Of a stretch of DNA of 64,000 nt, positions 1 through 64,000 are shown in pieces. The stretch comes from Hymenobacter sp. DG01. GTDB lineage: Bacteria; Bacteroidota; Bacteroidia; Cytophagales; Hymenobacteraceae. Under the pieces are notes generated by a model. The model did no database searches. It saw nothing but the letters and a program-made list of their open reading frames with translations, and was not told the DNA's origin. The DNA is taken from assembly GCF_006352025.1 (NCBI RefSeq), contig NZ_CP040936.1, forward strand, positions 806,001-870,000, read 5' to 3'. A program made the position numbers and the translations under genes. Each line of letters opens with the position of its first letter. Position 1 is the first letter of the stretch.

Positions 1-525
1 CAGATTGAGCCGCCCAAGCCCCGGGCCACCCGTGAGCTGGCCGACCCCAACACCCTCAAGCCCGGCGACAAGGTAGCACTGCTGGGTCAGGAGGGCCACG
101 GCGAAATTATGGCCGTAAAGGGCAAGACGGCGGAGGTTTCCTTCGGGGGGCTCAAAACTATCGTCAAGGTCAACCAGCTCGAAAAGCTGACGCGGTCCGA
201 GATTCGGGAGCGGGAAAAGGAGGCGGCTCGCAAGGCCCCGGCCCAGCACGCTACCCTCGATATTACCGGCCGTATGTCGGGCTTCAATACGACCCTCGAC
301 TTGCGTGGGGAGCGGGCCGAGGATGCTCTAAACCGCATCATGGCTTATGTGGACGACGCTGTGATGCTGGGCGTGCCGGAAATCAAGATTCTGCACGGCC
401 GCGGCAACGGCATTCTGCGCCAGATTGCCCGCGACTACTTGCACAAGGTACGCGAAGTAGCCAGCGTGGCCGACGAGCACGCTGACCGGGGCGGCGACGG
501 CGTAACCATTGCCGTACTGAAATAA
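1..525 (+). CDS. mutS2: Endonuclease MutS2, C-terminal part with Smr domain (5' end outside window)
   Basis: The frame is open from the first base, so 174 C-terminal residues of a gene that starts upstream are seen. A KOW-like basic segment (GDKVALLG, about residues 22-29 of the visible part) precedes a Lys/Glu/Arg-rich linker. The Smr domain fills the last about 90 residues, with its DLRG motif and the HGRGNG motif. MutS2 is a MutS-family ATPase with a nuclease Smr domain that acts on branched DNA and, in some bacteria, on collided ribosomes. The ATPase part cannot be seen here. Stop TAA at 523-525. A free Smr-domain protein is the alternative, but the linker and KOW-like part favour MutS2. 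Confidence 0.9.
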   Translation, partial: QIEPPKPRATRELADPNTLKPGDKVALLGQEGHGEIMAVKGKTAEVSFGGLKTIVKVNQLEKLTRSEIREREKEAARKAPAQHATLDITGRMSGFNTTLDLRGERAEDALNRIMAYVDDAVMLGVPEIKILHGRGNGILRQIARDYLHKVREVASVADEHADRGGDGVTIAVLK

Positions 526-620
526 GCTCAGCACCGTTTCTTTTATCGTATTTCCAACCAGTGAGAACCCGCTGCGCCAGAACGTAGCGGGTTCTTTACT
601 ACCCTACCTAGTTCTTTCAG

Positions 621-1550
621 ATGCACCCCCGTAACCCCCACGCCGCCCGCTACAACTTTCCGGAACTCGTGCAAACCAGTCCTGAGCTGGCGGCTTTTGT
701 AGTCCCCAATCCCGCTGGCGACAGCAGCATCGATTTCGCCAACCCCGCCGCCGTGAAGGCCTTGAACCGGGCCCTGCTCAAGCAGTACTACGGGGTAGCG
801 CACTGGGATGTGCCCGCCGGCTACCTCTGTCCGCCCATCCCGGGCCGTGCCGACTACCTGCACTACGCCGCCGACCTGCTGGCCGCCGACCACGCGGGGG
901 GAATTCCGCGGGATAAATCGGTGCAGGTGCTGGACGTGGGGGTAGGGGCCAACTGCGTGTATCCCATCATTGGGAGCCAGGTGTACGGGTGGCGCTTTGT
1001 GGGCTCGGAGGTGGATACCATAGCCTTGCGCGCCGCCAAAAGCATGGTAGCCGTAAACCCTACCCTGGCTGGCCGGGTTGACCTGCGTCTGCAAAGCAAC
1101 AAGGAGGACATTTTCCCCGGCATCGTGAAGCCCCGGGAAGAGTTTGACCTGGTTATCTGCAACCCGCCTTTCCATACCTCCGCCGCTGATGCCGCCACCG
1201 GAAGCCGCCGCAAAGGCCGCAACCTGGGTTACGCCAAAACCAAAACCTCCGAGCCCCTACTCAACTTCGGGGGGCAGAACACGGAGCTCTGGTGCGAAGG
1301 CGGCGAAGAGGGTTTCCTCAAGCGCATGGTTGCGCAAAGCGTGCCGCTGGCTTCCCAAGTGCTTTGGTTTTCGTCGCTTATCTCCAAAAAGGAAACCCTG
1401 CGCAGCGCCCACTATTTCCTGGGCCAGGTGGGTGCTACGGAGGTGAAGGTGCTGGATATGAGTCAGGGTCAGAAAGTAAGCCGCATAGTGGCCTGGACCT
1501 TCCAGGATGAAGCTCAGCGCCAAGCCTGGGCCCAGCGCCGCTGGAAATAG
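621..1550 (+). CDS. rlmF: 23S rRNA (adenine(1618)-N6)-methyltransferase RlmF
   Basis: 309 residues, the usual length for RlmF (YbiN). It methylates N6 of A1618 in 23S rRNA using S-adenosylmethionine. The start MHPRNPHAARY is typical of the family. The SAM-binding motif I (VLDVGVGAN) lies at about residues 103-111. The N6-adenine methyltransferase motif NPPF, followed by His, lies near residue 181. A Gly/Arg-rich stretch (RRKGRNLGY) and the segment NFGGQ.TELWCEGGE follow, as is usual in RlmF. The gene is monocistronic, about 95 nt after mutS2 and followed by a strong hairpin. Cytoplasmic. Confidence 0.93.
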   Translation: MHPRNPHAARYNFPELVQTSPELAAFVVPNPAGDSSIDFANPAAVKALNRALLKQYYGVAHWDVPAGYLCPPIPGRADYLHYAADLLAADHAGGIPRDKSVQVLDVGVGANCVYPIIGSQVYGWRFVGSEVDTIALRAAKSMVAVNPTLAGRVDLRLQSNKEDIFPGIVKPREEFDLVICNPPFHTSAADAATGSRRKGRNLGYAKTKTSEPLLNFGGQNTELWCEGGEEGFLKRMVAQSVPLASQVLWFSSLISKKETLRSAHYFLGQVGATEVKVLDMSQGQKVSRIVAWTFQDEAQRQAWAQRRWK

Positions 1551-1624
1551 GGAGTAGGTGGTAGGCCAGAAAATAGCCGCCGCCCGGCGCGGCGGTTCGC
1601 ACCAAATTCTGTTGTTATTCCATG

Positions 1625-1657
1625 AAAAAAGCCGTCCCCACCTGGGGACGGCTTTTT
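1625..1657. terminator. Bidirectional intrinsic terminator between rlmF and the PLD gene
   Basis: An inverted repeat with stem GCCGTCCCC/GGGGACGGC has an A-run on one side and a T-run on the other, so it can end transcription of both converging genes. Confidence 0.85.
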
Positions 1658-1678
1658 GCGGTAAGAAGGAAAGCAGAA

Positions 1679-3958
1679 CTACTCCACCACTACCCGGCTA
1701 ACCTGGGTTGACTCGGGCGTTTCAATCTGAACCAGATACAGGCCGGCGCGCAGCGACGACGCATCCACGCTCACTTCCTGACCGTTCAGGGCCTTGGTCT
1801 GATCGAGGACCACGCGGCCGGTAGCGTCGCGCAGCACCACGCGGGCCGTGCGGGCCGCGCTGGTTTGCACCCGCAGCTGGAACTTGCCGCTGGTGGGGTT
1901 GGGGTACACCTGCACCGCGCTCTGAGCCACTGTTTGCTTGTTGCTCAGCACCAGGCTGCACACCTGAAAGCCCCGGTTCTGCTCGCTGATGCGGGCCGAG
2001 AACTCCTGGAAATACTGGTTCACGATGCGGGCATCGTGCACGATGAGCGTGTTCTCGTCATTTTCCGTGTCGGCCGAGAGCGACCAGTTGTGCGAGCCCA
2101 CAAACACCTGCGGATCCGACTGCGAGGCGCCGGCATCCACGATGGCGTATTTGTGGTGCATGATGCCGGTAGTATTCTTCACGATGGCCCGGTCGCCCAG
2201 GGCCGTGCGGATGGTGCGCAGAATGGCGCCGGTGCCGGCGTTGCTGGTGTCGTTGAGCAGCACCTCCGAGCAGGCCCCGATGTTGCGGGCCTTTACCTGG
2301 TCGGCAATGGCGCGGCCCAGGTCGGTGCGCGTTACCAGCATGGTGGCAATATGCAGGTCGTTATCCGCCGATTGGATGGCCTGAATCAGGCGGCTGTTTA
2401 CCTGGTCAGTCGGCGAAAACCACGATTCCACATTTTTGCCCCCGATAACGAAGTAGTGCGGAGTATTGTCGGTTTTGGCCGAGCCGAAGCGGGCCGTGGC
2501 CGTAGTACCGCCGCCCCACATTTCGTTGAACTCCAGGGTATAGGTACGGGCTAGGGCCTGGTCCTGGATGGCAATGGCGTTGTTGCGGTCCAGGTTCAGT
2601 TGGGCCGGAGTCCAGTTCGTGGAGCCCGTCCAGACCCACGGCACGTTCGGGTTGGGGTCTTCGGCATCAATCACCACAAACTTGTTGTGCATGATGTTCT
2701 GCTGGGTCTGGCGGCCGATGCGCGGAATGGCCGCGTTCAGGCCCGTAATGCTGGCATTGGTGTTGTCATCCTCGAAAACTACGCGCACCTGCACGCCACG
2801 GGCGTGGGCAGCGTTTACGGCGTTGAGAATGGTAACGCTGTTCCAGTTATAGATGGCAATATCCAGGGTTTTGGTGGCCTTGCTGATGTAGCGGGCCACG
2901 GTGTCGGCAATGGTGCCGTTAGCCAGGTAGGTAGCGCCGTTGCCGGGCAGGGCCAGGGCCGTGTTCACGGGGTTGGTGAAGTAGGCCCGCATTTTACCGC
3001 TGGAGAGCGAGGCCGTTACCATCGGTACAATGCGCGACTCCGAGGTGCCGATGGCATTGGTGGACGAGGCCCGCACGTAGTAGATAACACCGGGCTGCAG
3101 GCCCGTCAGGGCAATGCGGTGCTGAGTAGCGGCGGCCGTAGGGCCGGCCACGGTGGTAAACGGCCCGGCCAAGGAAGTGGCGTACTCTACCTTGGCCGTA
3201 CCGGCGTTTTCGGTAGCAAAATTCACTGTGAAGCCAGTGGTGCTAATGCCAGTAGGGAAGGGCGAGCTGAAGAAGTTGGGCGTGCCGCCCAGAACGAAAT
3301 CCTGGTAGCGGCGCGGCAGCAGCTGGTAGCCGCCTACCCCGGTGCTGGCAAACTGGCTCATAATGCCCAGCACGTCAAACTGGCCGCTGGGGGCCTGCTT
3401 GCCCACAATGTCGTTGCCGGCGTTGGCCGCGGCGGCCGTGCGCAGCACGGCCCCGGTCTGCCCGTTGAGCAGGTAGTTGGTGTTGCCCCCGAACGTGCTG
3501 ACGGTTCCGCCGGTGCTGGTGGTAATGGACGTGTTCTTATTGATGCGCACTACCCGCGACTCGTACTGCTCGGCAAAAACCGAGGTAACGGCGGAGGCAT
3601 CTACGTTAGCCGCGGGCCGAATAACGCGGTTTTGAGCCAGCACGGTTACGCTGCTCACGGGGTCCATTTCCAGCAGGCCGTTGAAATTCTTCAGGGTGCC
3701 GCTGATTTCGATACTGTCGCCGGGCACCAGGCCCGAGAAGCCAGCCGCGGAGGTAGAATAGGCGGCCAAGCCGCCTGTGCCATCCTGCAGGTAGCGAATA
3801 ACCCCCAGTTCGGGGCCATTGGTTACCACGCCGCGTACGGTCACGGTGGCGCCCGCGCCATCGGTGCGGGCTTCCGCTACCGATTTCACAGTCTGGGCCG
3901 TTGCGGTTGGCAGGGCCGCTCCGCCACAAAGCAGAGCCAGCAGAGTAATTTTCTTCAT
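1679..3958 (-). CDS. Secreted two-HKD phospholipase-D-fold protein with OB-like, FN3 and T9SS sorting domains
   Basis: 759 residues from ATG at 3958, chosen because MKKITLLALL opens a clear signal peptide ending near TATAQ; an upstream ATG at 4066 would add a non-signal extension. Order: signal peptide, OB-fold-like DUF5689-type domain (about 25-115), a fibronectin-III-like segment (about 250-330), then two PLD repeats with HxKxxxxD motifs HNKFVVID (near 423) and HHKYAIVD (near 601), each followed by GSxNW. The C-terminus (YPNPTSGKF ... LRAGLYLVQI) is a type IX secretion sorting domain, so the protein is probably exported to the surface or medium. PLD-fold enzymes cleave phosphodiesters, either phospholipid or nucleic acid; the substrate here is unknown. 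The two HKD motifs give a complete active site in one chain. Confidence 0.88.
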   Translation of the reverse strand: MKKITLLALLCGGAALPTATAQTVKSVAEARTDGAGATVTVRGVVTNGPELGVIRYLQDGTGGLAAYSTSAAGFSGLVPGDSIEISGTLKNFNGLLEMDPVSSVTVLAQNRVIRPAANVDASAVTSVFAEQYESRVVRINKNTSITTSTGGTVSTFGGNTNYLLNGQTGAVLRTAAAANAGNDIVGKQAPSGQFDVLGIMSQFASTGVGGYQLLPRRYQDFVLGGTPNFFSSPFPTGISTTGFTVNFATENAGTAKVEYATSLAGPFTTVAGPTAAATQHRIALTGLQPGVIYYVRASSTNAIGTSESRIVPMVTASLSSGKMRAYFTNPVNTALALPGNGATYLANGTIADTVARYISKATKTLDIAIYNWNSVTILNAVNAAHARGVQVRVVFEDDNTNASITGLNAAIPRIGRQTQQNIMHNKFVVIDAEDPNPNVPWVWTGSTNWTPAQLNLDRNNAIAIQDQALARTYTLEFNEMWGGGTTATARFGSAKTDNTPHYFVIGGKNVESWFSPTDQVNSRLIQAIQSADNDLHIATMLVTRTDLGRAIADQVKARNIGACSEVLLNDTSNAGTGAILRTIRTALGDRAIVKNTTGIMHHKYAIVDAGASQSDPQVFVGSHNWSLSADTENDENTLIVHDARIVNQYFQEFSARISEQNRGFQVCSLVLSNKQTVAQSAVQVYPNPTSGKFQLRVQTSAARTARVVLRDATGRVVLDQTKALNGQEVSVDASSLRAGLYLVQIETPESTQVSRVVVE

Positions 3959-4267
3959 CAAATGAAAGAAGTGGGGGATGAGGTGGGAAGCAAAAACTGC
4001 AACAAATATCCTGATCTTATACCAAAGAATAAGCCAGCCCCGAAGAAGATTTTCGGAAGCAAGCAAGCTGGTATTTTGAGGGTAAATATTTGATTTTCAA
4101 ATATATCAGCAGTATATGTTACGCCAAATCATACCGGCTAGGAAACCGAGCAGCCTGTCTGCGGGGTGCTTGGGGGTAGGCGGTTAAGCGCTTTTTGTTG
4201 TGCGTACTCATGGGCACGGCGGCCGAGCTGGAACTACCGGCCGCGTTGCTCGACGATACCCACACGT

Positions 4268-4302
4268 AAAAAAAGGCCCGACTGCCAAGAGGAAGCCGGG
4301 TC
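4268..4302 (-). terminator. Intrinsic terminator of murB
   Basis: Read on the minus strand, a stem of about 12 bp with two mismatches (GACCCGGCTTCC pairing with GGCAGTCGGGCC) is followed by a run of seven T, just after the murB stop codon. Confidence 0.75.
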
Positions 4303-4315
4303 TGTGCATGAAGCG

Positions 4316-5344
4316 CTAGAAGATGTTGACCTCGGGGTGCAGCTCAATACCGAATTTTTCGCGCACGGAGGCAATGATGTCGTGGGCCAACTCCCGAATG
4401 TCCTGGCCCTGAGCGCCGCCGTGGTTTACCAGCACCAGCGCCTGCTTGTCGTGCACGCCGTGGGCGCCCCGGCGCTGGCCTTTCCAGCCGCACTGCTCAA
4501 TCAGCCAGGCGGCCGGCACCTTTACGCCGCCCGGTACGGGGTAGCCCGGCAGCTCGGGGAAGCTGGCTTTCAGCTCGTCGAATTTCAGCTGAGAGATTTC
4601 CGGGTTCTTGAAGAAGGAGCCGGCGTTGCCAATCTGGGCGGGGTCGGGGAGCTTGCTGCGGCGGATGTGCATCACGGCTTCGCTCACCTCGCGGGGGGTA
4701 GGCTCGCCCCCAATGCCCATGTCTTCGAGAGTGGTTTTGATGGCCCCGTAGCTGACGTTGGGCCGGGCCTGGCGCTGCAGGCGCAAGACCACACCCGTAA
4801 CAATGTACTGGTTTTTCAGGGGGCCTTTGAACACGCTTTCCCGGTAGCCAAACCCGCACTCACTGGCCGAAAACGTACGCACCTGACCCGTGCTGATTTC
4901 TAGGGCCTCCAACTGCTCAAACGTATCCTTTAGCTCGGAGCCGTAAGCCCCGATGTTCTGGAGTGGGGCCGCGCCTACCGTGCCCGGGATGAGGGAGAGG
5001 TTCTCGATGCCGCTCAGCTCCTGATCCAGGGTGTACTGCACCAGCCCGTGCCACGACTCGCCGGCGCCGGCCCGCACCAGGGCCGTTTCCTCATCCTGAC
5101 TGATGATATCAAGGCCCCGGATTTCATTTTTGAGTACGACCCCGTCGAAGTCGCGGGTGAAGAGCAGGTTGGAGCCGCCGCCCAGCACCAGTTTCTCTGC
5201 GGCCTGTACTTCGGGCAGGGCCAGCAGCGTCTGCAGTTCTTCTACCGAGGTGAACCGGGCGAAAAGCCGCGCTTTCACGTCCAGGCCAAACGTGTTGTAG
5301 GGGCGAAGGGAAACGTGGTGTTCAAGAACGGGAGCCGAAGCCAT
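4316..5344 (-). CDS. murB: UDP-N-acetylenolpyruvoylglucosamine reductase MurB
   Basis: 342 residues, the length of the E. coli-type (class I) MurB. It reduces UDP-GlcNAc-enolpyruvate to UDP-MurNAc with FAD and NADPH in cytoplasmic peptidoglycan synthesis. FAD/substrate motifs are present: YNTFGLDVKA near residue 16, GGGSNLLF near 55, and IPGTVGAAPLQNIGAYG near 119. NAGSFFKNP near 240 carries the Ser that protonates the substrate. The end HPEVNIF matches the usual C-terminal E-V motif. A Bacteroidetes -7 box lies about 30 nt upstream. It stands alone between terminators. Confidence 0.96.
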   Translation of the reverse strand: MASAPVLEHHVSLRPYNTFGLDVKARLFARFTSVEELQTLLALPEVQAAEKLVLGGGSNLLFTRDFDGVVLKNEIRGLDIISQDEETALVRAGAGESWHGLVQYTLDQELSGIENLSLIPGTVGAAPLQNIGAYGSELKDTFEQLEALEISTGQVRTFSASECGFGYRESVFKGPLKNQYIVTGVVLRLQRQARPNVSYGAIKTTLEDMGIGGEPTPREVSEAVMHIRRSKLPDPAQIGNAGSFFKNPEISQLKFDELKASFPELPGYPVPGGVKVPAAWLIEQCGWKGQRRGAHGVHDKQALVLVNHGGAQGQDIRELAHDIIASVREKFGIELHPEVNIF

Positions 5345-5372
5345 ACGAAAAGCGCTGAAGGTGATTTCGGGG

Positions 5373-5380
5373 CAAAGGTA
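5373..5380 (-). promoter_or_regulatory. Putative -7 promoter box of murB
   Basis: On the minus strand the octamer TACCTTTG matches the Bacteroidetes -7 consensus TAnnTTTG and lies 29-36 nt upstream of the murB ATG. I see no convincing TTTG -33 element. Confidence 0.5.
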
Positions 5381-5420
5381 GCCGTTTGGCTATTGTGCGG
5401 ATTACGGCGGGCTACAAAAG

Positions 5421-5458
5421 AAAAGGTCCGCCACCCGATGCCGGGTAGCGGACCTTTT
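5421..5458 (-). terminator. Intrinsic terminator of the FucP-type transporter gene
   Basis: A stem GGTCCGC/GCGGACC extended by CACCCG/CGGGTA pairing is flanked by A-rich and T-rich runs. It lies 19 nt beyond the stop codon at 5477. Confidence 0.82.
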
Positions 5459-5476
5459 AAGCAGTTGGGCCAGCAG

Positions 5477-6877
5477 CTAGCGCACCCGGTACCCTCGTAG
5501 GGCATAGAACAGTAGGTAAGCGTAGCAGAACACTGGCAGCACGAAAGCCACCCGCAGACCACCCGCGTACGTAGCCATGGCCCCCATCAGAAACGGAATA
5601 GCCGCTCCGCCCACAATGGCCATAATCAGGTAAGAAGAGCCCTGCTTGGTAAACGGACCCAAACCCTTAATAGCCAGCGGGAAGATAACCGGCCACATAA
5701 TGGAGTTGCACAAGCCGCAGAGTACCACCAGCCACAGGGCCGCCTCGCCGCGTACCAGCACGGCCGCCGCCACGCTCAGCAGCGCCACGGCGCATACCAG
5801 CACCAAGGCGTAGCGGGCATTGATGCGGCTGAGCAGCGGAATCCCGATTACCCGCCCTACCAGGGAGCCAAACCAATACGAGGATACCAGCACGGCACCC
5901 ACAGCCTTCGTGAAGCCGGCAGTAGTATCAATAGGAGCGGGGGCTTGCCCGAACAGAGCCGCAGCCCAGTTGGTGGCTACGCTAAGGCTACGTACCAGAG
6001 CCTGCGTGAACCCTGAGAGCTGCCCGATATTCTGAGCTTCACCGAAGCGGATGAGGTAGTCGCCCAGCCCCACTTCCACGCCCACGTACAGGAAAATGGC
6101 CCCTACGCCCAGGGCCAGATGGGGGAAGGCCAGGGCCGAGGTCCGGGCCGGCAGGGCTGCTTCCGTGGGGTTGACTTCCTCATCGGCAAAAGTCTCCAGC
6201 TCAGGCAGCTTCAGGAAAGCGAATATGGCGGCCAGCACCGCCAGAAACACGGCCAGCCCAATGTAGGGCCCTTTCACTAGAGCGGCTTCCTGGCTCAGGC
6301 GCTGAGCCACCGGCATGGCCGCCAGTTGGGCTTTCAGCACCTCCGAGCCCCCGAACAGCAGCATACCACCCAGCAGAGGCGAGAGGGTACCACCGAAATT
6401 GTTGGCCACGCCCACCAGGCTTACCCGCGAAGCCGCTCCGCTGGCCGGCCCCAACACCGATACGTACGGATTAGCGGCCACCTGCAATAGCGTGATGCCC
6501 GCTCCCAGCACCGCCAAACCCAGCAGAAACACCCCGAAGACCCGCGAGTTGGCCGCCGGAATAAACACCAGCGCCCCTGCCGCCATCACCAGCAACCCCA
6601 CCACAATGCCGCGCTGGTAGCCCAGCCGTTTCAGGAGCACACCCGCCGGCAACGACATCAGAAAATAAGCCCCAAAAAATGCCACCGATACCGTAGAGGA
6701 TTGAAAATCGGTGAGCTGGCACACGTCCTTGAGGTAGGGCATGAGCACACCATTGAAGTTCGTGACGGCCCCGAACAGGAAGAACAGGCTCGTCATGGCT
6801 GCCATGGGTAGGGCGTAGCTGCGGGACGAGGCGGTAGTGGCGGTAGCTGGAGGAGAGGAAGAGGTAGGAATAGCCAT
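5477..6877 (-). CDS. Sugar MFS transporter, FucP/glucose-galactose porter family
   Basis: 466 residues with about 12 hydrophobic segments. The signature FLFGAVTNFNGVLMPYLK near residue 32 and LQVAANPYVSVLG near residue 130 are typical of the FucP (fucose:H+ symporter) / GluP branch of MFS. It would import a hexose across the inner membrane with protons; the exact sugar cannot be told. The N-terminal 20 residues are Ser/Thr/Ala-rich and not conserved. Monocistronic, with a terminator after it and no catabolic genes next to it. Confidence 0.9.
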   Translation of the reverse strand: MAIPTSSSPPATATTASSRSYALPMAAMTSLFFLFGAVTNFNGVLMPYLKDVCQLTDFQSSTVSVAFFGAYFLMSLPAGVLLKRLGYQRGIVVGLLVMAAGALVFIPAANSRVFGVFLLGLAVLGAGITLLQVAANPYVSVLGPASGAASRVSLVGVANNFGGTLSPLLGGMLLFGGSEVLKAQLAAMPVAQRLSQEAALVKGPYIGLAVFLAVLAAIFAFLKLPELETFADEEVNPTEAALPARTSALAFPHLALGVGAIFLYVGVEVGLGDYLIRFGEAQNIGQLSGFTQALVRSLSVATNWAAALFGQAPAPIDTTAGFTKAVGAVLVSSYWFGSLVGRVIGIPLLSRINARYALVLVCAVALLSVAAAVLVRGEAALWLVVLCGLCNSIMWPVIFPLAIKGLGPFTKQGSSYLIMAIVGGAAIPFLMGAMATYAGGLRVAFVLPVFCYAYLLFYALRGYRVR

Positions 6878-6958
6878 GCAGGCAGAATGAAAGAAAGAAA
6901 ACAGCCAACCTCGGAGGCCAGCTAAGCAATGCTACGGAGTTTTTTTGGGAAAATGACA

Positions 6959-7567
6959 CTAAGCAGCAGGCCCGGCAAGTGCCCAGCCGCGCTGCCGTAA
7001 CTGTTTTGCGCAGCGGGAGCAGAAACCGGTTTCCTTATCGGTTGGGTTACCACCTTCGGCGTCGCGCATGAAGCAGGTGGGCGCCGGGCAATGCGGCAGC
7101 CCCTGGGTGTGACCGATTTCGTGTAGTACTACTTTGTAAAATTGAGTGGGAAGCTGACGCTGGCGCAGCCGGAAGCTAGATGCGACAGCCGCCCGGCCTG
7201 GCTGGTAGCCCAGCCCCAGCACGCCCCAGTCGCGGCGGTCATTTTTGGTGGTGCTGATGTCACGCTGAGTTAGACCAATTACCACGGTGTCGGGTTGGTA
7301 CTGCCGCACCAGGTAGCGCAGCAATGAATCGGCGCGGTACCGGTGGCGCGGTGGGTAGTAAGCGGCGTTTGGGAGTGCGCGTCGCGGGGCCAGTACCACT
7401 GTGCCCGCAGTGCGCCGCAACTGCTGATACACGGAGTCAGCCAGCTGGTGTGGTAGTCCTTGGAAGGGCAGCAGGACTAGTACCGGCGGGGTAGAGCGCC
7501 AGTGGCAACTCAGGCAGGTTAAGCCAAGTAGCAGAACCGCCGGTAAAATAAAAATTCGGAAAGACAT
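6959..7567 (-). CDS. Archaemetzincin-like zinc metalloprotease, probable lipoprotein
   Basis: 202 residues from ATG 7567. This start is preferred to 7675 because it opens a signal peptide with lipobox LTCLSC. The C-terminal half holds HEIGHTQGLPHC, four residues later CFM, and then CSRC 15 residues after the Met. This fits the archaemetzincin pattern: three zinc His, Gly, a Met-turn and four structural Cys. The protease would be anchored to a membrane on the periplasmic side if the lipobox is used; the substrate is unknown. It diverges from the THUMP methyltransferase gene with 97 nt between start codons. A matrixin-like metzincin is the alternative name for the same fold. Confidence 0.8.
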   Translation of the reverse strand: MSFRIFILPAVLLLGLTCLSCHWRSTPPVLVLLPFQGLPHQLADSVYQQLRRTAGTVVLAPRRALPNAAYYPPRHRYRADSLLRYLVRQYQPDTVVIGLTQRDISTTKNDRRDWGVLGLGYQPGRAAVASSFRLRQRQLPTQFYKVVLHEIGHTQGLPHCPAPTCFMRDAEGGNPTDKETGFCSRCAKQLRQRGWALAGPAA

Positions 7568-7626
7568 ACTGAGTTTCTGGTAGAGACCACGCAGTAAAAG
7601 TACACTGCCAAGCCACCGTGGCAGCG

Positions 7627-7634
7627 TACCTTTG
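7627..7634 (+). promoter_or_regulatory. Putative -7 promoter box of the THUMP methyltransferase gene
   Basis: TACCTTTG matches TAnnTTTG exactly and ends 30 nt before the chosen ATG at 7665. Confidence 0.5.
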
Positions 7635-7664
7635 CTGTCTTCTATTGCTTTACTACCCCCTCTT

Positions 7665-8858
7665 ATGGCTGCCAACCGCCGTTCCGCCCCGTTTTACATG
7701 ACTGCTACCACCCAGTTTGGGCTGGAAGAGGTGCTGGCTGAGGAACTACGCCAGTTGGGAGCTAAGATTGATAAAGTGGGCCAGCGGGCCGTAGAGTTCA
7801 CCGGCGATACGCAGCTGCTCTACGAGGCCTGCCTGTGGTGCCGCACGGCCATGCGCATCCTGCGGCCCTTCGCCGGTTTCTATGCCCGCGACGAAAAAGC
7901 GCTGTACCGCGAGGTTGGCCGCATTGATTGGCAGCGTTTTATCCACCCGGATCAGACCTTCGCCATTACGGCCGTCGTCAACAAATCCACGTTCGAGCAC
8001 TCCCTGTTTGTGGCCCAACTTACTAAGGATGCCATTGTAGATCAGTTTCGGAACCGCACCGGCTCGCGCCCCAGCGTGGACGTGAAAAACCCCGACATCC
8101 GCCTGCACCTGCACATGATTGAAAACGAGGTAACCCTGAGCCTCGACGCCTCCGGCGAATCGTTGCACAAGCGCGGCTACCGGCAGCAAACCAACGTGGC
8201 CCCGCTCAACGAGGCCCTGGCCGCCGGTCTGCTGCTGCTGGCGGGTTGGGATGGTAAAAAGACCCTCATCGACCCCATGTGCGGCTCCGGTACCCTGCTC
8301 ACCGAGGCCGCTATGATTGCCCAGCGCATTGCCCCCGGCCTTTACCACCAGGGCAAGTTTGGCTTTGAGAATTGGGCCGATTTCGACGCGGCCCTCTGGG
8401 AATCAGTACAGCTGGACGCCCGGCAGGCCCGCTTAGAAGACCCTCAGGCCTACCTGGCCGGCTCCGATTTGTCGCGCGAGTACATTGAACTGGCCCGCCA
8501 GAACGTGGCCGCCGCTGACCTGGAAGATTTCATTCGGCTGGGCGTGCGCGACGTGAAAGAAGCCAAAGCCCCCGCCAAGGAGGAGCCGGGCATCGTTATC
8601 ATGAACCCGCCCTACGGGGAGCGAATCGGGGAGGAAGCCGAAATGGATGCCCTCTACAAAGCCATCGGCGACACGCTGAAATCGGGGTTCCAAGGCTATG
8701 ATGCCTACGTGTTTACCGGCAACCTGGAGGCGGCCAAGCGCATCGGCCTGAAAACCTCCCGCCGCATCCCGCTCTACAACGGCCCCATCGACTGCCGCCT
8801 GCTCAAGTACGAGCTTTACCAGGGCACCCGCAAGGTTTCGCGACCCGAGCAGGGGTAG
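7665..8858 (+). CDS. THUMP-domain class I SAM-dependent RNA methyltransferase (RlmL N-domain/YpsC-like)
   Basis: 397 residues from ATG 7665; an in-frame upstream start (7632) would overlap the promoter box. Residues about 5-160 form the ferredoxin-like and THUMP RNA-binding part (YMTATTQFGLEEVLAEEL at the start). The Rossmann methyltransferase part has DPMCGSGTLLTEAA near residue 203 and the catalytic motif NPPYGER near residue 313. Relatives are 23S rRNA m2G2445 methyltransferase RlmL (N-terminal half) and tRNA guanine-N2 methyltransferases. The length matches the stand-alone form without the RlmK half. The exact target base cannot be decided here. Cytoplasmic. Confidence 0.9.
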   Translation: MAANRRSAPFYMTATTQFGLEEVLAEELRQLGAKIDKVGQRAVEFTGDTQLLYEACLWCRTAMRILRPFAGFYARDEKALYREVGRIDWQRFIHPDQTFAITAVVNKSTFEHSLFVAQLTKDAIVDQFRNRTGSRPSVDVKNPDIRLHLHMIENEVTLSLDASGESLHKRGYRQQTNVAPLNEALAAGLLLLAGWDGKKTLIDPMCGSGTLLTEAAMIAQRIAPGLYHQGKFGFENWADFDAALWESVQLDARQARLEDPQAYLAGSDLSREYIELARQNVAAADLEDFIRLGVRDVKEAKAPAKEEPGIVIMNPPYGERIGEEAEMDALYKAIGDTLKSGFQGYDAYVFTGNLEAAKRIGLKTSRRIPLYNGPIDCRLLKYELYQGTRKVSRPEQG

Positions 8859-8902
8859 GAAGAAGAGGTTAGCCCCTGCGGAAGGGGTAGGGAGTATTAT
8901 AT

Positions 8903-8951
8903 CAAAACCACAGGTTGTCCTTTGCTGCGCTTAGGACAACCTGTGGTTTTG
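8903..8951. terminator. Long perfect hairpin after the THUMP methyltransferase gene
   Basis: Arms of 19 nt (8903-8921 and 8933-8951) are perfectly complementary around an 11-nt loop. The distal end of each arm is T- or A-rich (GGTTTTG), so it can work as a terminator in both directions. Confidence 0.8.
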
Positions 8952-9011
8952 GCTTGAATAGCACGTTCTTCACCCGCTTTTCTTAGAATCCAAGGCAACA
9001 AGCCCGGACCA

Positions 9012-9674
9012 GTGGCAGATTCTTATCTTTCGGCGGCCTCCATATCAGAAGCCACTCCGCTCATGATGAACGTATTGTACATAGTAGGAGGGGTAGCCGT
9101 GGCGGTTGTCGGCGGTATTTTCTATGTGTTTACGCTGGGGCAGCGCTCCGCTTCGTACGAGCTGCGGCTTACCCTGCGCGATGCTGCCGGTCATGCTCTG
9201 CCTCACCAACGGGTTCAGGTCTGGAGCCGAGGTAGTACGCCACTTGAATTCCAGACGGATGACGCCGGCCAGCTGCGACTAGCTCAAAGCCAATCCTTTG
9301 GAGCCAGTATTCTGGGGCCGCGCCGGCCGGGGGCGTTTACCGTTGGCTTGGCCTTTCCCGGTATCTCTCCCTTATACTATCAGTTTCCCGTAGAGCGGTC
9401 AGGGCCCGTAACCTACCAAGTGTTCAATACTTACTACGATTACAACTATACCAGTTGGGTCGGTGACTTCGATGCCGAGCACTGCGTGCGCACGCAAATC
9501 AAATACAACACGGGGAAGCTGCAGCAGGCGGTGGCTCCTGCGGGCGGGCTGGTGCAGCGCTGGCAAGCCGCCGCCGAGCTGGCCCACGTAGGCAAGCAGC
9601 AAAATGTGCACGCCTACGCTCTGGACTTGTTGTTGCAGCTCAGTGGGACAGAAATCCCGGAAGCAGTACGGTAA
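9012..9674 (+). CDS. Hypothetical membrane-anchored protein
   Basis: I do not recognise a family. 220 residues from 9012; starts at 9063 or 9066 (MMNVLYIVGG) are equally possible and would put a single transmembrane helix (about residues 18-42 of the long form) at the very N-terminus. The rest is soluble, with a stretch resembling a carboxypeptidase-regulatory/transthyretin-like fold (LRLTLRDAAGHALPHQRVQVW ... TDDAGQLRL) at about 55-100. It has many Tyr residues in the middle (NTYYDYNYTSW). Likely anchored in the inner membrane with the domain outside. Codon use and GC match the neighbours. Confidence 0.65.
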   Translation: MADSYLSAASISEATPLMMNVLYIVGGVAVAVVGGIFYVFTLGQRSASYELRLTLRDAAGHALPHQRVQVWSRGSTPLEFQTDDAGQLRLAQSQSFGASILGPRRPGAFTVGLAFPGISPLYYQFPVERSGPVTYQVFNTYYDYNYTSWVGDFDAEHCVRTQIKYNTGKLQQAVAPAGGLVQRWQAAAELAHVGKQQNVHAYALDLLLQLSGTEIPEAVR

Positions 9675-9709
9675 CGCCTAAAGCCCGCTGTGCTAGCCGG
9701 CCGGAGGGC

Positions 9710-10054
9710 CTACCCCTGGTACTGGCGGCAAGCCTCCACGCAGGCCCGGCAGGCAGCCGCGCATTTCTGGCAATGGTCATCCTCATGACGGCCGCATTCT
9801 TCGGCGCATTTCTGGCAGATTTCGATACACTCTTTGATGACGTGTTTGGCGTGGTCGGAGCCGCGGGCTATGAAGGCGGCGGTGAGGCGGCAGATGTCGG
9901 CGCAGTCGCGGTCGAGGCGAATGCAGGGCACCATCATCTGCACATGTTCTTCGTGCAGGCAGCCATCTATGCACATTTCGCAGGCGGCAATGCAGCGGCT
10001 AAGGGCGTCGAGTACGGCTTGATTTTGGGAGAGGGATGCAGCGGAAGTAGCCAT
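9710..10054 (-). CDS. Cys-rich four-helix-bundle copper-binding protein (Csp/DUF326 type)
   Basis: 114 residues with 16 cysteines in repeated CxxxC, CxxC and CxxxxxC spacing, plus many His, along predicted helices (for example SRCIAACEMCIDGC and KECIEICQKCAEEC). This is the pattern of the copper-storage protein family, where Cys thiols line a four-helix bundle and hold many Cu(I). There is no signal peptide, so it would be the cytosolic Csp3-like type. It is alone, with no copper ATPase or CueR-like gene beside it. Binding to copper is known of the family; storage in this organism is inferred. Confidence 0.85.
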   Translation of the reverse strand: MATSAASLSQNQAVLDALSRCIAACEMCIDGCLHEEHVQMMVPCIRLDRDCADICRLTAAFIARGSDHAKHVIKECIEICQKCAEECGRHEDDHCQKCAAACRACVEACRQYQG

Positions 10055-10211
10055 AGGGGTAACCTGTTGAAGGTGAGAAATAGTCTTCTGGTAAACGGAA
10101 TAGTCGGGGCCAATGGCTGTTCAGGATTGTGCCCGGCAAGTGCACCATTTCCGCCCCCGGCCGGTTATATTCACTCTTTCTCCCCGCCGCGTTTCGCCGT
10201 ATCTTTACCCC

Positions 10212-12488
10212 ATGTTATTTGCTGCCGAACAACTCGCTCCCACTCTCGATTCTGCCCGTCGCGTCCTGAAGAAATACTACGGCTACGACACCTTCCGGCC
10301 TATGCAGGAAGACATTATCGGCAATATTCTGGGAGGGCAGGATACCGTGGTGCTCATGCCCACGGGCGGCGGCAAAAGCATCTGCTTCCAGGTGCCGGCC
10401 GTGGTACAGGAGGGCGTGTGCGTGGTGGTGTCGCCACTGATTGCCCTGATGAAGGACCAGGTGGAAGCCCTGAAAGCTAACGGTATTTCGGCTGCCTACA
10501 TCAACAGCAGCGTCGGCCAGAGCGAGCAGAACAACATTGCCGCCGACTGCCTGAACGGCTACCTCAAGTTGCTTTACGTATCGCCGGAAAAGCTTCTCTC
10601 CGAAGGTTTCCTGACGTTTCTGCGGCGCATGCGCATCAGCATGTTCGCCATTGACGAGGCCCACTGCATCAGCTCCTGGGGCCACGATTTTCGGCCCGAG
10701 TACACCCAGTTGCGGGTGCTGCGCGAGCAGTTTCCGCAGGTGCCCATCATTGCCCTGACGGCCACCGCCGACCGCCTTACCCAGCGCGATATTCAGCAGC
10801 AGCTGCGCCTGAGCGAGCCGCGGGTGTTCCTCTCCAGCTTTGATAGGCCCAACCTCAACCTCATCGTGCGCCCCGGCCAGGATAGGGTAGGCGGCATCCT
10901 GGAGTTTCTGGAGCGCCACCAGGGCGAGGCCGGCATTATTTACTGCCTCTCGCGCAAGCAGTGCGAAACTCTGGCCCAGAAGATTCAGGCCAAGGGCATT
11001 AAAGCGGGTTTCTACCACGCCGGCATGACGCCCAACCAGCGCGGGGCAGTACAGGAAGCCTTCCTGAAGGACGATTTGCAGGTGATTGTGGCCACCATTG
11101 CCTTCGGCATGGGCATCGACAAGAGCAACGTGCGGTGGGTAATCCACTACAACCTGCCCAAGAACATTGAGGGCTATTATCAGGAAATAGGCCGCGCCGG
11201 CCGCGACGGGGCCCCGGCTACGGCCGTGCTGTTCTATTCCTTCGGGGACGTGATGAGCCTGCGCGACATGCTCACCAAGGAAAACCCCAACCTCACCCAG
11301 CTTAACCTCACCAAGCTGGAGCGCATGCAGCAGTTTGCGGAAGCCGCCTCATGCCGCCGCAAAATCCTGCTCAACTACTTCGGCGAAACCCTGGCCCAGG
11401 ACTGCGGTAACTGCGACATCTGCCGCAACCCACCTACCACCTTCGATGGGACCGAACTGGCCCAGAAGGCGTTATCGGCGGTGGTAAGGGGTAGGGAGCG
11501 GCTCAGTATCAACCTGCTGATTGACGTGCTGCGCGGCATGCGCAACCAGGCCGTGCTCAGCCAGGGTCTCGACCAGATTAAAACCTACGGCGCGGGCCGC
11601 GACTTGGCCTACCTCGACTGGTACAGCTACATCCATCAGATGCTGAATGACGGGCTGGTATACATTGCCTACGAGGAAGGCTACGCCCTGAAAATCACGC
11701 CGCTGGGCCGCGACGTGCTGCAGGGGCAGCGGGCCGTGCCCATGAAGAAGTTCCAGCCCGCCGAGAAAGCCGAAAAGGCTCCGAAAGGCCGGAAAGCGGC
11801 CGCTACGGCCAAAGCCGCGCCGGTGTCGCGCGAGGCTCAGCTGTTCGAGGCCCTGCGCACCCTGCGCAAGCGCATTGCCGACGAGCAGGGCGTGCCACCC
11901 TACGTCATCTTCACTGACAGCACCCTGCAGGAAATGGCTGAGGAGCGCCCGGTGAACCGCACAGCTATGCTCTCCATTTCGGGGGTAGGCATGAAGAAGT
12001 TCGAAACATACGGCGAGGCCTTTATTCGGGAGGTGCTGGCCCACGGTGGCAACCCCGCCGCCCATGCCGAACTGGAGGAGAGCGACCTGTCCACCAACCT
12101 CGACCCGGATGACTACAGCGCCGCCCGCACCCCGCGCAAGCGGGAGCCGAAAGCCATTCGTGAGACTAATGGCACGGAGGTCAACGGCACCATGGAAACC
12201 ACCCACCAGCTCCACCGCATGGGCCTGAGCGTGGAAGCCATTGCCCAGCGCCGCGACCTGGCCATTTCTACCGTGCAAACCCACCTTACTACCTGCTACG
12301 GCAAGGGGATGGAGCTGCGCATGGAGGAGTTCCTGAAGCCCGAAGAGCTGGCCGAAATCCAAACGGCTCAGGCCCAGCTGGGGGGTAGCCCCATGCTCCG
12401 CGACCTGTTCGACCACCTGCGCGAAAAGTACGACTACTTCCGCCTCCGTTTGGGCCTGATGTACCTGAAGAAGCTGCGCGGGGAGTAG
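10212..12488 (+). CDS. recQ: ATP-dependent DNA helicase RecQ
   Basis: 758 residues from ATG 10212; a longer in-frame start at 10113 would overlap the opposite gene's promoter area. Helicase motifs: Walker A PTGGGKS near residue 50, DEAH box followed by CISSWGHDFRPEY near 147, and motif VI QEIGRAGRDG near 330. The RQC zinc site (CRRKILLNYFGE ... CGNCDIC) is at about 380-406, the winged helix follows, and the HRDC domain is near 540-610. After a charged linker comes a helix-turn-helix-like C-terminal domain (MGLSVEAIAQRRDLAISTVQTHL) common in Bacteroidetes RecQ. Unwinds 3'-5' in recombination and repair. Confidence 0.95.
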   Translation: MLFAAEQLAPTLDSARRVLKKYYGYDTFRPMQEDIIGNILGGQDTVVLMPTGGGKSICFQVPAVVQEGVCVVVSPLIALMKDQVEALKANGISAAYINSSVGQSEQNNIAADCLNGYLKLLYVSPEKLLSEGFLTFLRRMRISMFAIDEAHCISSWGHDFRPEYTQLRVLREQFPQVPIIALTATADRLTQRDIQQQLRLSEPRVFLSSFDRPNLNLIVRPGQDRVGGILEFLERHQGEAGIIYCLSRKQCETLAQKIQAKGIKAGFYHAGMTPNQRGAVQEAFLKDDLQVIVATIAFGMGIDKSNVRWVIHYNLPKNIEGYYQEIGRAGRDGAPATAVLFYSFGDVMSLRDMLTKENPNLTQLNLTKLERMQQFAEAASCRRKILLNYFGETLAQDCGNCDICRNPPTTFDGTELAQKALSAVVRGRERLSINLLIDVLRGMRNQAVLSQGLDQIKTYGAGRDLAYLDWYSYIHQMLNDGLVYIAYEEGYALKITPLGRDVLQGQRAVPMKKFQPAEKAEKAPKGRKAAATAKAAPVSREAQLFEALRTLRKRIADEQGVPPYVIFTDSTLQEMAEERPVNRTAMLSISGVGMKKFETYGEAFIREVLAHGGNPAAHAELEESDLSTNLDPDDYSAARTPRKREPKAIRETNGTEVNGTMETTHQLHRMGLSVEAIAQRRDLAISTVQTHLTTCYGKGMELRMEEFLKPEELAEIQTAQAQLGGSPMLRDLFDHLREKYDYFRLRLGLMYLKKLRGE

Positions 12489-12774
12489 TGAAAAGGTGAG
12501 TTAGCCGTTTCGGCGGCACGAGTAATGCCCCAGCGGCGGCGCCTACCCCCTCAAACCAGCCAAAGCCTCAGCAGGGCGACACCCAATCGTGCTACGGTAG
12601 GGGCCGCTTTGGCGGGGCTTTGAGCGTTGAGAGGGGGTAGCAAGCTGGCAATTTGCCTTTCTGTTGGGGCTTTTTAGCTTTATTGTCTTGCTTTGTCGCT
12701 GCCAGGTTCTCCTGTAGAACCAGAGCACCAGAGGCCCATTAACGTTGCTCACTCACTATCTCATCATCTGACCC

Positions 12775-13476
12775 ATGCTGCGCGTTTTACGGCTACTGTT
12801 ACTGCTGGCGGTGGCGGCTTTCAGCCTGCGCATGCTCACGATGGTGCTGCCCTACCTGGGATTCGAGAAGGGCATCCTGTTTCTGACCACTAAGTCGGCG
12901 GATATCAACGATAATCCGTGGTTCCGGGCGGGGTTCTACGTGCACATTACCAGTAGCTGGTGGGTAATGGTGACGGGCCTGCTGCAGCTGGTGCCCGCCC
13001 TGTACCACCGCTGGCCGCGCCTGCACCGGCGTCTGGGCCAAGTGTACGTGGTGAGCATCTTGGCTCTGGCCGCCCCCTCGGGACTGGTGCTGGCCGCCTT
13101 TGCCAATGGCGGACTGCCGGCCAAAGTGGGTTTTACCCTGCAGTGCGTGGTGTGGTGGCTGGCTACCTGGCAGGCCTACCGCCTAGCCCGGCAGCGCCGC
13201 TGGCTGCCGCACTCTGAGTGGATGCTGCGTGCCTACGCCGTAACCCTGGCTGCCATGAGTCTGCGCCTGGAAAGCTATGGCATGCACTCTTTCTTCCAGA
13301 CCCGCCCTCTGGAAACCTACCTCACGGTGGTGTGGCTGTCGTGGGTAGGCAACCTGCTGCTAGCCGAAGTGCTGGTACAGGCCGGGCTGGGCAAATGGTA
13401 CCTGCGGGCCTTCGGGCCACGGGTAGCCCCAGCAGTTACCGCCCCGGAGTCGGTAGTTGCCGCTCATATCGGGTAA
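12775..13476 (+). CDS. DUF2306 integral membrane protein
   Basis: 233 residues, with seven or so hydrophobic segments. The features of the DUF2306 family are visible: His in YVHITSSWWVMVTGLLQLVPALYHRWPRLHRRLG-like core (about 60-95), a second HSEWMLRAYAVT segment near 145, and a late RLES motif. The function of the family is not established; conserved His residues in membrane helices suggest a cofactor or metal. No operon partner is obvious; the next gene starts 52 nt downstream and may be co-transcribed. Confidence 0.8.
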   Translation: MLRVLRLLLLLAVAAFSLRMLTMVLPYLGFEKGILFLTTKSADINDNPWFRAGFYVHITSSWWVMVTGLLQLVPALYHRWPRLHRRLGQVYVVSILALAAPSGLVLAAFANGGLPAKVGFTLQCVVWWLATWQAYRLARQRRWLPHSEWMLRAYAVTLAAMSLRLESYGMHSFFQTRPLETYLTVVWLSWVGNLLLAEVLVQAGLGKWYLRAFGPRVAPAVTAPESVVAAHIG

Positions 13477-13528
13477 GTTGTATATTCCGGTCTGCAATCT
13501 TGCTCAGCTACTTTATCCGGTGTTTCTG

Positions 13529-14446
13529 ATGCGCTCCGCCTACCTCTCCACTACCTTGTTAACCTTATTGGCCGCCTGCCAGCAAAAGCCCGTTGCTGAT
13601 GTTTCCGGCCCGGCTGCTAGCACTGTACAGGCAGTTGCGGCCCCAAAATCAGGTGCTCCAGCGGCCCCGGCTGTCGCGCCGTTGTCGGCTGAGGAGCTGA
13701 AGTTTCTGCGGGAGTACAGCCTAGCCGCCCTTCTTGCGAAAGAGCCGGACGACCACGAGGTAATGAACGGGTTCTATGGAGCCGACCACTACCGCATTGA
13801 GTTTGCCATGCTGGAAGTGCGCCGGGACCCGGCCAACCCCGCGCACTACTTCGTGAAAGGCAAAAATCGATTCAAGAAGTCCATTACGCCTTTCGAGGGA
13901 GATATTTTGCTGACCCAGCTGATGAACCAGCCCCAGGCTGAGCTTCCTAAGGGAGAAACCGATAAGAGTGTGAAAGATTACTACCGGGAGCTGAATCGGC
14001 GGAATGCGTACTCCGTGCTGGGGACCTTCACCTTGCGCGAAGACGCCGCCTACAAAGGGGCGGGCACATTCCGGGGCGATGTGCTGATTGACTTCTCGGT
14101 ATCGGAAGAGGGCGACATCGAACTGTTTACCCGTAACATTAGCAAAAATACCCGGGGCGGGGGCGTCCTGTTTGAGGGTACCTGGGAAAACCCGGAAACG
14201 CACCAGCAGAAGCCCGTGCTCTTGGTTCAGAACATCTTTGAATATCAACAGGATATTTTTCGCGACTTCATGGTGGGGGAGCGGGACCGGGATTTCAACC
14301 CCAAGTATGCCAAGCTAGGCTGGGATACGTACTGGCAGAACGAGGAGTGGTGGGCCGAGCCCGGGCAGGCTACCGCAGCTAATGAGCCGGAAACGGAAGA
14401 AACCTTTTACGAAGACACAACCACTGTTGCCCGCACCTTGCTGTAG
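13529..14446 (+). CDS. Hypothetical lipoprotein
   Basis: 305 residues from ATG 13529, chosen because MRSAYLSTTLLTLLAAC is a lipoprotein signal with Cys at residue 17; the earlier in-frame start at 13457 overlaps the DUF2306 gene. An Ala/Pro-rich linker follows (about 20-60), then a globular region with no motif I recognise (MNGFYGADHYRIEFAMLEV near 70; TWENPETHQQKPVLLVQN near 225). The acidic C-terminus ends ETEETFYED. Probably outer-membrane or periplasmic. Same strand and 52 nt from the DUF2306 gene. Function unknown. Confidence 0.75.
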   Translation: MRSAYLSTTLLTLLAACQQKPVADVSGPAASTVQAVAAPKSGAPAAPAVAPLSAEELKFLREYSLAALLAKEPDDHEVMNGFYGADHYRIEFAMLEVRRDPANPAHYFVKGKNRFKKSITPFEGDILLTQLMNQPQAELPKGETDKSVKDYYRELNRRNAYSVLGTFTLREDAAYKGAGTFRGDVLIDFSVSEEGDIELFTRNISKNTRGGGVLFEGTWENPETHQQKPVLLVQNIFEYQQDIFRDFMVGERDRDFNPKYAKLGWDTYWQNEEWWAEPGQATAANEPETEETFYEDTTTVARTLL

Positions 14447-14615
14447 CGGCCACTCGCGCCTCCATACACCTCCCTCAGCCGCTACCCTGCGCAGTTAAGA
14501 GCAGATGCGGGGTAATATAGTGCAAGGCTGAAGAGGTAAAATTCAGGACCAGAGCCGCGTAAAATTTTAGTAAAAATTTCAGCTAATTGAATTAGTATTC
14601 GCGTACTGCGGTTTG

Positions 14616-14623
14616 TACCTTCG
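14616..14623 (+). promoter_or_regulatory. Putative -7 promoter box of the XRE/S24 regulator gene
   Basis: TACCTTCG is one base from TAnnTTTG and lies 53 nt upstream of the ATG at 14676, downstream of an AT-rich stretch. Confidence 0.4.
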
Positions 14624-14675
14624 TGAGCCGGTACTTGCTTTGCCGATGCAGCCCTTACTCCCGGCTCCCTGCGTT

Positions 14676-15485
14676 ATGATTAACACCAACCTCAAATTCT
14701 GGCGGCGCGAACTGAGCCTCACGCAGGCGCAGATGGCCGAAAAACTGGGTATTAAACGCTCCCTGGTGGGCGCTTATGAAGAAGGCCGGGCTGAGCCTAA
14801 GCTGGCTACGCTCGTGAACATGGCCCGCCTGTTCGGTATTTCCCTGGATGCCCTGGTCACCACCGACTTTAGCAAAAAGAAGAACGCCAAGGCTGCCCTG
14901 CAGCTGCAGGCCCAAACAGCTGCTACCCCCGAGGCCGGCGCCAACCGCTCCAACGGCAACCTGCGCATTCTGGCCCTGACGGTGGACAAGGAGCAGAACG
15001 AGAACATTGAGCTGGTGCCCCAGAAGGCCGCCGCCGGTTACCTCAACGGCTACGCCGACCCGGAATACCTCGAAGAGCTGCCGAAGTTCCGCCTGCCCAT
15101 GCTGGGCAACACCGGTACTTACCGCGCCTTCGAAATTGCCGGCGACTCTATGCTGCCCATTGCCAGCGGCACCGTCATCGTGGGTCGTTACATCGACGAC
15201 TGGATGAGCATTAAGGATGGCACGCCCTGCATTGTAGTGAGCTCCAAGGAGGGCATCGTGTTCAAGCGTGTGTTCAACCGCCTGAAGGATGCCGCCATGC
15301 TGGCCCTGCACTCCGATAACCCCCTCTATCAGCCCTATCAGGTTGATGTAGAGGATGTAGTAGAAATATGGGAGGCCAAAGCCTACATCAGCAGCACCTT
15401 CCCCATTGCCGATCTTTCGCTCAACCGCCTGGCCAGCATCGTACTGGATCTGCAGCAGCAGGTAAGCACCATGAAGAAAGTATAG
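14676..15485 (+). CDS. XRE-family regulator with LexA/S24 peptidase-like domain
   Basis: 269 residues from ATG 14676 (MINTNLKFWR is the usual start of this family; the longer start at 14613 covers the promoter box). Residues 1-65 are a helix-turn-helix of Cro/C1 type (LTQAQMAEKLGIKRSLVGAYEEGRAEP). A Lys/Ala linker precedes the S24 domain: GDSMLPI with the candidate nucleophile Ser near residue 158, and VFKRVF with the candidate Lys near 197. The family includes phage-type repressors and LexA-like stress regulators; self-cleavage is possible but not shown. No phage genes lie nearby, so it is probably a chromosomal regulator with unknown targets. Confidence 0.87.
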   Translation: MINTNLKFWRRELSLTQAQMAEKLGIKRSLVGAYEEGRAEPKLATLVNMARLFGISLDALVTTDFSKKKNAKAALQLQAQTAATPEAGANRSNGNLRILALTVDKEQNENIELVPQKAAAGYLNGYADPEYLEELPKFRLPMLGNTGTYRAFEIAGDSMLPIASGTVIVGRYIDDWMSIKDGTPCIVVSSKEGIVFKRVFNRLKDAAMLALHSDNPLYQPYQVDVEDVVEIWEAKAYISSTFPIADLSLNRLASIVLDLQQQVSTMKKV

Positions 15486-15509
15486 GCCGCGCTCTGCGCC
15501 TCAACAGGT

Positions 15510-15545
15510 AAGCGCCCACCCTTCCTTCCGGAGGGGTGGGCGCTT
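15510..15545 (+). terminator. Terminator-like hairpin after the XRE/S24 gene
   Basis: A 12-bp perfect stem (AAGCGCCCACCC / GGGTGGGCGCTT) lies 24 nt after the stop codon, with a small inner stem CCTTCCGG. The T-run is short. Confidence 0.65.
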
Positions 15546-15682
15546 CGCGTATGGCCTGGGGGAGCAAGCCTGTGGGTGCGGCGCCGGGCGGGAGAAGGCA
15601 ATATCTATTGCGCAGGCTTTCCCGTTTAACTAACCGCGCCGTGCCGCGTAAGCTCATCTTAACCCTCAACCTCTACTCCCCG

Positions 15683-16402
15683 ATGCTCAAAATTGTTCCT
15701 GCCACCGACCGTCATCATGCCGCCCCCGTTAGCTGGCTCAGCAGCTATTTTCTGTTCAGCTTCGCCGACTACTACGACCCCCAGAACGTACAATTCGGGC
15801 CCCTGCGCGTGTTCAACGATGATTCCATTCAGGGCAATGCCGGTTTTCCCCAGCATCCGCACTCCGAAATGGAAATCGTGACGCTGGTGCTGGATGGTGA
15901 GCTGACACACGTAGATACCATGGGCAACCGCGCTACTATCAAGAAAGGTGAGGTGCAGCGTATGACGGCCGGCACCGGCCTGGCCCACTCTGAGCAGAAC
16001 GACACCGACAAGGCGGCCCACATCTACCAACTGTGGTTTCTGCCCAACCAGAAAGGCCTACCCCCCAGCTACGAGCAGAAAGACGTTGATTTTCTGGACA
16101 AGAAAAACGAGCTGGTACCGCTCGTGTCGGGGCAGAAAGTGCTGGAAGACGTGGTGTACATGAACTCCAATACCACGGTGTACTGGTGCAACCTGGCCCA
16201 GGACAAAACGGTTACGTTCAAGACCTTCCCCATCCGGAACACCTTTATCTATGTGAAGGAGGGTAGCCTGTACATCAATGGCGTTGACATTGGCCCCAAC
16301 GACCAAGTGCGCTCCACCGACGAGAACGTGCTGGAAATCCGGGCTTCGCGCGATGCCCAGTTTATCCTGATTGATCTGCCAGGTTCCGAGGCGAACTACT
16401 AG
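15683..16402 (+). CDS. Pirin family protein (quercetinase-like bicupin)
   Basis: 239 residues from ATG 15683 (MLKIVPATDRHH); the open frame upstream lacks pirin similarity. The N-terminal cupin carries the full metal site: His58 and His60 in FPQHPHSEME, and His102 and Glu104 in TGLAHSEQN. The F-G-P-LRVFNDD motif is typical. Pirins bind Fe or other metals; some have quercetin 2,3-dioxygenase activity and others regulate metabolism. Length matches YhaK-type bicupins. Cytoplasmic. A terminator follows directly. Confidence 0.9.
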   Translation: MLKIVPATDRHHAAPVSWLSSYFLFSFADYYDPQNVQFGPLRVFNDDSIQGNAGFPQHPHSEMEIVTLVLDGELTHVDTMGNRATIKKGEVQRMTAGTGLAHSEQNDTDKAAHIYQLWFLPNQKGLPPSYEQKDVDFLDKKNELVPLVSGQKVLEDVVYMNSNTTVYWCNLAQDKTVTFKTFPIRNTFIYVKEGSLYINGVDIGPNDQVRSTDENVLEIRASRDAQFILIDLPGSEANY

Positions 16403-16426
16403 TATCAGAGGCTCCGTAACTTTTCG

Positions 16427-16468
16427 GCGGGCTGGTAGTTAGCATCTGACTACCGGCCCGCTGTTTTT
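16427..16468 (+). terminator. Intrinsic terminator of the pirin gene
   Basis: Stem of 13 bp (GCGGGCTGGTAGT / ACTACCGGCCCGC, one G-T pair) followed by five T, 24 nt past the stop. Confidence 0.83.
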
Positions 16469-16486
16469 GTGCCTCATAGCTTCGCA

Positions 16487-17206
16487 ATGACAAACGTTTT
16501 CCCTGACCAGCTAGTCCCCCAGAACGAAACGGCGCGTTTGCGTACGCTGCACCTGTACCAAATCGTAAACACTACCCCAGAGAAAATATTCGACGATTAC
16601 GTGGCCTGGGCCGCTCAGCTGTTTAACACGCCCATCTCCCTGATTTCGTTTGTGGATGATGACTACGTGCACTTCAAGGCCGTAACCGGGGCCGAAGGCG
16701 TACCCGGCCTGCCCCGTACCGAAAGCATGTGCTCGGCGGCCATTCTGCCCGATGTGCCGGTGGTAACCTCCGATTATTCGGCGGAAAGCTGCCGCCTGAT
16801 CAGTCCTGATGTTGCCCAGGCTTTCGGCCTGAACTTCTACGCCGGCTCGGCCCTGCGCATGCCCGATGGCGCCCGCATTGGCATGATGGCCGTTATCGGG
16901 CGGGAGCGTCGCACGCTCTCGGCGGCCGAAGAAGAAGTGCTGACCCGCCTGGCTGATCTGGTAAGCCAAACCGTGGAGCTGCGCTTTCAGTATCTGCACG
17001 CCCAGCTGCCCGAGGCCTGGGAAGCGGCCCAGCAGGAGCTGGCAGAAACCCTCGACGATAACGCCACGCTCACCCGCTACCTCAGCACCCGCAACCACGG
17101 CATCAACCTGGATGATACGGAGGTGCAGGACCTGGTATTGCGCCGCCTCACGGGGGTAGGGAAAGTGCTGGAACGCCGCCTGCGGGAAGTGCCCTCCGCC
17201 GCATAG
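16487..17206 (+). CDS. GAF domain protein
   Basis: 239 residues from ATG 16487; a GTG at 16469 is possible but sits in the terminator T-run. Residues about 20-165 form a GAF domain of the bacterial sensor type (LFNTPISLISFVDDDYVHFKAVTG ... RTESMCSAAIL ... FYAGSALRMPDGARIGMMAVI). The rest is helical, ending in a Leu/Arg-rich segment. There is no kinase, GGDEF or other output domain, so it may sense a small ligand and act through a partner. No neighbouring kinase. Cytoplasmic. Confidence 0.85.
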   Translation: MTNVFPDQLVPQNETARLRTLHLYQIVNTTPEKIFDDYVAWAAQLFNTPISLISFVDDDYVHFKAVTGAEGVPGLPRTESMCSAAILPDVPVVTSDYSAESCRLISPDVAQAFGLNFYAGSALRMPDGARIGMMAVIGRERRTLSAAEEEVLTRLADLVSQTVELRFQYLHAQLPEAWEAAQQELAETLDDNATLTRYLSTRNHGINLDDTEVQDLVLRRLTGVGKVLERRLREVPSAA

Positions 17207-17220
17207 ATAAAAACGAGCAC

Positions 17221-17252
17221 AAAAAAGCCGGCCCACATAGGCCGGCTTTTTC
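17221..17252. terminator. Bidirectional terminator between the GAF gene and the small membrane protein gene
   Basis: Stem GCCGGCC/GGCCGGC with A-run on the left and T-run on the right, between two convergent genes. Confidence 0.88.
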
Positions 17253-17253
17253 A

Positions 17254-17538
17254 TTACCAGTAGTTAGCAGTAAGGAATCCTAGTACTACTCCTAGTACAC
17301 ACAGCGGGAAAATACTGGCCAGTCGGACCAGATAAGATTCCCCACGGGGGCGGAAAAGACTTACAGCCGCCGCCAGTAAACCAGCGAGAGATACTTGAAT
17401 AGACACCCCCGAAACCAAGTTCAACCAAAATAACGGAGAGAAGCTACCCGCAGGTCGAGCCTGAAAATAATAGCTGATGCAGTAGATTATTCCTGCTACG
17501 GCCCAAGTCAAGGCCGGTCGTTTGCGGAGGTAACTCAT
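17254..17538 (-). CDS. Small integral membrane protein, unknown
   Basis: 94 residues with three likely membrane helices (about 10-26, 33-58 and 72-91) and basic residues at the N-terminus (MSYLRKRP), so the N-terminus is probably inside. No family recognised. It starts 26 nt after the stop of the M2 peptidase gene on the same strand and ends two bases before a terminator, so it is probably the second gene of that transcript. GC is lower than in its neighbours. Confidence 0.6.
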   Translation of the reverse strand: MSYLRKRPALTWAVAGIIYCISYYFQARPAGSFSPLFWLNLVSGVSIQVSLAGLLAAAVSLFRPRGESYLVRLASIFPLCVLGVVLGFLTANYW

Positions 17539-17564
17539 CTATACATGGTTGCAATATGCTCGGG

Positions 17565-19418
17565 TTACATCGTGTACTTGCGGCCTTTGTTCTGCTGCTT
17601 GAGGTAGGCCATCAGGGGCTGGAAGTACTCAACCATGGCGCGGGCCGAGAGGTCCTCGCCGGTTTTCTCCCGGAGCACGGTGCGCCAGTCTTTGCTGGAG
17701 CCGGGGCGCATGATGTCGGCCAGGAAGGCACCTACCTCCTTGCTGCCGTAGTAGTTGGTGGCGTGCGGGTCCTGCTTCAGAATTTTCTTGGCAATGTGGT
17801 CGTGGAGCTGGAACAGAATGACGTACGAAAGGGCGTAGTCGTAATACTGGGCCGGGTCGTCGTTGATGTGGGTTTTGGTGGCGGGGTCGAGGTACTGCTC
17901 GCCGCGCGGGGTAGGGGGCACGATGCCCTGGTACTGCTTGGCCAGCTGCCACCAGCGGGCGTTGAGCTGGTCGGCGGGCAGCTTATCGGCGTAGAAGCTG
18001 TTTTCCCACTCGCTCATCACTCCGGAGGCAAACGGAATAAACACGGCGTAGTTCAGAGCCTCTTTCAGCAGGGTCTGGGTTTCGTCGGTCTTGACTTTGG
18101 GGTCAATCAGACCCAGACCAGCCAGGAAGGGCTTTTGGGTGGCGGCGAGGCCCATCAGGGAGCCCATAGCTTCGTGGTAGCCGCGGTTGGCACCCTGGCG
18201 CAGCAGCGGCGGCACCTCGGGGTTGGTGTAGGTGAGGTAGTAGTAGATGTGACCCAGCTCGTGGTGAGTGGTTTCGTACCACTCGGTGTTGCCCTCTACG
18301 CTCATCAGGCTACGCACGTCCTGGTTCAGGTCCATGTGCCAGGCCGAGGCGTGGTTGTTCTTCTTATAGGTTGCGCCCTTGGGTAGGGGGTAGAGGCTGG
18401 ACTTCTCCCAGAACACGGCCGGCAGGGCCTGGAACCCCAGGCTCTGGTAGAACCTCTCGGCCTGCTTCACCTGCCACTCTGGCCCCTTTTTGGCCAGCAC
18501 CGGGTCGAGGTTCAGGCCTTTCACGTCCACCATGGCGCTCCAGTCCTGGCCCCAGCGGTTGGGCAGCCAGGAGGCGGGCAGATAGTCGGGCACCTGCTTC
18601 ACGCCGTACTTTTTAGCCAGCTCGTAGCGGGCGTAGGTGTGCAGTTCGCGGTAGAGGGGGCGCAGCTCTTCGTTGATTTTACGCACCAGGGTCATCACTT
18701 CCTCCCGGCTCATGCCATAGTCGGAGGCCTGGTAGGAGAAGTAGTCGGGGTAGCCCAGGGCCTGCACGGTCTGGTTGCGTAGGTCGCGCAGGTTGAGCAG
18801 GCCGTCTTTCAGCGTGGGGCCGATGGCTTTGCTGGCCTCCCAGATCTGCTGGCGCTTCAGGGGGTTGTTTTCCTTGCGCAGTAGCTCGTCCAGGTCGTTG
18901 GTGGTGACGGATTTGCCCTGGTACTTGTAGTCGAAGCCGTAGAGCTTCTCGGTTTGAGCAGCTTCGGCCTTAATGCGGCGCTTCACTACGTCGGCAATGG
19001 TCTGGGGCGAGTTGGCAGCGTTGTAGAGGGCCGTTTGCAGCTGCTTCACCTGAATTTCGGTGAGGTCCTGCTTATGCTCCAGCAGCTCCCGCAGGCGCTG
19101 AATGTTCCGGGCCGAGCCCGTGAAAGCCGCCATGCGCTCATTGGCCCGGGCCGTGGCGCCGGCATTGGTGGTGTCGCCGGTTACGATGTGGGTGTTGGAG
19201 CGCCACTCCGCCTCCGAGGACTGGGTGTAAAGGCGTTGGTATTCAGCCGAGTATTCTTTCAGGAAAGCCTCGGCCTGCTCTTGCCAGTTTGGGGCGGCGG
19301 CCTGGGTAGCCGGTTCAGCCGCAGAGGGAGGGGTAGTAGCGGCCGTGGGTGTTTTGGCCGTGGGGGCGCAGGCCGTCAGTACGGCAGCGGTGAGGGTGGG
19401 GAGGAAGTATTTTTTCAT
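17565..19418 (-). CDS. M2 family (ACE-like) zinc peptidyl-dipeptidase, lipoprotein
   Basis: 617 residues. The N-terminus MKKYFLPTLTAAVLTAC is a lipoprotein signal with Cys at residue 17, followed by a Pro/Ala/Thr-rich linker. The zinc site is TTHHELGH near residue 385 (HEXXH), and the third ligand Glu is in NRGYHEAMGSL near 414, both typical of peptidyl-dipeptidase A (angiotensin-converting-enzyme family). The length matches bacterial M2 peptidases. It removes C-terminal dipeptides from peptides, here probably on the outer side of a membrane. Promoter box TACCTTCG about 30 nt upstream. Confidence 0.93.
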   Translation of the reverse strand: MKKYFLPTLTAAVLTACAPTAKTPTAATTPPSAAEPATQAAAPNWQEQAEAFLKEYSAEYQRLYTQSSEAEWRSNTHIVTGDTTNAGATARANERMAAFTGSARNIQRLRELLEHKQDLTEIQVKQLQTALYNAANSPQTIADVVKRRIKAEAAQTEKLYGFDYKYQGKSVTTNDLDELLRKENNPLKRQQIWEASKAIGPTLKDGLLNLRDLRNQTVQALGYPDYFSYQASDYGMSREEVMTLVRKINEELRPLYRELHTYARYELAKKYGVKQVPDYLPASWLPNRWGQDWSAMVDVKGLNLDPVLAKKGPEWQVKQAERFYQSLGFQALPAVFWEKSSLYPLPKGATYKKNNHASAWHMDLNQDVRSLMSVEGNTEWYETTHHELGHIYYYLTYTNPEVPPLLRQGANRGYHEAMGSLMGLAATQKPFLAGLGLIDPKVKTDETQTLLKEALNYAVFIPFASGVMSEWENSFYADKLPADQLNARWWQLAKQYQGIVPPTPRGEQYLDPATKTHINDDPAQYYDYALSYVILFQLHDHIAKKILKQDPHATNYYGSKEVGAFLADIMRPGSSKDWRTVLREKTGEDLSARAMVEYFQPLMAYLKQQNKGRKYTM

Positions 19419-19447
19419 GACGGGAGAAGCGAAATACGTAGGAATAG

Positions 19448-19455
19448 CGAAGGTA
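19448..19455 (-). promoter_or_regulatory. Putative -7 promoter box of the M2 peptidase gene
   Basis: On the minus strand TACCTTCG (one base from TAnnTTTG) lies 30 nt upstream of the ATG at 19418. Confidence 0.45.
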
Positions 19456-19753
19456 CGCAGCCTGCCGGTTTACCAGACAAGCCTCCAGCTCCTGGCGGTA
19501 AACTTGATTGAAAGTGGCTAACTCGCTATTGGGCCATTCGGAGCCATTTAGCGTAACATGCCCTCCCCACTTCTGGCGGGAAACCAACCTTCTGAACGGT
19601 TCCGATATGGAGACGGGGTAGGGAGCTCCGAACGGCGTGGGCGCGAGCTGGCCGCCTGCGGTGGCCGCAAGTCACAAGGCTTACCTGATTGGCTGGTGGG
19701 CAGACGCCTGGCCTGCGGCTAGGGCCGGGGCCTTGTCCGGCGTGTGAGGAAGC
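19456..19753. other. Intergenic region upstream of the M2 peptidase gene
   Basis: About 300 nt without a supported gene. Apart from the promoter box at its left end and one GGGGTAG word near 19617, I see no hairpin, repeat or ORF with coding character. Confidence 0.5.
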
Positions 19754-20236
19754 CTAATGGTTGTAGGTGTCCAGTAGAACTAAGCCGCTCATAAAATCAT
19801 CAAAATTTGCCGCTACCTCTAGTTCCTGCTCCATTTCCGTGTCAATCCAGAGAATACGCGGGGTAGAGCCGGCTCGGTAATCCAGCGTAATCCACCAATG
19901 TCCGTCGCCGGTCAGCAGCACCTGCTTCTCGGGTAACTCCCATTCTGCGGTCAGGTACGGCGTATCCAGCAGGTTTTGCGCGGTCTGGATAGAAGTATCC
20001 GGCACGATGCCAAACAGCTCTGTCAGCGGCACATGATCATCGGCCCAGGAGGTAGGTTGCAACATGGGGAAGGCAAAACCGGCCGTGTAGCCCCCATTCT
20101 GCACGCGCAGCAGCTCCACCAAAAGCGGCGGAAGCTTTACTTGTAGCGTAGCCTCGGCCGCCTCCAGCATCGCATCCGTCAGGGGCGGATGCTGGTAGTA
20201 ATTGTCGGCCCAGAAAGTGCTCTTGTCAATAGCCAT
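19754..20236 (-). CDS. SMI1/KNR4 (SUKH) family protein
   Basis: 160 residues. The core pattern of the SMI1/KNR4 fold is visible: helix LEAAEATLQVKLPPLLVELLRVQNGG (about 22-47), then a Phe/Pro/Trp-rich strand region and the late GDGHWWITLDYR segment near 110. Members are often immunity proteins to contact-dependent toxins or are regulators; no toxin gene lies beside this one, so that role is not supported here. It follows the MtfA gene by 42 nt on the same strand. Cytoplasmic. Confidence 0.83.
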   Translation of the reverse strand: MAIDKSTFWADNYYQHPPLTDAMLEAAEATLQVKLPPLLVELLRVQNGGYTAGFAFPMLQPTSWADDHVPLTELFGIVPDTSIQTAQNLLDTPYLTAEWELPEKQVLLTGDGHWWITLDYRAGSTPRILWIDTEMEQELEVAANFDDFMSGLVLLDTYNH

Positions 20237-20278
20237 GCGAACAGAAATAGGTTGGTAATGGGTCGCGGGGTAGAGCCT

Positions 20279-21223
<945 letters not shown>

Positions 21224-21281
21224 GAGGCGCTAAACGCGCCGGCGGCCGGGAGGTTGTGTGGCGGGTGAGGGGGTAGGCGGG

Positions 21282-21614
21282 TTACAGCACTTCGGGCCCC
21301 AGATGCTCGCGCAGCCGCTCCCGGAGCAAATCCAGCAGAATGTGGTCCATGAACTGAAATTTATCGGGAATGCGCAGGTTAATGATGCGCTTGCCGGTCA
21401 GCTCTTCCCCGAACTTCTGCTGCAGCAGCTCGGTGTGTTTGCGCTCCATCACCAGTACTACATCGGCCCAGCCCAGGTGCCCGGCCGTAACGCGTACCCG
21501 CGCGCCCGGCTCCGTGCCGGCCGAGCGGGCTTGGTAGTGCGCATGGTGGTCGAACAGACGCTCGGCCGTGAGGCTGCGCCAGCGGTTCTGGCTACAGATG
21601 AAGAGCAGGTGCAT
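21282..21614 (-). CDS. Small low-molecular-weight tyrosine-phosphatase-like protein
   Basis: 110 residues. The N-terminus LLFICSQNRWRSLTAE carries the P-loop C(X5)R-S of low-molecular-weight protein tyrosine phosphatases with the Cys at residue 7. The protein is shorter than the usual about 150 residues and the usual DP(F/Y) acid loop is replaced by IPDKFQFMD, where the Asp may serve as acid. Bacterial proteins of this short kind are annotated as predicted protein tyrosine phosphatases. Same strand as MtfA, 58 nt upstream of it. Substrate unknown; activity is inferred only from the P-loop. Confidence 0.8.
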   Translation of the reverse strand: MHLLFICSQNRWRSLTAERLFDHHAHYQARSAGTEPGARVRVTAGHLGWADVVLVMERKHTELLQQKFGEELTGKRIINLRIPDKFQFMDHILLDLLRERLREHLGPEVL

Positions 21615-22139
21615 GCGGATGCAGAGTGGAAGCAGGAAAAAAGAGCGAACAGCTAAGGTAAGTGCCTGCTGTAAGAGCAGCCAATTACCAAAAAAATATC
21701 GGGGCTGGTCAGTGCGGCAGACGAAGGGTTGTCAGGGCTTTTACATCACAAGCAAACACGGCTTGCGGCAGCTGGCAGGGGTAGGTAATTTTCTGTAAAG
21801 CAGGAAATTGGGGTTAGCGGTGTGAGGCTACCCCGCCTGGCACCGGGCCGGGCCCGACACCTACGTCACACATGGGCCGGAAGGTAGCCTCTGAAGGCGC
21901 TGGTTGCCTGCCAGGCAGTGCTGGCGGGTAAGGCGGTGCGGCCTTTTGCGGGCGGGGCAGATTTGGTAGTATTGCGCATGCGGCGCGGCCAATTCCGGCC
22001 GGCAGAGCCCCGTGGCGCGGCTCCTGATTTTCGCGGATTCCGGTGGTCGCCAGGCGGTAGTTTTCGGCCGGAAGGCCATCTGCTGCCCTGCTTCCCCGCA
22101 CCTTCTATTGCTTCTCAATAACTTCCCTTCCATTCCCAC
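21615..22139. other. Intergenic region upstream of the GH3 gene
   Basis: 525 nt between divergent genes. The left 50 nt contain a TACCTTAG-like box on the minus strand (21653-21660), a possible promoter of the phosphatase-like gene. An AT-richer patch with A-runs lies at about 21680-21730. No ORF with coding character; no strong inverted repeat seen. The promoter of the GH3 gene should be in the right part, but I cannot place it. Confidence 0.45.
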
Positions 22140-24464
22140 ATGAAACGAGTTTTTCGTACCGCTTTGCTTATGTCGCTGGGGCTGCTTGCCCCGCAGCTGC
22201 AGGCTCAGAAACCAGTTGCCACCACGACTACCCGCGCTGCGGCCGCCGACGAGGACAAGATGAACAAGTTCATCTCGGACCTGATGCAGAAGATGACCCT
22301 GGAGGAAAAAATCGGCCAGCTGAACCTGATTACCGTGGGCTTCGACGTGACCGGCCCGGTAGTGAGCAAGGACGTGGACGCCAACATCCGCAAGGGCAAC
22401 GTGGGCGCCGTACTGAATACGTTTACCCCGGTAGCCGCCCGCAAGCTCCAGGAAATGGCCGTGAAGGAGTCGCGCCTGCACATTCCGCTCATCTTTGGCT
22501 ACGATGTCATCCACGGCCACCGCACCATTTTCCCGATTGCGCTGGGTCTGGCTTCGAGCTGGGATTTGACCGCCATTGAGCGCAGTGCCCGCATTGCCGC
22601 TGAAGAAGCCTCGGCCGATGGTTTGAACTGGGTGTACTCGCCTATGGTGGACATTGCCCGCGACCCACGCTGGGGCCGCATCAGTGAGGGCTCGGGCGAG
22701 GACCCCTACCTGGGCTCCCAGATTGCCCGCGTGATGGTGCGCGGCTATCAGGGCGACGACCTCTCGAAGAACAACACCGTCATGGCCTGCCTGAAGCACT
22801 TTGCCCTGTACGGTGCTGCCGAAGCCGGACGCGACTACAACACCACCGACATGAGCCTGGTGCGCATGTACAACGAGTTCCTGCCGCCCTACAAAGCCGC
22901 CCTCGACGCGGGCGCGGGTTCGGTTATGTCTTCGTTCAACGACATCAACGGCGTGCCGGCCACCGGCAACAAGTGGCTGATGACCGACCTGCTGCGCAAC
23001 CAGTGGGGCTTCAAAGGTTTTGTGGCGACCGACTATACGGCCATTAATGAAATGACCGCTCACGGCATGGGCGACGACGCCCAGGTATCGGCCCTGGCCC
23101 TGAACGCCGGCATCGACCAGGACATGGTAGGCGAGATATTCCTGCGCAACCTGGCCCAGAACCTCAAGGACGGCACCGTGAAGCAGGAGCAGATTGATGT
23201 GGCCTGCCGCCGTATTCTGGAAGCCAAGTGGAAGCTGGGCCTGTTCAAGGACCCCTACCTCTACACCAACGAGAAGCGCGCCAAGGCTACGATGATGAAG
23301 AAGGAGTTCATTGCCGATGCCCGCTACATTGCTCGCAAGAGCATGGTGCTCCTCAAAAACAGCAACTACGCCCTGCCCCTCAAAAAGCAGGGAAGCATTG
23401 CCCTGGTGGGCCCGCTGGCTACCCGGCAGCGCGACATGATTGGCTCTTGGAGCGGGGCCGGCGACTGGAAACAGGCCGTGTCCCTGGAGCAAGGCATCCG
23501 GAACGTGGCTGGCTCGGGCGTGAAGATCGTAACGGCCCAGGGCGCCAACTTCACCGACGACCAGCAGATGATTGACCGCCTCAACGCCCACGGCGGCGAG
23601 TTGAACGTGGACAAGCGCAGCTCGGAGGAAATGATCCGCGAAGCGGTGCAGGTAGCCCAGGGCGCCGACGTAATTGTGGCCGCCGTAGGTGAAAGCCAGG
23701 GCATGACCGGCGAGGCCGCCAGCCGCGCCGACATTGGCCTGCCCGGCCAGCAACTGGAGCTGCTGAAGGCCCTCAAGAAAACCGGCAAGCCGTTGGTAAT
23801 CGTGCTCATGAGCGGCCGCCCCATGACGTTGCCCTGGGAAGATAAAAACGCCGATGCCATTCTGGAAACCTGGTTTGCAGGCTCCCAGGCCGGCAACGCC
23901 ATTGCCGATGTGCTGTTCGGGGCCTACAACCCCTCGGGCAAGCTCACGGCCACCTTCCCCCAACACGTCGGTCAGATTCCGCTCTACTACAACCACAAAA
24001 TGACCGGCCGGCCCTACCAGGGCGTGGCGCTGGACAAGTACAAGTCGCGCTACATGGACGTGAGCAACGACCCGCTCTACCCCTTCGGGTACGGCCTGAG
24101 CTACACCACCTTCGAGTACGGCAAGCCCGAGTTGAGCACCACCACGCTGCCCATGAACGGCACGCTGGACGTGAAAGTGACCGTGCGCAACACCGGCAAC
24201 TACGACGGCGAGGAGGTAGCCCAGCTTTACATCCGCGACATGGTAGGCTCCATTTCGCGGCCGGTAAAGGAGCTGAAAGGCTTCCAGAAAGTGATGCTCA
24301 AGAAGGGCGAGAGCCGCACGCTCACCTTCCGCCTCACGCCCGAAGACCTGAAGTTCTATAACGCCAACCTGCAGTTCGTGGCTGAGCCGGGCGACTTCCA
24401 GGTGTTCGTGGGTGGCAACTCCCGCGACGTGCAGACGGCCGCCTTCAATCTGGCTGCTCAGTAG
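22140..24464 (+). CDS. bglX: Secreted GH3 beta-glucosidase (BglX type)
   Basis: 774 residues. A signal peptide (MKRVFRTALLMSLGLLAPQLQAQ, cleaved near 23) sends it to the periplasm. Layout of GH3: TIM-like barrel with KDVDANIRKGNVGAVLN near 78, GYDVIHGHRTIFP near 120 and the nucleophile Asp in GFVATDY near 299; then the alpha/beta sandwich (AVGESQGMTGEA near 520 carries the acid/base region); and a C-terminal FnIII-like domain (VTVRNTGNYDGEEVAQLYI near 680). Hydrolyses terminal beta-glucosidic bonds from oligosaccharides. With the GH97 and GH30 genes nearby it forms a glucan-degrading set. A terminator follows. Confidence 0.95.
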   Translation: MKRVFRTALLMSLGLLAPQLQAQKPVATTTTRAAAADEDKMNKFISDLMQKMTLEEKIGQLNLITVGFDVTGPVVSKDVDANIRKGNVGAVLNTFTPVAARKLQEMAVKESRLHIPLIFGYDVIHGHRTIFPIALGLASSWDLTAIERSARIAAEEASADGLNWVYSPMVDIARDPRWGRISEGSGEDPYLGSQIARVMVRGYQGDDLSKNNTVMACLKHFALYGAAEAGRDYNTTDMSLVRMYNEFLPPYKAALDAGAGSVMSSFNDINGVPATGNKWLMTDLLRNQWGFKGFVATDYTAINEMTAHGMGDDAQVSALALNAGIDQDMVGEIFLRNLAQNLKDGTVKQEQIDVACRRILEAKWKLGLFKDPYLYTNEKRAKATMMKKEFIADARYIARKSMVLLKNSNYALPLKKQGSIALVGPLATRQRDMIGSWSGAGDWKQAVSLEQGIRNVAGSGVKIVTAQGANFTDDQQMIDRLNAHGGELNVDKRSSEEMIREAVQVAQGADVIVAAVGESQGMTGEAASRADIGLPGQQLELLKALKKTGKPLVIVLMSGRPMTLPWEDKNADAILETWFAGSQAGNAIADVLFGAYNPSGKLTATFPQHVGQIPLYYNHKMTGRPYQGVALDKYKSRYMDVSNDPLYPFGYGLSYTTFEYGKPELSTTTLPMNGTLDVKVTVRNTGNYDGEEVAQLYIRDMVGSISRPVKELKGFQKVMLKKGESRTLTFRLTPEDLKFYNANLQFVAEPGDFQVFVGGNSRDVQTAAFNLAAQ

Positions 24465-24564
24465 TGTAAGCAACACCTGCGCCTTGTGTGGGACGAGCGC
24501 GCGGGGGCTTCCGGAAGCTAACCTGCTGATAGGGGAGTAGGCTAGCACTCCGGAAGCCATTTTC

Positions 24565-24609
24565 AACAACAGCGCGAAGTTTCCTGGCGGGAGGCTTCGC
24601 GCTGTTGTT
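24565..24609 (+). terminator. Terminator-like hairpin after bglX
   Basis: Perfect 15-bp arms (AACAACAGCGCGAAG at 24565-24579 and its complement at 24595-24609) with a 15-nt loop and T-rich right flank. Confidence 0.75.
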
Positions 24610-27002
<2,393 letters not shown>

Positions 27003-27022
27003 TCGTCCGCCCCGGTCCGACA

Positions 27023-27065
27023 AACAAAGGGCCCGCTTTACTGCAATAAAGCAGGGCCTTTGTTG
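27023..27065 (+). terminator. Intrinsic terminator of the GH97 gene
   Basis: An 18-nt near-perfect stem (AACAAAGG...GCTTTA / TAAAGC...CCTTTGTT) with a short loop, just after the stop codon. Confidence 0.85.
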
Positions 27066-27157
27066 ATGGTTGTCATTCTGACTAATAAGAGAAAACTAAG
27101 TTAATCCATCAGCAGGACTATTTTTAAGGCGACCAACTGATGCCTCGGCCATTGACA

Positions 27158-27568
27158 TTATCTATTTTTAGGCATTTTATGTATTATCGGTTGACCGATA
27201 GGAAACTGAAAATCCAACCGAATTGAATCGCCTTTACTCAATTTAATTTTTTCAGTGACTACATCATCGAAACCAACGCTTCGTGCTCGAATAGTATATG
27301 TTCCTAGTTTACCTTGCCAACTATAATTTCCTGTTCTATCAGCTGTTACTGTCGCACGACCTATTTTTATGACGCCTATTGCTAAAGGAATAAGATTAGT
27401 TTCTCCCACTATTATACCTTGGATAAGAGGAGGAGATGTTAAATTTTTTCGTTTCAGCTTTACTATCTTATAATGAGATGACTCATTATGCCGGCTATCT
27501 TGTTGAAGACGGAGAGAGCTGCCAATGCAGCCTGCCAGAGCGAGTGCAATAAAAGAGGATACTGTCAT
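27158..27568 (-). CDS. Small lipoprotein with carboxypeptidase-regulatory-like domain
   Basis: 136 residues. MTVSSFIALALAGC is a short lipoprotein signal with Cys at residue 14. From about residue 50 to 125 the sequence resembles a CarboxypepD_reg (transthyretin-like) beta-sandwich: IQGIIVGETNLIPLAIGVIKIG, TADRTGNYSWQGKLGTYTIRARSVGFDD. These domains are often found on outer-membrane proteins of Bacteroidetes. GC content is clearly lower than in the flanking genes, as for the next two genes. Function unknown. Confidence 0.65.
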   Translation of the reverse strand: MTVSSFIALALAGCIGSSLRLQQDSRHNESSHYKIVKLKRKNLTSPPLIQGIIVGETNLIPLAIGVIKIGRATVTADRTGNYSWQGKLGTYTIRARSVGFDDVVTEKIKLSKGDSIRLDFQFPIGQPIIHKMPKNR

Positions 27569-27992
27569 AAGTGGTGTTTCAGCTTGTTGTTGTTTAGCAC
27601 CCGGAAGGATTATGGACTGGCGGCTCTTGTTGATGTCGTAGTGTTTGCGCTGGGGCTGACGGTGACCCAGAACGTGACCAACATCGCCGTGGCTTACCGG
27701 GATTCCTTACGCCAGGAGCGTTGGCAGCATGATTAGCTATGACTGGCTACTTGCAACTAAATAAGGCTAATCCAAATCTGACGCCTAAGATGTTTCGCCA
27801 GCCTAGTAATTGATTGTTCCCAATTGCCTACACATAAGAAGGAATATCGGCAGATAGCCGATATTCCTTCTTATGTGTAGGCAATTGGGATGAAGAAATA
27901 ATATACTTACATGTGCACAACGGTTTTCAATCGATGCTGTTGGGCAGTGCGAAGCGCGGCTAATAGGGTAGCTAGCATATTCATACGTCGCG
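27569..27992. other. Intergenic region inside the lower-GC island
   Basis: 424 nt holding a GC-richer patch (about 27598-27736) with an open frame that looks like the tail of a lost gene (ends with YRDSLRQERWQHD), then a 34-bp-arm hairpin (listed separately). No complete gene with coding character is seen. Confidence 0.5.
27818..27890. repeat. 34-bp perfect inverted repeat (long hairpin)
   Basis: Arms 27818-27851 and 27857-27890 are exactly complementary over 34 nt around the loop AGATA. Checked base by base. It lies about 100 nt downstream of the minus-strand gene ending at 27993. It may be a terminator, an RNase III site or a small non-autonomous repeat. Confidence 0.9.
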
Positions 27993-28469
27993 TTAATCGA
28001 TGATGAGCTCGGCTGCACTATTAGCCGTTGGCAGTTGGATGCGTATTATGTAGCCGTAAAGAGTAGAATGGCGCAGCCACACGACAACGGGCGGAGCTGG
28101 GGCAGGGCGCAAGTTGAACTCGCCGAGGCACTTGCTCCGTGTACGTATTTCCTGATTATTGATTAAATAAGAAGGGCGTACGCGTTCAGCTGCCAACCGT
28201 CCAAAGTAGTAACTTGGTTGTTCGTAATAATTGGCACTAGACGTTTGAAAACTGATGTTGAGCTCGCCGCTGTCTAGCTCTACTATTCCCACTTTCTCAA
28301 ACGTTTCATCTGGGCTCAAGGAAAAATCAAGTAGGTCCACTGCTTGAGCCGAATGTGTGAAATGCGGTACGGCGTGCAGATCGGTACCGACCAGTGTGCC
28401 ACGGGCAATAATAGAGGCCAGCAGTGCGTTTTTCTTTAATAGAAGCAAAAAGTAGGGTAGCGAATCCAT
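27993..28469 (-). CDS. Hypothetical protein
   Basis: 158 residues, no family recognised. The N-terminus (MDSLPYFLLLLKKNALLASIIARG) is hydrophobic and could be a weak signal or a helix. The middle (LDFSLSPDETFEKVGIVELDSGELNISFQ) looks like beta structure. It starts 9 nt after the stop of the larger lipoprotein reading frame at 28479, so the two are probably co-transcribed. Lower GC than the chromosome around it, as for the rest of this island. Confidence 0.55.
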   Translation of the reverse strand: MDSLPYFLLLLKKNALLASIIARGTLVGTDLHAVPHFTHSAQAVDLLDFSLSPDETFEKVGIVELDSGELNISFQTSSANYYEQPSYYFGRLAAERVRPSYLINNQEIRTRSKCLGEFNLRPAPAPPVVVWLRHSTLYGYIIRIQLPTANSAAELIID

Positions 28470-28478
28470 AGCGTAAAA

Positions 28479-29795
28479 CTAGTTGCAGTTACCTCCACCA
28501 GTCAGACTGTGGGCATATGCAGCCACAGGTGTGTTGGGGTAGTTGGGCGTGCGAGTGATGCGACCCCCATAAGGCCTAAGCTTGGCTGCCATTTTGTTGT
28601 AGAAAGCCGTGTTGATGGTTGCAGCAATGTCTGGCGGATATGAGTTCCCGTACTGCTGTTCTAATTCTTCTTCTACTTCGTCCTTTGCGTTTGCACAAAT
28701 CGTAGCTGCTTCACCAGGTGTGTAACGTGGAGGCATTTCGAAGTAAAGATTGCCTTTATAAATACCTATTCCAGCGCCAAAACTGCCGTCGGGATTGTTG
28801 TAGCGGAATAGTATGTCAACCTCCATATTGCGCACGCCACAGGCCATATAGCCACTAGGTCCAACAGCACGAAATTGCCACGAGTTGCAATCAGAGCGCA
28901 AATCTGGTTCGGGCGTGTTGGGGCTGACCGGCCGGAAATCATAAGTGTACTCATCACCGCTACCATTGTCGCCTGGGTCATCCCCAGGATCGTCCCCAGT
29001 ATCCACACATGCCTGATAAGGGTAGGAGACCTGAAGCTCATATTGCGTCTCATATCCACATTCCAAGGTGTAGCCATACGGAGGCTCACAATAATCTTGA
29101 CCTGTGGTGCCGATTACACGAACGTCATGATACGTGTAAGGTGGAGGGCAAGATAGGTACCATGAGCAGTCATAAAACGTAGTACAATATGCGCTGGCTC
29201 GGGCTGCGGCTCCGCTTGCTGGCTTATTGCTCTGGGGCGGTTGCCATTTTCCATTCCTATAGGTGCTGTGGGTTACTTCACCAGTTTCCAGCACTTGCGT
29301 AAGCACATCTCCCGTAAAAGTGGACAGGAATTTCGCCGCGCTAACCTCAGTTATAGACGACTGTAACCTTCCTTTCGGTAGGGTATAAAAATAAGATCGT
29401 ACACTGGCAAGCCACTGGTTATTTACTTGCTCAAATCGTAGGTAGCGCCGTTTGCCCTCCATTTTGAGTATGTGGGGCTCCACCGTTTGCCGCAGTTCTA
29501 AAGGCACATATATGTAGGAACCAGATCCGGGCCGTTTCCTTTCGATTGCCTGTTCCCAGAGCGGTGTCCAGGTCCACACAGTGGTACCTGCTCCAGGGGC
29601 CAACCGTTGCACCAGTTGCCGGCTGTATTGCTTCTATGAATACAGCTGCTGTAGAAGTCGGGTATCTACGGGCTTTAAACTAATCGTCTGGTTTTGGCCG
29701 GCAGGGGCTGGCTCCTGCTGGTCTTTCGTGCAGCTACTTAGTAGTGTGAATAGCCACCCTAAGCTATAGATGGCAAGTCGCGTCAGTTGTTTCAT
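28479..29795 (-). pseudogene. Cys/Tyr/Pro-rich lipoprotein gene interrupted by an in-frame amber codon
   Basis: From ATG 29795 the frame gives a lipoprotein signal (MKQLTRLAIYSLGWLFTLLSSC, Cys at residue 22) and about 30 more residues, then TAG at 29634-29636. The same frame continues without another stop for 385 codons to 28479. The next possible start is a GTG at 29612, which would give a 377-residue protein with no signal. The downstream part has many Cys, Tyr and Pro and an Asp/Gly repeat (DTGDDPGDDPGDNGSGDE), no known family. Either a recent nonsense mutation, a base-calling error, or readthrough. Intact gene expected as a surface lipoprotein. Confidence 0.7.
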
Positions 29796-29999
29796 ATAAA
29801 GTAAGAATTGGTGGAAAAGCATTCTTACCGGGTTCCAATAAGCCGAAGTAGCTTATAAAACAGTGTCTGGATGACGCCGCTGGAACCAGATTCACAAAAG
29901 ATGCAATAGGGATAGAGGAGGAGGGCCGAAGATGTCCTTCGGATAATGGGACGCAACAAAGTAACTTCTTGGCATACCCAAGAGTAGATTGAAAATTGC

Positions 30000-31463
30000 T
30001 TAGTTGATTACCAGCGTCATGATGGAGCGGGGGCGGCTGGTGGCCTGGGCGGCCTGGCCCTTGATCCAGAGCTGGAAGGGCTGCTCCTGGTCGGTTTGGT
30101 TCATGACGACCACGGCCACTTTGCCATCGGGATTCAGGAAGGCCGTGGTTTGCAGCACGTCGCGGCTGGAGGCGGTGGCGATGCGCCGGGCGCCGGGGCG
30201 GATGAACTTGCTGAAGTGCCCGATGTAGTAGTAGGCGTTGGTATAAATCAGCTGGCCGCTGCGGGTGTCGCCGATGACGGGGGCGTAGCAGAAGTTGCCC
30301 ACGTGGTTGGGCCCGCCGGTTTCGTCGAGCAAAATGTTCCAGTCGGTCCAGGCCACGGTGCCGGCGTTGAAGTCGTTGATCATGGAGTTGCCGTACCGCT
30401 CGCCCAGCTTCCAGTCCTGCACGTTGCCCAGCTGGAAGTCCTCCACGCAGCCTTCCGTGAAGATGAGGTGCTTGTCGGGGTAGGTTTCGTGCACGCGGCG
30501 CAGGTTGTCGAATTGCATAGCGCTGCCGGTCCAGGTTTCGTACCAGTGGTAGCCCAGTCCCCAGAAGTATTTGCTGGCTTCGGGGTCATCGAAGAGGGTA
30601 GCGGCCCGCTGGAACATCAGGTCGCGGTTATGGTCCCAGCCGATGAGTTTCTTATCCTTAAGCCCGCTTTTGTGCAGGGTAGGCCCGAGGTAGTTTTTCA
30701 CGAAGTCGCGCTCCTCCTCGGCTGTAAAAATGCACGACTCCCACCGCTGCTTGGCCATGGGCTCGTTCTGCACCGTGAGGCCCCAGATGGGAATGCCTGC
30801 CTTCTCGTAGGCCTTAATGAACTTGACGTAGTAGTTGGCCCAGCTCTGGCGGAACTCGGGCAGCAGCTTGCCGCCCTGCAGCATGTTTTTGGTGTCCTTC
30901 ATCCAGGCTGGCGGACTCCAGGGACTTACGTAGAACGTGAGCTTGCCGCCCGCCGCGGCCGTGGCCTGCTTAATGAACGGCATCTTGTACTTCTCGTCGT
31001 GCCTGATATCAAAGCTCTTCAGGTCCTTGTCACCATCCTGCACGTAGGTGTAGATGTCGCTGGAGAAGTCGCAGCTGTTGATGTTGGTACGGCCCAGGGT
31101 ATAGCCGATGCCCTGAGTGGGGCTGAAGTAAGCCTGCAGAAACTCCTGCTGCCGGGCTTTGGGCAGCTTGGCAAAGGTTTCGGCCGAGGCGTCGGTGAGA
31201 GCCGCGCCTATGCCCAGCATAGTCTGGAACGTATGGGTAGGGTCCACGAACACCGTAGGCTGGGTTTCCAGGGGCTGACCAACCTCCTTAAAGCTAAGTT
31301 TGTCGGTGGCCGAAAGGCGCAGGTCGGTTTGGTTAGCGGTGGTGTACACCTGCACCTGACGGCCGGCCGCTGAGTAGGCTTTGGGTGAGGGTGCGGATTT
31401 CTGAGCGAAAGCGGCCGTACTCAACCCGGAGGCCAGCAGCACGGCTAAAACAGTTTTTTGCAT
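30000..31463 (-). CDS. Secreted GH30 glycosidase (glucosylceramidase/beta-1,6-glucanase fold), copy 1
   Basis: 487 residues from ATG 31463; a cleavable signal peptide ends near AAFAQ. The GH30 barrel shows GIGAALTDASAETF near residue 90, SPWSPPAWMKDT near 190, the acid/base Glu in TVQNEPMAK near 240, and the nucleophile Glu in IFTEGCVEDF near 345. A small beta-domain closes the protein (VAVVVMNQTD...FQLWI). GH30 enzymes cleave beta-linked glucans or glycolipids; beta-1,6-glucanase is likely but not certain. It is the last of three tandem GH30 genes and differs most from the other two. Promoter not separate (82 nt gap). Confidence 0.92.
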   Translation of the reverse strand: MQKTVLAVLLASGLSTAAFAQKSAPSPKAYSAAGRQVQVYTTANQTDLRLSATDKLSFKEVGQPLETQPTVFVDPTHTFQTMLGIGAALTDASAETFAKLPKARQQEFLQAYFSPTQGIGYTLGRTNINSCDFSSDIYTYVQDGDKDLKSFDIRHDEKYKMPFIKQATAAAGGKLTFYVSPWSPPAWMKDTKNMLQGGKLLPEFRQSWANYYVKFIKAYEKAGIPIWGLTVQNEPMAKQRWESCIFTAEEERDFVKNYLGPTLHKSGLKDKKLIGWDHNRDLMFQRAATLFDDPEASKYFWGLGYHWYETWTGSAMQFDNLRRVHETYPDKHLIFTEGCVEDFQLGNVQDWKLGERYGNSMINDFNAGTVAWTDWNILLDETGGPNHVGNFCYAPVIGDTRSGQLIYTNAYYYIGHFSKFIRPGARRIATASSRDVLQTTAFLNPDGKVAVVVMNQTDQEQPFQLWIKGQAAQATSRPRSIMTLVIN

Positions 31464-31545
31464 ATAGGAAGCGGAGATGTACAAGTGAGAACCACGCGGG
31501 ACAGGCCGGTTTGAGCTACCCCCGGCTACCCGTCGTGGCCGGCCC

Positions 31546-33015
31546 TTACCAGACGTACGTCCCGACGGCTCCTCCGTCGAGCCGGGTAGTAACTATCTGG
31601 CCGCGGTACCGGATGTCGAACGTTTGGGACGCGCCCGTATTAAGCACGATGAGCACTTTCTGGCCGGAAGGGGTTTTGAAGGCCACATTCGGCAGGGTGC
31701 CGGGCAGGTTGGTGGCAATGCGCACCGAGCCCGGCCGCGCGAACTTAGCCGCGTGGGCCACTGTGTAGTAGGCCGAGTTGCGCGTGACGGTGTTGCCGCT
31801 AATGGTAAGGGCGCCCAGGCAGGTACTGCACCCACCGGTGGTGTGCGGACCGTAGTTCTGGTCGGCGGCCAGGTTCCACTCCAGCACGTTGCGGCTCCAG
31901 TTGCGGGTAGCCCCGATGATGAGGTTGTCCAGGTGCCAGCTCAGGTCGGCGGCGAAGTTGCCGGGGCCGCCGGTCCACTGCTCCGTGAAATACACGTGCT
32001 TGTTGGGGTAGGCGTTATGCACCTGGCTCATAGTCGAAATAGAGCCCCCGTAGAGGTGAAAGGCCGAGCCATCGACGTACTGCCGGGCCTCGGGGTCCAG
32101 CAGAATGCTCAGGGGGTAGTCGGGCCGGTCGAGGTTGTGGTCGTAGAGAATGATTTTGGTGCTCAGGCCCGCCGCCCGCAGCGCCGGACCCACATGGTCG
32201 CGGATGAAGGTAGCCTGCTCGGAGGCCGTCATCAACATGCTGGGGTTGTTGCCCCCGTGCAGGGGCTCGTTCTGCAGCGTAATGGCATCCAGCCGGATGC
32301 CCTCGGCCTGCATGGCCCGCAGGTACTGCACAAAATACTGGGCGTACACGGCATAGTACTCGGGCCGCAGCGAGCCGCCAATGTAGCTGCCGTTGGTTTT
32401 CATCCAGGGCGGGGCCGTCCAGGGCGAGCCCAGCAGCTTGAGGCTGGGGTTGATAGCCAGAATTTCCTTGAGCACCGGAATGAGATGCTGCTGGTCGGGG
32501 GCCAGGCTGAAGCGGGCCAGGGTGAGGTCGGTCTGGCCGGCGGGCAGGTCGTTGTAGGTGAAGGGGCGCTCATCCAAATCCGATGCCCCGATGCTGATGC
32601 GCAGGTAGCTGGTTCCGATGTGGCCCTCATCGGTGGCAAACAGCTCTTTCAGCAGGGCAGCGCGGTTGGAGGCGCTCATCTGGTTGAGCAGCTGGGCACT
32701 GCCCCCCGTCAGGGAGTAGCCAAAGCCGTCTATGGTCTGGTAAGTGCGGGTAGTGTCCACGTCAATAGTGGGGTTGTCGCTCGTGCCGGCCTTGAAGTTC
32801 AGGGTTACTGCCTGCTTGCTGAACAGGGCCGTTTTATCCGGCGTGGTAAGCCACAGCGCTACCTGCGAGGGCCCGGTCGTAGTAGGTGGGGGCGGTGCCG
32901 TAGGGGGCTGGGGGGTAGGGTCGGAGCCGGCGTTGCCGCCGCAGCCTGTCAGGAGCAGGGCACCACCCAGCAGGGCCGCGGCAACGCCCGGGTAAATGTG
33001 CGTGAGTAGTTGCAT
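31546..33015 (-). CDS. GH30 glycosidase lipoprotein, copy 2
   Basis: 489 residues from ATG 33015; MQLLTHIYPGVAAALLGGALLLTGC is a lipoprotein signal, followed by a Pro/Thr linker. GH30 motifs: GFGYSLTGGSAQLL near 120, SPWTAPPWMKTNG near 205, acid/base in TLQNEPLHGGNN near 260, and nucleophile in YFTEQWTGG near 355. It shares long stretches with copy 3 (for example DGSAFHLYGG and CSTCLGALTI), so these two are recent duplicates, while copy 1 is more distant. Likely anchored to the outer membrane, facing outside or into the periplasm. 62 nt after copy 3, same transcript. Confidence 0.92.
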   Translation of the reverse strand: MQLLTHIYPGVAAALLGGALLLTGCGGNAGSDPTPQPPTAPPPPTTTGPSQVALWLTTPDKTALFSKQAVTLNFKAGTSDNPTIDVDTTRTYQTIDGFGYSLTGGSAQLLNQMSASNRAALLKELFATDEGHIGTSYLRISIGASDLDERPFTYNDLPAGQTDLTLARFSLAPDQQHLIPVLKEILAINPSLKLLGSPWTAPPWMKTNGSYIGGSLRPEYYAVYAQYFVQYLRAMQAEGIRLDAITLQNEPLHGGNNPSMLMTASEQATFIRDHVGPALRAAGLSTKIILYDHNLDRPDYPLSILLDPEARQYVDGSAFHLYGGSISTMSQVHNAYPNKHVYFTEQWTGGPGNFAADLSWHLDNLIIGATRNWSRNVLEWNLAADQNYGPHTTGGCSTCLGALTISGNTVTRNSAYYTVAHAAKFARPGSVRIATNLPGTLPNVAFKTPSGQKVLIVLNTGASQTFDIRYRGQIVTTRLDGGAVGTYVW

Positions 33016-33077
33016 ACAATAATAAACTGACGGAGCCAGCGGCCCGCCACGCCCGGCGCGCACGGCTACTGGGTGCC

Positions 33078-34511
33078 TTACCATACGTAGGTGCCGGCAG
33101 CGCCCGGAGCGAGGGTGGAGGCCAAGTGTTTAGTCTGGTAGCGTAGGCTGAAGGACTGGGGAGACGCGGTGTTGTTCTGCACCAGCACTACCTGCTGCCC
33201 GGCCGGGGTTTTAAAAGCCACGTTGGGCAGCGTTTCGGAATCAGTGGAGGCAATGCGCACCGAGCCCGGCCGCACGAACTTGCTGGCGTGAGCAATGATG
33301 TAGTAGGCATCTTCGCGCCGAACGGTGTTGCCGTCCAGGGTGAGGGCCCCGCGGCACTCGGTGCAGCCGCCCGGCGTATGTGGGTTTTGCTGCGGGTCGG
33401 CGGCCAGGTTCCACTCCAGCACGGTGCGGGCCCAGTTGCGGGTAGCCCCAATCATCAGGGTGCGGATGTGCCAGGGGAAATTGTCCTCAAACCTGCTTTT
33501 CGAGCCCACCCACTGCTCCGTGAAATACACGTGCTTGTCAGGGTGAGCGTCGTGCACCTGGCTCAGGGCCTCAATGGGGCCGGCGTAGAGGTGAAAGGCC
33601 GAGCCATCGACGTATTTCCTGGCCTCGGGGTCCTGGAGAATGGTGAGGGGGTAGTCGGGTCGGTCGGCGTTGTGGTCGTACACGATGATTTTCGTGTCGA
33701 TTTTCTCCTGCCGGAACGTGGGGCCCAGGTGGCGCTTCACAAACTCGGCCTGCTGCTCGGGGAGCATGAGCAGACTGGGGTTGTTGCCGGGGTGAAGGGG
33801 CTCGTTCTGCACCGTAATGGCATCCAGCCGGATGCCTTCCGCCTTCATTCCCTGGATGTACTTCACGAAATAGCGGGCGTAGGCATCATAGAACTCCGGC
33901 TTCAGGGAGCCGCCCTTCGACTCCCCGTTGGTTTTCATCCAGACGGGTGGCGACCAGGGCGAGCCCAGTAGTTTAATGCGCGGGTTGATGGCCAGAATTT
34001 CCTTGAGCACCGGAATCAGGTGCTGGCGGTCGGGGGCCAGGCTGAAGCGGGCCAGGGTGGGGTCGGTTTGTCCGGTGGGCAGGTCGTCGTAGCTGAACAC
34101 GCGGGCGTCCAGGTCGGAGGCCCCAATGCTCAGGCGCAGGTAGCTGACCCCGATGTTGTTTCCATCCGTGGCGAACAGCTCGCGCAGAATGGCCTGGCGC
34201 GCCGTCGGGCTCATAGCGTGCAGGAGCTCGGCGCTGCCGCCCGTGAGGCAATAGCCAAACCCATCCATGGTCTGGAAGGTCTGCTTCTCATCGATTTCAA
34301 TCACGGGCGTGCCAGCCGCCGGGGTGGCCGTGTTCCAGCGCAAGGCCGTTTGGGGCTGAAACAGTACGGATTTATCTGGGTTGGTCAGCCAGAAGGCGGC
34401 CGTTCCTTTAGCGGGAATGGCGCCCGTTTGGGGCATACGCTGGCAGCCAGCGCCTACCCCCAGCGCAAGCAGGAAGGCCAGGGTGCGGGCGGCATGAGGA
34501 AGGGTAAACAT
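33078..34511 (-). CDS. GH30 glycosidase lipoprotein, copy 3 (first gene of the trio)
   Basis: 477 residues from ATG 34511 (a TTG three codons upstream is less likely). MFTLPHAARTLAFLLALGVGAGC is a lipoprotein signal. Motifs: GFGYCLTGGSAELLHAM near 95, SPWSPPVWMKTNG near 195, acid/base in TVQNEPLHPGNN near 245, nucleophile in YFTEQWVGS near 340. Closely related to copy 2. A conserved C..CRGAL segment near 392 gives two Cys that could form a disulphide. First gene of the GH30 operon; a 21-bp motif shared with the 3-keto operon lies 240 nt upstream. Confidence 0.92.
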   Translation of the reverse strand: MFTLPHAARTLAFLLALGVGAGCQRMPQTGAIPAKGTAAFWLTNPDKSVLFQPQTALRWNTATPAAGTPVIEIDEKQTFQTMDGFGYCLTGGSAELLHAMSPTARQAILRELFATDGNNIGVSYLRLSIGASDLDARVFSYDDLPTGQTDPTLARFSLAPDRQHLIPVLKEILAINPRIKLLGSPWSPPVWMKTNGESKGGSLKPEFYDAYARYFVKYIQGMKAEGIRLDAITVQNEPLHPGNNPSLLMLPEQQAEFVKRHLGPTFRQEKIDTKIIVYDHNADRPDYPLTILQDPEARKYVDGSAFHLYAGPIEALSQVHDAHPDKHVYFTEQWVGSKSRFEDNFPWHIRTLMIGATRNWARTVLEWNLAADPQQNPHTPGGCTECRGALTLDGNTVRREDAYYIIAHASKFVRPGSVRIASTDSETLPNVAFKTPAGQQVVLVQNNTASPQSFSLRYQTKHLASTLAPGAAGTYVW

Positions 34512-34933
34512 GCGGGGCAACAGGGAGAGGAAGGACAGATGCCGGGCTGCCGGATATTTTGGTCCGCAGGATGGCCAAGGGATTGGGAAGGTGCACGGGG
34601 GTAGGGGCGGGCGTAGGGCGGAGCCAAAGCCACAGGGCCGGAAACTGGTGGCCTACCGCGCCTCAGAAAAGCGGCATCAGCCAAATATATTGGCCTTCCG
34701 GTGGAGAATACAAGCCGGAAAAACTGCGTTTCCGTCGCCTACTGGGGGCCTTATACACTTACTACACACGCCTCCGGTTGGCTTTTTTGGTGGGTTAGGG
34801 CCTGAAAGAAGGCGCAGGTGGCCCAGCCTCGCCGGATAAGAAACAATAAAGCCAGGGGTACTTTTTCGCAACTGTTTCCAGGCAGCAGCTCTGATTTATC
34901 CCCAGCGGGTCGGCACCACAGGAGCAAAAACAA
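34512..34933. other. Promoter region of the GH30 operon
   Basis: Just over 400 nt without a supported gene. It holds two CTACCCC/GGGGTAG-family words and the 21-bp motif at 34751-34771. No hairpin apart from the helicase terminator at its right end. Confidence 0.5.
34751..34771 (-). promoter_or_regulatory. Shared 21-bp motif, copy upstream of the GH30 operon
   Basis: TTATACACTTA-CTA-CACACGC. 18 of 21 positions match the motif at 49224-49244 upstream of the 3-keto operon; only the three central bases differ. A candidate operator or promoter element; function inferred only from the shared position upstream of two carbohydrate operons. Confidence 0.45.
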
Positions 34934-34965
34934 ACCGGGGGCGCAGCAACAGCTGCGCCCCCGGT
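34922..34965 (-). terminator. Intrinsic terminator of the DbpA-like helicase gene
   Basis: Perfect 14-bp arms (34934-34947 and 34952-34965) around loop AACA; on the minus strand followed by TTTGTTTTT. It lies 35 nt after the helicase stop codon. Confidence 0.88.
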
Positions 34966-34999
34966 GGGCAATCTGGAATAAGAGGTGCTGAGGCAGGGG

Positions 35000-36394
35000 C
35001 TATTCCACCACCGATACCCGCACTTTTTTGCCTTTCACTTTGGCTCCGGCCAGGCGCTCGGCCACTTCTTTGGCCTGCTGGCGCGGCACGGCCACGTAGC
35101 TGTAGTAGTCGAACACCTCGATGCGGCCCACTTCCTCGCGGGCTACCCCGCCTACGTTCACAAAGGCCCCCACCAAATCATGGGCGCTAACCTTGTCTTT
35201 CTTACCGGCCGAAACGTGCAGAGTCACGTTTTCGGGGCGGGGCGCTTTGGGCGCGGCCGGGGGCAGCTTGGGCGCGTGCATGGCTTTCCACTGAATGGAA
35301 GCTGCTACCGGCCACTTTTTCACGTGGGCCTGCTCCTTGTCGGTTACCAGAATGTGAGCCGTACCCTCGGCGCCGGCGCGGGCCGTGCGGCCAGCCCGGT
35401 GCTGGAAGGCATCGGCCTTGTCGGGGGCATCGTACTGCACCACCGTATCAAGCTGGGTTACGTCGATGCCACGGGCGGCTACGTCGGTGGCTACCAGCAC
35501 CTGGCTGGAGCCGTTGCGCAGCTTCAGCAGGGCTTTGTCGCGCTCGGGCTGGGGCATTTTGCCGTGCAGCACCTCGGCTGCTACCCCCCGGCCCACCAGA
35601 AACCGCGTCAGCTCCATGCACCGCTCCCGGGTGTTGCAGAAGATGAGGGCGCGGCCGGTTTCGGGCTGATGCAGCAGGTGGAGCAGAGCAGCGGGCTTCT
35701 TTTCTACAGTGCCCACATGGCCCAGCAGAGTCAAGTTTTCGGGCAGCTCATCGGTGTCCTCACCGGCATTCACCACGCGGGGGCGGGTCAGGTTTTTCCG
35801 GATCAGCTCCACTACCTTATCCGACATGGTAGCCGAGAACAGCAGGGTCTGGCGGCGGCGGGGCAGGCGCTTTACAATTTCCACCAACTCATCCTGAAAG
35901 CCCAATTCCAGCAGCTTGTCGGCCTCGTCCAGAATCAGGGTTTTCAGCTGGTTCGGGATGATGCTGCGGCGCTCAAAGTGGTCGAGCAGACGGCCCGGCG
36001 TGGCCACCACAATGTGCGGGGCCTGGGTCAGGGAGGCCGTTTCCTCGCGGAAGGCGTGGCCGCCGTAGAAGGCTGCTACCCGCAGGTTGGGCATAAACTT
36101 GCCCAGCTTCTTGAGGGCGTCGCGCACCTGCAGGGCCAGCTCGCGGGCGGGCACCAGCACAATCACCTGCACGGCGTCCAGCTTCAGGTCCAGCTGCTGC
36201 AGCACCGAGAGGCCGTAGGCGGCCGTTTTGCCCGAGCCCGTGGGGGCCTGTCCGGCCACGTCCTGCCCGGCCAGGGCCATGGGCACTACCTGCTCCTGCA
36301 CGGGGGTAGGGGCCTGGAATTGCAGTTCTTCCAGGGCTTGCAGCAGCTCAGGGGTAAGGCCCAGGTCGGCGAAGGTGAGGGTAGTCGAAGTCAT
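35000..36394 (-). CDS. dbpA: DEAD-box ATP-dependent RNA helicase, DbpA-like
   Basis: 464 residues. Q motif TFADLGL...PTPVQ at the start, Walker A APTGSGKT near 50, DEAD box LDEADKLLELGF near 155, SAT motif FSATMS near 188, and motif VI HRAGRTARAG near 325. The C-terminal 75 residues (VTLHVSAGKKDKVSAHDLVGAFVNVGG ... YSYVAVP) match the DbpA RNA-binding domain, which in E. coli recognises helix 92 of 23S rRNA. Role in 50S ribosome assembly. Monocistronic, -7 box upstream. Confidence 0.9.
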   Translation of the reverse strand: MTSTTLTFADLGLTPELLQALEELQFQAPTPVQEQVVPMALAGQDVAGQAPTGSGKTAAYGLSVLQQLDLKLDAVQVIVLVPARELALQVRDALKKLGKFMPNLRVAAFYGGHAFREETASLTQAPHIVVATPGRLLDHFERRSIIPNQLKTLILDEADKLLELGFQDELVEIVKRLPRRRQTLLFSATMSDKVVELIRKNLTRPRVVNAGEDTDELPENLTLLGHVGTVEKKPAALLHLLHQPETGRALIFCNTRERCMELTRFLVGRGVAAEVLHGKMPQPERDKALLKLRNGSSQVLVATDVAARGIDVTQLDTVVQYDAPDKADAFQHRAGRTARAGAEGTAHILVTDKEQAHVKKWPVAASIQWKAMHAPKLPPAAPKAPRPENVTLHVSAGKKDKVSAHDLVGAFVNVGGVAREEVGRIEVFDYYSYVAVPRQQAKEVAERLAGAKVKGKKVRVSVVE

Positions 36395-36413
36395 AAGCGG
36401 GTTGTTCGTCCCG

Positions 36414-36421
36414 CAAAGGTA
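36414..36421 (-). promoter_or_regulatory. Putative -7 promoter box of the helicase gene
   Basis: On the minus strand TACCTTTG matches TAnnTTTG and lies 20-27 nt upstream of the ATG at 36394. Confidence 0.5.
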
Positions 36422-36500
36422 GCCGGATTTGGGCTGGAAACAGGGGTAGCAAATTCAAGCCTGGTTACGCGTCCTACCCCATTTTGCGCCCCAAAGCCTT

Positions 36501-37418
36501 CTACTGCGCCGAAAAACGGTAAGCGGCGGGCGTTTGGCCGGTTTTGCTTTTGAACAGGCGGGTGAAGTACTGCGGGTACTCGAAGCCCAGCTGAAAGGCG
36601 GTTTCGTTGATGGAGAGGGAGGTAGTGAGCAGCAGGCGTTTGGCTTTTTCGATGAGGTGATGATGAATGTGCTGCTGGGTGTTCTGGCCGGTGAGGGTGC
36701 GCAGCATGTCGCTGAGGTAGGCCGGCGAGACATGGAGCGCATCGGCGAAGTACTGCACCGAGGGCAGACTCTGCTCGGTTTCCTGGGCAAAGTACCCGGT
36801 CAGCAACTCCTCGAAGCGGGTAAGCAAATCGTGCTCAGCCGTGCGGCGCGTCAGAAACTGGCGGTGGTAGAAGCGGTTGGCGTAGCTCAGCAGCACCTCG
36901 AGCTGGGAAACCAACACATCCTGGCTAAAGGCATCAATGGGCAGCTCGTATTCGGCGCGGATGCCTTGCAGCAGGTTTTCCAGCAGTCCTTGTTCTTTGG
37001 CTGAAAGGTGCAACGCCTCGTTGGCCTGGTAGGAGAAAAAGCCAAGACTACCGATTTTCTTCCCTAGCGGATACTTCAGCAGCAAGTCGGGGTGAAAGAC
37101 CAGCATCAAACCTTCTATCTGCGACACGTCCAGCGTTTCGTCGGCCGCAAACACCTGCCCCGGCCCTAAAAAGAAAAGCACGCCCTCACTGAAATCGTAC
37201 GACTGCCGGCCGTAGTAGATGGTGCCACCCTTCAGCCCGCGTTTCAGGGCCACGGTGTAGAGCTGCTGCACTACGGGCGTAGTTACGCGCGGCAGGCAAC
37301 GGGCGTACTCCAGGTCGATGACGGTAAGCAGCGGGTGGGCCGGCGCCGGCAGCCCGTAGAAGCGGGCATAGTCGGTTACGGTGTTCAGCACCTGAAATTC
37401 ACTGGTGGGATGTTTCAT
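36501..37418 (-). CDS. AraC-family transcriptional regulator
   Basis: 305 residues. The N-terminal half is a ligand or dimerisation domain, with SEGVLFFLGPGQVFAADE (about 80-100) of cupin type. The C-terminal 100 residues hold two helix-turn-helix motifs: VQYFADALHVSPAYLSDMLRTL near 220 and INETAFQLGFEYPQYFTRLFKSKTG near 270, ending TPAAYR as usual. The inducer is unknown. It is 92 nt downstream of the aldo/keto reductase on the same strand, with a dyad in between; this pair is common and the regulator may control the reductase. Confidence 0.9.
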   Translation of the reverse strand: MKHPTSEFQVLNTVTDYARFYGLPAPAHPLLTVIDLEYARCLPRVTTPVVQQLYTVALKRGLKGGTIYYGRQSYDFSEGVLFFLGPGQVFAADETLDVSQIEGLMLVFHPDLLLKYPLGKKIGSLGFFSYQANEALHLSAKEQGLLENLLQGIRAEYELPIDAFSQDVLVSQLEVLLSYANRFYHRQFLTRRTAEHDLLTRFEELLTGYFAQETEQSLPSVQYFADALHVSPAYLSDMLRTLTGQNTQQHIHHHLIEKAKRLLLTTSLSINETAFQLGFEYPQYFTRLFKSKTGQTPAAYRFSAQ

Positions 37419-37446
37419 GGGAAAGTGAGCTTAAGGATGCGCTATT

Positions 37447-37503
37447 CCTACCCCGGCCGAAAGCGTAAAGCCTGCGCGGCTTCGCGGTTTCGGCCGGGGT
37501 AGG
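37447..37503 (-). terminator. Dyad between the aldo/keto reductase and AraC genes
   Basis: 16-nt perfect arms (CCTACCCCGGCCGAAA and its complement) with a 25-nt loop that has its own small stem. It lies 7 nt after the reductase stop. No T-run, so terminator or operator are both possible. Confidence 0.55.
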
Positions 37504-37510
37504 CACTTGC

Positions 37511-38506
37511 TTACAGCCCAGGGGGGTAGGCGGCCCCCGCGGCACTGCCAACCGGCATGATGGCATCAAGCTCAGCCAGCTCCTGCACCGACAAGGTAAG
37601 GCTGGCCGCCGCTACGTTCTGCTCCAGGTGCTTGCGGCGCTTGGTGCCCGGAATGGCCACTACCCCCTGCGTGAGCACCCAGGCCAGGGCCAGCTGGGCG
37701 GTTGTCACGCCTTTGGTTTGGGCCAGCGCCTGCAGTTTTTCTACCAAGGCAATGTTCTTATAGAAGTTCTCGCCCTGGTAACGCGGGAAAATGCGGCGCG
37801 AATCATTGGGCTCGAAATCGTCCGGGGTCTTGATTTCGCCCGACAGAAAGCCCCGGCCCAGGGGCGAGTAGGCCACGAAGCCAATGCCCATTTCCCGAGT
37901 GGCCTGGAGAATGCCTTCTTCCTCTACGTGCCGGTCGAAGAGGGAGTACTCGGTTTGCAGGGCCGTGATGGGGTGCACGGCGTGGCCCCGGCGCAGTACC
38001 TCCGCCGATACCTCCGAGAGGCCCAGGTAGCGCACTTTGCCTTCTTCTACCAGCCGGCTCATGGCTCCCACGGTTTCCTCCACGGGCACGTTGGGGTCCA
38101 CGCGGTGCAGGTAGTACAGGTCCACGTAGTCGGTGCCGAGGTTGCGCAGGGAGCGTTCAATGGATTTGCGCACGTAGGCGGGCTGGCCGTTGTAGCCGCC
38201 GGTCCAGTTTTCCTGGTCGTCCACTTCAAAGCCGAATTTAGTGGCCAGGGTGAATTGGTGGCGCCGGCCGGCAATGGCCCGGCCCACCAGCCGCTCGTTC
38301 AGCATGGGGCCATATAAGTCGGCGGTGTCCAGCAGGGTTACGCCCAATTCCAGGGCCCGGTCAAGGGTAGCTAGGCTTTCGGCTTCATCAGCCTCGCCGT
38401 ACACGCTCATGCCACTTACGCCGGCCGTCATACCCATGCAGCCCAGGCCCTCTACTGATACGTGCAGGCCCTGGCTGCCCAGGGCTACTTGTTTGATGGT
38501 GCTCAT
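37511..38506 (-). CDS. Aldo/keto reductase
   Basis: 331 residues from ATG 38506 ([10 protein letters not shown]). NADP-dependent TIM-barrel reductase of the AKR superfamily (YakC/AKR13-like). The catalytic set is visible: Asp and Tyr in [10 protein letters not shown] near 58, Lys in ATKFGF near 88, and His in YYLHRVD near 130. The NADP phosphate site is [13 protein letters not shown] near 298. Substrate unknown, probably small aldehydes. Neighbour of an AraC regulator. Cytoplasmic. Confidence 0.92.
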
Positions 38507-38613
38507 ATTCTGTTTGTGAAGTAAGTAGGTGAATGGATTACCACACAAAGGTCTGGCCGCCGCCAGGGGTAGGAGCTATACAAACCGAGGCTTCTGCAAC
38601 ACAAAACGCCGCA

Positions 38614-38647
38614 CAAAAAAGCCGCCCACCCGGCAGGGGTAGGCAGC
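38614..38647 (-). terminator. Intrinsic terminator of the cupin gene
   Basis: On the minus strand an 11-bp stem with two G-T pairs (GCTGCCTACCC / GGGTGGGCGGC), loop CTGCC, then six T, 25 nt after the stop at 38672. Confidence 0.8.
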
Positions 38648-38671
38648 CTTGGTGGGTAGGGCAGCAGCTAG

Positions 38672-39175
38672 TTAGCGGCCGAAGTCGTCCTGCACGCGCA
38701 CGATGTCGTCCTCGTCAGAGGGCTCATCGGCGTTGGTGTGCTGCCAGATTTCGGCTACGGTTCCCCAGCCCTCCAGGCCAATGAGGCGGTGCCGCTCGCC
38801 CTGCTGCAAAGTAATCTGCTCGCCGGGGCTGTACTTTTTCAGTTCGCCTTCCTCGTTGGTGTAGCTGGTGATAATGCCCACAGTGCCGCTCACCACGCGC
38901 CAGATTTCGGCCCGGCGGTGGTGGTACTGCCACGACAGGCGTTGGTGCGGCGCCACCAGCAGCACCTTGGGGCTCAGCTTGCCCGCGATGCGTAGGCTAT
39001 CCACCGAAAGACCATCGAAATAGGTGTCAGCAAACGGCTGGGCCTGGTTTTCGTCAATCACGAAGAAACCGCCCCAGGGGCGCGTCTGGTCCTGGCGCTC
39101 AATGCCAAAGCCCTGCTGCCGGAGCTGCTGCTCAACTTGCTGAAATATCTCTGGTTTGGTCGATTCTGAACGCAT
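38672..39175 (-). CDS. Cupin protein, type II mannose-6-phosphate isomerase/phosphoheptose family-like
   Basis: 167 residues from ATG 39175. A single cupin barrel with the pattern RPWGGFFVID near 33, PHQRLSWQYHHRRAEIWRVVSG near 75 (metal His pair and Glu), and PGEQITLQQGERHRL near 118 (second His). This is the cupin of type-II phosphomannose isomerases, here without a nucleotidyltransferase domain. It may act on a sugar phosphate, but the substrate is not shown. The C-terminus is acidic (ADEPSDEDDIV). Monocistronic. Confidence 0.8.
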   Translation of the reverse strand: MRSESTKPEIFQQVEQQLRQQGFGIERQDQTRPWGGFFVIDENQAQPFADTYFDGLSVDSLRIAGKLSPKVLLVAPHQRLSWQYHHRRAEIWRVVSGTVGIITSYTNEEGELKKYSPGEQITLQQGERHRLIGLEGWGTVAEIWQHTNADEPSDEDDIVRVQDDFGR

Positions 39176-39614
39176 AGGCAGGGAAAACAAGTCAAAAATA
39201 AACCCAGAAAGGCCGGGGAAGCCCGTCTCAAACTCACTCGTACCGACAACGAGCCCAGCAAAGCACTACAAGCTACCATAACCCGGTTGAGGCCGGAAAG
39301 CTAGAAAAGAACACGTAATTCCCTCAAGAAGACGGAGCGTACGCCTTGGCCGCAGTGCCGAAAGCTGAGTTTGGGGCTCAAGATAAGAGCGTTTCAAAAC
39401 AGCTGGCGAAATATTTTGCTTTTGACAAGATTAAGTTGGCTTGAATAAAGCAGGCGAAGGGGATGTTCAGGCCGTAAGCTGCCCTGCAGTGCCCACCACC
39501 GCGCCAGCCAGCAGGCAGTTCAACCCAGCGCAAACAGATATTCGACGCTGCCGAATATCTGCTTGCGCTGGGTTGGCAAGAATGAAGGGGTTAGGGCGTT
39601 AACTAGCAGGCAGG
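39176..39614. other. Intergenic region between the cupin and DUF1080 genes
   Basis: 439 nt without a supported gene. It contains the 24-bp-arm hairpin 39521-39575 on the right. The middle part (about 39360-39440) is AT-richer, with no recognisable element. Confidence 0.5.
39521..39575. repeat. 24-bp inverted repeat after the DUF1080 gene
   Basis: Arms 39521-39544 and 39552-39575 are complementary with one mismatch around a 7-nt loop. It lies 39 nt after the DUF1080 stop (minus strand), with no T-run. Likely transcript end or REP-like repeat. Confidence 0.8.
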
Positions 39615-40388
39615 CTATAACTTACGCACCCAGATGTTGCGGAAGCTGATGGGCGCGCTGGGGTCGCCGTGGGCCTGCAGCTTGATAGGCGAGGGGCCGT
39701 GGGCCTGCTGGTAGCTGGGCTTGCCAATGTACTGGGTAGGGCCGGCCAGTACCGTGTTGTTCTGCACTACTACCCCGTTAAACCACACCGTCACGCGGGC
39801 CGGCGCTTGCAGAGAGCCATCGGCCTTGAACACGGGCGCGGTCCAGAGCACGTCGTACGATTGCCACTCGCCGGGCTTGCGGGCGGGGTTAGCCAGCGGG
39901 ATGTGCTGCTTATAAATGCTGCCCGCCATGCCATTTACGTAGGTTTTGTTCTGGTAGGAGTCCAGAATCTGCAGCTCGTAGCCCAGGTCGCCCTTGCCGA
40001 TGGAGGCCAGAAACACGCCGCTGTTGCCGCGGGACTGTCCCGTTTCGCGCATGCCCGCTGGAATGCGCCACTCCAGGTGCAGCTGGTAATTGGTGAAAGT
40101 CTGCCGGGTTTCGATGTTGCCCGCTTTTTTGTCCACGGTCAGCAGGCCGCCCGCCACCTGCCACTTGGCCGGCGCGGTGCGGTTTTCGGTGCTCACCCAC
40201 GGGCTGAGGTCCTGGCCGTTGAAGAGCACCACGGCATCGGAAGGCGGAGGGGCCAGGTTGGGGCTGGCCGTTACGGTTTTCGGGACGGGCTCCCATACTT
40301 CCGTGTCTTCCGGTTTGCCGGTTTGCTGGGCCTGGGCCATCATCGAAAAGCTGAGAAATAATCCGGAAACAAGTAGAGCGGCCTTCAT
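39615..40388 (-). CDS. Secreted DUF1080 protein (3-keto-disaccharide hydrolase domain)
   Basis: 257 residues from ATG 40388; signal peptide MKAALLVSGLFLSFSMMAQAQ. The DUF1080 beta-sandwich (PF06439, related to concanavalin-like folds) shows DAVVLFNGQDLSPWVSTEN near 62, FTNYQLHLEWRIP near 115, and RGNSGVFL near 135, and ends ISFRNIWVRKL. Members have been shown to hydrolyse 3-keto-glycosides. Last gene of a nine-gene minus-strand cluster that also has a GMC oxidoreductase and cytochrome c, which fits that role. Periplasmic. 132 nt after the Hyi-like gene, with a palindromic repeat in the gap. Confidence 0.88.
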   Translation of the reverse strand: MKAALLVSGLFLSFSMMAQAQQTGKPEDTEVWEPVPKTVTASPNLAPPPSDAVVLFNGQDLSPWVSTENRTAPAKWQVAGGLLTVDKKAGNIETRQTFTNYQLHLEWRIPAGMRETGQSRGNSGVFLASIGKGDLGYELQILDSYQNKTYVNGMAGSIYKQHIPLANPARKPGEWQSYDVLWTAPVFKADGSLQAPARVTVWFNGVVVQNNTVLAGPTQYIGKPSYQQAHGPSPIKLQAHGDPSAPISFRNIWVRKL

Positions 40389-40420
40389 GGTAGGCAAGGG
40401 GGTAGGGAATAAAAGAAAGG

Positions 40421-40503
40421 TTGTCATGCCGAGTAGGAGCGAGGAATCAGGAGTAATCCACACGAGTTTAACCCAGATTCCTCGCTCTCGCTCGGCATGA
40501 CAA
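40421..40503. repeat. GTCATxCCGAGCG-type palindromic repeat, copy 1
   Basis: Arms 40421-40448 and 40476-40503 are complementary over 28 nt with three mismatches. The arm TTGTCATGCCGAG...AGCGAGGAATC is the same family as repeats at 42748-42826 and 55309-55393. It fills most of the gap between two genes of the 3-keto cluster. Confidence 0.85.
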
Positions 40504-40520
40504 AAACATGGCTGGCAGCC

Positions 40521-41411
40521 TTACACGTCGCAGAGCTGCACGGCCTGGCGCAGGGAGGCCAGCTTGTCGGCTTGCTGAGGCATGAACTCCTGGGCCACGT
40601 AGCCCTGGAAGCCGGTGGCTTTAATGGCGCGCATGATGGCGGGGTAGTTCAGCTCCTGCGCGTCCCCGATTTCGTGGCGGCCGGGTACGCCGGCCGTGTG
40701 GTAGTGGGCAATGTAAGCGTGGTGCTCGGTGAGAGTCCGGATAACGTCGCCCTCATTGATTTGCATGTGGTAGATGTCGTAGAGCAGCTTGAAGTTCTCC
40801 GAGCCCATCTTCCGGGCCAAGGCTACGCCCCAGCTGGTTCGGTCGCACTGGTAGTCTTTGTGGTCGATTTTGCTGTTGAGCAGCTCCATTACCAGCACCA
40901 CGTTGTGCTGAGCGGCCAGCTTCAGCAGGGGCTGCAGACCCCGGGCGCAGTTTTCCAGACCCTGGGCATCCGAAAGGCCTCGGCGACTGCCACTAAAGCA
41001 AATCAGGTTGCGGTAGCCGGCCTGGGCCACTTGCGGAATCATCTCGGTGTACTGCTTCTGCAGCTGGGCATGAAACCGCGGGTCGTTGAAGCCGTCGGTT
41101 AGGTTGATTTCGGCCCCGTTGCACATCGAGGACTCCAGCCCGTACTTCTTCAGAGTGGGCCAGTCCTTCGGCCTTACCAGGTCGATGCCTCGCAGGCCCA
41201 TTTCCTTGGCGGCCGCGCAAAGTTTCTCCAGAGGCATGTCCTGGAAGCACCAGCGGCACACGGCCTGTTTCAGCGCGCCCTTCAAGGCTTCGTTGCCGGT
41301 GGCTTTCTGCTCTTCAGAAGGAGAACAGGCCGCGGCCAGGCCCAGCGCGCCCACCGTGGCGGCACTGGTCAACAGGCCCTGCAAAGCGGCCCGACGGTTC
41401 CAGGTAGCCAT
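40521..41411 (-). CDS. Hydroxypyruvate isomerase-like TIM-barrel protein, Tat-type N-terminus
   Basis: 296 residues. MATWNRRAALQGLLTSAATVGALGLAAAC has a twin-arginine motif (NRRAALQG) and a lipobox-like LAAAC, so it is probably exported folded and perhaps lipidated. The barrel is of the sugar-phosphate isomerase/epimerase (xylose isomerase-like) superfamily, Hyi branch: metal ligands in VMELLNSK, YDIYHMQI, HTAGVPGRHE and AQEFMP. In this cluster it more probably acts on a keto-sugar than on hydroxypyruvate. Gap of 11 nt from the MFS gene. Confidence 0.87.
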   Translation of the reverse strand: MATWNRRAALQGLLTSAATVGALGLAAACSPSEEQKATGNEALKGALKQAVCRWCFQDMPLEKLCAAAKEMGLRGIDLVRPKDWPTLKKYGLESSMCNGAEINLTDGFNDPRFHAQLQKQYTEMIPQVAQAGYRNLICFSGSRRGLSDAQGLENCARGLQPLLKLAAQHNVVLVMELLNSKIDHKDYQCDRTSWGVALARKMGSENFKLLYDIYHMQINEGDVIRTLTEHHAYIAHYHTAGVPGRHEIGDAQELNYPAIMRAIKATGFQGYVAQEFMPQQADKLASLRQAVQLCDV

Positions 41412-41422
41412 AGGGGGTAGGG

Positions 41423-42688
41423 TTAGTTAGCGGCCGAAGCCAAGGCGGAAGTGGTATCGGCGTCGTCGTACGCGGCAGCTTCCGTGGCCTGGGCCTGGGG
41501 CCGGTCGCGGAACAGGAGCAGGAACAGCACCACCACTACCCCGGCAATGCCCGCCGGAATCAGCCAGATCATGCGCCAGTCGTGGGAGGTAGCCGAAAGC
41601 TGGTAGGCGTCGAAGATGCGGCCCGAGAGCAGGGTGCCAATGAGCATGCCCACCCCATAAGTAGCCAATGTAATGAAGCCCTGGGCTGAGCTTTTGAACC
41701 GCTCTCCCGCGAGGTTATCGGTGTAGATCTGGCCCGTTACGAAGAAAAAGTCGTAGCAGATGCCGTGCAGCACAATGCCCGCAATCAGCATCCAGTAGCT
41801 GCTTTCCCCATTGCCGTAGGCGAAAAACACGTAGCGCAACACCCAGGCTACCATGCCAATGGCCAGCATCTTCTTCACCCCCAGGCGGCTGAAAAATACC
41901 GGAATCAGGAGCATGAACAGCAGCTCCGACACCTGCCCGAGGCTTTGCACCCCGGCGGCGCCCTTCATGCCTACTTCGTTGAGGAAGGGGTTAGTAAAAC
42001 CGTAGTAAAAGGCTAGCGGAATGCAGATGGCAATGGAAGCCAGAAAGAAAATAAGATAGGAGCGGTTCTTGAGCAGGCCAATGGCATCGAGGCCCAGCAT
42101 GTCGCCCAGGGAAGTGGACTGGCCGCGCTTTACTGGTGGGGTAGCGGGCAAGGTGAAGCTAAACACGCCCAGCAGGGCCGAGGCTCCGGCCGCCATCAGG
42201 AAGGTGCTCTGCAGGCTGCCGCTTTGCTCCCAGTTCAGCCAGCCAATAGTGAGGCCGGCCACAATCCAGCCCAGCGTACCCAGTACCCGGATGGTGGCAA
42301 ACTCCTTCTGCGGGTTCTGCATCTGCCGAAACGCAATGGAGTTCACCAGGGCCAGCGTGGGCATGTACAGCACCATATAGGTGAGAATGTTAGGGTAGAA
42401 AGAGCTGAAGTCGGGGGCGGTGGAGGCCCGCCACAGCAGCAGCGCCCCGGCCAGGTGCAGCACCCCCAGAATCTTCTGGGCCGAGAAAAAACGGTCGGCA
42501 ATGAGCCCAATGATGAACGGGGCCACAATGGCGCCAATGGACTGAGTCAGAAATGCTACCCCCACCTGGGTGCCCGAAGCGCTAAGATTACGCAGCAGGT
42601 AAGTGCCCAGCGTCACGAACCACGCACCCCAGATAAAAAACTCCAGGAACATCATGATAGACAGCTTAATCCGGGTCGTGGCATTCAT
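41423..42688 (-). CDS. MFS transporter, nucleoside:H+ symporter (NupG/XapB) family
   Basis: 421 residues with 12 membrane segments. FLEFFIWGAWFVTLGTYL near 15 and the general layout match the nucleoside permease family (NupG-like) of MFS. In this locus, next to sugar oxidoreductases and TIM-barrel isomerases, the substrate is more likely a sugar or oxidised sugar; relatives with this context are common in Bacteroidetes. Inner membrane. It follows the cytochrome c gene after 160 nt that hold a palindromic repeat. Confidence 0.88.
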   Translation of the reverse strand: MNATTRIKLSIMMFLEFFIWGAWFVTLGTYLLRNLSASGTQVGVAFLTQSIGAIVAPFIIGLIADRFFSAQKILGVLHLAGALLLWRASTAPDFSSFYPNILTYMVLYMPTLALVNSIAFRQMQNPQKEFATIRVLGTLGWIVAGLTIGWLNWEQSGSLQSTFLMAAGASALLGVFSFTLPATPPVKRGQSTSLGDMLGLDAIGLLKNRSYLIFFLASIAICIPLAFYYGFTNPFLNEVGMKGAAGVQSLGQVSELLFMLLIPVFFSRLGVKKMLAIGMVAWVLRYVFFAYGNGESSYWMLIAGIVLHGICYDFFFVTGQIYTDNLAGERFKSSAQGFITLATYGVGMLIGTLLSGRIFDAYQLSATSHDWRMIWLIPAGIAGVVVVLFLLLFRDRPQAQATEAAAYDDADTTSALASAAN

Positions 42689-42747
42689 ACGTGGTGGGGT
42701 TTGGGAAAGGAATGGGGGTAGGGGAGCTGCTGGTCAGGTCGCTATCC

Positions 42748-42826
42748 GTCATCCTGAGCGGGAGCGAAGGACCTCTACAGAAGGTAATTGCTAACAGTGG
42801 AGGTCCTTCGCTTCACTCAGGATGAC
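42748..42826. repeat. GTCATCCTGAGCG-type palindromic repeat, copy 2
   Basis: Arms 42748-42775 and 42800-42826 are complementary apart from a one-base bulge and two mismatches (GTCATCCTGAGCGGGAGCG...). Same family as copies 1 and 3. It lies between the MFS and cytochrome c genes. Confidence 0.87.
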
Positions 42827-42848
42827 AGGCGCGGTACTTGCGGAAAAA

Positions 42849-43328
42849 CTACTTCAGGCTCAGGATGTAGCGGGTCATTTCCTCGGCATCGGCTTCAGAG
42901 AGGCCGGGGTGGGGCGTCATGGCAATATCGCCCCAGTTGCCTTTGCCGCCCTGAATAACTTTCTGGGCCAGCATCTTCACGTTGGCGGGGGTGTTGGGGT
43001 ACTTCTCCGCTACGGCTTTGTAGGCCGGGCCGAGCAGCTTATCGTTTTCGCGGTGGCAGCCGGTGCAGTCGGCGCCTTCAATCAGCTTGGCACCCCGGGC
43101 TACCGCGCCGCCGGTGGGCGCCGTGCCAATTTTGGTGGCGTTGGTATCTATCTGAGGCTGATGGGCTACGGCCGTGACGTTGGAGCCGGTGGTGCTGTCG
43201 GTGTTCAGGGTTTCTTCGGAGTCGGCGAGGGTATATTCCTCCTTGCCTTTACCGGCGGTTTTATCCGATTCAGAACCACACGAAGCCAAGGCGGCACAGA
43301 AACTCAAAAGCAGAAAAGCGTTTTTCAT
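42849..43328 (-). CDS. c-type cytochrome lipoprotein
   Basis: 159 residues. MKNAFLLLSFCAALASC is a lipoprotein signal with Cys at residue 17. A long acidic and Thr/Asn-rich linker (about 20-75) leads to a class I cytochrome c domain: CTGCH haem-binding motif near 88, LLGPAYKAVAEKY near 98, and the axial Met in DIAMTPHPGLSEADAEEMTRYILSL near 135. It would carry electrons from the periplasmic GMC/gluconate-dehydrogenase-like complex coded in the same cluster to the respiratory chain. Gap of 20 nt from the TIM-barrel gene upstream. Confidence 0.92.
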   Translation of the reverse strand: MKNAFLLLSFCAALASCGSESDKTAGKGKEEYTLADSEETLNTDSTTGSNVTAVAHQPQIDTNATKIGTAPTGGAVARGAKLIEGADCTGCHRENDKLLGPAYKAVAEKYPNTPANVKMLAQKVIQGGKGNWGDIAMTPHPGLSEADAEEMTRYILSLK

Positions 43329-43348
43329 AGGAACAGAAGCAGAGAAAG

Positions 43349-44401
43349 TTACAGACCGAGCAACTGGCGGTTACGGGCCTCGTCGGTGCCGGCCGCCGCG
43401 AAGTCATCGAAAGCCTTGTCGGTGACGCGGATGATGTGGTTTTGGATGAAAGCTGCGCCTTCGCGGGCGCCGTCTTCGGGGTGCTTAAGGGCGCATTCCC
43501 ACTCCAGCACGGCCCAGCCAGGGAAGTCGTACTGCGCCATCTTACTGAAAACGGCCTTGAAATCCACCTGCCCGTCGCCGAGGGAGCGGAAGCGGCCGGC
43601 GCGGTCCACCCAGCTCTGGTAGCCCCCGTACACGCCCTGGCGGCCGGTGGGGTTGAACTCCGCATCCTTGACGTGAAAAGCCCGAATCCGCTCGTGGTAG
43701 ATGTCGATGTACTCCAGGTAGTCGAGGCACTGAAGCACGAAGTGGGAGGGGTCGTAGAGCAGGCAGGCGCGGGGGTGCTGCCGCACTTTCTCCAGGAACA
43801 TCTCGTAGCTGATGCCATCGTGCAGGTCCTCGCCGGCATGCACCTCGTAGCACACATCCACCCCGCACTCGTCAAACGTGTTCAGAATGGGCAGCCAGCG
43901 TCGGGCCAACTCTGTAAAGCCAGTTTCCACGATGCTGGCCGGGCGTTGAGGCCAGGGGTACACCATGGGCCAGAGCAGGGCCCCACTGAAAGTGGCGTGG
44001 GCCGTGAGCCCCAGGTTCTGCGAGGCTTTGGCCGCGTACTTCAACTGCTGCACGGCCCACTCCTGGCGGGCGGCGGGGTTGCCGCGCAGGGCTTCGGGCG
44101 CGAAGCCATCGAACAGCTGATCATACGCTGGGTTTACGGCCACCAGTTGGCCTTGTAGGTGGGTTGAAAGCTCCGTGATTTCGAGGCCGGCGGCCTGCAC
44201 CTTGCCTTTCAGCTCGTCGGCGTAGGTCTGGCTTTCGGCGGCCAGCTGCAAGTCAATAAAGCGCTTATCGAGGGTAGGCAGCTGCACGCCCTTAAAGCCC
44301 AGGGAGCTGGCCCACTGACAGATAGACTCCAGGCTATTGAACGGCGGCTCGTCGGAAATAAACTGCGCCAGGAAAATGGCGGGTCCCTTGATGGTTTTCA
44401 T
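43349..44401 (-). CDS. Sugar phosphate isomerase/epimerase family TIM-barrel protein
   Basis: 350 residues, no signal peptide, so cytoplasmic. The xylose-isomerase-like TIM barrel has metal ligands in CYEVHAGEDLHD near 190 (Glu), YDPSHFVLQ near 222 (Asp, His), FHVKDAEF near 250 (His, Asp) and LEWECALKHPEDGA near 300 (Glu). In comparable loci such proteins act on 3-keto-sugars or their breakdown products (epimerase, isomerase). The gap to the Gfo/Idh gene upstream is only 6 nt, so they are translationally close and probably act together. Confidence 0.9.
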   Translation of the reverse strand: MKTIKGPAIFLAQFISDEPPFNSLESICQWASSLGFKGVQLPTLDKRFIDLQLAAESQTYADELKGKVQAAGLEITELSTHLQGQLVAVNPAYDQLFDGFAPEALRGNPAARQEWAVQQLKYAAKASQNLGLTAHATFSGALLWPMVYPWPQRPASIVETGFTELARRWLPILNTFDECGVDVCYEVHAGEDLHDGISYEMFLEKVRQHPRACLLYDPSHFVLQCLDYLEYIDIYHERIRAFHVKDAEFNPTGRQGVYGGYQSWVDRAGRFRSLGDGQVDFKAVFSKMAQYDFPGWAVLEWECALKHPEDGAREGAAFIQNHIIRVTDKAFDDFAAAGTDEARNRQLLGL

Positions 44402-44407
44402 ACGCAG

Positions 44408-45556
44408 CTATACGGTAAACTCAGTCCACTTCTGATCGGAGCGGCCCGAGGCAATTACGTTTTCAATAAAGGCCATGCCGCGCACTCCTTCCGCAATACC
44501 GGGGTAGTCGAGGGCTTCGGGCGGGGCAAGGGTGCCGCTGAGGTCGGCTTGCAGGCTGAGGGCGAAGTTGCGGTAGAGGTTGGCAAAGGCTTCGAGGTAG
44601 CCCTCGGGGTGGCCGGCCGGGGTGCGGGTGTTGTGGCGGGCGTAGGAGCTCGTGTAGCCGGCACCGGTCCGGCGAATTTCCGTGGGGCGGTCCAGCCACT
44701 TTACTAGCAGCGTATTGGCGTCGGCCTGCTGCCATTCCAGCCCACCTTTCTCGCCGTACACCCGCAGTCGCAGGTTGTTTTCCTCGCCGGCCGCCACTTG
44801 GGTAGCTACCAGCACCCCGCTGGCCCCACCCGTCAGGCGCAGCAGCACGGCCCCATCATCGTCGAGCTGGCGACCGGGCACTACCGTGTTGATGTCGGCG
44901 CAGAGCTGGGTGACCGTCAGACCCGTTACGTACTCCAGCAGGTTGAAGGCGTGGGTGCCAATGTCGCCCATAGCGCCGGCCACGCCGCTGCGGGCGGGGT
45001 CGGTGCGCCAGGAGGCCTGCTTGTTGGCGCCGCCTTCCTCGAAGGTGCTCAGCCAGCCCTGCGGATACTCCACGTAGGCCTTCCGAATGGTGCCCAGCTC
45101 GCCGGAAGCTACCAACTGCCGGGCCTCTTTCACCATGGGGTAGCCCGTGTAAGTATGCGTCAGGCAAAAGCGGCAGCCACTGGCGGCGGCTACCTGCTCC
45201 AGCTCCCGGGCCTCGGCCAGGGAAAACGTCATGGGCTTATCCAGCACAACGTGAAAGCCATTTTCCAGGGCCAGTTTGGCCGGCGCAAAGTGCAGGTGGT
45301 TGGGTGTCACGATGGATATCACCTGCACCCGCTCGGCTTCCGGCCGCTGTTTTTCCTGCTGAATCAGCTCCTCGTAGGAGATATAGACCCGCTCGGGGGG
45401 TAGCCCCAGCAGGTGCCCGCTGGCTTTCGAGGTTTCGGGGTTGCTGCTGAACGCGCCGGCTACCAGCTCATACAGTCCATCGAGGGCAGCGGCGTGCCGG
45501 TGCACGGCCCCGATAAAGGCCCCCTGCCCGCCGCCAATCATTCCTAATCGTATCAT
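44408..45556 (-). CDS. Gfo/Idh/MocA family oxidoreductase
   Basis: 382 residues. Rossmann start MIRLGMIGGGQGAFIGAVHRHAA with GxGxxG-like glycine run, then VVLDKPMTFSLAEA near 95 (the EKP-type motif, here DKP), and GDIGTHAFNLLEYVTG near 195 with the catalytic His. NAD(P)-dependent sugar dehydrogenase or reductase; no signal peptide. In the cluster it may reduce or oxidise the 3-keto sugar inside the cell. The ATG stands only four bases from a heptad-repeat palindrome, so the ribosome-binding region is made of the repeat. Confidence 0.92.
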   Translation of the reverse strand: MIRLGMIGGGQGAFIGAVHRHAAALDGLYELVAGAFSSNPETSKASGHLLGLPPERVYISYEELIQQEKQRPEAERVQVISIVTPNHLHFAPAKLALENGFHVVLDKPMTFSLAEARELEQVAAASGCRFCLTHTYTGYPMVKEARQLVASGELGTIRKAYVEYPQGWLSTFEEGGANKQASWRTDPARSGVAGAMGDIGTHAFNLLEYVTGLTVTQLCADINTVVPGRQLDDDGAVLLRLTGGASGVLVATQVAAGEENNLRLRVYGEKGGLEWQQADANTLLVKWLDRPTEIRRTGAGYTSSYARHNTRTPAGHPEGYLEAFANLYRNFALSLQADLSGTLAPPEALDYPGIAEGVRGMAFIENVIASGRSDQKWTEFTV

Positions 45557-45559
45557 TGA

Positions 45560-45690
45560 GTTGTGAGTTATCGGTTGTCAGTTGCCGGTTGTGAGTTGTC
45601 AGTTGTGAGTTGCCAGTAGAAAGTCTTTGCACCTAACAACTGGAAACTCACAACCGGCAACTGACAACTCACAACTCTCCACTGGCAACT
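45560..45690. repeat. Imperfect GTTnnnn heptad tandem repeat in inverted arrangement, copy 1
   Basis: Eight units of 7 nt starting with GTT (GTTGTGA, GTTATCG, GTTGTCA, GTTGCCG, GTTGTGA, GTTGTCA, GTTGTGA, GTTGCCA) run from 45560 to 45615, and the same kind of units run on the opposite strand to 45690. The arms 45574-45597 and 45645-45668 pair perfectly over 24 nt. It fills the gap between two genes of the 3-keto cluster. Confidence 0.9.
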
Positions 45691-45693
45691 GAT

Positions 45694-46299
45694 TTACGTG
45701 GTAGCCCAGGCCCGGTCGCCTTTTTTGTAGGGCACACAGCCGTCGTACCGGCCGGGAACAGGCAGGTAGCGCAGGGCCTTGGTGCTGCCCACTTCGGAGG
45801 TGAAGTAACCCAGCAGGGTCAGCTCCTTTATCATCCGGAAGTAGTGGTTGGGCGCTTCCCGGGTTTTAGTTTGGCTGTACTGCTTCTGCTCGGCATCAAG
45901 GGCCGTGAGCAGGGCCGTGCGCTGGGCGGGGGCCAGCTCCATAAAGCCTTTGCCGTTTTTCTGCTGGCTGGCCTGCTCCAGCTGGGTCAGGCCTTTCAGG
46001 AAAATCTGCTGATCGGCGGGCTTGTAGCAGTCCTTTACCATCACGGCCATGAAAGAGCCCACGTCGGCGGCTTTGGCGCCGGGCGTTTTGGTAGTGGGCA
46101 GAATGGTTTCACCTACTTCATTGAGGTAGGCCACCTGGCCCTGGCTGAGGAAGGGCTTTTCCGGCTTTCTGGCTTTGGCGGTGCCGCTCTTTTCCTTCTC
46201 GGCCTCCGGGGAGGAGCAGCTGGTCAGGAAATAGTCGCCGCCGATGAGGGTGCCACCCATGATGAGGGCTACGCGGGCTACTGCGTCTCTTCTGTTCAT
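45694..46299 (-). CDS. Gluconate 2-dehydrogenase subunit 3-like protein, lipoprotein or Tat-exported
   Basis: 201 residues. The N-terminus MNRRDAVARVALIMGGTLIGGDYFLTSC has RR and a lipobox-like Cys. After a charged linker the subunit-3 domain is seen: FLSQGQVAYLNEVGETILPTTKTPGAKAADVGSFMAVMVKDCY (about 50-92) and later FRMIKELTLLGYFTSEVG near 165. In gluconate, fructose and glucoside-3-dehydrogenases this small subunit guides the flavoprotein subunit through the Tat pathway and is part of the complex. The GMC gene lies 12 nt upstream, so they form the dehydrogenase core. Confidence 0.92.
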   Translation of the reverse strand: MNRRDAVARVALIMGGTLIGGDYFLTSCSSPEAEKEKSGTAKARKPEKPFLSQGQVAYLNEVGETILPTTKTPGAKAADVGSFMAVMVKDCYKPADQQIFLKGLTQLEQASQQKNGKGFMELAPAQRTALLTALDAEQKQYSQTKTREAPNHYFRMIKELTLLGYFTSEVGSTKALRYLPVPGRYDGCVPYKKGDRAWATT

Positions 46300-46311
46300 A
46301 GGGGTAGGGAG

Positions 46312-47988
46312 TTACACGTTTTGCTTTTTCAGCTCGCCCACGGCGTGGTCCACGGCGCGGGCCGTGAGGGCCATGTAGGTGAGGGAGGGGTTCTGGCAGG
46401 CCGCCGACGTCATGCAAGCGCCGTCGGTTACGTACACGTTGGGAGCGTCCCAAACCTGATTGTGCTTGTTGAGCACTGAGGTTTTCGGGTCGCGGCCCAT
46501 GCGGGCGGTGCCCATCTCATGAATGCCGCCGCCCATGTTGTAGCCATTGTTGTAGGTCTTCACGTTTTTGAGGCCCGCTTTTTCCAGCATTTCCTGGGCG
46601 TCCTGCATCATATCGATGCGCATTTTCTGCTCGTTGTCCCGAATGCTGGCGTCCATGGCCAGTACGGGCAGCCCCCACTTATCCTTCTTGGTTTTATCGA
46701 GGAAGACGCGGTTATCGTGGTAGGGCAGGGTTTCGCCGAAGGCTCCCAGCCCCATGGTCCACTGGCCCGGCTCGGTGAGGGCGTCCTTGAAATCACCGCC
46801 CAGACTCATCTCCGCAATTTCCCGGCTCCAGCCCTCTCGGCCGGCCCCGCCCTGGTAGCCGAAGCCCCGGATATAGTCGCGCTTGTCGCCAAACAGGTTG
46901 CGGAAGCGGGGCACGTAAATGCCGTTGGCCCGGCGTCCGTACACGTATTGGTCCTCGTAGCCCGGCATTTCGCCATGAGCCCCCGCCCGGAAGTGGTGGT
47001 CCATGAGGTTGTGGCCTAGCTCGCCGCTGCTGCTGCCCAGCCCCTCGGGCCACACGTCAGTGGCAGAATTCATCAGCACCCAGGCCGAGTTGAGGGTAGA
47101 GGCGTTCAGGAAGATAATCTTGGCGAAATACTCGTAGGTCTGGTTGGTTTCCGCATCGAGCACCTCTACCCCCTTAGCCCGCTTGGTATCCTTGTCGTAG
47201 AGGATTTTGGTGACGATGGAAAACGGCCGCAGGGTGAGGTTGCCGGTAGCCACCGCCGCCGGCAAGCTGGCCGACTGCGTGCTGAAGTAGGCCCCGAACG
47301 GGCAGCCCAGCCAGCACTTGTTGCGGTACTGGCAGTTGGTGCGGTTGTTATGGGCTTTGGTGATGTTGGCCGTGCGGCCAATGACCATGTGGCGGTCTTT
47401 GAAGTTCTTTTTGATGCGGGCGGCCACGTCCTTTTCCACGCAGTTCATTTCCATAGGCGGCATAAAGTCGCCGTCGGGGAGCTGGGGCAGCCCGTCGCGG
47501 TTGCCGCTGATACCGGCAAACTTCTCTACGCGGCTATACCACGGGGCCAGGTCCTGGTAGCGGATGGGCCAGTCCACGGCAACGCCGTCCTTGGCGTTGG
47601 CCTCAAAGTCGTAGTCGCTCCAGCGGTACGATTGGCGCCCCCACATCAGGGAGCGGCCGCCCACCTGGTAGCCCCGGAACCAGTCGAAAGGCTTCACCTC
47701 CACGTAAGGGCTTTCCTTTTCATCTACCCAGAAATCGAGGTTGCTCTCGTTCAGGGTGTAGTCGCGGCCCAACACGGGGTAGTCGGCTATCATCTGCTGG
47801 GTTTTGCCGCCGCGGTGGGGTAGCTCCCAGGGCGCCTTATTGGCATTCACGTAGTCCTTAATGTGCTCTACGTTGCGGCCACGCTCCAGCATAATGGTCT
47901 TGAGGCCTTTCTCCGTCAGCTCTTTAGCGGCCATGCCGCCCGAAATGCCGGACCCGATGACAATGGCATCGTAGGTGTTTTTTTCCAT
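46312..47988 (-). CDS. GMC-family FAD oxidoreductase (gluconate/glucoside dehydrogenase large subunit type)
   Basis: 558 residues. FAD-binding fold at the start: AIVIGSGISGGMAAKELTEKG near 8 and ERG near 35. GMC pattern in GGRSLMWGRQSYRWSDYDF near 113, and the C-terminal active-site region HEMGTARMG near 495 (His) and NPSLTYMALTARAVDHAV near 535. Cys-containing stretch NCQYRNKCWLGCPFG near 220 is typical of this branch. No signal of its own, expected to be exported with the subunit-3 protein. Would oxidise a sugar hydroxyl, likely C3 of a glycoside, and pass electrons to cytochrome c. Repeat-filled gap upstream. Confidence 0.93.
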   Translation of the reverse strand: MEKNTYDAIVIGSGISGGMAAKELTEKGLKTIMLERGRNVEHIKDYVNANKAPWELPHRGGKTQQMIADYPVLGRDYTLNESNLDFWVDEKESPYVEVKPFDWFRGYQVGGRSLMWGRQSYRWSDYDFEANAKDGVAVDWPIRYQDLAPWYSRVEKFAGISGNRDGLPQLPDGDFMPPMEMNCVEKDVAARIKKNFKDRHMVIGRTANITKAHNNRTNCQYRNKCWLGCPFGAYFSTQSASLPAAVATGNLTLRPFSIVTKILYDKDTKRAKGVEVLDAETNQTYEYFAKIIFLNASTLNSAWVLMNSATDVWPEGLGSSSGELGHNLMDHHFRAGAHGEMPGYEDQYVYGRRANGIYVPRFRNLFGDKRDYIRGFGYQGGAGREGWSREIAEMSLGGDFKDALTEPGQWTMGLGAFGETLPYHDNRVFLDKTKKDKWGLPVLAMDASIRDNEQKMRIDMMQDAQEMLEKAGLKNVKTYNNGYNMGGGIHEMGTARMGRDPKTSVLNKHNQVWDAPNVYVTDGACMTSAACQNPSLTYMALTARAVDHAVGELKKQNV

Positions 47989-48008
47989 AAAACGGGTGGG
48001 ATTAATCG

Positions 48009-48140
48009 GTTGCCGGTTATCAGTTCTGAGTTGCCGGTTGCCAGTTGCGAGTTGTCAATGAGAAAGGAGGGTAGGCAGAAGGGCCTGAGCACCGGCAACT
48101 CACCCATAACAACTGGTAACTCACAACCGGCAACTCACAA
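48009..48140. repeat. Imperfect GTTnnnn heptad tandem repeat in inverted arrangement, copy 2
   Basis: Seven 7-nt units (GTTGCCG, GTTATCA, GTTCTGA, GTTGCCG, GTTGCCA, GTTGCGA, GTTGTCA) from 48009 to 48057; inverse-strand units run from about 48091 to 48140 and reach the stop codon of the upstream TIM-barrel gene. Same family as 45560-45690 but different in unit order. Confidence 0.88.
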
Positions 48141-49040
48141 CTACACCAGGGTGCGCTTGATGTGGGCAATGCTTTTCTGGATGCTGTCGAAGGGAGAGCC
48201 GGGTGTCTGGTCCTGCTCCACGAAGAAGTACTTCAGGCCCGCCGTGTTGGCCTGGGCGAAGATGCGCTTGAAGTCGATGACGCCGCTGCCCACCTCCGTG
48301 AAGTCGCGCTTAGGCGTGTTGTCCATGTCCTTGACGTGCCAGAGCGGGAAGCGGCCGGAGTGCTTCTGAAACAAAGCCACCGGGTCCTGGCCCGCCTTGG
48401 TGGCCCAGTACAGGTCCAGCTCCATTTTCAGCAGATCTTTATCGGTGGCGCTCAGCAGCACATCGAAGGGCATCTGGCCTTCCAGAGGCATAAACTCGAA
48501 GTCGTGGTTGTGGTAGCAGAGCTGGATGCCGGCTTTCTTGCACCGCTCCCCGGCCTTGTTGAGGCGGTCGGCCAGCAGCTTGTAGTGGTCGAGGTTGCCC
48601 CGCTCAGCTTCCGAGAGGTAGGCGCAGACCATGTACTTCACGCCGGCTTGGGCTGCGTCGTCCACGGCTTTGTCCCAGCCGTGCAGCATAGTGCCTTGCA
48701 CAGGCTGGCCTTTGTCCTGCTCCTCGCCGAGGCGGTAATGGCTGCTGGGCATAATCAACCCGGTTTGCTTGAGCTGCTTGGCGAAGGCCGCTGGCTCCAT
48801 GCCATAAAACTTCTGGCTGCCCGTGTAAGTGGCGCCCTCCACGGAGGTATAGCCCAGCTTCGCGATGCGGGCCAGGGTGCCGGCCGGGTCTTTCTGCATG
48901 GCCTCACGCACGGTGTAAAGCTGCAGACCGATGTAGGATTTGGGGACAGGGTTGGCGGCCGAAAGCAGGGTAGGCGACACCAGGGCCCCGGCCGAAAGCA
49001 GGGCAGCCGACTTCAGGAAGTCGCGGCGGGAGGTTGACAT
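48141..49040 (-). CDS. Sugar phosphate isomerase/epimerase family TIM-barrel protein, Tat-exported
   Basis: 299 residues from ATG 49040, chosen because MSTSRRDFLKSAALLSAGALVSPTLLSAAN is a clear twin-arginine signal (SRRDFLK); the longer frame has no signal. Barrel of xylose-isomerase type: GLQLYTVREAM near 36, CYHNHDFEF near 175 (His, Glu), MELDLYW near 207 (Asp), WHVKDMD near 235 (His, Asp), and FVEQDQTPGSP near 270 (Glu). Periplasmic after Tat export. First gene of the cluster; probably acts on a keto-sugar. Upstream region carries the 21-bp motif shared with the GH30 operon. Confidence 0.91.
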   Translation of the reverse strand: MSTSRRDFLKSAALLSAGALVSPTLLSAANPVPKSYIGLQLYTVREAMQKDPAGTLARIAKLGYTSVEGATYTGSQKFYGMEPAAFAKQLKQTGLIMPSSHYRLGEEQDKGQPVQGTMLHGWDKAVDDAAQAGVKYMVCAYLSEAERGNLDHYKLLADRLNKAGERCKKAGIQLCYHNHDFEFMPLEGQMPFDVLLSATDKDLLKMELDLYWATKAGQDPVALFQKHSGRFPLWHVKDMDNTPKRDFTEVGSGVIDFKRIFAQANTAGLKYFFVEQDQTPGSPFDSIQKSIAHIKRTLV

Positions 49041-49477
49041 AACGGAAGGAGGTAGGATGGGAGAGGCAGTAGGGACGTGGCCGGACCCGTTGAAAAAGGG
49101 AATCAACCCCCGGCCGCCCCTGAAAGGAGGGGCTTGTCGTTGCCAATGTATCGTTCCTTCCCGTGAGAATCCAAGCCCTGGCAAGCACTACATTATCAGG
49201 CAAATGCCGCCTTGTGCACCCAGTTATACACTTAGCGCACACGCAATGTGAGGCCCTTTTTCAGCTGCAGGCCGAAATCCGGCGGCTGAGCGGTAGGTGG
49301 GTTGTCACGTAAAAAACACCAGGTTATCCGACACTATTCCGCGCCTAAATCAACACGCCCGCACTGTTTTCTGGCAAATACCTTGAGTAGCGTATCGTCC
49401 GTAGGCAAAGTCCTGCTTAGCGGCTCTCCGGGAAAGCCCTGCCCGGCGGCCCTACTTGTGAGCGGCTGGTAAACACA
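49041..49477. other. Promoter region of the 3-keto cluster
   Basis: About 440 nt. It holds the 21-bp motif at 49224-49244 and a CCCCTGAAAGGAGGGG mini-dyad at 49118-49133. No gene with coding character is seen. Downstream (right) end joins the terminator of the DUF2383 gene. Confidence 0.5.
49224..49244 (-). promoter_or_regulatory. Shared 21-bp motif, copy upstream of the 3-keto cluster
   Basis: TTATACACTTA-GCG-CACACGC, 18 of 21 bases equal to 34751-34771, at 184 nt upstream of the first ATG of the cluster. Same orientation towards the operon in both places. Confidence 0.45.
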
Positions 49478-49521
49478 GAACCCTCTGTTGCCGGCTTGGT
49501 TAAGCCGGCAACAGAGGGTTC
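49478..49521 (-). terminator. Hairpin after the DUF2383 gene
   Basis: Perfect 20-bp arms (49478-49497 and 49502-49521), loop GGTT, 22 nt after the stop codon at 49543. No T-run. Confidence 0.75.
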
Positions 49522-49542
49522 CAAAGGGTATGCGTGGGGCGC

Positions 49543-50214
49543 TTACTGCTGATCCTGACGCTTTTTCAGCTCTTCGTGGGTTTTCTGCGACTGGGCATAT
49601 TGGCGCTCTACTTCCTGGCGCAGCTCGCCGGTCAGGCTCTGGCTGCTGAGGGCGTCCTCGTAGGCTTTCAGGGCCCACTCTTCGCCGTAAATGTTGGCGC
49701 CCAGAATGGCCTTTTCATCGGAGCCAGTAATGGCGGCTTTGGCGTCCATCCAGCGGCGGTAGAGCTTGCCTTTTACCGTGGTGCCGGTCTGGCGGCCGCC
49801 GCCCAGCTCGCGGAGGTGGGCGTTCAACTCGTTGGCGAAGCGCTGGCTCTGGCTAACCAGTTGCTTGTAGTAGCCACGCTGCTGCGGGTCCTGGCTTTCG
49901 TCCACGGCGCGCTGGTAGCCTTCAATCCGGTCGTTGACGAAGTATAGCAGCTCGTTGAGCGTGGAGGCTTCATCGGGCTGGCTGCTGGCAGCTTGCTTGT
50001 TGCGGGTGGTAAAATACACGGCGCCGGCCGCGAGCAGAGCCCCGCCCACAATTTTCTGGGTGGTGCTAAGCTTGGAAAAGCTCTTGCCGACCTGGCCGAG
50101 CAGGCTGGCTACGTTGTCTTTGCCCAGAAGCTGCTGAGCCTGGCCGAGCAGGGAGTTATCGGAGCTGGCGGAGTTGGCAGAGGAAGAAGCGGAGTTGGTT
50201 TGAGGCTGGTTCAT
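49543..50214 (-). CDS. DUF2383 four-helix (PA2169-type) protein
   Basis: 223 residues. The Ser/Ala/Asn-rich N-terminus and a Gly/Ala hydrophobic segment near 55-72 (KIVGGALLAAGAVYFTT) suggest one weak membrane helix. From about 85 to 190 the DUF2383 bundle is seen: LNELLYFVNDRIEGYQRAVDES, YYKQLVSQSQRFANELNAHL, GKLYRRWMDAKAAI, and ILGANIYGEEWALKAYEDAL. Ferritin-like folds of unknown function, often stress-linked in Bacteroidetes. No neighbour points to a role. Long perfect hairpin at the end. Confidence 0.85.
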   Translation of the reverse strand: MNQPQTNSASSSANSASSDNSLLGQAQQLLGKDNVASLLGQVGKSFSKLSTTQKIVGGALLAAGAVYFTTRNKQAASSQPDEASTLNELLYFVNDRIEGYQRAVDESQDPQQRGYYKQLVSQSQRFANELNAHLRELGGGRQTGTTVKGKLYRRWMDAKAAITGSDEKAILGANIYGEEWALKAYEDALSSQSLTGELRQEVERQYAQSQKTHEELKKRQDQQ

Positions 50215-50386
50215 GCAGGGGAAAGTAAATAGTGAAACTGTTGCTGCCGTTACGGTTACTAAAAGCGGTTCGTTACTCTGGTTTTACTTTTTCCTGTTAT
50301 TCTACTATTGCATCGGTATTCCGCTTTAGCCTCAGGTCTGCTGGCCTATCATGCTTTCAACCGGCAAAAGCCCTCAGGACAAGTCC

Positions 50387-50420
50387 AAAAAAGAGCGGCA
50401 CCCTGGTCAGAGTGCCGCTC
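50387..50420 (-). terminator. Intrinsic terminator of the xanthine-dehydrogenase-type operon
   Basis: Stem of 13 bp with one G-T pair (GAGCGGCACTCTG / CAGGGTGCCGCTC) followed on the minus strand by six T, 8 nt after the stop at 50429. Confidence 0.88.
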
Positions 50421-50428
50421 AGAGCTGG

Positions 50429-52672
50429 TTAAATCAGCTTATCAGGGGTAATGGGCAATTCCCGGATGCGTTTGCCGGTGGCGTTGAACACGGCGTTGGC
50501 AATGGCCGGGGCCACGCCGATAATGGCAATTTCGCCGATGCCTTTCGTGCCCAGGGCATTCACGTACGGGTCCGGTTGGTTTACGAAAGCAACCTCCACA
50601 GCCGGCGAGTCGGCGTGCACGGGTACGTGGTAGTCGGCGAAGTCTTTGGTAACGTAGCGGCCAAACCGGTCATCCATGCGGGCGTGCTCCATCAGGGCCA
50701 TGCCGATGCCGCCCACGGCGCCGCCTTTCATCTGGTTACCGGCGGTTTTCTCGTTTACAATAGTACCCGCATCGGCGCAGGAAACCAGCTTGCTCACCCG
50801 CACCTCGCCCGTAAGCTGGTGCACGCGCACCTCGGCAAAGTGCACCGAGAAGGAGTACATAGAGTACTTCTGGCCCTCGCCGCCGGGTTTGGCTTCCACC
50901 ATTACGGCCGTACCGCCGGCCTGCTTGAGCACATCGGCGTAGGAAACGCGGGTGTCTTTGTTGCCGCCCACCGTGAGGTAGCCATCCTGCATGGTTACAT
51001 CTTCTTTTCGGGCCGACGTGAAGGCCGGATTACTGGCGGCGGCCAGGGTGCGCAGCTTGTCCTTCAGAGCCAGGCAGGCTTCCTGGGTAGCCGGGCCCAC
51101 ACTGTTCACGGTGGAGGAGCCGCCCTGGGTGCCCGCCTTCGGGAAGGACGAGTTGCCCAGCTCAAACCGGATTTTATCCGGCGAAATGCCCAGCGTGTCG
51201 GCGGCAATCTGAGTCATGGCCGTGCCGGTGCCCGGGCCAATGTCGGTGGTGGCGCACTGCAGCAGCACGGTGCCATTGGCCAGTAGCTGGGCGCCCACCG
51301 TGGCGGCGCCGCGGTGCGCCCCGAAGGTTCCTACCCCCATGCCGTAGCCAATCATCCAGTCCCCGTCGCGGAGGGAGCCGGGCTTGAGCTGGCGCTTGCT
51401 CCAGCCGATGCGGTCAGCCCCCAGCTTGTAGCATTCCTTCAGAAACTTGGTGCTCCAGGGCTTGTTCTTTTCCGGGTCCTCGTCGGTGTAGTTGCGTAAG
51501 CGGAACTCCAGCGGGTCGATGTTCAGCAGGTAGGCCATTTCATCCATGGCCGACTCCAGAGCAAACGCGCCGGTGGCCTCGCCGGGGCCGCGCATCCAGA
51601 TGGGCGAGCACACATCCAGCGAAGCCAGGCGGTAGCGCGTCGTCACGTTCGGCGACTGGTACATCATGCGCGTTTGGGCCAGGGTGGCTTCGGTAAACTC
51701 CTCGTAGGTAGAAGTTTGGCCGATGCTCTCATGGGTGATGCCCGTGATTTTGCCGTCGGGAGTGGCGCTCATACCCAGCTTCTGCCAGGTGTAGGGCCGG
51801 TAGCCCACCATGGTAAACATCTGCTCCCGGGTCAGCATCAGCTTTACGGGCCGGTTCACCACTTTAGCCGCCAACACGGCCGCTGCCTCGTGGGGCCAGC
51901 TGTGCAGGGCATTGCCGAAAGCCCCGCCCACGTAGGTAGCAATTACTTTTACGTTTTCCTCGGGCAGGTTCCACTGCTTGGCAAAGTCGCGGCGGGTAGC
52001 CATGGTGCCCTGGGTTTTGTCGTAGAGCGTGAGCCGGTCGGGCGCTTCCCAGTGCGCCGTAATGGCCTGCAGCTCCATGGGGTGGTGCACCTCGGTGGGA
52101 ATCACGTACTCCGCTTCCAGCTTCACGGCACCCGTTTTGTAAGCATCCACCTGACCGCGCTGGTAGTCGTTCATGGGGTGCTTGGGGTTCTTCTTGGCGG
52201 CGGTGGGTAGGAAAGCTTTGTCGGCGTTGGCCTCCAGGTTGGTTTCGTGCTTTTCCTTGGCATACTGCGCCTTCACGAGCCCGGCGGCGTAGCGGGCCCG
52301 GGCCCAGCTATCAGCCACTACCACAGCAATAGGCTGGTCATTGAAGCGGATTTTGTCGTCGTTGAACACCTGCAGGGGGTTGCCCTGGGTTTGGGGCTGC
52401 GAGGGGTCCTTACCCTCAGGCTTAGGGCCCTGGGGCTTCGGGGCATTGAGGTGGGTGATGACGGCCAGCACACCCGGCGCGCGCTCGGCGGCTTTGGTGT
52501 CGAGGCCAGTGAGGCGGCCTTTCGTGACGGTGCTACCCACCAGCACGGCGTAAGCCATGTTGGGCAGTTGGTACTCGGCCGAGTAGGTAGCTGCGCCCGT
52601 TACTTTCTGGTGGCCGTCCACCCGGTTCATCGGCGCCCCGATTTGCTTTTTCGGCTTGGGTTGTTCGTTCAT
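50429..52672 (-). CDS. Xanthine dehydrogenase family, molybdopterin-binding subunit
   Basis: 747 residues. Mo-cofactor subunit of the XDH/aldehyde oxidoreductase family (YagR/PaoC type): GAPMNRVDGHQKVTGAATYSAEY at the start, EVHHPMELQAITAHWE near 200, GGAFGNALHSWPHE near 255, MRGPGEATGAFALESAMDE near 365, GGSSTVNSVG near 525, and the catalytic Glu in GTKGIGEIAI near 715. Substrate not decidable (aldehydes or N-heterocycles). Third gene of the operon, 11 nt after the FAD subunit. It has no Tat signal and would be exported with the Fe-S subunit. Confidence 0.94.
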   Translation of the reverse strand: MNEQPKPKKQIGAPMNRVDGHQKVTGAATYSAEYQLPNMAYAVLVGSTVTKGRLTGLDTKAAERAPGVLAVITHLNAPKPQGPKPEGKDPSQPQTQGNPLQVFNDDKIRFNDQPIAVVVADSWARARYAAGLVKAQYAKEKHETNLEANADKAFLPTAAKKNPKHPMNDYQRGQVDAYKTGAVKLEAEYVIPTEVHHPMELQAITAHWEAPDRLTLYDKTQGTMATRRDFAKQWNLPEENVKVIATYVGGAFGNALHSWPHEAAAVLAAKVVNRPVKLMLTREQMFTMVGYRPYTWQKLGMSATPDGKITGITHESIGQTSTYEEFTEATLAQTRMMYQSPNVTTRYRLASLDVCSPIWMRGPGEATGAFALESAMDEMAYLLNIDPLEFRLRNYTDEDPEKNKPWSTKFLKECYKLGADRIGWSKRQLKPGSLRDGDWMIGYGMGVGTFGAHRGAATVGAQLLANGTVLLQCATTDIGPGTGTAMTQIAADTLGISPDKIRFELGNSSFPKAGTQGGSSTVNSVGPATQEACLALKDKLRTLAAASNPAFTSARKEDVTMQDGYLTVGGNKDTRVSYADVLKQAGGTAVMVEAKPGGEGQKYSMYSFSVHFAEVRVHQLTGEVRVSKLVSCADAGTIVNEKTAGNQMKGGAVGGIGMALMEHARMDDRFGRYVTKDFADYHVPVHADSPAVEVAFVNQPDPYVNALGTKGIGEIAIIGVAPAIANAVFNATGKRIRELPITPDKLI

Positions 52673-52683
52673 GAGTTCGGGGC

Positions 52684-53670
52684 TTAGGCTACGCTGGCGG
52701 CGGTTTTCAGCGCCTGAATGATGGTATTGGGGCCCAGCTTGAGCTTGTAGGCATTGTGCTTGAAGGCTTTAGCTCCCTGCATGGCAATAGTGGCGGCCTG
52801 CCGGAAGCTTTCTTCGGTGGCGGGCTTGCCGACTAGGGCCTGCTCGGCGGCCGTGAGGCGCCAGGGCTTGTGGGCTACCCCACCCATGGCTAAGCGGGCG
52901 GCTTTGATGTTGTTGTTGCCATCAATGTCCAGCGCTGCTGCCACTGAAAGCAGGGCGAAGGCGTAGGAGGCCCGCTCGCGCACTTTCTGGTAGTGCACAT
53001 GCTTGGTGAAGGGCCCATCGGGTACGTCCACGGCCGTAATCAGCTCACCTGGCTCCAGAGTGGTGTCCTTCTGGGGCATGTCGCCGGGTAGGCGGTGCAG
53101 CTCGGCGAAGGGGATGCTGCGGTTGCCTTTCGGGCCGCTGACCTGCACGGTAGCATCGAGGGCCACCAAGGCCACGCTCATGTCGGAGGGGTGCACGGCA
53201 ATACACTTATCCGAAAACCCGAAGATGGCGTGCATGCGGTTGATGCCTTCTAAGGCGCCACAACCAGTGCCCGGCTCGCGCTTGTTGCAGGGCATGGTTG
53301 TGTCGTAGAAGTAGGAGCAGCGGGTCCGCTGGAGCATGTTGCCACCCACGGTGGCCATGTTGCGCAGCTGGGCCGAGGCGCCGGCGTTGAGGGCCAGGGC
53401 CAGCAGAGGCTGCCGCGCGCGCACCTGCTTGTCGTCGGCTACCGTTGAGTTCAGAGCCAGCGCCCCGATGCGCAGCTTGCCGGGGTCGGCGTCGATGCGG
53501 GTGAGGGGCAGGCGGTTGATATCGACCAGCTTCTGCGGGGTCATCACCCCACGCTTCATCAGATCGACGAGGTTGGTGCCGCCGGCAATGAAGGTAGCGG
53601 TGGCATCTTTCGCCACGGCGTCAATGGCGGCCTGCTGCTTGGTGGGGCGGACGTATTGGAACTGATTCAT
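52684..53670 (-). CDS. Xanthine dehydrogenase family, FAD-binding subunit
   Basis: 328 residues. FAD-binding PCMH fold: TFIAGGTNLVDLMKRGVMTP near 30, ATVGGNMLQRTRCSYFYD near 105, and FGFSDKCIAVHPSDMSVALVALDA near 150. The Cys-rich loop TRCSYFYDTTMPCNKREPGTGCG fits the PaoB/YagS branch, whose FAD subunit carries an extra 4Fe-4S cluster; four Cys are available. 9 nt after the Fe-S gene and 11 nt before the Mo gene. Confidence 0.94.
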   Translation of the reverse strand: MNQFQYVRPTKQQAAIDAVAKDATATFIAGGTNLVDLMKRGVMTPQKLVDINRLPLTRIDADPGKLRIGALALNSTVADDKQVRARQPLLALALNAGASAQLRNMATVGGNMLQRTRCSYFYDTTMPCNKREPGTGCGALEGINRMHAIFGFSDKCIAVHPSDMSVALVALDATVQVSGPKGNRSIPFAELHRLPGDMPQKDTTLEPGELITAVDVPDGPFTKHVHYQKVRERASYAFALLSVAAALDIDGNNNIKAARLAMGGVAHKPWRLTAAEQALVGKPATEESFRQAATIAMQGAKAFKHNAYKLKLGPNTIIQALKTAASVA

Positions 53671-53679
53671 ACTGGGTCG

Positions 53680-54315
53680 TTATACTTTTTGTCCGCCGCC
53701 TTTGACCTCCTGAATGGCCGCCACAATGTTGGAATAAGCGCCGCAGCGGCAGATGTTGCCGCTCATGTACTCCCGGATTTCGCCCTCCGAGTCGGCCTTG
53801 CCTTCCCGGATGCACGCCACTGCCGACATAATCTGGCCGGGGGTGCAGTAGCCGCACTGGAAACCGTCGTGCTTCACAAAGGCCTCCTGCATGGGGTGCA
53901 GCTTGTCGCCGTTAGCCAGGCCCTCGATGGTCGTGATTTTCTTGCCCTCGTGCATCACGGCAAAGCTCAGGCAACTGTTCACGCGCTGCCCATCTACGTG
54001 CACGGTGCAGGCGCCGCACTGGCCGTAGTCGCAGCCTTTTTTGGTGCCCGTGAGATGCAGGTTTTCGCGCAGAAAGTCCAGCAGCGTGGTGCGGGGTTCA
54101 ATGGAAACCTTGTGCTTAACGCCGTTCACTTCCAGCTTGAGCGGGATTTTCTCGAAAACGGCAGCCACTTTCTCGTCCAGCTCGGCGGCGGCGGCCTGCA
54201 CCAGCGGCCCCGGCACCAGAGCCATAGCCGTGAGTAGCGACGATTGCTTCAGGAAGCTGCGGCGGGCCTCGTCGGGGCCGGTGCCGGGCGTATCGTGTTC
54301 AGAGTTCATAGCCAT
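53680..54315 (-). CDS. Xanthine dehydrogenase family, 2Fe-2S subunit with Tat signal
   Basis: 211 residues from ATG 54315 (ATG 54309 is equally possible). EARRSFLKQSSLLTAMALVPGPLVQAAAAE near 20 is a twin-arginine signal (RRSFLK), which marks this as the exported PaoA/YagT type. Two 2Fe-2S clusters: plant-type CDYGQCGACTVHVDGQ near 100 with a further Cys, and CGYCTPGQIM near 155 with CRCGAY near 190. First gene of the operon, passing electrons from the Mo site to FAD or a periplasmic acceptor. Confidence 0.94.
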   Translation of the reverse strand: MAMNSEHDTPGTGPDEARRSFLKQSSLLTAMALVPGPLVQAAAAELDEKVAAVFEKIPLKLEVNGVKHKVSIEPRTTLLDFLRENLHLTGTKKGCDYGQCGACTVHVDGQRVNSCLSFAVMHEGKKITTIEGLANGDKLHPMQEAFVKHDGFQCGYCTPGQIMSAVACIREGKADSEGEIREYMSGNICRCGAYSNIVAAIQEVKGGGQKV

Positions 54316-54570
54316 AGTTGAAAAGGGCAAAACAAAGGGTGGCCCAAGTAGGACAAAGACCCGACAATGCCGCTGTAGTTGCGGCCAGTGTGCGTCAGTA
54401 ACCGGCGTTCAGTACTTAAGTTAAGGACAAGCGCAGGAAATTCATCCTATAAATCCCTGAAAAAAGCCTGCTGTACTTAGGCAAGCAGAACCGTTTCAGC
54501 CGGAGGGTTCAGCAGCAAATAGGAGGTAGCAGAACAGGACCCCGATCTTATCAGGTTGCTGCTGAAGTTG

Positions 54571-55164
54571 CTACCCCTCGGCCATTGCCCGGCACTCGGC
54601 GTGGCGGGGGCAGGAAGTGAGGTGGTCGTTGACGAGGCCGGCGGTTTGCATAATGTTATAACACGCCACCGGGCCGGTCATGACAAATCCGCGCCGCTTC
54701 AGTTCCTGGCTTAGGGCCAAGCTGGCCGGGGTAGAAGCCGGGGGCAGGTTATCGGGGCTGCGTTGGGTGTCGAGCGGCTGGCCCCCGACAAAGGCGTAGA
54801 AGAAGGGTAGGAGCCCATCGGGGCCGCCTACCTCCCGGCGAAGCTGCAGCCAGGCGCGGGCATTTTGGATGGTAGCTTCCAGCTTACGGCGGTTGCGGAT
54901 GATGCGCGGGTTTTGCATCAGCTCCTCTACCTCGGCCTCCCCAAACCGTGCCAGCCGTTCTGGGTCGAAACCAGCCAGCAGCTCCCGAAACGCCTCGCGC
55001 CGCCGCAGCACCACTGGAAAATCGAACCCCAGCTGAAAGGTGTGCAGCACCAGATACTCAAACAGAATATCCGGGTCAGAAACCGGCTCGCCCCACTCGT
55101 GGTCGTGAAAGCTTTGGAGCAACTCGCTTTGCTGCATCCAGATGCAGGGAGGGGGAGGATTCAT
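54571..55164 (-). CDS. tag: DNA-3-methyladenine glycosylase I
   Basis: 197 residues. The family starts with CxW and (Y/F)HDxEWGxP, seen here as CIWMQQ near 7 and FHDHEWGEPVSD near 19. The core LVLHTFQLGFDFPVVLRRREAFRE near 40 and the end MTGPVACYNIMQTAGLVNDHLTSCPRH near 160-190 hold the zinc-binding Cys and His. Removes 3-methyladenine from alkylated DNA. Monocistronic, no Ada-type neighbours. Cytoplasmic. Confidence 0.93.
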   Translation of the reverse strand: MNPPPPCIWMQQSELLQSFHDHEWGEPVSDPDILFEYLVLHTFQLGFDFPVVLRRREAFRELLAGFDPERLARFGEAEVEELMQNPRIIRNRRKLEATIQNARAWLQLRREVGGPDGLLPFFYAFVGGQPLDTQRSPDNLPPASTPASLALSQELKRRGFVMTGPVACYNIMQTAGLVNDHLTSCPRHAECRAMAEG

Positions 55165-55308
55165 GGCGAAACAGGGGGTAGGGATTCAGCAGCGTAACGC
55201 AAACCCTGTTTCGGTAGATTTCAGGCAGCGGGCTTTCAAGGAAAAGCGGGGTTAGGAACCGCCTGCTCCTACCCCCTCTTTTGCCCTAGAATGGCTGTAT
55301 CCTAGCTG

Positions 55309-55393
55309 TTGTCATTCCGAGCGGAGCGAGGAATCTGGGTGTGCCATTGCAACGGGTTTACTCAGGTTCCTCCCCACGCTCGGAATGATAACA
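55309..55393. repeat. GTCATTCCGAGCG-type palindromic repeat, copy 3
   Basis: Arms 55309-55338 and 55364-55393 pair over 30 nt with about six mismatches (GTTGTCATTCCGAGCGGAGCGAGGAATC). Same family as 40421-40503 and 42748-42826. It lies just after the GH127 stop codon and may act as terminator. Confidence 0.83.
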
Positions 55394-55398
55394 AATGA

Positions 55399-57450
55399 TT
55401 ATTTGCCCACCGTTACCTCTTTCGGCTGGCGCGACACCAGATCTACATCCGTGATTTGCTGAGGGAACCACACCACCATTTCGCCTTTGCCGCGGTTGGC
55501 CCAGGCGTAGTAGGGAATGGCCGTCAGGGTTTGGCGCGTGGTGCTAATGGAGTTGTTGGCGGCATCTACCTGCACGGCGGGCACGGTGGCCGTGAGCTGC
55601 ATAATGCCATTGAGGACCTCGGGCTGGTAGCTGGCCGTGAAAGAGGTAGCGGCCGGCACGATGAGGTTACTGGCCTTGCCGTTGTTATCCTTCCACTCGG
55701 CGCAGTACACCACCGGGCCGCGCTGCAGGGCCACCCGGCCCAGGTTGTCCTGCACTTTCGGGTTGGCTACTACCTGGCGCACGTCCATGGGCAGCTTCAC
55801 CTCTACCACGTCGCCGGGGCGCCACTTGCGGGGTAGCACGGCGTACCCCTGTCGGGTGGTGTACTGCACGAGTTTCCCATTCACCGTGATGCTGATTTTC
55901 TCGGCAAAGGGGGTAGCGAAGCGGTATAAATCCGACGGCATGGCCTCGTTGCGGGCCCAGCCGGGCAGGCGTACCAACAGGTTAAAATCGGTGGAGGCGG
56001 CGGGGCTGATGGTAAACTTCAGGTCGCCCTGCCAGGGGTAGTTGTTTTGTTGGGTAATGCGCACAGCCTTGGTGCCCACTTTCAAATCGGTAGTGCCGCT
56101 GATAAACAGGTTGGCGTACACGTCGTTGCCTTTCTGGGCGTACACGTAGCCGGGCAGTGAGGGCATCAGGCGGGCCATGTTGGTGGGGCAGCAGCTGCAG
56201 TCGAACCAGCCGGCGCGCTGGGGCTCGGTCTGGGGGAAGCTCGCGCTGTTCTTGATCTGCATGGCGTTGGAGTAGAAGAACGATTTGCCATCCAGCCCTA
56301 CCCCCGAAATGAGCCCGTTATAGAGCACTTTCTCCATGACATCCACGTACTTGGCCTCGCCGTGGAGCTGGAACATACGCTGGTTCCAGTACACGTTGGC
56401 CACCGAGGCGCAGGTTTCGTTGTAGGCCGTAGTGTTGGGCAGCTCGTAGTTACCCCCGAACCGCTCGCCGCCGGGCACCGCGCCGGTGCCGCCCGTCACG
56501 TAGAGCTTCTTGCTGACCATGTTCTGCCAGATGCTGTCCACTGCGGCCAGCATCCGCTGGTCGCCGGTGAGGGCCGCTACGTCGGCCATGGCGGAGTACA
56601 GGTATTCGGCGCGTACGGCGTGGCCTTCGGCCTCGCGCTGGTCCACCACCGGTTTATGGTCCTGCCAGTAGGAGCCGTTGCGCCAGGCATCCGGGCTTTT
56701 GGGATCGTAGCCCTGGTACTTGCCGCGCTCCTCCAGAAAGAATTTGGCCGTGCTCAGGTACTCCGGCTTGCCCGTTACGCGGTAAAGCTTCACCAGGCCC
56801 ATTTCCACAATCTCGTGGCCGGGGGCTACTCCGCGCTTGCCCGGCCCAAACACGGAGCACACCAGGTCGGCGTTTTTCAGGGCAATGCTGAGGAGGTTTT
56901 TCTTGCCGGTGGCCTCATAGTGCGCCACGGCCGCTTCGTAGAGGTGGCCCGAGTTATAGAGCTCGTGGCTAAGCTCCCGCTCTTTCACCCAGCGCTCTGG
57001 ACCCGCCCAATTGTGGGGGTGAGCCGGGTCGATGGTCCGGGCCGTGTAGAGGTAGCCATCGGGCTCCTGGGCGGCAGCCACCTTTTTAATCAGGGCGTCC
57101 ATGTACTCATCCAGCTTCTCATCGGGGTAGAGCTTGAGTGAGTACGAAGCGCCTTCAAGGGTCTTGTAAATGTCCGTGTCGTCGAAGGGAAAGATGGTGG
57201 CAAACTTGCCCGACTTGGCTGCGGCCATTTCAAAGTTCTTGACCCGGTTGGTGGCCTCGCAACGCTGAAACGAGGCCGGAATGGTCACGTCGGTATTAGT
57301 TTTGAGGCGAGGCAACCAGAAATTATCTGCTAGCTTCACCTTGGTAAAGGAAACTGCCTGAATAGGGTAGTCTGACTTCTTAACTGATTGTGAGAGCCCC
57401 ACGGTAGCAGTCAGTCCGGTAAAGGCTAAGAGGGGAAGAAGACGGTTCAT
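55399..57450 (-). CDS. Secreted GH127 beta-L-arabinofuranosidase
   Basis: 683 residues from ATG 57450 (MNRLLPLLAFTGLTATVGLSQS is a signal peptide). GH127 layout: all-alpha toroid with LADNFWLPRLKTN near 40. The zinc/nucleophile site has Glu and Cys in YNETCASVANVYW near 345 and the Cys pair in GWFDCSCCPTNMARLMPS near 420; one Cys is the unusual nucleophile known in HypBA1. C-terminal beta domains follow. It releases L-arabinose from beta-arabinofuranosides, feeding araBAD in the same locus. Periplasmic. A terminator-like hairpin separates it from the SSS gene. Confidence 0.93.
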   Translation of the reverse strand: MNRLLPLLAFTGLTATVGLSQSVKKSDYPIQAVSFTKVKLADNFWLPRLKTNTDVTIPASFQRCEATNRVKNFEMAAAKSGKFATIFPFDDTDIYKTLEGASYSLKLYPDEKLDEYMDALIKKVAAAQEPDGYLYTARTIDPAHPHNWAGPERWVKERELSHELYNSGHLYEAAVAHYEATGKKNLLSIALKNADLVCSVFGPGKRGVAPGHEIVEMGLVKLYRVTGKPEYLSTAKFFLEERGKYQGYDPKSPDAWRNGSYWQDHKPVVDQREAEGHAVRAEYLYSAMADVAALTGDQRMLAAVDSIWQNMVSKKLYVTGGTGAVPGGERFGGNYELPNTTAYNETCASVANVYWNQRMFQLHGEAKYVDVMEKVLYNGLISGVGLDGKSFFYSNAMQIKNSASFPQTEPQRAGWFDCSCCPTNMARLMPSLPGYVYAQKGNDVYANLFISGTTDLKVGTKAVRITQQNNYPWQGDLKFTISPAASTDFNLLVRLPGWARNEAMPSDLYRFATPFAEKISITVNGKLVQYTTRQGYAVLPRKWRPGDVVEVKLPMDVRQVVANPKVQDNLGRVALQRGPVVYCAEWKDNNGKASNLIVPAATSFTASYQPEVLNGIMQLTATVPAVQVDAANNSISTTRQTLTAIPYYAWANRGKGEMVVWFPQQITDVDLVSRQPKEVTVGK

Positions 57451-57568
57451 GGAAAGGAAGGGGGTAGGGAGGAAGTTGGTTTTCGGAGCCAAGACACTTC
57501 ACAGCTGCTGTCCGCAGCTATTTAAGCACTCCTCAATATAGTAAAGATCACACAAACGATTGTGTTGT

Positions 57569-57614
57569 CATTAAAACAGAAGGGCGGTACTAATACCGCC
57601 CTTCTGTTTTAATG
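57569..57614. terminator. Perfect hairpin between the SSS symporter and GH127 genes
   Basis: Arms of 21 nt (57569-57589 and 57594-57614) are fully complementary around CTAA; TTTT lies inside the distal arm. It lies 36 nt after the symporter stop. Next to it a small dyad CACAAACGATTGTG (57552-57565) could be an operator. Confidence 0.85.
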
Positions 57615-57650
57615 GCCTTAGGTAAGGCCAGTCAGCAAAAGTTATCTGGC

Positions 57651-59333
57651 CTACCAGTAAATCGTATAAAGCGCCGTGATGAGGGCAATGACTACGATAG
57701 AGCCGATGGCAAAGCTGCGGTGAGGGCGGAACATGCTGGCGTCCACTTCCAGACCTTTGGTTTTTACGCCGCGGCTGGTTTCGATTACGCTAATCAGCAC
57801 CATTACCAGCACGCAGAGCACGAACACGATACCCATGCGGTCGAGGAAGGGAATTTCGTAAACGCCCTCAGCATTCGGCACGGCAAAACCGATAGAAGCC
57901 AGGCCCGATAGGTCGGTGAGGTTGGGCAGTGCTTTCAGAATAACCGACAGGATGAAGCCGCCGATGGTGGCAAACAGGGCCGCCGAAGAAGTGGTGCGCT
58001 TCCAGAAGAAGCCCAGAATGAACATGGCGAAAATGCCGGGCGACACGAAGCCCGTGTACTCCTGAATGAATTCGAAGCCACCCTTCTTATCGATGCCCAA
58101 GTGTGGGGCAATCAGCACGCCCAGCAGCATGGCTACTACCACGGTAATCTTACCCACCGATACCAGTTGCTTTTCCGAAGCCTCGCGGTTGAATACCTTC
58201 TGGTACACGTCGAGGGTGAAGATAGTGGCAATGGAGTTGGCCTTACCGGCCAGCGAGGCTACCACAGCCGCCGTAAGCGCAGCGAAAGACAGGCCTTTCA
58301 GACCTACCGGCAGAATGTTCAGCAGCACGGGGTAGGCGCGGTCGGGGTTCAACTCCCCATTCTGCATCATCTCCGAGCCAAACACGTTTTCCTTGTAGAG
58401 CACGTAGGCGGCAATACCGGGCAGTACCACGATAACCGGCATCAGCAGTTTCAGGAAAGCGGCGAACAACAGACCGTTACGCGCCGTGGGCAGGTCGGCA
58501 CCAAGGGCGCGCTGGGTGATGTACTGGTTGCAGCCCCAGTAGTTCAGGTTCACAATCCACATACCACCGAGCAACACCGTCAGGCCGGGAAGGGCGCTGT
58601 AGTTAGGATTTTCCTGCTTCAGAATCATGTGGAAGTGGTCGTTGGCCTGCGAGGTCATCTGCGAGAAGCCTGCCAGCACGCCCGACTGACCGTAGTGCTC
58701 AGCTACCAGGTTCAGGGCCAGGTAGGTGGTAGCCAAGCCACCCAGAATCAGGAAGAACACCTGAATTACGTCGGTGAAGCCGATAACCTTCATGCCACCC
58801 AGGGTGATGATGATGGCAAAAGCCGCCAGCGCGTACATGCAGAAGGTCAGGTTCAGGCCCGAAATGCTGCTTACGGCAATGGCGCCGAGGTAGAGAATGG
58901 AGGTCAGGTTTACCACCACATAGAGGGCCAGCCAGAAAATGGCCATAATCATGGCTACGGTGCCGTTGTAGCGCTGGCTCAGGAACTGCGGCATCGTGAA
59001 GATCTTGTTCTTCAGATACACCGGAATGAAGAACACGGCCACAATAATGAGCGTGAGAGCGGCCATCCACTCGTAGGTGGCAATGGCCAGGCCCATCTTA
59101 AAGCCGGAGCCCGACATACCCACGAATTGCTCGGCGGAGATGTTGGAGGCGATGAGCGAGGAGCCGATGGCCCACCACGTCAGGGAGCCTTCAGCCAGAA
59201 AGTAATCTTTAGAATCCCCCTCCATGGTACCGTCGTGACCAGTTTTCCGACGGTAAATCCAGATGCCGTACCCGGCAACTATGGTGAAATAGACAAAGAA
59301 AACGATGTAATCAATCGTAGCGAGTTGGTTCAT
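57651..59333 (-). CDS. Sodium/sugar symporter, SSS (SGLT) family
   Basis: 560 residues with about 14 membrane helices. Sequence IDYIVFFVYFTIVAGYGIWIYRR at the start, WWAIGSSLIASNISAEQFVGMSGSG near 52 (typical SSS substrate and sodium region), GGMWIVNLNYWGCNQYITQRALGA near 255 and the late TSSAALFATIGGFILS near 447. It is of the vSGLT type. The position directly downstream of araA, araD and araB indicates uptake of L-arabinose with sodium; galactose or glucose cannot be excluded. Inner membrane. Confidence 0.93.
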   Translation of the reverse strand: MNQLATIDYIVFFVYFTIVAGYGIWIYRRKTGHDGTMEGDSKDYFLAEGSLTWWAIGSSLIASNISAEQFVGMSGSGFKMGLAIATYEWMAALTLIIVAVFFIPVYLKNKIFTMPQFLSQRYNGTVAMIMAIFWLALYVVVNLTSILYLGAIAVSSISGLNLTFCMYALAAFAIIITLGGMKVIGFTDVIQVFFLILGGLATTYLALNLVAEHYGQSGVLAGFSQMTSQANDHFHMILKQENPNYSALPGLTVLLGGMWIVNLNYWGCNQYITQRALGADLPTARNGLLFAAFLKLLMPVIVVLPGIAAYVLYKENVFGSEMMQNGELNPDRAYPVLLNILPVGLKGLSFAALTAAVVASLAGKANSIATIFTLDVYQKVFNREASEKQLVSVGKITVVVAMLLGVLIAPHLGIDKKGGFEFIQEYTGFVSPGIFAMFILGFFWKRTTSSAALFATIGGFILSVILKALPNLTDLSGLASIGFAVPNAEGVYEIPFLDRMGIVFVLCVLVMVLISVIETSRGVKTKGLEVDASMFRPHRSFAIGSIVVIALITALYTIYW

Positions 59334-59397
59334 TGGGGAGGAAACAGTAGGGCTTTAAGGTGCGGATGCGAATGAAGATTTCAGAAAAGTAGTGAAA

Positions 59398-60888
59398 TTA
59401 TCGTCCGTTAAAAGCCACTTCGTTGTAACGAAGCTCATTTTTAAAGGTACGCAGCTTAGTTTCCTCATCGATGATGACGTACTCGATGCCGGCCATTTCG
59501 GCAAAATCCTCCAGATACTCAGCCGTTAAATTCTGGCTGTAGCCGGTGTGGTGCGCTCCGCCGGCGTAAATCCAGGCGGCGGCTCCTACGTTCAGGCTGG
59601 GCTTCACTTTCCAGAGCACGCGGGCCACGGGCAGCTTGGGCAGATCCTGCTCCGGGGCTACGGCCTCTACCTCGTTTACTACCAGCCGGAACCGGTGACC
59701 CAGGTCCACGATGGTGGCGTTCAGGGCCGGGCCAGCAGGGCAGTTGAACACGAGGCGGGCCGGATCGGCCTTGCCGCCGATGCCCAGGGGGTGTACTTCC
59801 ACCTTGGGCTTGCCCTCAGCAATGCTGGGGCAGATTTCCAGCATGTGGGACCCAAGCACCTGCTCGTTGCCGGGCTGGAAGTGGTAGGTGTAGTCTTCCA
59901 TGAAGGAATTGCCACCGGGCAGGCCGGCGCCCATCACCTTCATGGCGCGCACCAGGGCCGAGGTTTTCCAGTCGCCCTCACCCCCGAAGCCGTAGCCCTC
60001 GGCCATCAGGCGCTGGGTAGCAATGCCGGGCAGCTGGGCCATGCCGTGCAAATCCTCGAAGGTATCGGTGAAGCCAATAGCCTTGGTGTCCTGCAGAAAC
60101 TGGCGCATGCCCACTTCAATGCGGGCCGCCTCGCGCAGAGAGTCGCGCTGCTCGCCGCCTTCTTTGAGGTCAGCGCCCAGCTCGTATTCCTGCTCGTACG
60201 TCGCCAGCAGCTCGTTTACCTGGTCGTCGCTTACCTGATTGATAACCGCTACCAGGTCGCCGATGCCGTAGGTGTTCACGGAGTAGCCAAATTTCAGCTC
60301 GGCTTCTACTTTGTCGCCTTCCGTTACAGCCACGTAGCGCATGTTGTCGCCGAAGCGCACGATGCGGGCGCCCTGCCAGTCGGCCCAGGCCGAAGCGGCG
60401 CGGGCCCAGATGCTGAGGCGCTCATGCACATCGGCGCTCTGCCAGTGGCCTACCACTACCTTGCGCTTCAACTTCAGACGGGCCCCAATAAAGCCAAACT
60501 CCCGGTCGCCGTGCGCCGATTGGTTGGTGTTCATGAAGTCCATGTCAATGTCCTGCCACGGAATGTCGCGGTTGAACTGGGTGTGCAGGTGGGCCAGGGG
60601 TTTCTGCAGAATCTTCAGGCCGTTGATCCACATTTTGGCCGGCGAGAAGGTGTGCATCCAGGCAATCAGGCCCACGCAGTTCTTGGTGGTGTTGGCTTCC
60701 TGCACCAGCTGGTAAATCTCGTCGGGGCCCGTCAGCACAGGCTTATACACGATTTTGATGGGTAGGGCGGAGCCGAGGGCTTCGGCAATCTGCTGGGAGT
60801 GCTGGGCTACCTGCTCCAGGGTTTCGGGGCCGTAGAGGTGCTGGCTGCCGGTGATAAACCAAGCTTCGTATTGGGAGATGTCAATCAT
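59398..60888 (-). CDS. araA: L-arabinose isomerase
   Basis: 496 residues, the standard length. [16 protein letters not shown] near 8, [20 protein letters not shown] near 75, [17 protein letters not shown] near 115, [23 protein letters not shown] near 300 and [26 protein letters not shown] near 330 (Glu and His metal ligands). Converts L-arabinose to L-ribulose with Mn2+. Second enzyme region of the ara operon; 108 nt after araD with a short heptad repeat in the gap. Confidence 0.97.
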
Positions 60889-60896
60889 GTTTTTAA

Positions 60897-60930
60897 GCTG
60901 TTAGCTATTGGCTGTCAGCTGATAGCTTTT
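60897..60930. repeat. Short GCTnnnn heptad run
   Basis: Units GCTGTTA, GCTATTG, GCTGTCA, GCTGATA, GCTTTT in tandem, 9 nt upstream of the araA start on the opposite strand. Same 7-nt period as the GTT heptads at 45560 and 48009, different triplet. Confidence 0.7.
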
Positions 60931-60996
60931 GGTCGGTTGAGAAGAAGGATAAAGGCCGCAAGTGCCAAGATTTCGCTGTTTTACCAGTTAACTGGA

Positions 60997-61698
60997 TCAA
61001 GACTGGCCGTAGTAGGAGTGCAGGCCGTGCTTGCGCTCGTAGTGCTTCTGGATAAGGGCTTCCTTGAGGCGGGGCACGTCGGGGCGGAGGGTGCAGCTGA
61101 GGTAAGCCATGCGGGCTACTTCTTCCAGCACGGCGCTGTGATACACGGCTTTTTCTACCGTTTTACCCCAGGTGAAGGGGGCGTGGTTGCTCAGGAGTAC
61201 CATTTCCACTTCCTCGGGCGAGAGGCCCCGGCGCTGAAACTCGTTGATGATCTGCCAGCCGGTCTGGTGCTCGTAGTCGCCGGCAATCATGTCGTCGCTC
61301 ATGGGCGGGGCGCAGGGAATGTCGGCGGTGAGGTGGTCGGCGTGGGTGGTGCCCAGAATCGGAATGTCGAGCTGAGCTTGAGCCCAGGCCGTGGCGTAGG
61401 TGGAGTGCGTGTGCACGATGCCCCCAATATGCTCCCAATGACTGTAGAGCACCGCGTGGGTTTTCGTATCCGACGACGGACGCTTGGTGCCTTCTACTAT
61501 TTCATTGGCAAAGCTCACGATGACAATGTCTTCGGGCCGGAGGGTAGCGTAGGGCACGCCGCTGGGCTTGATGGCAAACACGCGGTTTTCGCGGTCCACT
61601 ACGCTGGCGTTGCCGAAGGTGAAAAGCACCAGCCCCAGTTGGGGCAGCTGCATGTTGGCCTCGTAGCAGGCCTGCTTTAACTCTTGATATTGGCTCAT
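60997..61698 (-). CDS. araD: L-ribulose-5-phosphate 4-epimerase
   Basis: 233 residues. Class II aldolase fold: GLVLFTFGNASVVDRE near 20, IKPSGVPY near 42, ILGTTHADHLTADIPCA near 132, and VVLLSNHAPFTWGKTVEKAV near 175 (zinc His in THADH and NHAPF). Converts L-ribulose-5-phosphate to D-xylulose-5-phosphate, the last step into the pentose phosphate pathway. The start ATG overlaps the araB stop by ATGA, so translation is coupled. Confidence 0.97.
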   Translation of the reverse strand: MSQYQELKQACYEANMQLPQLGLVLFTFGNASVVDRENRVFAIKPSGVPYATLRPEDIVIVSFANEIVEGTKRPSSDTKTHAVLYSHWEHIGGIVHTHSTYATAWAQAQLDIPILGTTHADHLTADIPCAPPMSDDMIAGDYEHQTGWQIINEFQRRGLSPEEVEMVLLSNHAPFTWGKTVEKAVYHSAVLEEVARMAYLSCTLRPDVPRLKEALIQKHYERKHGLHSYYGQS

Positions 61699-63416
61699 GC
61701 TTGATCAACCAGCTCGGTTTCGGCGACTTCGCCAGCCTGCAGCTGGGTAGCTTGTTCTACATAGTGCCCGAAGGCCTGGTACTGCTCGTAGCGGCGCTGG
61801 TAGTCGGCTACGCGGGCGGGGTTGGGCGAGTAGGTTTCGGCGAAGCCATTGCCCATAGCCTTCTGGGCCGATACCACATCGGGGTGGATGCCGGCGGCTA
61901 CGGCCGCGTACATAGCCGAGCCCAGGGCCGGCGCCTGGTCCGATTCGGCCACCTTGATGGGGCGGTTAAGCACGTCGGCCAGGGTCTGCATCATAAAGCC
62001 CGACTTCTTCGCTACCCCGCCCAAGCCAATTACCTGCTTAATCGGAATGCCTTCCTGCTCGAAGCGCTCCACAATTTGCCTGGAGCCGTAGCAGATGGAC
62101 TCGACCAAGGCCCGGAAAATCTGGGGGGCGGAGGTGCCCATAGTCAGGTTCATGAGGGCGCCTTTCAGGGCCTGGTTGGCGTCGGGCGTGCGGCGGCCGT
62201 TCACCCAGTCCAGGGCCAGCACCTGCGATTCATCGGGATTCACGGCCTCGGCGGCCTTGTTCAGCTCGGCCATCATCTTGTCGCTCAGCTCCTCGCGCAG
62301 GGCGGCTTGCTGCTCCGGGGTTAAGGCTGCGGACTGGGGTAGGAGGGTGCGCAGGGGCCACTCGATTACCCCGCGGAACCAGGCCAGCAGGTCGCCCACG
62401 GCCGACTGCCCGGCTTCCAGGCCCAACATGCCGGGAATAACGGAGCCATCTACCTGCCCGCAGATGCCGGGTACCAGCTTGCCGCCTACCTCATCCATAG
62501 GCGCTACCACAATGTCGCAGGTAGAAGTGCCCATTACTTTCACCATCGAATAGGCCTCGATTTCGCCCGCCACGGCGCCGGCGTGGGCATCGAACGAGCC
62601 CACAGCTACCACCGTGTTGGTGGTCAGGCCCAGGCGCTGGGCCCATTCTTCGGAGAGGTGACCAGCCACTTCATCGGCGGTGTAGGTTTCCTCGAACAGC
62701 CGCTCGCGTAGGCCCGCCAGTTTGGGCTCGAGCAGGGTTAGGAACTCTTCGGAGGGTAGGCCGCCCCAGCTCTCGTGCCACATGGCTTTGTGGCCGGCGG
62801 CGCAACGGCTGCGCTTAAAGGTGTTCAGCTCGCCGCCGGTCAGCAGCAGGGTCAGCCAGTCGCAGTGCTCCATCCAGGAGTAGGCGGCCTGGGCCACGGC
62901 CTCGTCCTCGCGCACAACGTGGGTTATCTTGGCCCAGAACCACTCCGAGGAATAGATGCCACCCTCAAACTGAGTGTAGTCGGGGCCGCCCCAGGTGCGG
63001 GCCTTCTGGTTGATTTCGGCAGCTTCGGGCAGGGCCGTGTGGTCCTTCCACAGCACGAACATGGCGTTCGGGTTGTCCTCGAAGCCGGGCTTGAGGGCCA
63101 AGGCTACCCCGTGCTCGTCCACTGGGCCAGGCGTGGAACCCGTGGTATCCACGGCCAGCCCCAGAATCTGGGCGGCGGGTACGTGCTGGGCCACCCGGCG
63201 CACGGTAGCTTCCAGGCCCTCAATATGGTCGAGGGGGTGCTGGCGGAACTGGTTTTTGGTGGCGTTGCAGTAGCGCTGCTCTTTCCAGCGGGCGTAGGGA
63301 TGCACGGCCTGGGCTATTTCCTGGCCGGTATGGGCATTCACCAGCACGGCCCGCACCGAATCGGTGCCATAGTCGATGCCGATGACGTAGGCTTCGGGGG
63401 AGGTAGGGTTTTCCAC
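61695..63416 (-). CDS. araB: Ribulokinase
   Basis: 573 residues, FGGY carbohydrate kinase. VIGIDYGTDSVRAVLVNAHTG near 12 (ATP phosphate loop and Asp), LAVDTTGSTPGPVDEHG near 83, VGSFDAHAGAVAGEI near 278 and VIGLGGVAKKSGFMMQTLADVL near 465. Phosphorylates L-ribulose. Ends with TGA overlapping the araD start. Upstream 180 nt hold a low-complexity inverted repeat. Confidence 0.97.
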   Translation of the reverse strand: MENPTSPEAYVIGIDYGTDSVRAVLVNAHTGQEIAQAVHPYARWKEQRYCNATKNQFRQHPLDHIEGLEATVRRVAQHVPAAQILGLAVDTTGSTPGPVDEHGVALALKPGFEDNPNAMFVLWKDHTALPEAAEINQKARTWGGPDYTQFEGGIYSSEWFWAKITHVVREDEAVAQAAYSWMEHCDWLTLLLTGGELNTFKRSRCAAGHKAMWHESWGGLPSEEFLTLLEPKLAGLRERLFEETYTADEVAGHLSEEWAQRLGLTTNTVVAVGSFDAHAGAVAGEIEAYSMVKVMGTSTCDIVVAPMDEVGGKLVPGICGQVDGSVIPGMLGLEAGQSAVGDLLAWFRGVIEWPLRTLLPQSAALTPEQQAALREELSDKMMAELNKAAEAVNPDESQVLALDWVNGRRTPDANQALKGALMNLTMGTSAPQIFRALVESICYGSRQIVERFEQEGIPIKQVIGLGGVAKKSGFMMQTLADVLNRPIKVAESDQAPALGSAMYAAVAAGIHPDVVSAQKAMGNGFAETYSPNPARVADYQRRYEQYQAFGHYVEQATQLQAGEVAETELVDQA

Positions 63417-63424
63417 GGGGAAAG

Positions 63425-63598
63425 GTAATGGGGTGATGAGGTAAACTGGAATGAGGTAAGGTGATGGGTGATGAGGTGAACCGTAATGAGGTAATGAAGA
63501 ATAGAGAGTAATAAGTCAACCGAAGCAACCTATCACGCAGATCTTTAGGTATAATCTGGTGTCTTCATCACCTCATTACGATTCACCCCATTACCTCC
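63425..63598. repeat. GGTGATGA-type low-complexity inverted repeat between galM and araB
   Basis: Left part repeats GATGAGGT and AATGAGGT; right part has the complement. Arms 63476-63499 and 63563-63586 pair over 24 nt with two mismatches, and outer parts also pair. It fills the whole 182-nt gap, so araB has its transcript start or read-through inside it. Confidence 0.75.
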
Positions 63599-64000
63599 TC
63601 ACTTTTTAACGCCAAACGTGTAGATGGTCGTGGATTGCAGCGTTTGGCCCGGCTTCAGGATGGTGCTCGGAAACTTGGGCTGGTTGGGCGAGTCGGGGAA
63701 GTGCTGGGTTTCCATGCAGAAGCCCGCGTGCTTGCCGTACACGGTGCCGCCTTTACCCTTCAGGGTGCCATCGAGGAAGTTGCCGGTGTAGAATTGCAGG
63801 CCGGGCTCGGTGGTTTGCACCGTCATGGTGCGGCCGGTGGTGGGCTCATACACCGTGGCAGCCGTGTGCAGGCCGCTGGCCTGGTTGAGAATCCAGTTGT
63901 GGTCGTAGCCGCCGGGCACCTGCCCAATCCGCTCGCCAATGGTATGGGGAGTAGTAAAATCAAACGGTGTGCCTTTCACGGGGCGCAGCTCGCCGGTCGG
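63599..64000 (-). CDS. galM: Aldose 1-epimerase (galactose mutarotase), C-terminal part
   Basis: 133 codons seen; the frame stays open to the window edge, so the 5' part is outside. The sequence TGELRPVKGTPFDFTTP, then DHNWILNQ, TTEPGLQFYTGNFLDGT, and the Glu-containing GFCMETQHFPDSPNQPKFPSTILKPGQ (catalytic Glu) match GalM of the secreted Bacteroidetes type. Interconverts alpha and beta anomers of aldoses, here likely arabinose before isomerisation. First of the visible ara genes on this strand. Confidence 0.93.
   Translation of the reverse strand, partial: PTGELRPVKGTPFDFTTPHTIGERIGQVPGGYDHNWILNQASGLHTAATVYEPTTGRTMTVQTTEPGLQFYTGNFLDGTLKGKGGTVYGKHAGFCMETQHFPDSPNQPKFPSTILKPGQTLQSTTIYTFGVKK

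Follow-up and report, generated by a model that had tools for sequence, protein, structure and literature searches.

Gene sets similar to the one described here are in print together with fitness or biochemical data, as the available parts of three sources report (PMC9007349, PMC10628242 and PMC7676230). The lac region of Caulobacter crescentus is described as comprising a dehydrogenase, a DUF1080 protein, a transporter, two epimerases and a reductase, and Pedobacter and Indibacter are given in the accessible text as Bacteroidetes cases of the lac-type locus (PMC9007349). In Agrobacterium tumefaciens, the GlycDH/Gfo/OGE/HYD operon carries out oxidation, elimination, hydration and reduction, and its genes are described as those of a dehydrogenase and another oxidoreductase plus two isomerase-like genes (PMC10628242). 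The lgdA/B1/B2/C levoglucosan locus of Bacillus smithii is reported to run through the same four chemical steps (PMC7676230, available text). In Escherichia coli, ycjR adjoins genes for two dehydrogenases and kojibiose phosphorylase.

Here we analyzed a nine-gene locus in a 64,000-nucleotide stretch of DNA from Hymenobacter sp. DG01 (the window). The locus belongs to the published kind, and one of its three TIM-barrel proteins, TIM3, is the part without an assigned role. Family assignments, together with the activities of TIM1 and TIM2 by homology, make it likely that the locus serves periplasm-to-cytoplasm utilization of a glycoside or disaccharide by oxidation, elimination, hydration and reduction. 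This agrees with the original prediction of an oxidative, non-hydrolytic 3-keto-glycoside locus in which oxidation and cleavage would be exported and the end of the route would be cytoplasmic.

Comparison with known 3-keto-glycoside loci identified likenesses and differences. As in the A. tumefaciens operon, four steps are predicted, the active-site pattern of AtOGE recurs in TIM1 and TIM2 is close to 8RO4; unlike that operon, the window adds a cytochrome c, a DUF1080 protein, a major facilitator superfamily (MFS) permease and TIM3. The text on AtOGE mentions no export, and neither 'periplasm' nor 'signal peptide' appears in it (PMC10628242); TIM1, by contrast, carries an export signal. Judged by its published description, the Caulobacter lacABC/DUF1080 region (PMC9007349, in part) differs from the window, where three TIM barrels are encoded and TIM3 is the Hyi-like one. 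The B. smithii lgd locus is also unlike the window in that, according to the accessible text, it has an NAD-dependent first enzyme, lacks a flavoprotein complex and is adjoined by ABC transporter genes (PMC7676230).

Layout of the locus

Each of the nine ORFs was found on the minus strand, and together they span positions 39615–49040 of the window (Table 1). From 49040 to 39615 the order is TIM1, GMC, subunit 3, Gfo/Idh, TIM2, cytochrome c, MFS, TIM3 and DUF1080, and the intergenic gaps in that order, calculated from the coordinates, are 152, 12, 137, 6, 20, 160, 11 and 132 bases. The arrangement first proposed, with nine genes on one strand separated by short gaps (6–160 bases), is therefore correct, as are the proposed families, each of which was confirmed by Pfam profile search: AP_endonuc_2 (three proteins), GMC N and C, Gluconate_2-dh3, GFO_IDH_MocA, Cytochrom_C, Nuc_H_symport/MFS and 3keto-disac_hyd (equivalent to DUF1080). 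NCBIfam cut-offs were reached by none of the nine proteins. TIM1 starts at 49040; for the DUF1080 ORF, the ATG at 40388 is a more plausible start than the GTG at 40463. The closest protein matches are from Hymenobacter, including H. guriensis for GMC (93%) and H. sediminis for TIM3 (95%).

Export signals were assigned by reading the sequences. A twin-arginine motif opens TIM1 and TIM3, a lipobox-like Cys is found in TIM3 and subunit 3, the cytochrome has a lipoprotein-type start and DUF1080 has a Sec-type signal ending AQA-Q. TIM1 scored 21.4 bits against the Tat profile, slightly below the cut-off of 22.7. By the same reading, no signal was seen in TIM2, GMC or Gfo/Idh. TIM2 opens with MxTxxGP (≥95% conserved in 54 sequences), and its orthologues begin at the conserved Met and have no leader. 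The predicted split between periplasm and cytoplasm follows from the signals on TIM1, TIM3, subunit 3, the cytochrome and DUF1080, and from the leaderless TIM2 orthologues.

Table 1. Genes of the locus in the window, with predicted roles and the evidence used
Feature	Position	Strand	Basis
TIM1, Tat-exported predicted 3-keto-glycoside beta-eliminase (AtOGE-like)	48141..49040	-	Pfam AP_endonuc_2, PDB matches, active-site residues
GMC flavoprotein, catalytic subunit of predicted glycoside 3-dehydrogenase	46312..47988	-	GMC N + C, PDB matches
Gluconate 2-dehydrogenase subunit 3 homologue, Tat/lipobox start	45694..46299	-	PF13618
Gfo/Idh/MocA oxidoreductase, predicted 3-keto-glucose reductase, cytoplasmic	44408..45556	-	Pfam, 3v5n match
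TIM2, predicted 2-hydroxy-3-keto-glucal hydratase, cytoplasmic	43349..44401	-	8ro4 match
Lipoprotein mono-haem cytochrome c, predicted electron acceptor of dehydrogenase	42849..43328	-	Cytochrom_C
MFS permease (Nuc_H_symport), predicted keto-sugar or keto-glycal importer	41423..42688	-	PF03825
TIM3, Tat-exported Hyi-like lipoprotein, predicted 3-keto-sugar epimerase or isomerase	40521..41411	-	Sequence, model, tree
Secreted DUF1080 protein, predicted second 3-keto-glycoside cleaving enzyme	39615..40388	-	PF06439

Distribution and conservation

For the profile survey, loci were the best 80 of 581 confirmed candidates, picked by likeness to TIM3, so the counts lean to near kin; dropping 28 of the 80 named loci without full 10-kb flanks left 52 Bacteroidota loci, and the alignments behind the profiles of the nine families contain the very loci that were counted. 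Lack of co-occurrence in related genomes had been named beforehand as a possible refutation, and the genes were found to co-occur: in 36 of the 52 loci the nine families are found together, no more than 10 kb from TIM3. Individually, GMC, subunit 3, Gfo/Idh and TIM2 were each detected in 43 loci, cytochrome c in 45, DUF1080 in 44, TIM1 in 42 and MFS in 39, and 333 of 357 neighbors share the TIM3 strand. The grouping of the nine families is not due to chance. Loci with all nine come from Hymenobacter, Mucilaginibacter, Pedobacter, Flavobacterium, Pontibacter, Arcticibacter, Cesiribacter, Terrimonas and one Flavobacteriaceae MAG.

Conservation differs among the parts. The least constant is DUF1080, which is close to that of the window (≥62%) in 13 of the 36 nine-family loci and distant in the other 23; its detection rose from 23/53 loci by BLAST from the window proteins (19-kb limit) to 44/52 by profile. 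GMC was found in 64 of the 80 best-ranked loci, always on the TIM3 strand and within 300 bases in 14. Outside Hymenobacter, TIM1 is 32–47% identical to that of the window and probably represents a sister gene, judging from sequence; close and distant TIM1 are both present in two Hymenobacter loci (L151 and the plasmid locus L038). The gene order of the window is kept exactly in six Hymenobacter loci (L049–L054), and GMC is accessory within the genus (≥85% match in 22/37 genomes).

Across 395 Bacteroidota genomes, TIM3 was found in 93, with the GMC clade present in 88 of these and absent from five, while 22 genomes carry the GMC clade without TIM3 (counts that ignore kinship). With 93 of 100 TIM3 rows used (one for each genome), and GMC limited to the first 67 rows of a listing with three candidates scored per genome, TIM3 and GMC lie within 10 kb in at least 38 of the 93 genomes and within 300 bases in at least 23. 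A BT_2158-family search in the five genomes with TIM3 and without the GMC clade gave one match above the cut-off (G403) and four below. No shared context was found in the Pfam annotation of some neighbors at the GMC-less loci L137 (from G403), L135 (from G369), L107 and L118; a TIM1-like gene adjoins TIM3 in L134, L135 and L136.

Related sets also occur on plasmids. On a Xanthomonas sacchari plasmid, nine annotated genes match those of the window and are arranged as two divergent groups, accompanied by a LacI regulator; the Gfo/Idh (31% identity) and TIM1 (30%) encoded there are distant from those of the window. A Sphingomonas parapaucimobilis plasmid carries a similar gene set by annotation, with a third TIM barrel that has no match to TIM3. 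Among seven plasmid loci with GMC ≥66% identical, no TIM3 was found in the fetched flank of two (Ketogulonicigenium and Gemmatirosa). The combination had been called unusual, a description that does not hold given the 36 of 52 Bacteroidota loci with all nine families, the Xanthomonas plasmid and the similar published sets. The plasmid copy of Hymenobacter volaticus adjoins SusC/D, a carbohydrate kinase and GH65; among 100 loci searched, GH65, SusD and the kinase had no match and SusC had two, and none of the four was matched in the window. The near-absence of such matches means that these neighbors provide no general clue to the substrate.

At the genus or species level only, several sequences are linked to taxa named in the accessible text of PMC9007349: Halomonas PA16-9 (GMC, 67.6%), Algoriphagus (locus L116) and Vreelandella (Halomonas) titanicae (TIM3, 55%).

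Predicted oxidation in the periplasm

GMC, subunit 3 (PF13618) and cytochrome c are encoded together, as a LacABC/GlycDH-type complex requires. The nearest solved relatives of GMC are the large subunits of FAD glucose and fructose dehydrogenases (up to 113 bits), which oxidize carbons other than C3, and it is the gene context that points to C3 as the position attacked by the predicted dehydrogenase. C219, C225 and C229 of GMC align with cysteines of the Cys-rich stretch in 6a2u (FAD glucose dehydrogenase), which we take to bind an Fe-S cluster; these residues are ≥95% conserved in 63 sequences, as are H490 and N533, presumably the usual catalytic pair. GMC is the single full-length match in the window genome (5.04 Mb in two contigs, here and in all genome-wide searches).

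Subunit 3 matched PF13618 with 143 bits, compared to 24.4 bits for the one other match in the genome, and its RR is ≥95% conserved in 61 sequences. By analogy with related enzymes, we assume that it carries the GMC subunit across the membrane, so that the pair would be exported via the Tat signal of subunit 3. Cytochrome c matched Cytochrom_C with 42.7 bits, and C88-x-x-C91-H92 and M137 are ≥95% conserved in 54 sequences. In the proposed first step, the GMC/subunit 3 pair would oxidize a sugar of a glycoside or disaccharide at C3 in the periplasm and pass the electrons to the lipoprotein cytochrome c.

Predicted cleavage by TIM1 and DUF1080

TIM1 matched AP_endonuc_2 with 82 bits and, in the PDB, 8tcd with 134 bits and 8tcs and 8tct with about 130 bits. 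Its match to AtOGE (8bvk, 69 bits) places TIM1 residues 154–277 on residues 110–236 of the chain. H176, H178, D208, H234 and E274 of TIM1 (query numbering, to which 1 is added for the true start) are offset by 44, 44, 45, 45 and 41 from H132, H134, D163, H189 and E233 of AtOGE, the correspondence being drawn from these offsets and the motif H176-N-H178. All five are ≥95% conserved in 55 TIM1 sequences. E67, H100 and E206, possible counterparts of AtOGE E39, H66 and E161, reach the same level of conservation. In AtOGE, the metal ligands are reported, in the text available, as His132, Asp163, His189 and, weakly, Glu233, while His134 is catalytic and the H134A variant is dead (PMC10628242). TIM1 is most likely an AtOGE-like, Mn-type 3-keto-O-glycoside eliminase, an activity assigned by homology.

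The DUF1080 protein matched PF06439 with 150 bits (cut-off 26.8), and two further matches are found elsewhere in the genome, one of them below the cut-off. Its nearest PDB relative is 4qhz (258 bits), and the profile also reaches 8rr2, 8tda and 8tde. It is perhaps a second periplasmic enzyme cleaving 3-keto-glycosides. Periplasmic cleavage of the glycosidic bond by TIM1 and DUF1080 would release the aglycone or second sugar together with a 2-hydroxy-3-keto-glycal (or a 3-keto-sugar). One study reportedly calls DUF1080 a lyase, and a 2024 paper on such loci is said to assign beta-3-keto-glucosides to the AtOGE type and alpha-3-keto-glucosides to a DUF1080-like lyase; if this split is right, TIM1 and DUF1080 would cover both anomers. 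A 3-keto-O-glycoside lyase of B. thetaiotaomicron was used on an alpha-glucoside, and is not named as DUF1080 in the available text (PMC13273386).

Predicted import, hydration and reduction

TIM2 matched 8ro4, deposited as a 2-hydroxy-3-keto-glucal hydratase and presumably the Agrobacterium enzyme, with 614 bits over its full length (residues 1–350), and by homology is most likely such a hydratase. A hydratase relative at this point means that the imported compound is probably not a keto-sugar alone: an unsaturated 2-hydroxy-3-keto-glycal would probably enter the cell, besides any keto-sugar. The MFS permease (PF03825, 390 bits) would import the cleavage product, a role supported by plasmid loci of Paracoccus and Palleronia, in which ABC importer genes take the place of the MFS gene of the window. 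TIM2 would then add water to form 3-keto-glucose, which Gfo/Idh would reduce to glucose. The Gfo/Idh gene adjoins that of TIM2, and its product matched 3v5n with 389 bits and missed the cut-offs of both the BT_2158-type glycoside 3-dehydrogenase (NF058561, 32 of 750 bits) and levoglucosan dehydrogenase (NF052479, 98 of 650 bits). In the original prediction a keto-sugar was imported and then reduced; the cytoplasmic reduction is retained here, and the hydration step, which that scheme had missed, is added.

A less probable alternative is that DUF1080 is a true 3-keto-disaccharide hydrolase, that the compound imported is the 3-keto-sugar as such and that TIM1 and TIM2 handle no more than a minor range of substrates. 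Consistent with this possibility, the accessible text of PMC9007349 names one DUF1080 protein (BT2157) as a 3-ketotrehalose hydrolase and another as a proposed 3'-ketolactose hydrolase, and 44 of the 52 loci contain a DUF1080 gene of the close or the distant type. However, TIM2 (43/52) and TIM1 (42/52) are nearly as constant, and formation of a glycal would best explain why a dedicated hydratase is encoded, both of which argue for the route through elimination and hydration.

TIM3, an exported Hyi-like protein

The highest-scoring NCBIfam families for TIM3 are Hyi (TIGR03234, 107 of the 353 bits at its cut-off) and 2-oxo-tetronate isomerase (92 of 325 bits). By Foldseek, its structural model ranks E. 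coli YcjR (6WN6), a 3-keto-glucoside 4-epimerase, first (E = 2.8e-12, TM 0.68/0.76), nearly tied with a D-psicose-type epimerase and 3ngf at ranks 3 and 4 (E = 8.0e-12 and 8.4e-12), while structural Z scores are 24.3 for 3ngf, 24.0 for 1k77 (E. coli YgbM) and 23.1 for YcjR. The metal-site residues and the HxH pair agree with YcjR: E176, D212, H215, H236, H238, R245 and E275 are common to both proteins, and all except H238 are also found in Hyi. Unlike YcjR, TIM3 is exported, and identity between the two is 22% over 240 columns. In the phylogenetic tree, TIM3 falls in a separate clade that excludes the Hyi and YgbM rows (100/100), and YcjR has a very long branch (9.78) of unsure placement.

We infer that TIM3 has a 3-keto-sugar as its substrate on the outer side of the cytoplasmic membrane, the simplest activity being that of an epimerase or isomerase. 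Gulose and galactose have a common 3-keto form (D-xylo-hexos-3-ulose), so that the YcjR reaction amounts to conversion of a 3-keto-galactoside to a 3-keto-glucoside, and TIM3 might catalyze this conversion. A tentative and rather doubtful proposal is that TIM3 represents a new enzyme family of exported, periplasmic 3-keto-hexoside 4-epimerases. With two galactokinase-type matches in the window genome, there is no obvious need for TIM3 in this organism simply to use galactose. No assignment of function to TIM3 was found in the literature searched, and '3-ketogalactose' was found in PMC9007349 alone in the search for the galactose step, with subscription literature outside both searches.

It is also possible, if unlikely, that TIM3 isomerizes hydroxypyruvate or oxo-tetronate in the periplasm, with small sugar acids as substrates and no relation to 3-keto-glycosides, as its top-scoring families and the higher Z scores of 3ngf and 1k77 relative to YcjR would favor. 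Against this are scores far under the NCBIfam cut-offs, the clade separate from Hyi and YgbM, the export of TIM3 and its presence in 88 genomes with the GMC clade versus five without.

Implications

It is highly improbable that GMC belongs to the ordinary aldose, gluconate or fructose dehydrogenases and that the other genes form a separate inositol-type pathway merely adjoining it: the nearest PDB relatives of GMC and a weak IolE similarity of TIM1 and TIM2 favor this reading, but the IolE matches, at 57.6 and 58 bits, stay well under the cut-off of 290, TIM2 is close to a glycal hydratase, and a gene set that stays together across Bacteroidota and in Proteobacteria argues against chance adjacency. 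In the likely reading, the oxidation-elimination-hydration-reduction route is encoded in many Bacteroidota by a recurring nine-family locus and is divided over the periplasm and the cytoplasm.

According to PMC9007349, it is not known what becomes of 3-ketogalactose, a question that TIM3 would answer if it is the epimerase considered here. In that case, TIM3 would allow lactose and other galactosides to be converted to glucose by one broad 3-dehydrogenase, one eliminase, one glucal hydratase and one reductase, bypassing the Leloir pathway. The TIM3 family, whose members are annotated as 'hydroxypyruvate isomerase family' or 'TIM barrel protein', could thereby fill the missing galactose step in the 3-keto pathway of lactose.

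TIM3 beyond the dehydrogenase locus

In L118, L124, L127 (Arenibacter) and L134-L136, which are among the loci compared with the window operon, the gene for the Tat-exported Hyi-like protein TIM3 is present without a gene for the GMC flavoprotein nearby, and TIM3 may therefore function independently of the flavoprotein. In L118 its neighbours are a CTP synthase gene and a YidC-like gene, L124 being similar in gene sizes; in L134-L136 it adjoins a TIM1-like gene.

A GH65 gene adjoins the Hymenobacter volaticus plasmid locus (L038 8403-10304), and the E. coli ycj operon encodes a kojibiose phosphorylase, a GH65 enzyme, alongside YcjR (L154 5885-8152). No GH65-type gene like that of L038 was found among 100 loci searched. 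A plasmid of the haloarchaeon Halosolutus gelatinilyticus (L163 3989-6366) encodes a TIM3-like protein that carries the HxH histidine pair, with Gfo/Idh and GH4 genes on either side. GH4 enzymes are themselves described as acting through oxidation and elimination (PMC7676230).

Hairpins, repeat motifs and upstream genes

Each of the four longest gaps in the operon contains a highly stable hairpin, with energies of -54 to -70 kcal/mol and z-scores of -6.0 to -9.1. The repeat motif CAACTCACAACTGACAACT occurs at 35 genome sites, compared with 0 in the control, when up to two mismatches are allowed, and a second motif occurs at 4, again compared with 0. These elements look like dispersed intergenic palindromic repeats. 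Upstream of TIM1, and separated from it by a DUF2383 gene, lies a xanthine-dehydrogenase-like set.

Hairpin-bearing stretches and upstream genes in the window
Feature	Position	Strand	Description
Strong hairpin	48003-48137		Operon gap, one of four longest
Strong hairpin	45562-45690		Operon gap, one of four longest
Strong hairpin	42735-42860		Operon gap, one of four longest
Strong hairpin	40420-40520		Operon gap, one of four longest
Xanthine-dehydrogenase-like three-gene set	50429-54330	Same as TIM1	Molybdopterin, FAD and 2Fe-2S subunits

Possible variant dehydrogenase loci

A second GMC gene (48-50%) adjoins the main locus in L065 (Mucilaginibacter conchicola) and, together with its own subunit 3 and a TIM1-like gene, in L146, L147 and L148, an arrangement that would suit two dehydrogenases differing in specificity and feeding a common downstream pathway. 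On a Croceicoccus marinus plasmid (L047 4978-13378), a TIM barrel and DUF6379 pair, the composition of C-glycoside deglycosidases, is accompanied by an orthologue of TIM2 (73%) and by GH3, Gfo/Idh, subunit 3 and GMC (48%) genes; this gene set is possibly a C-glycoside variant of the pathway.
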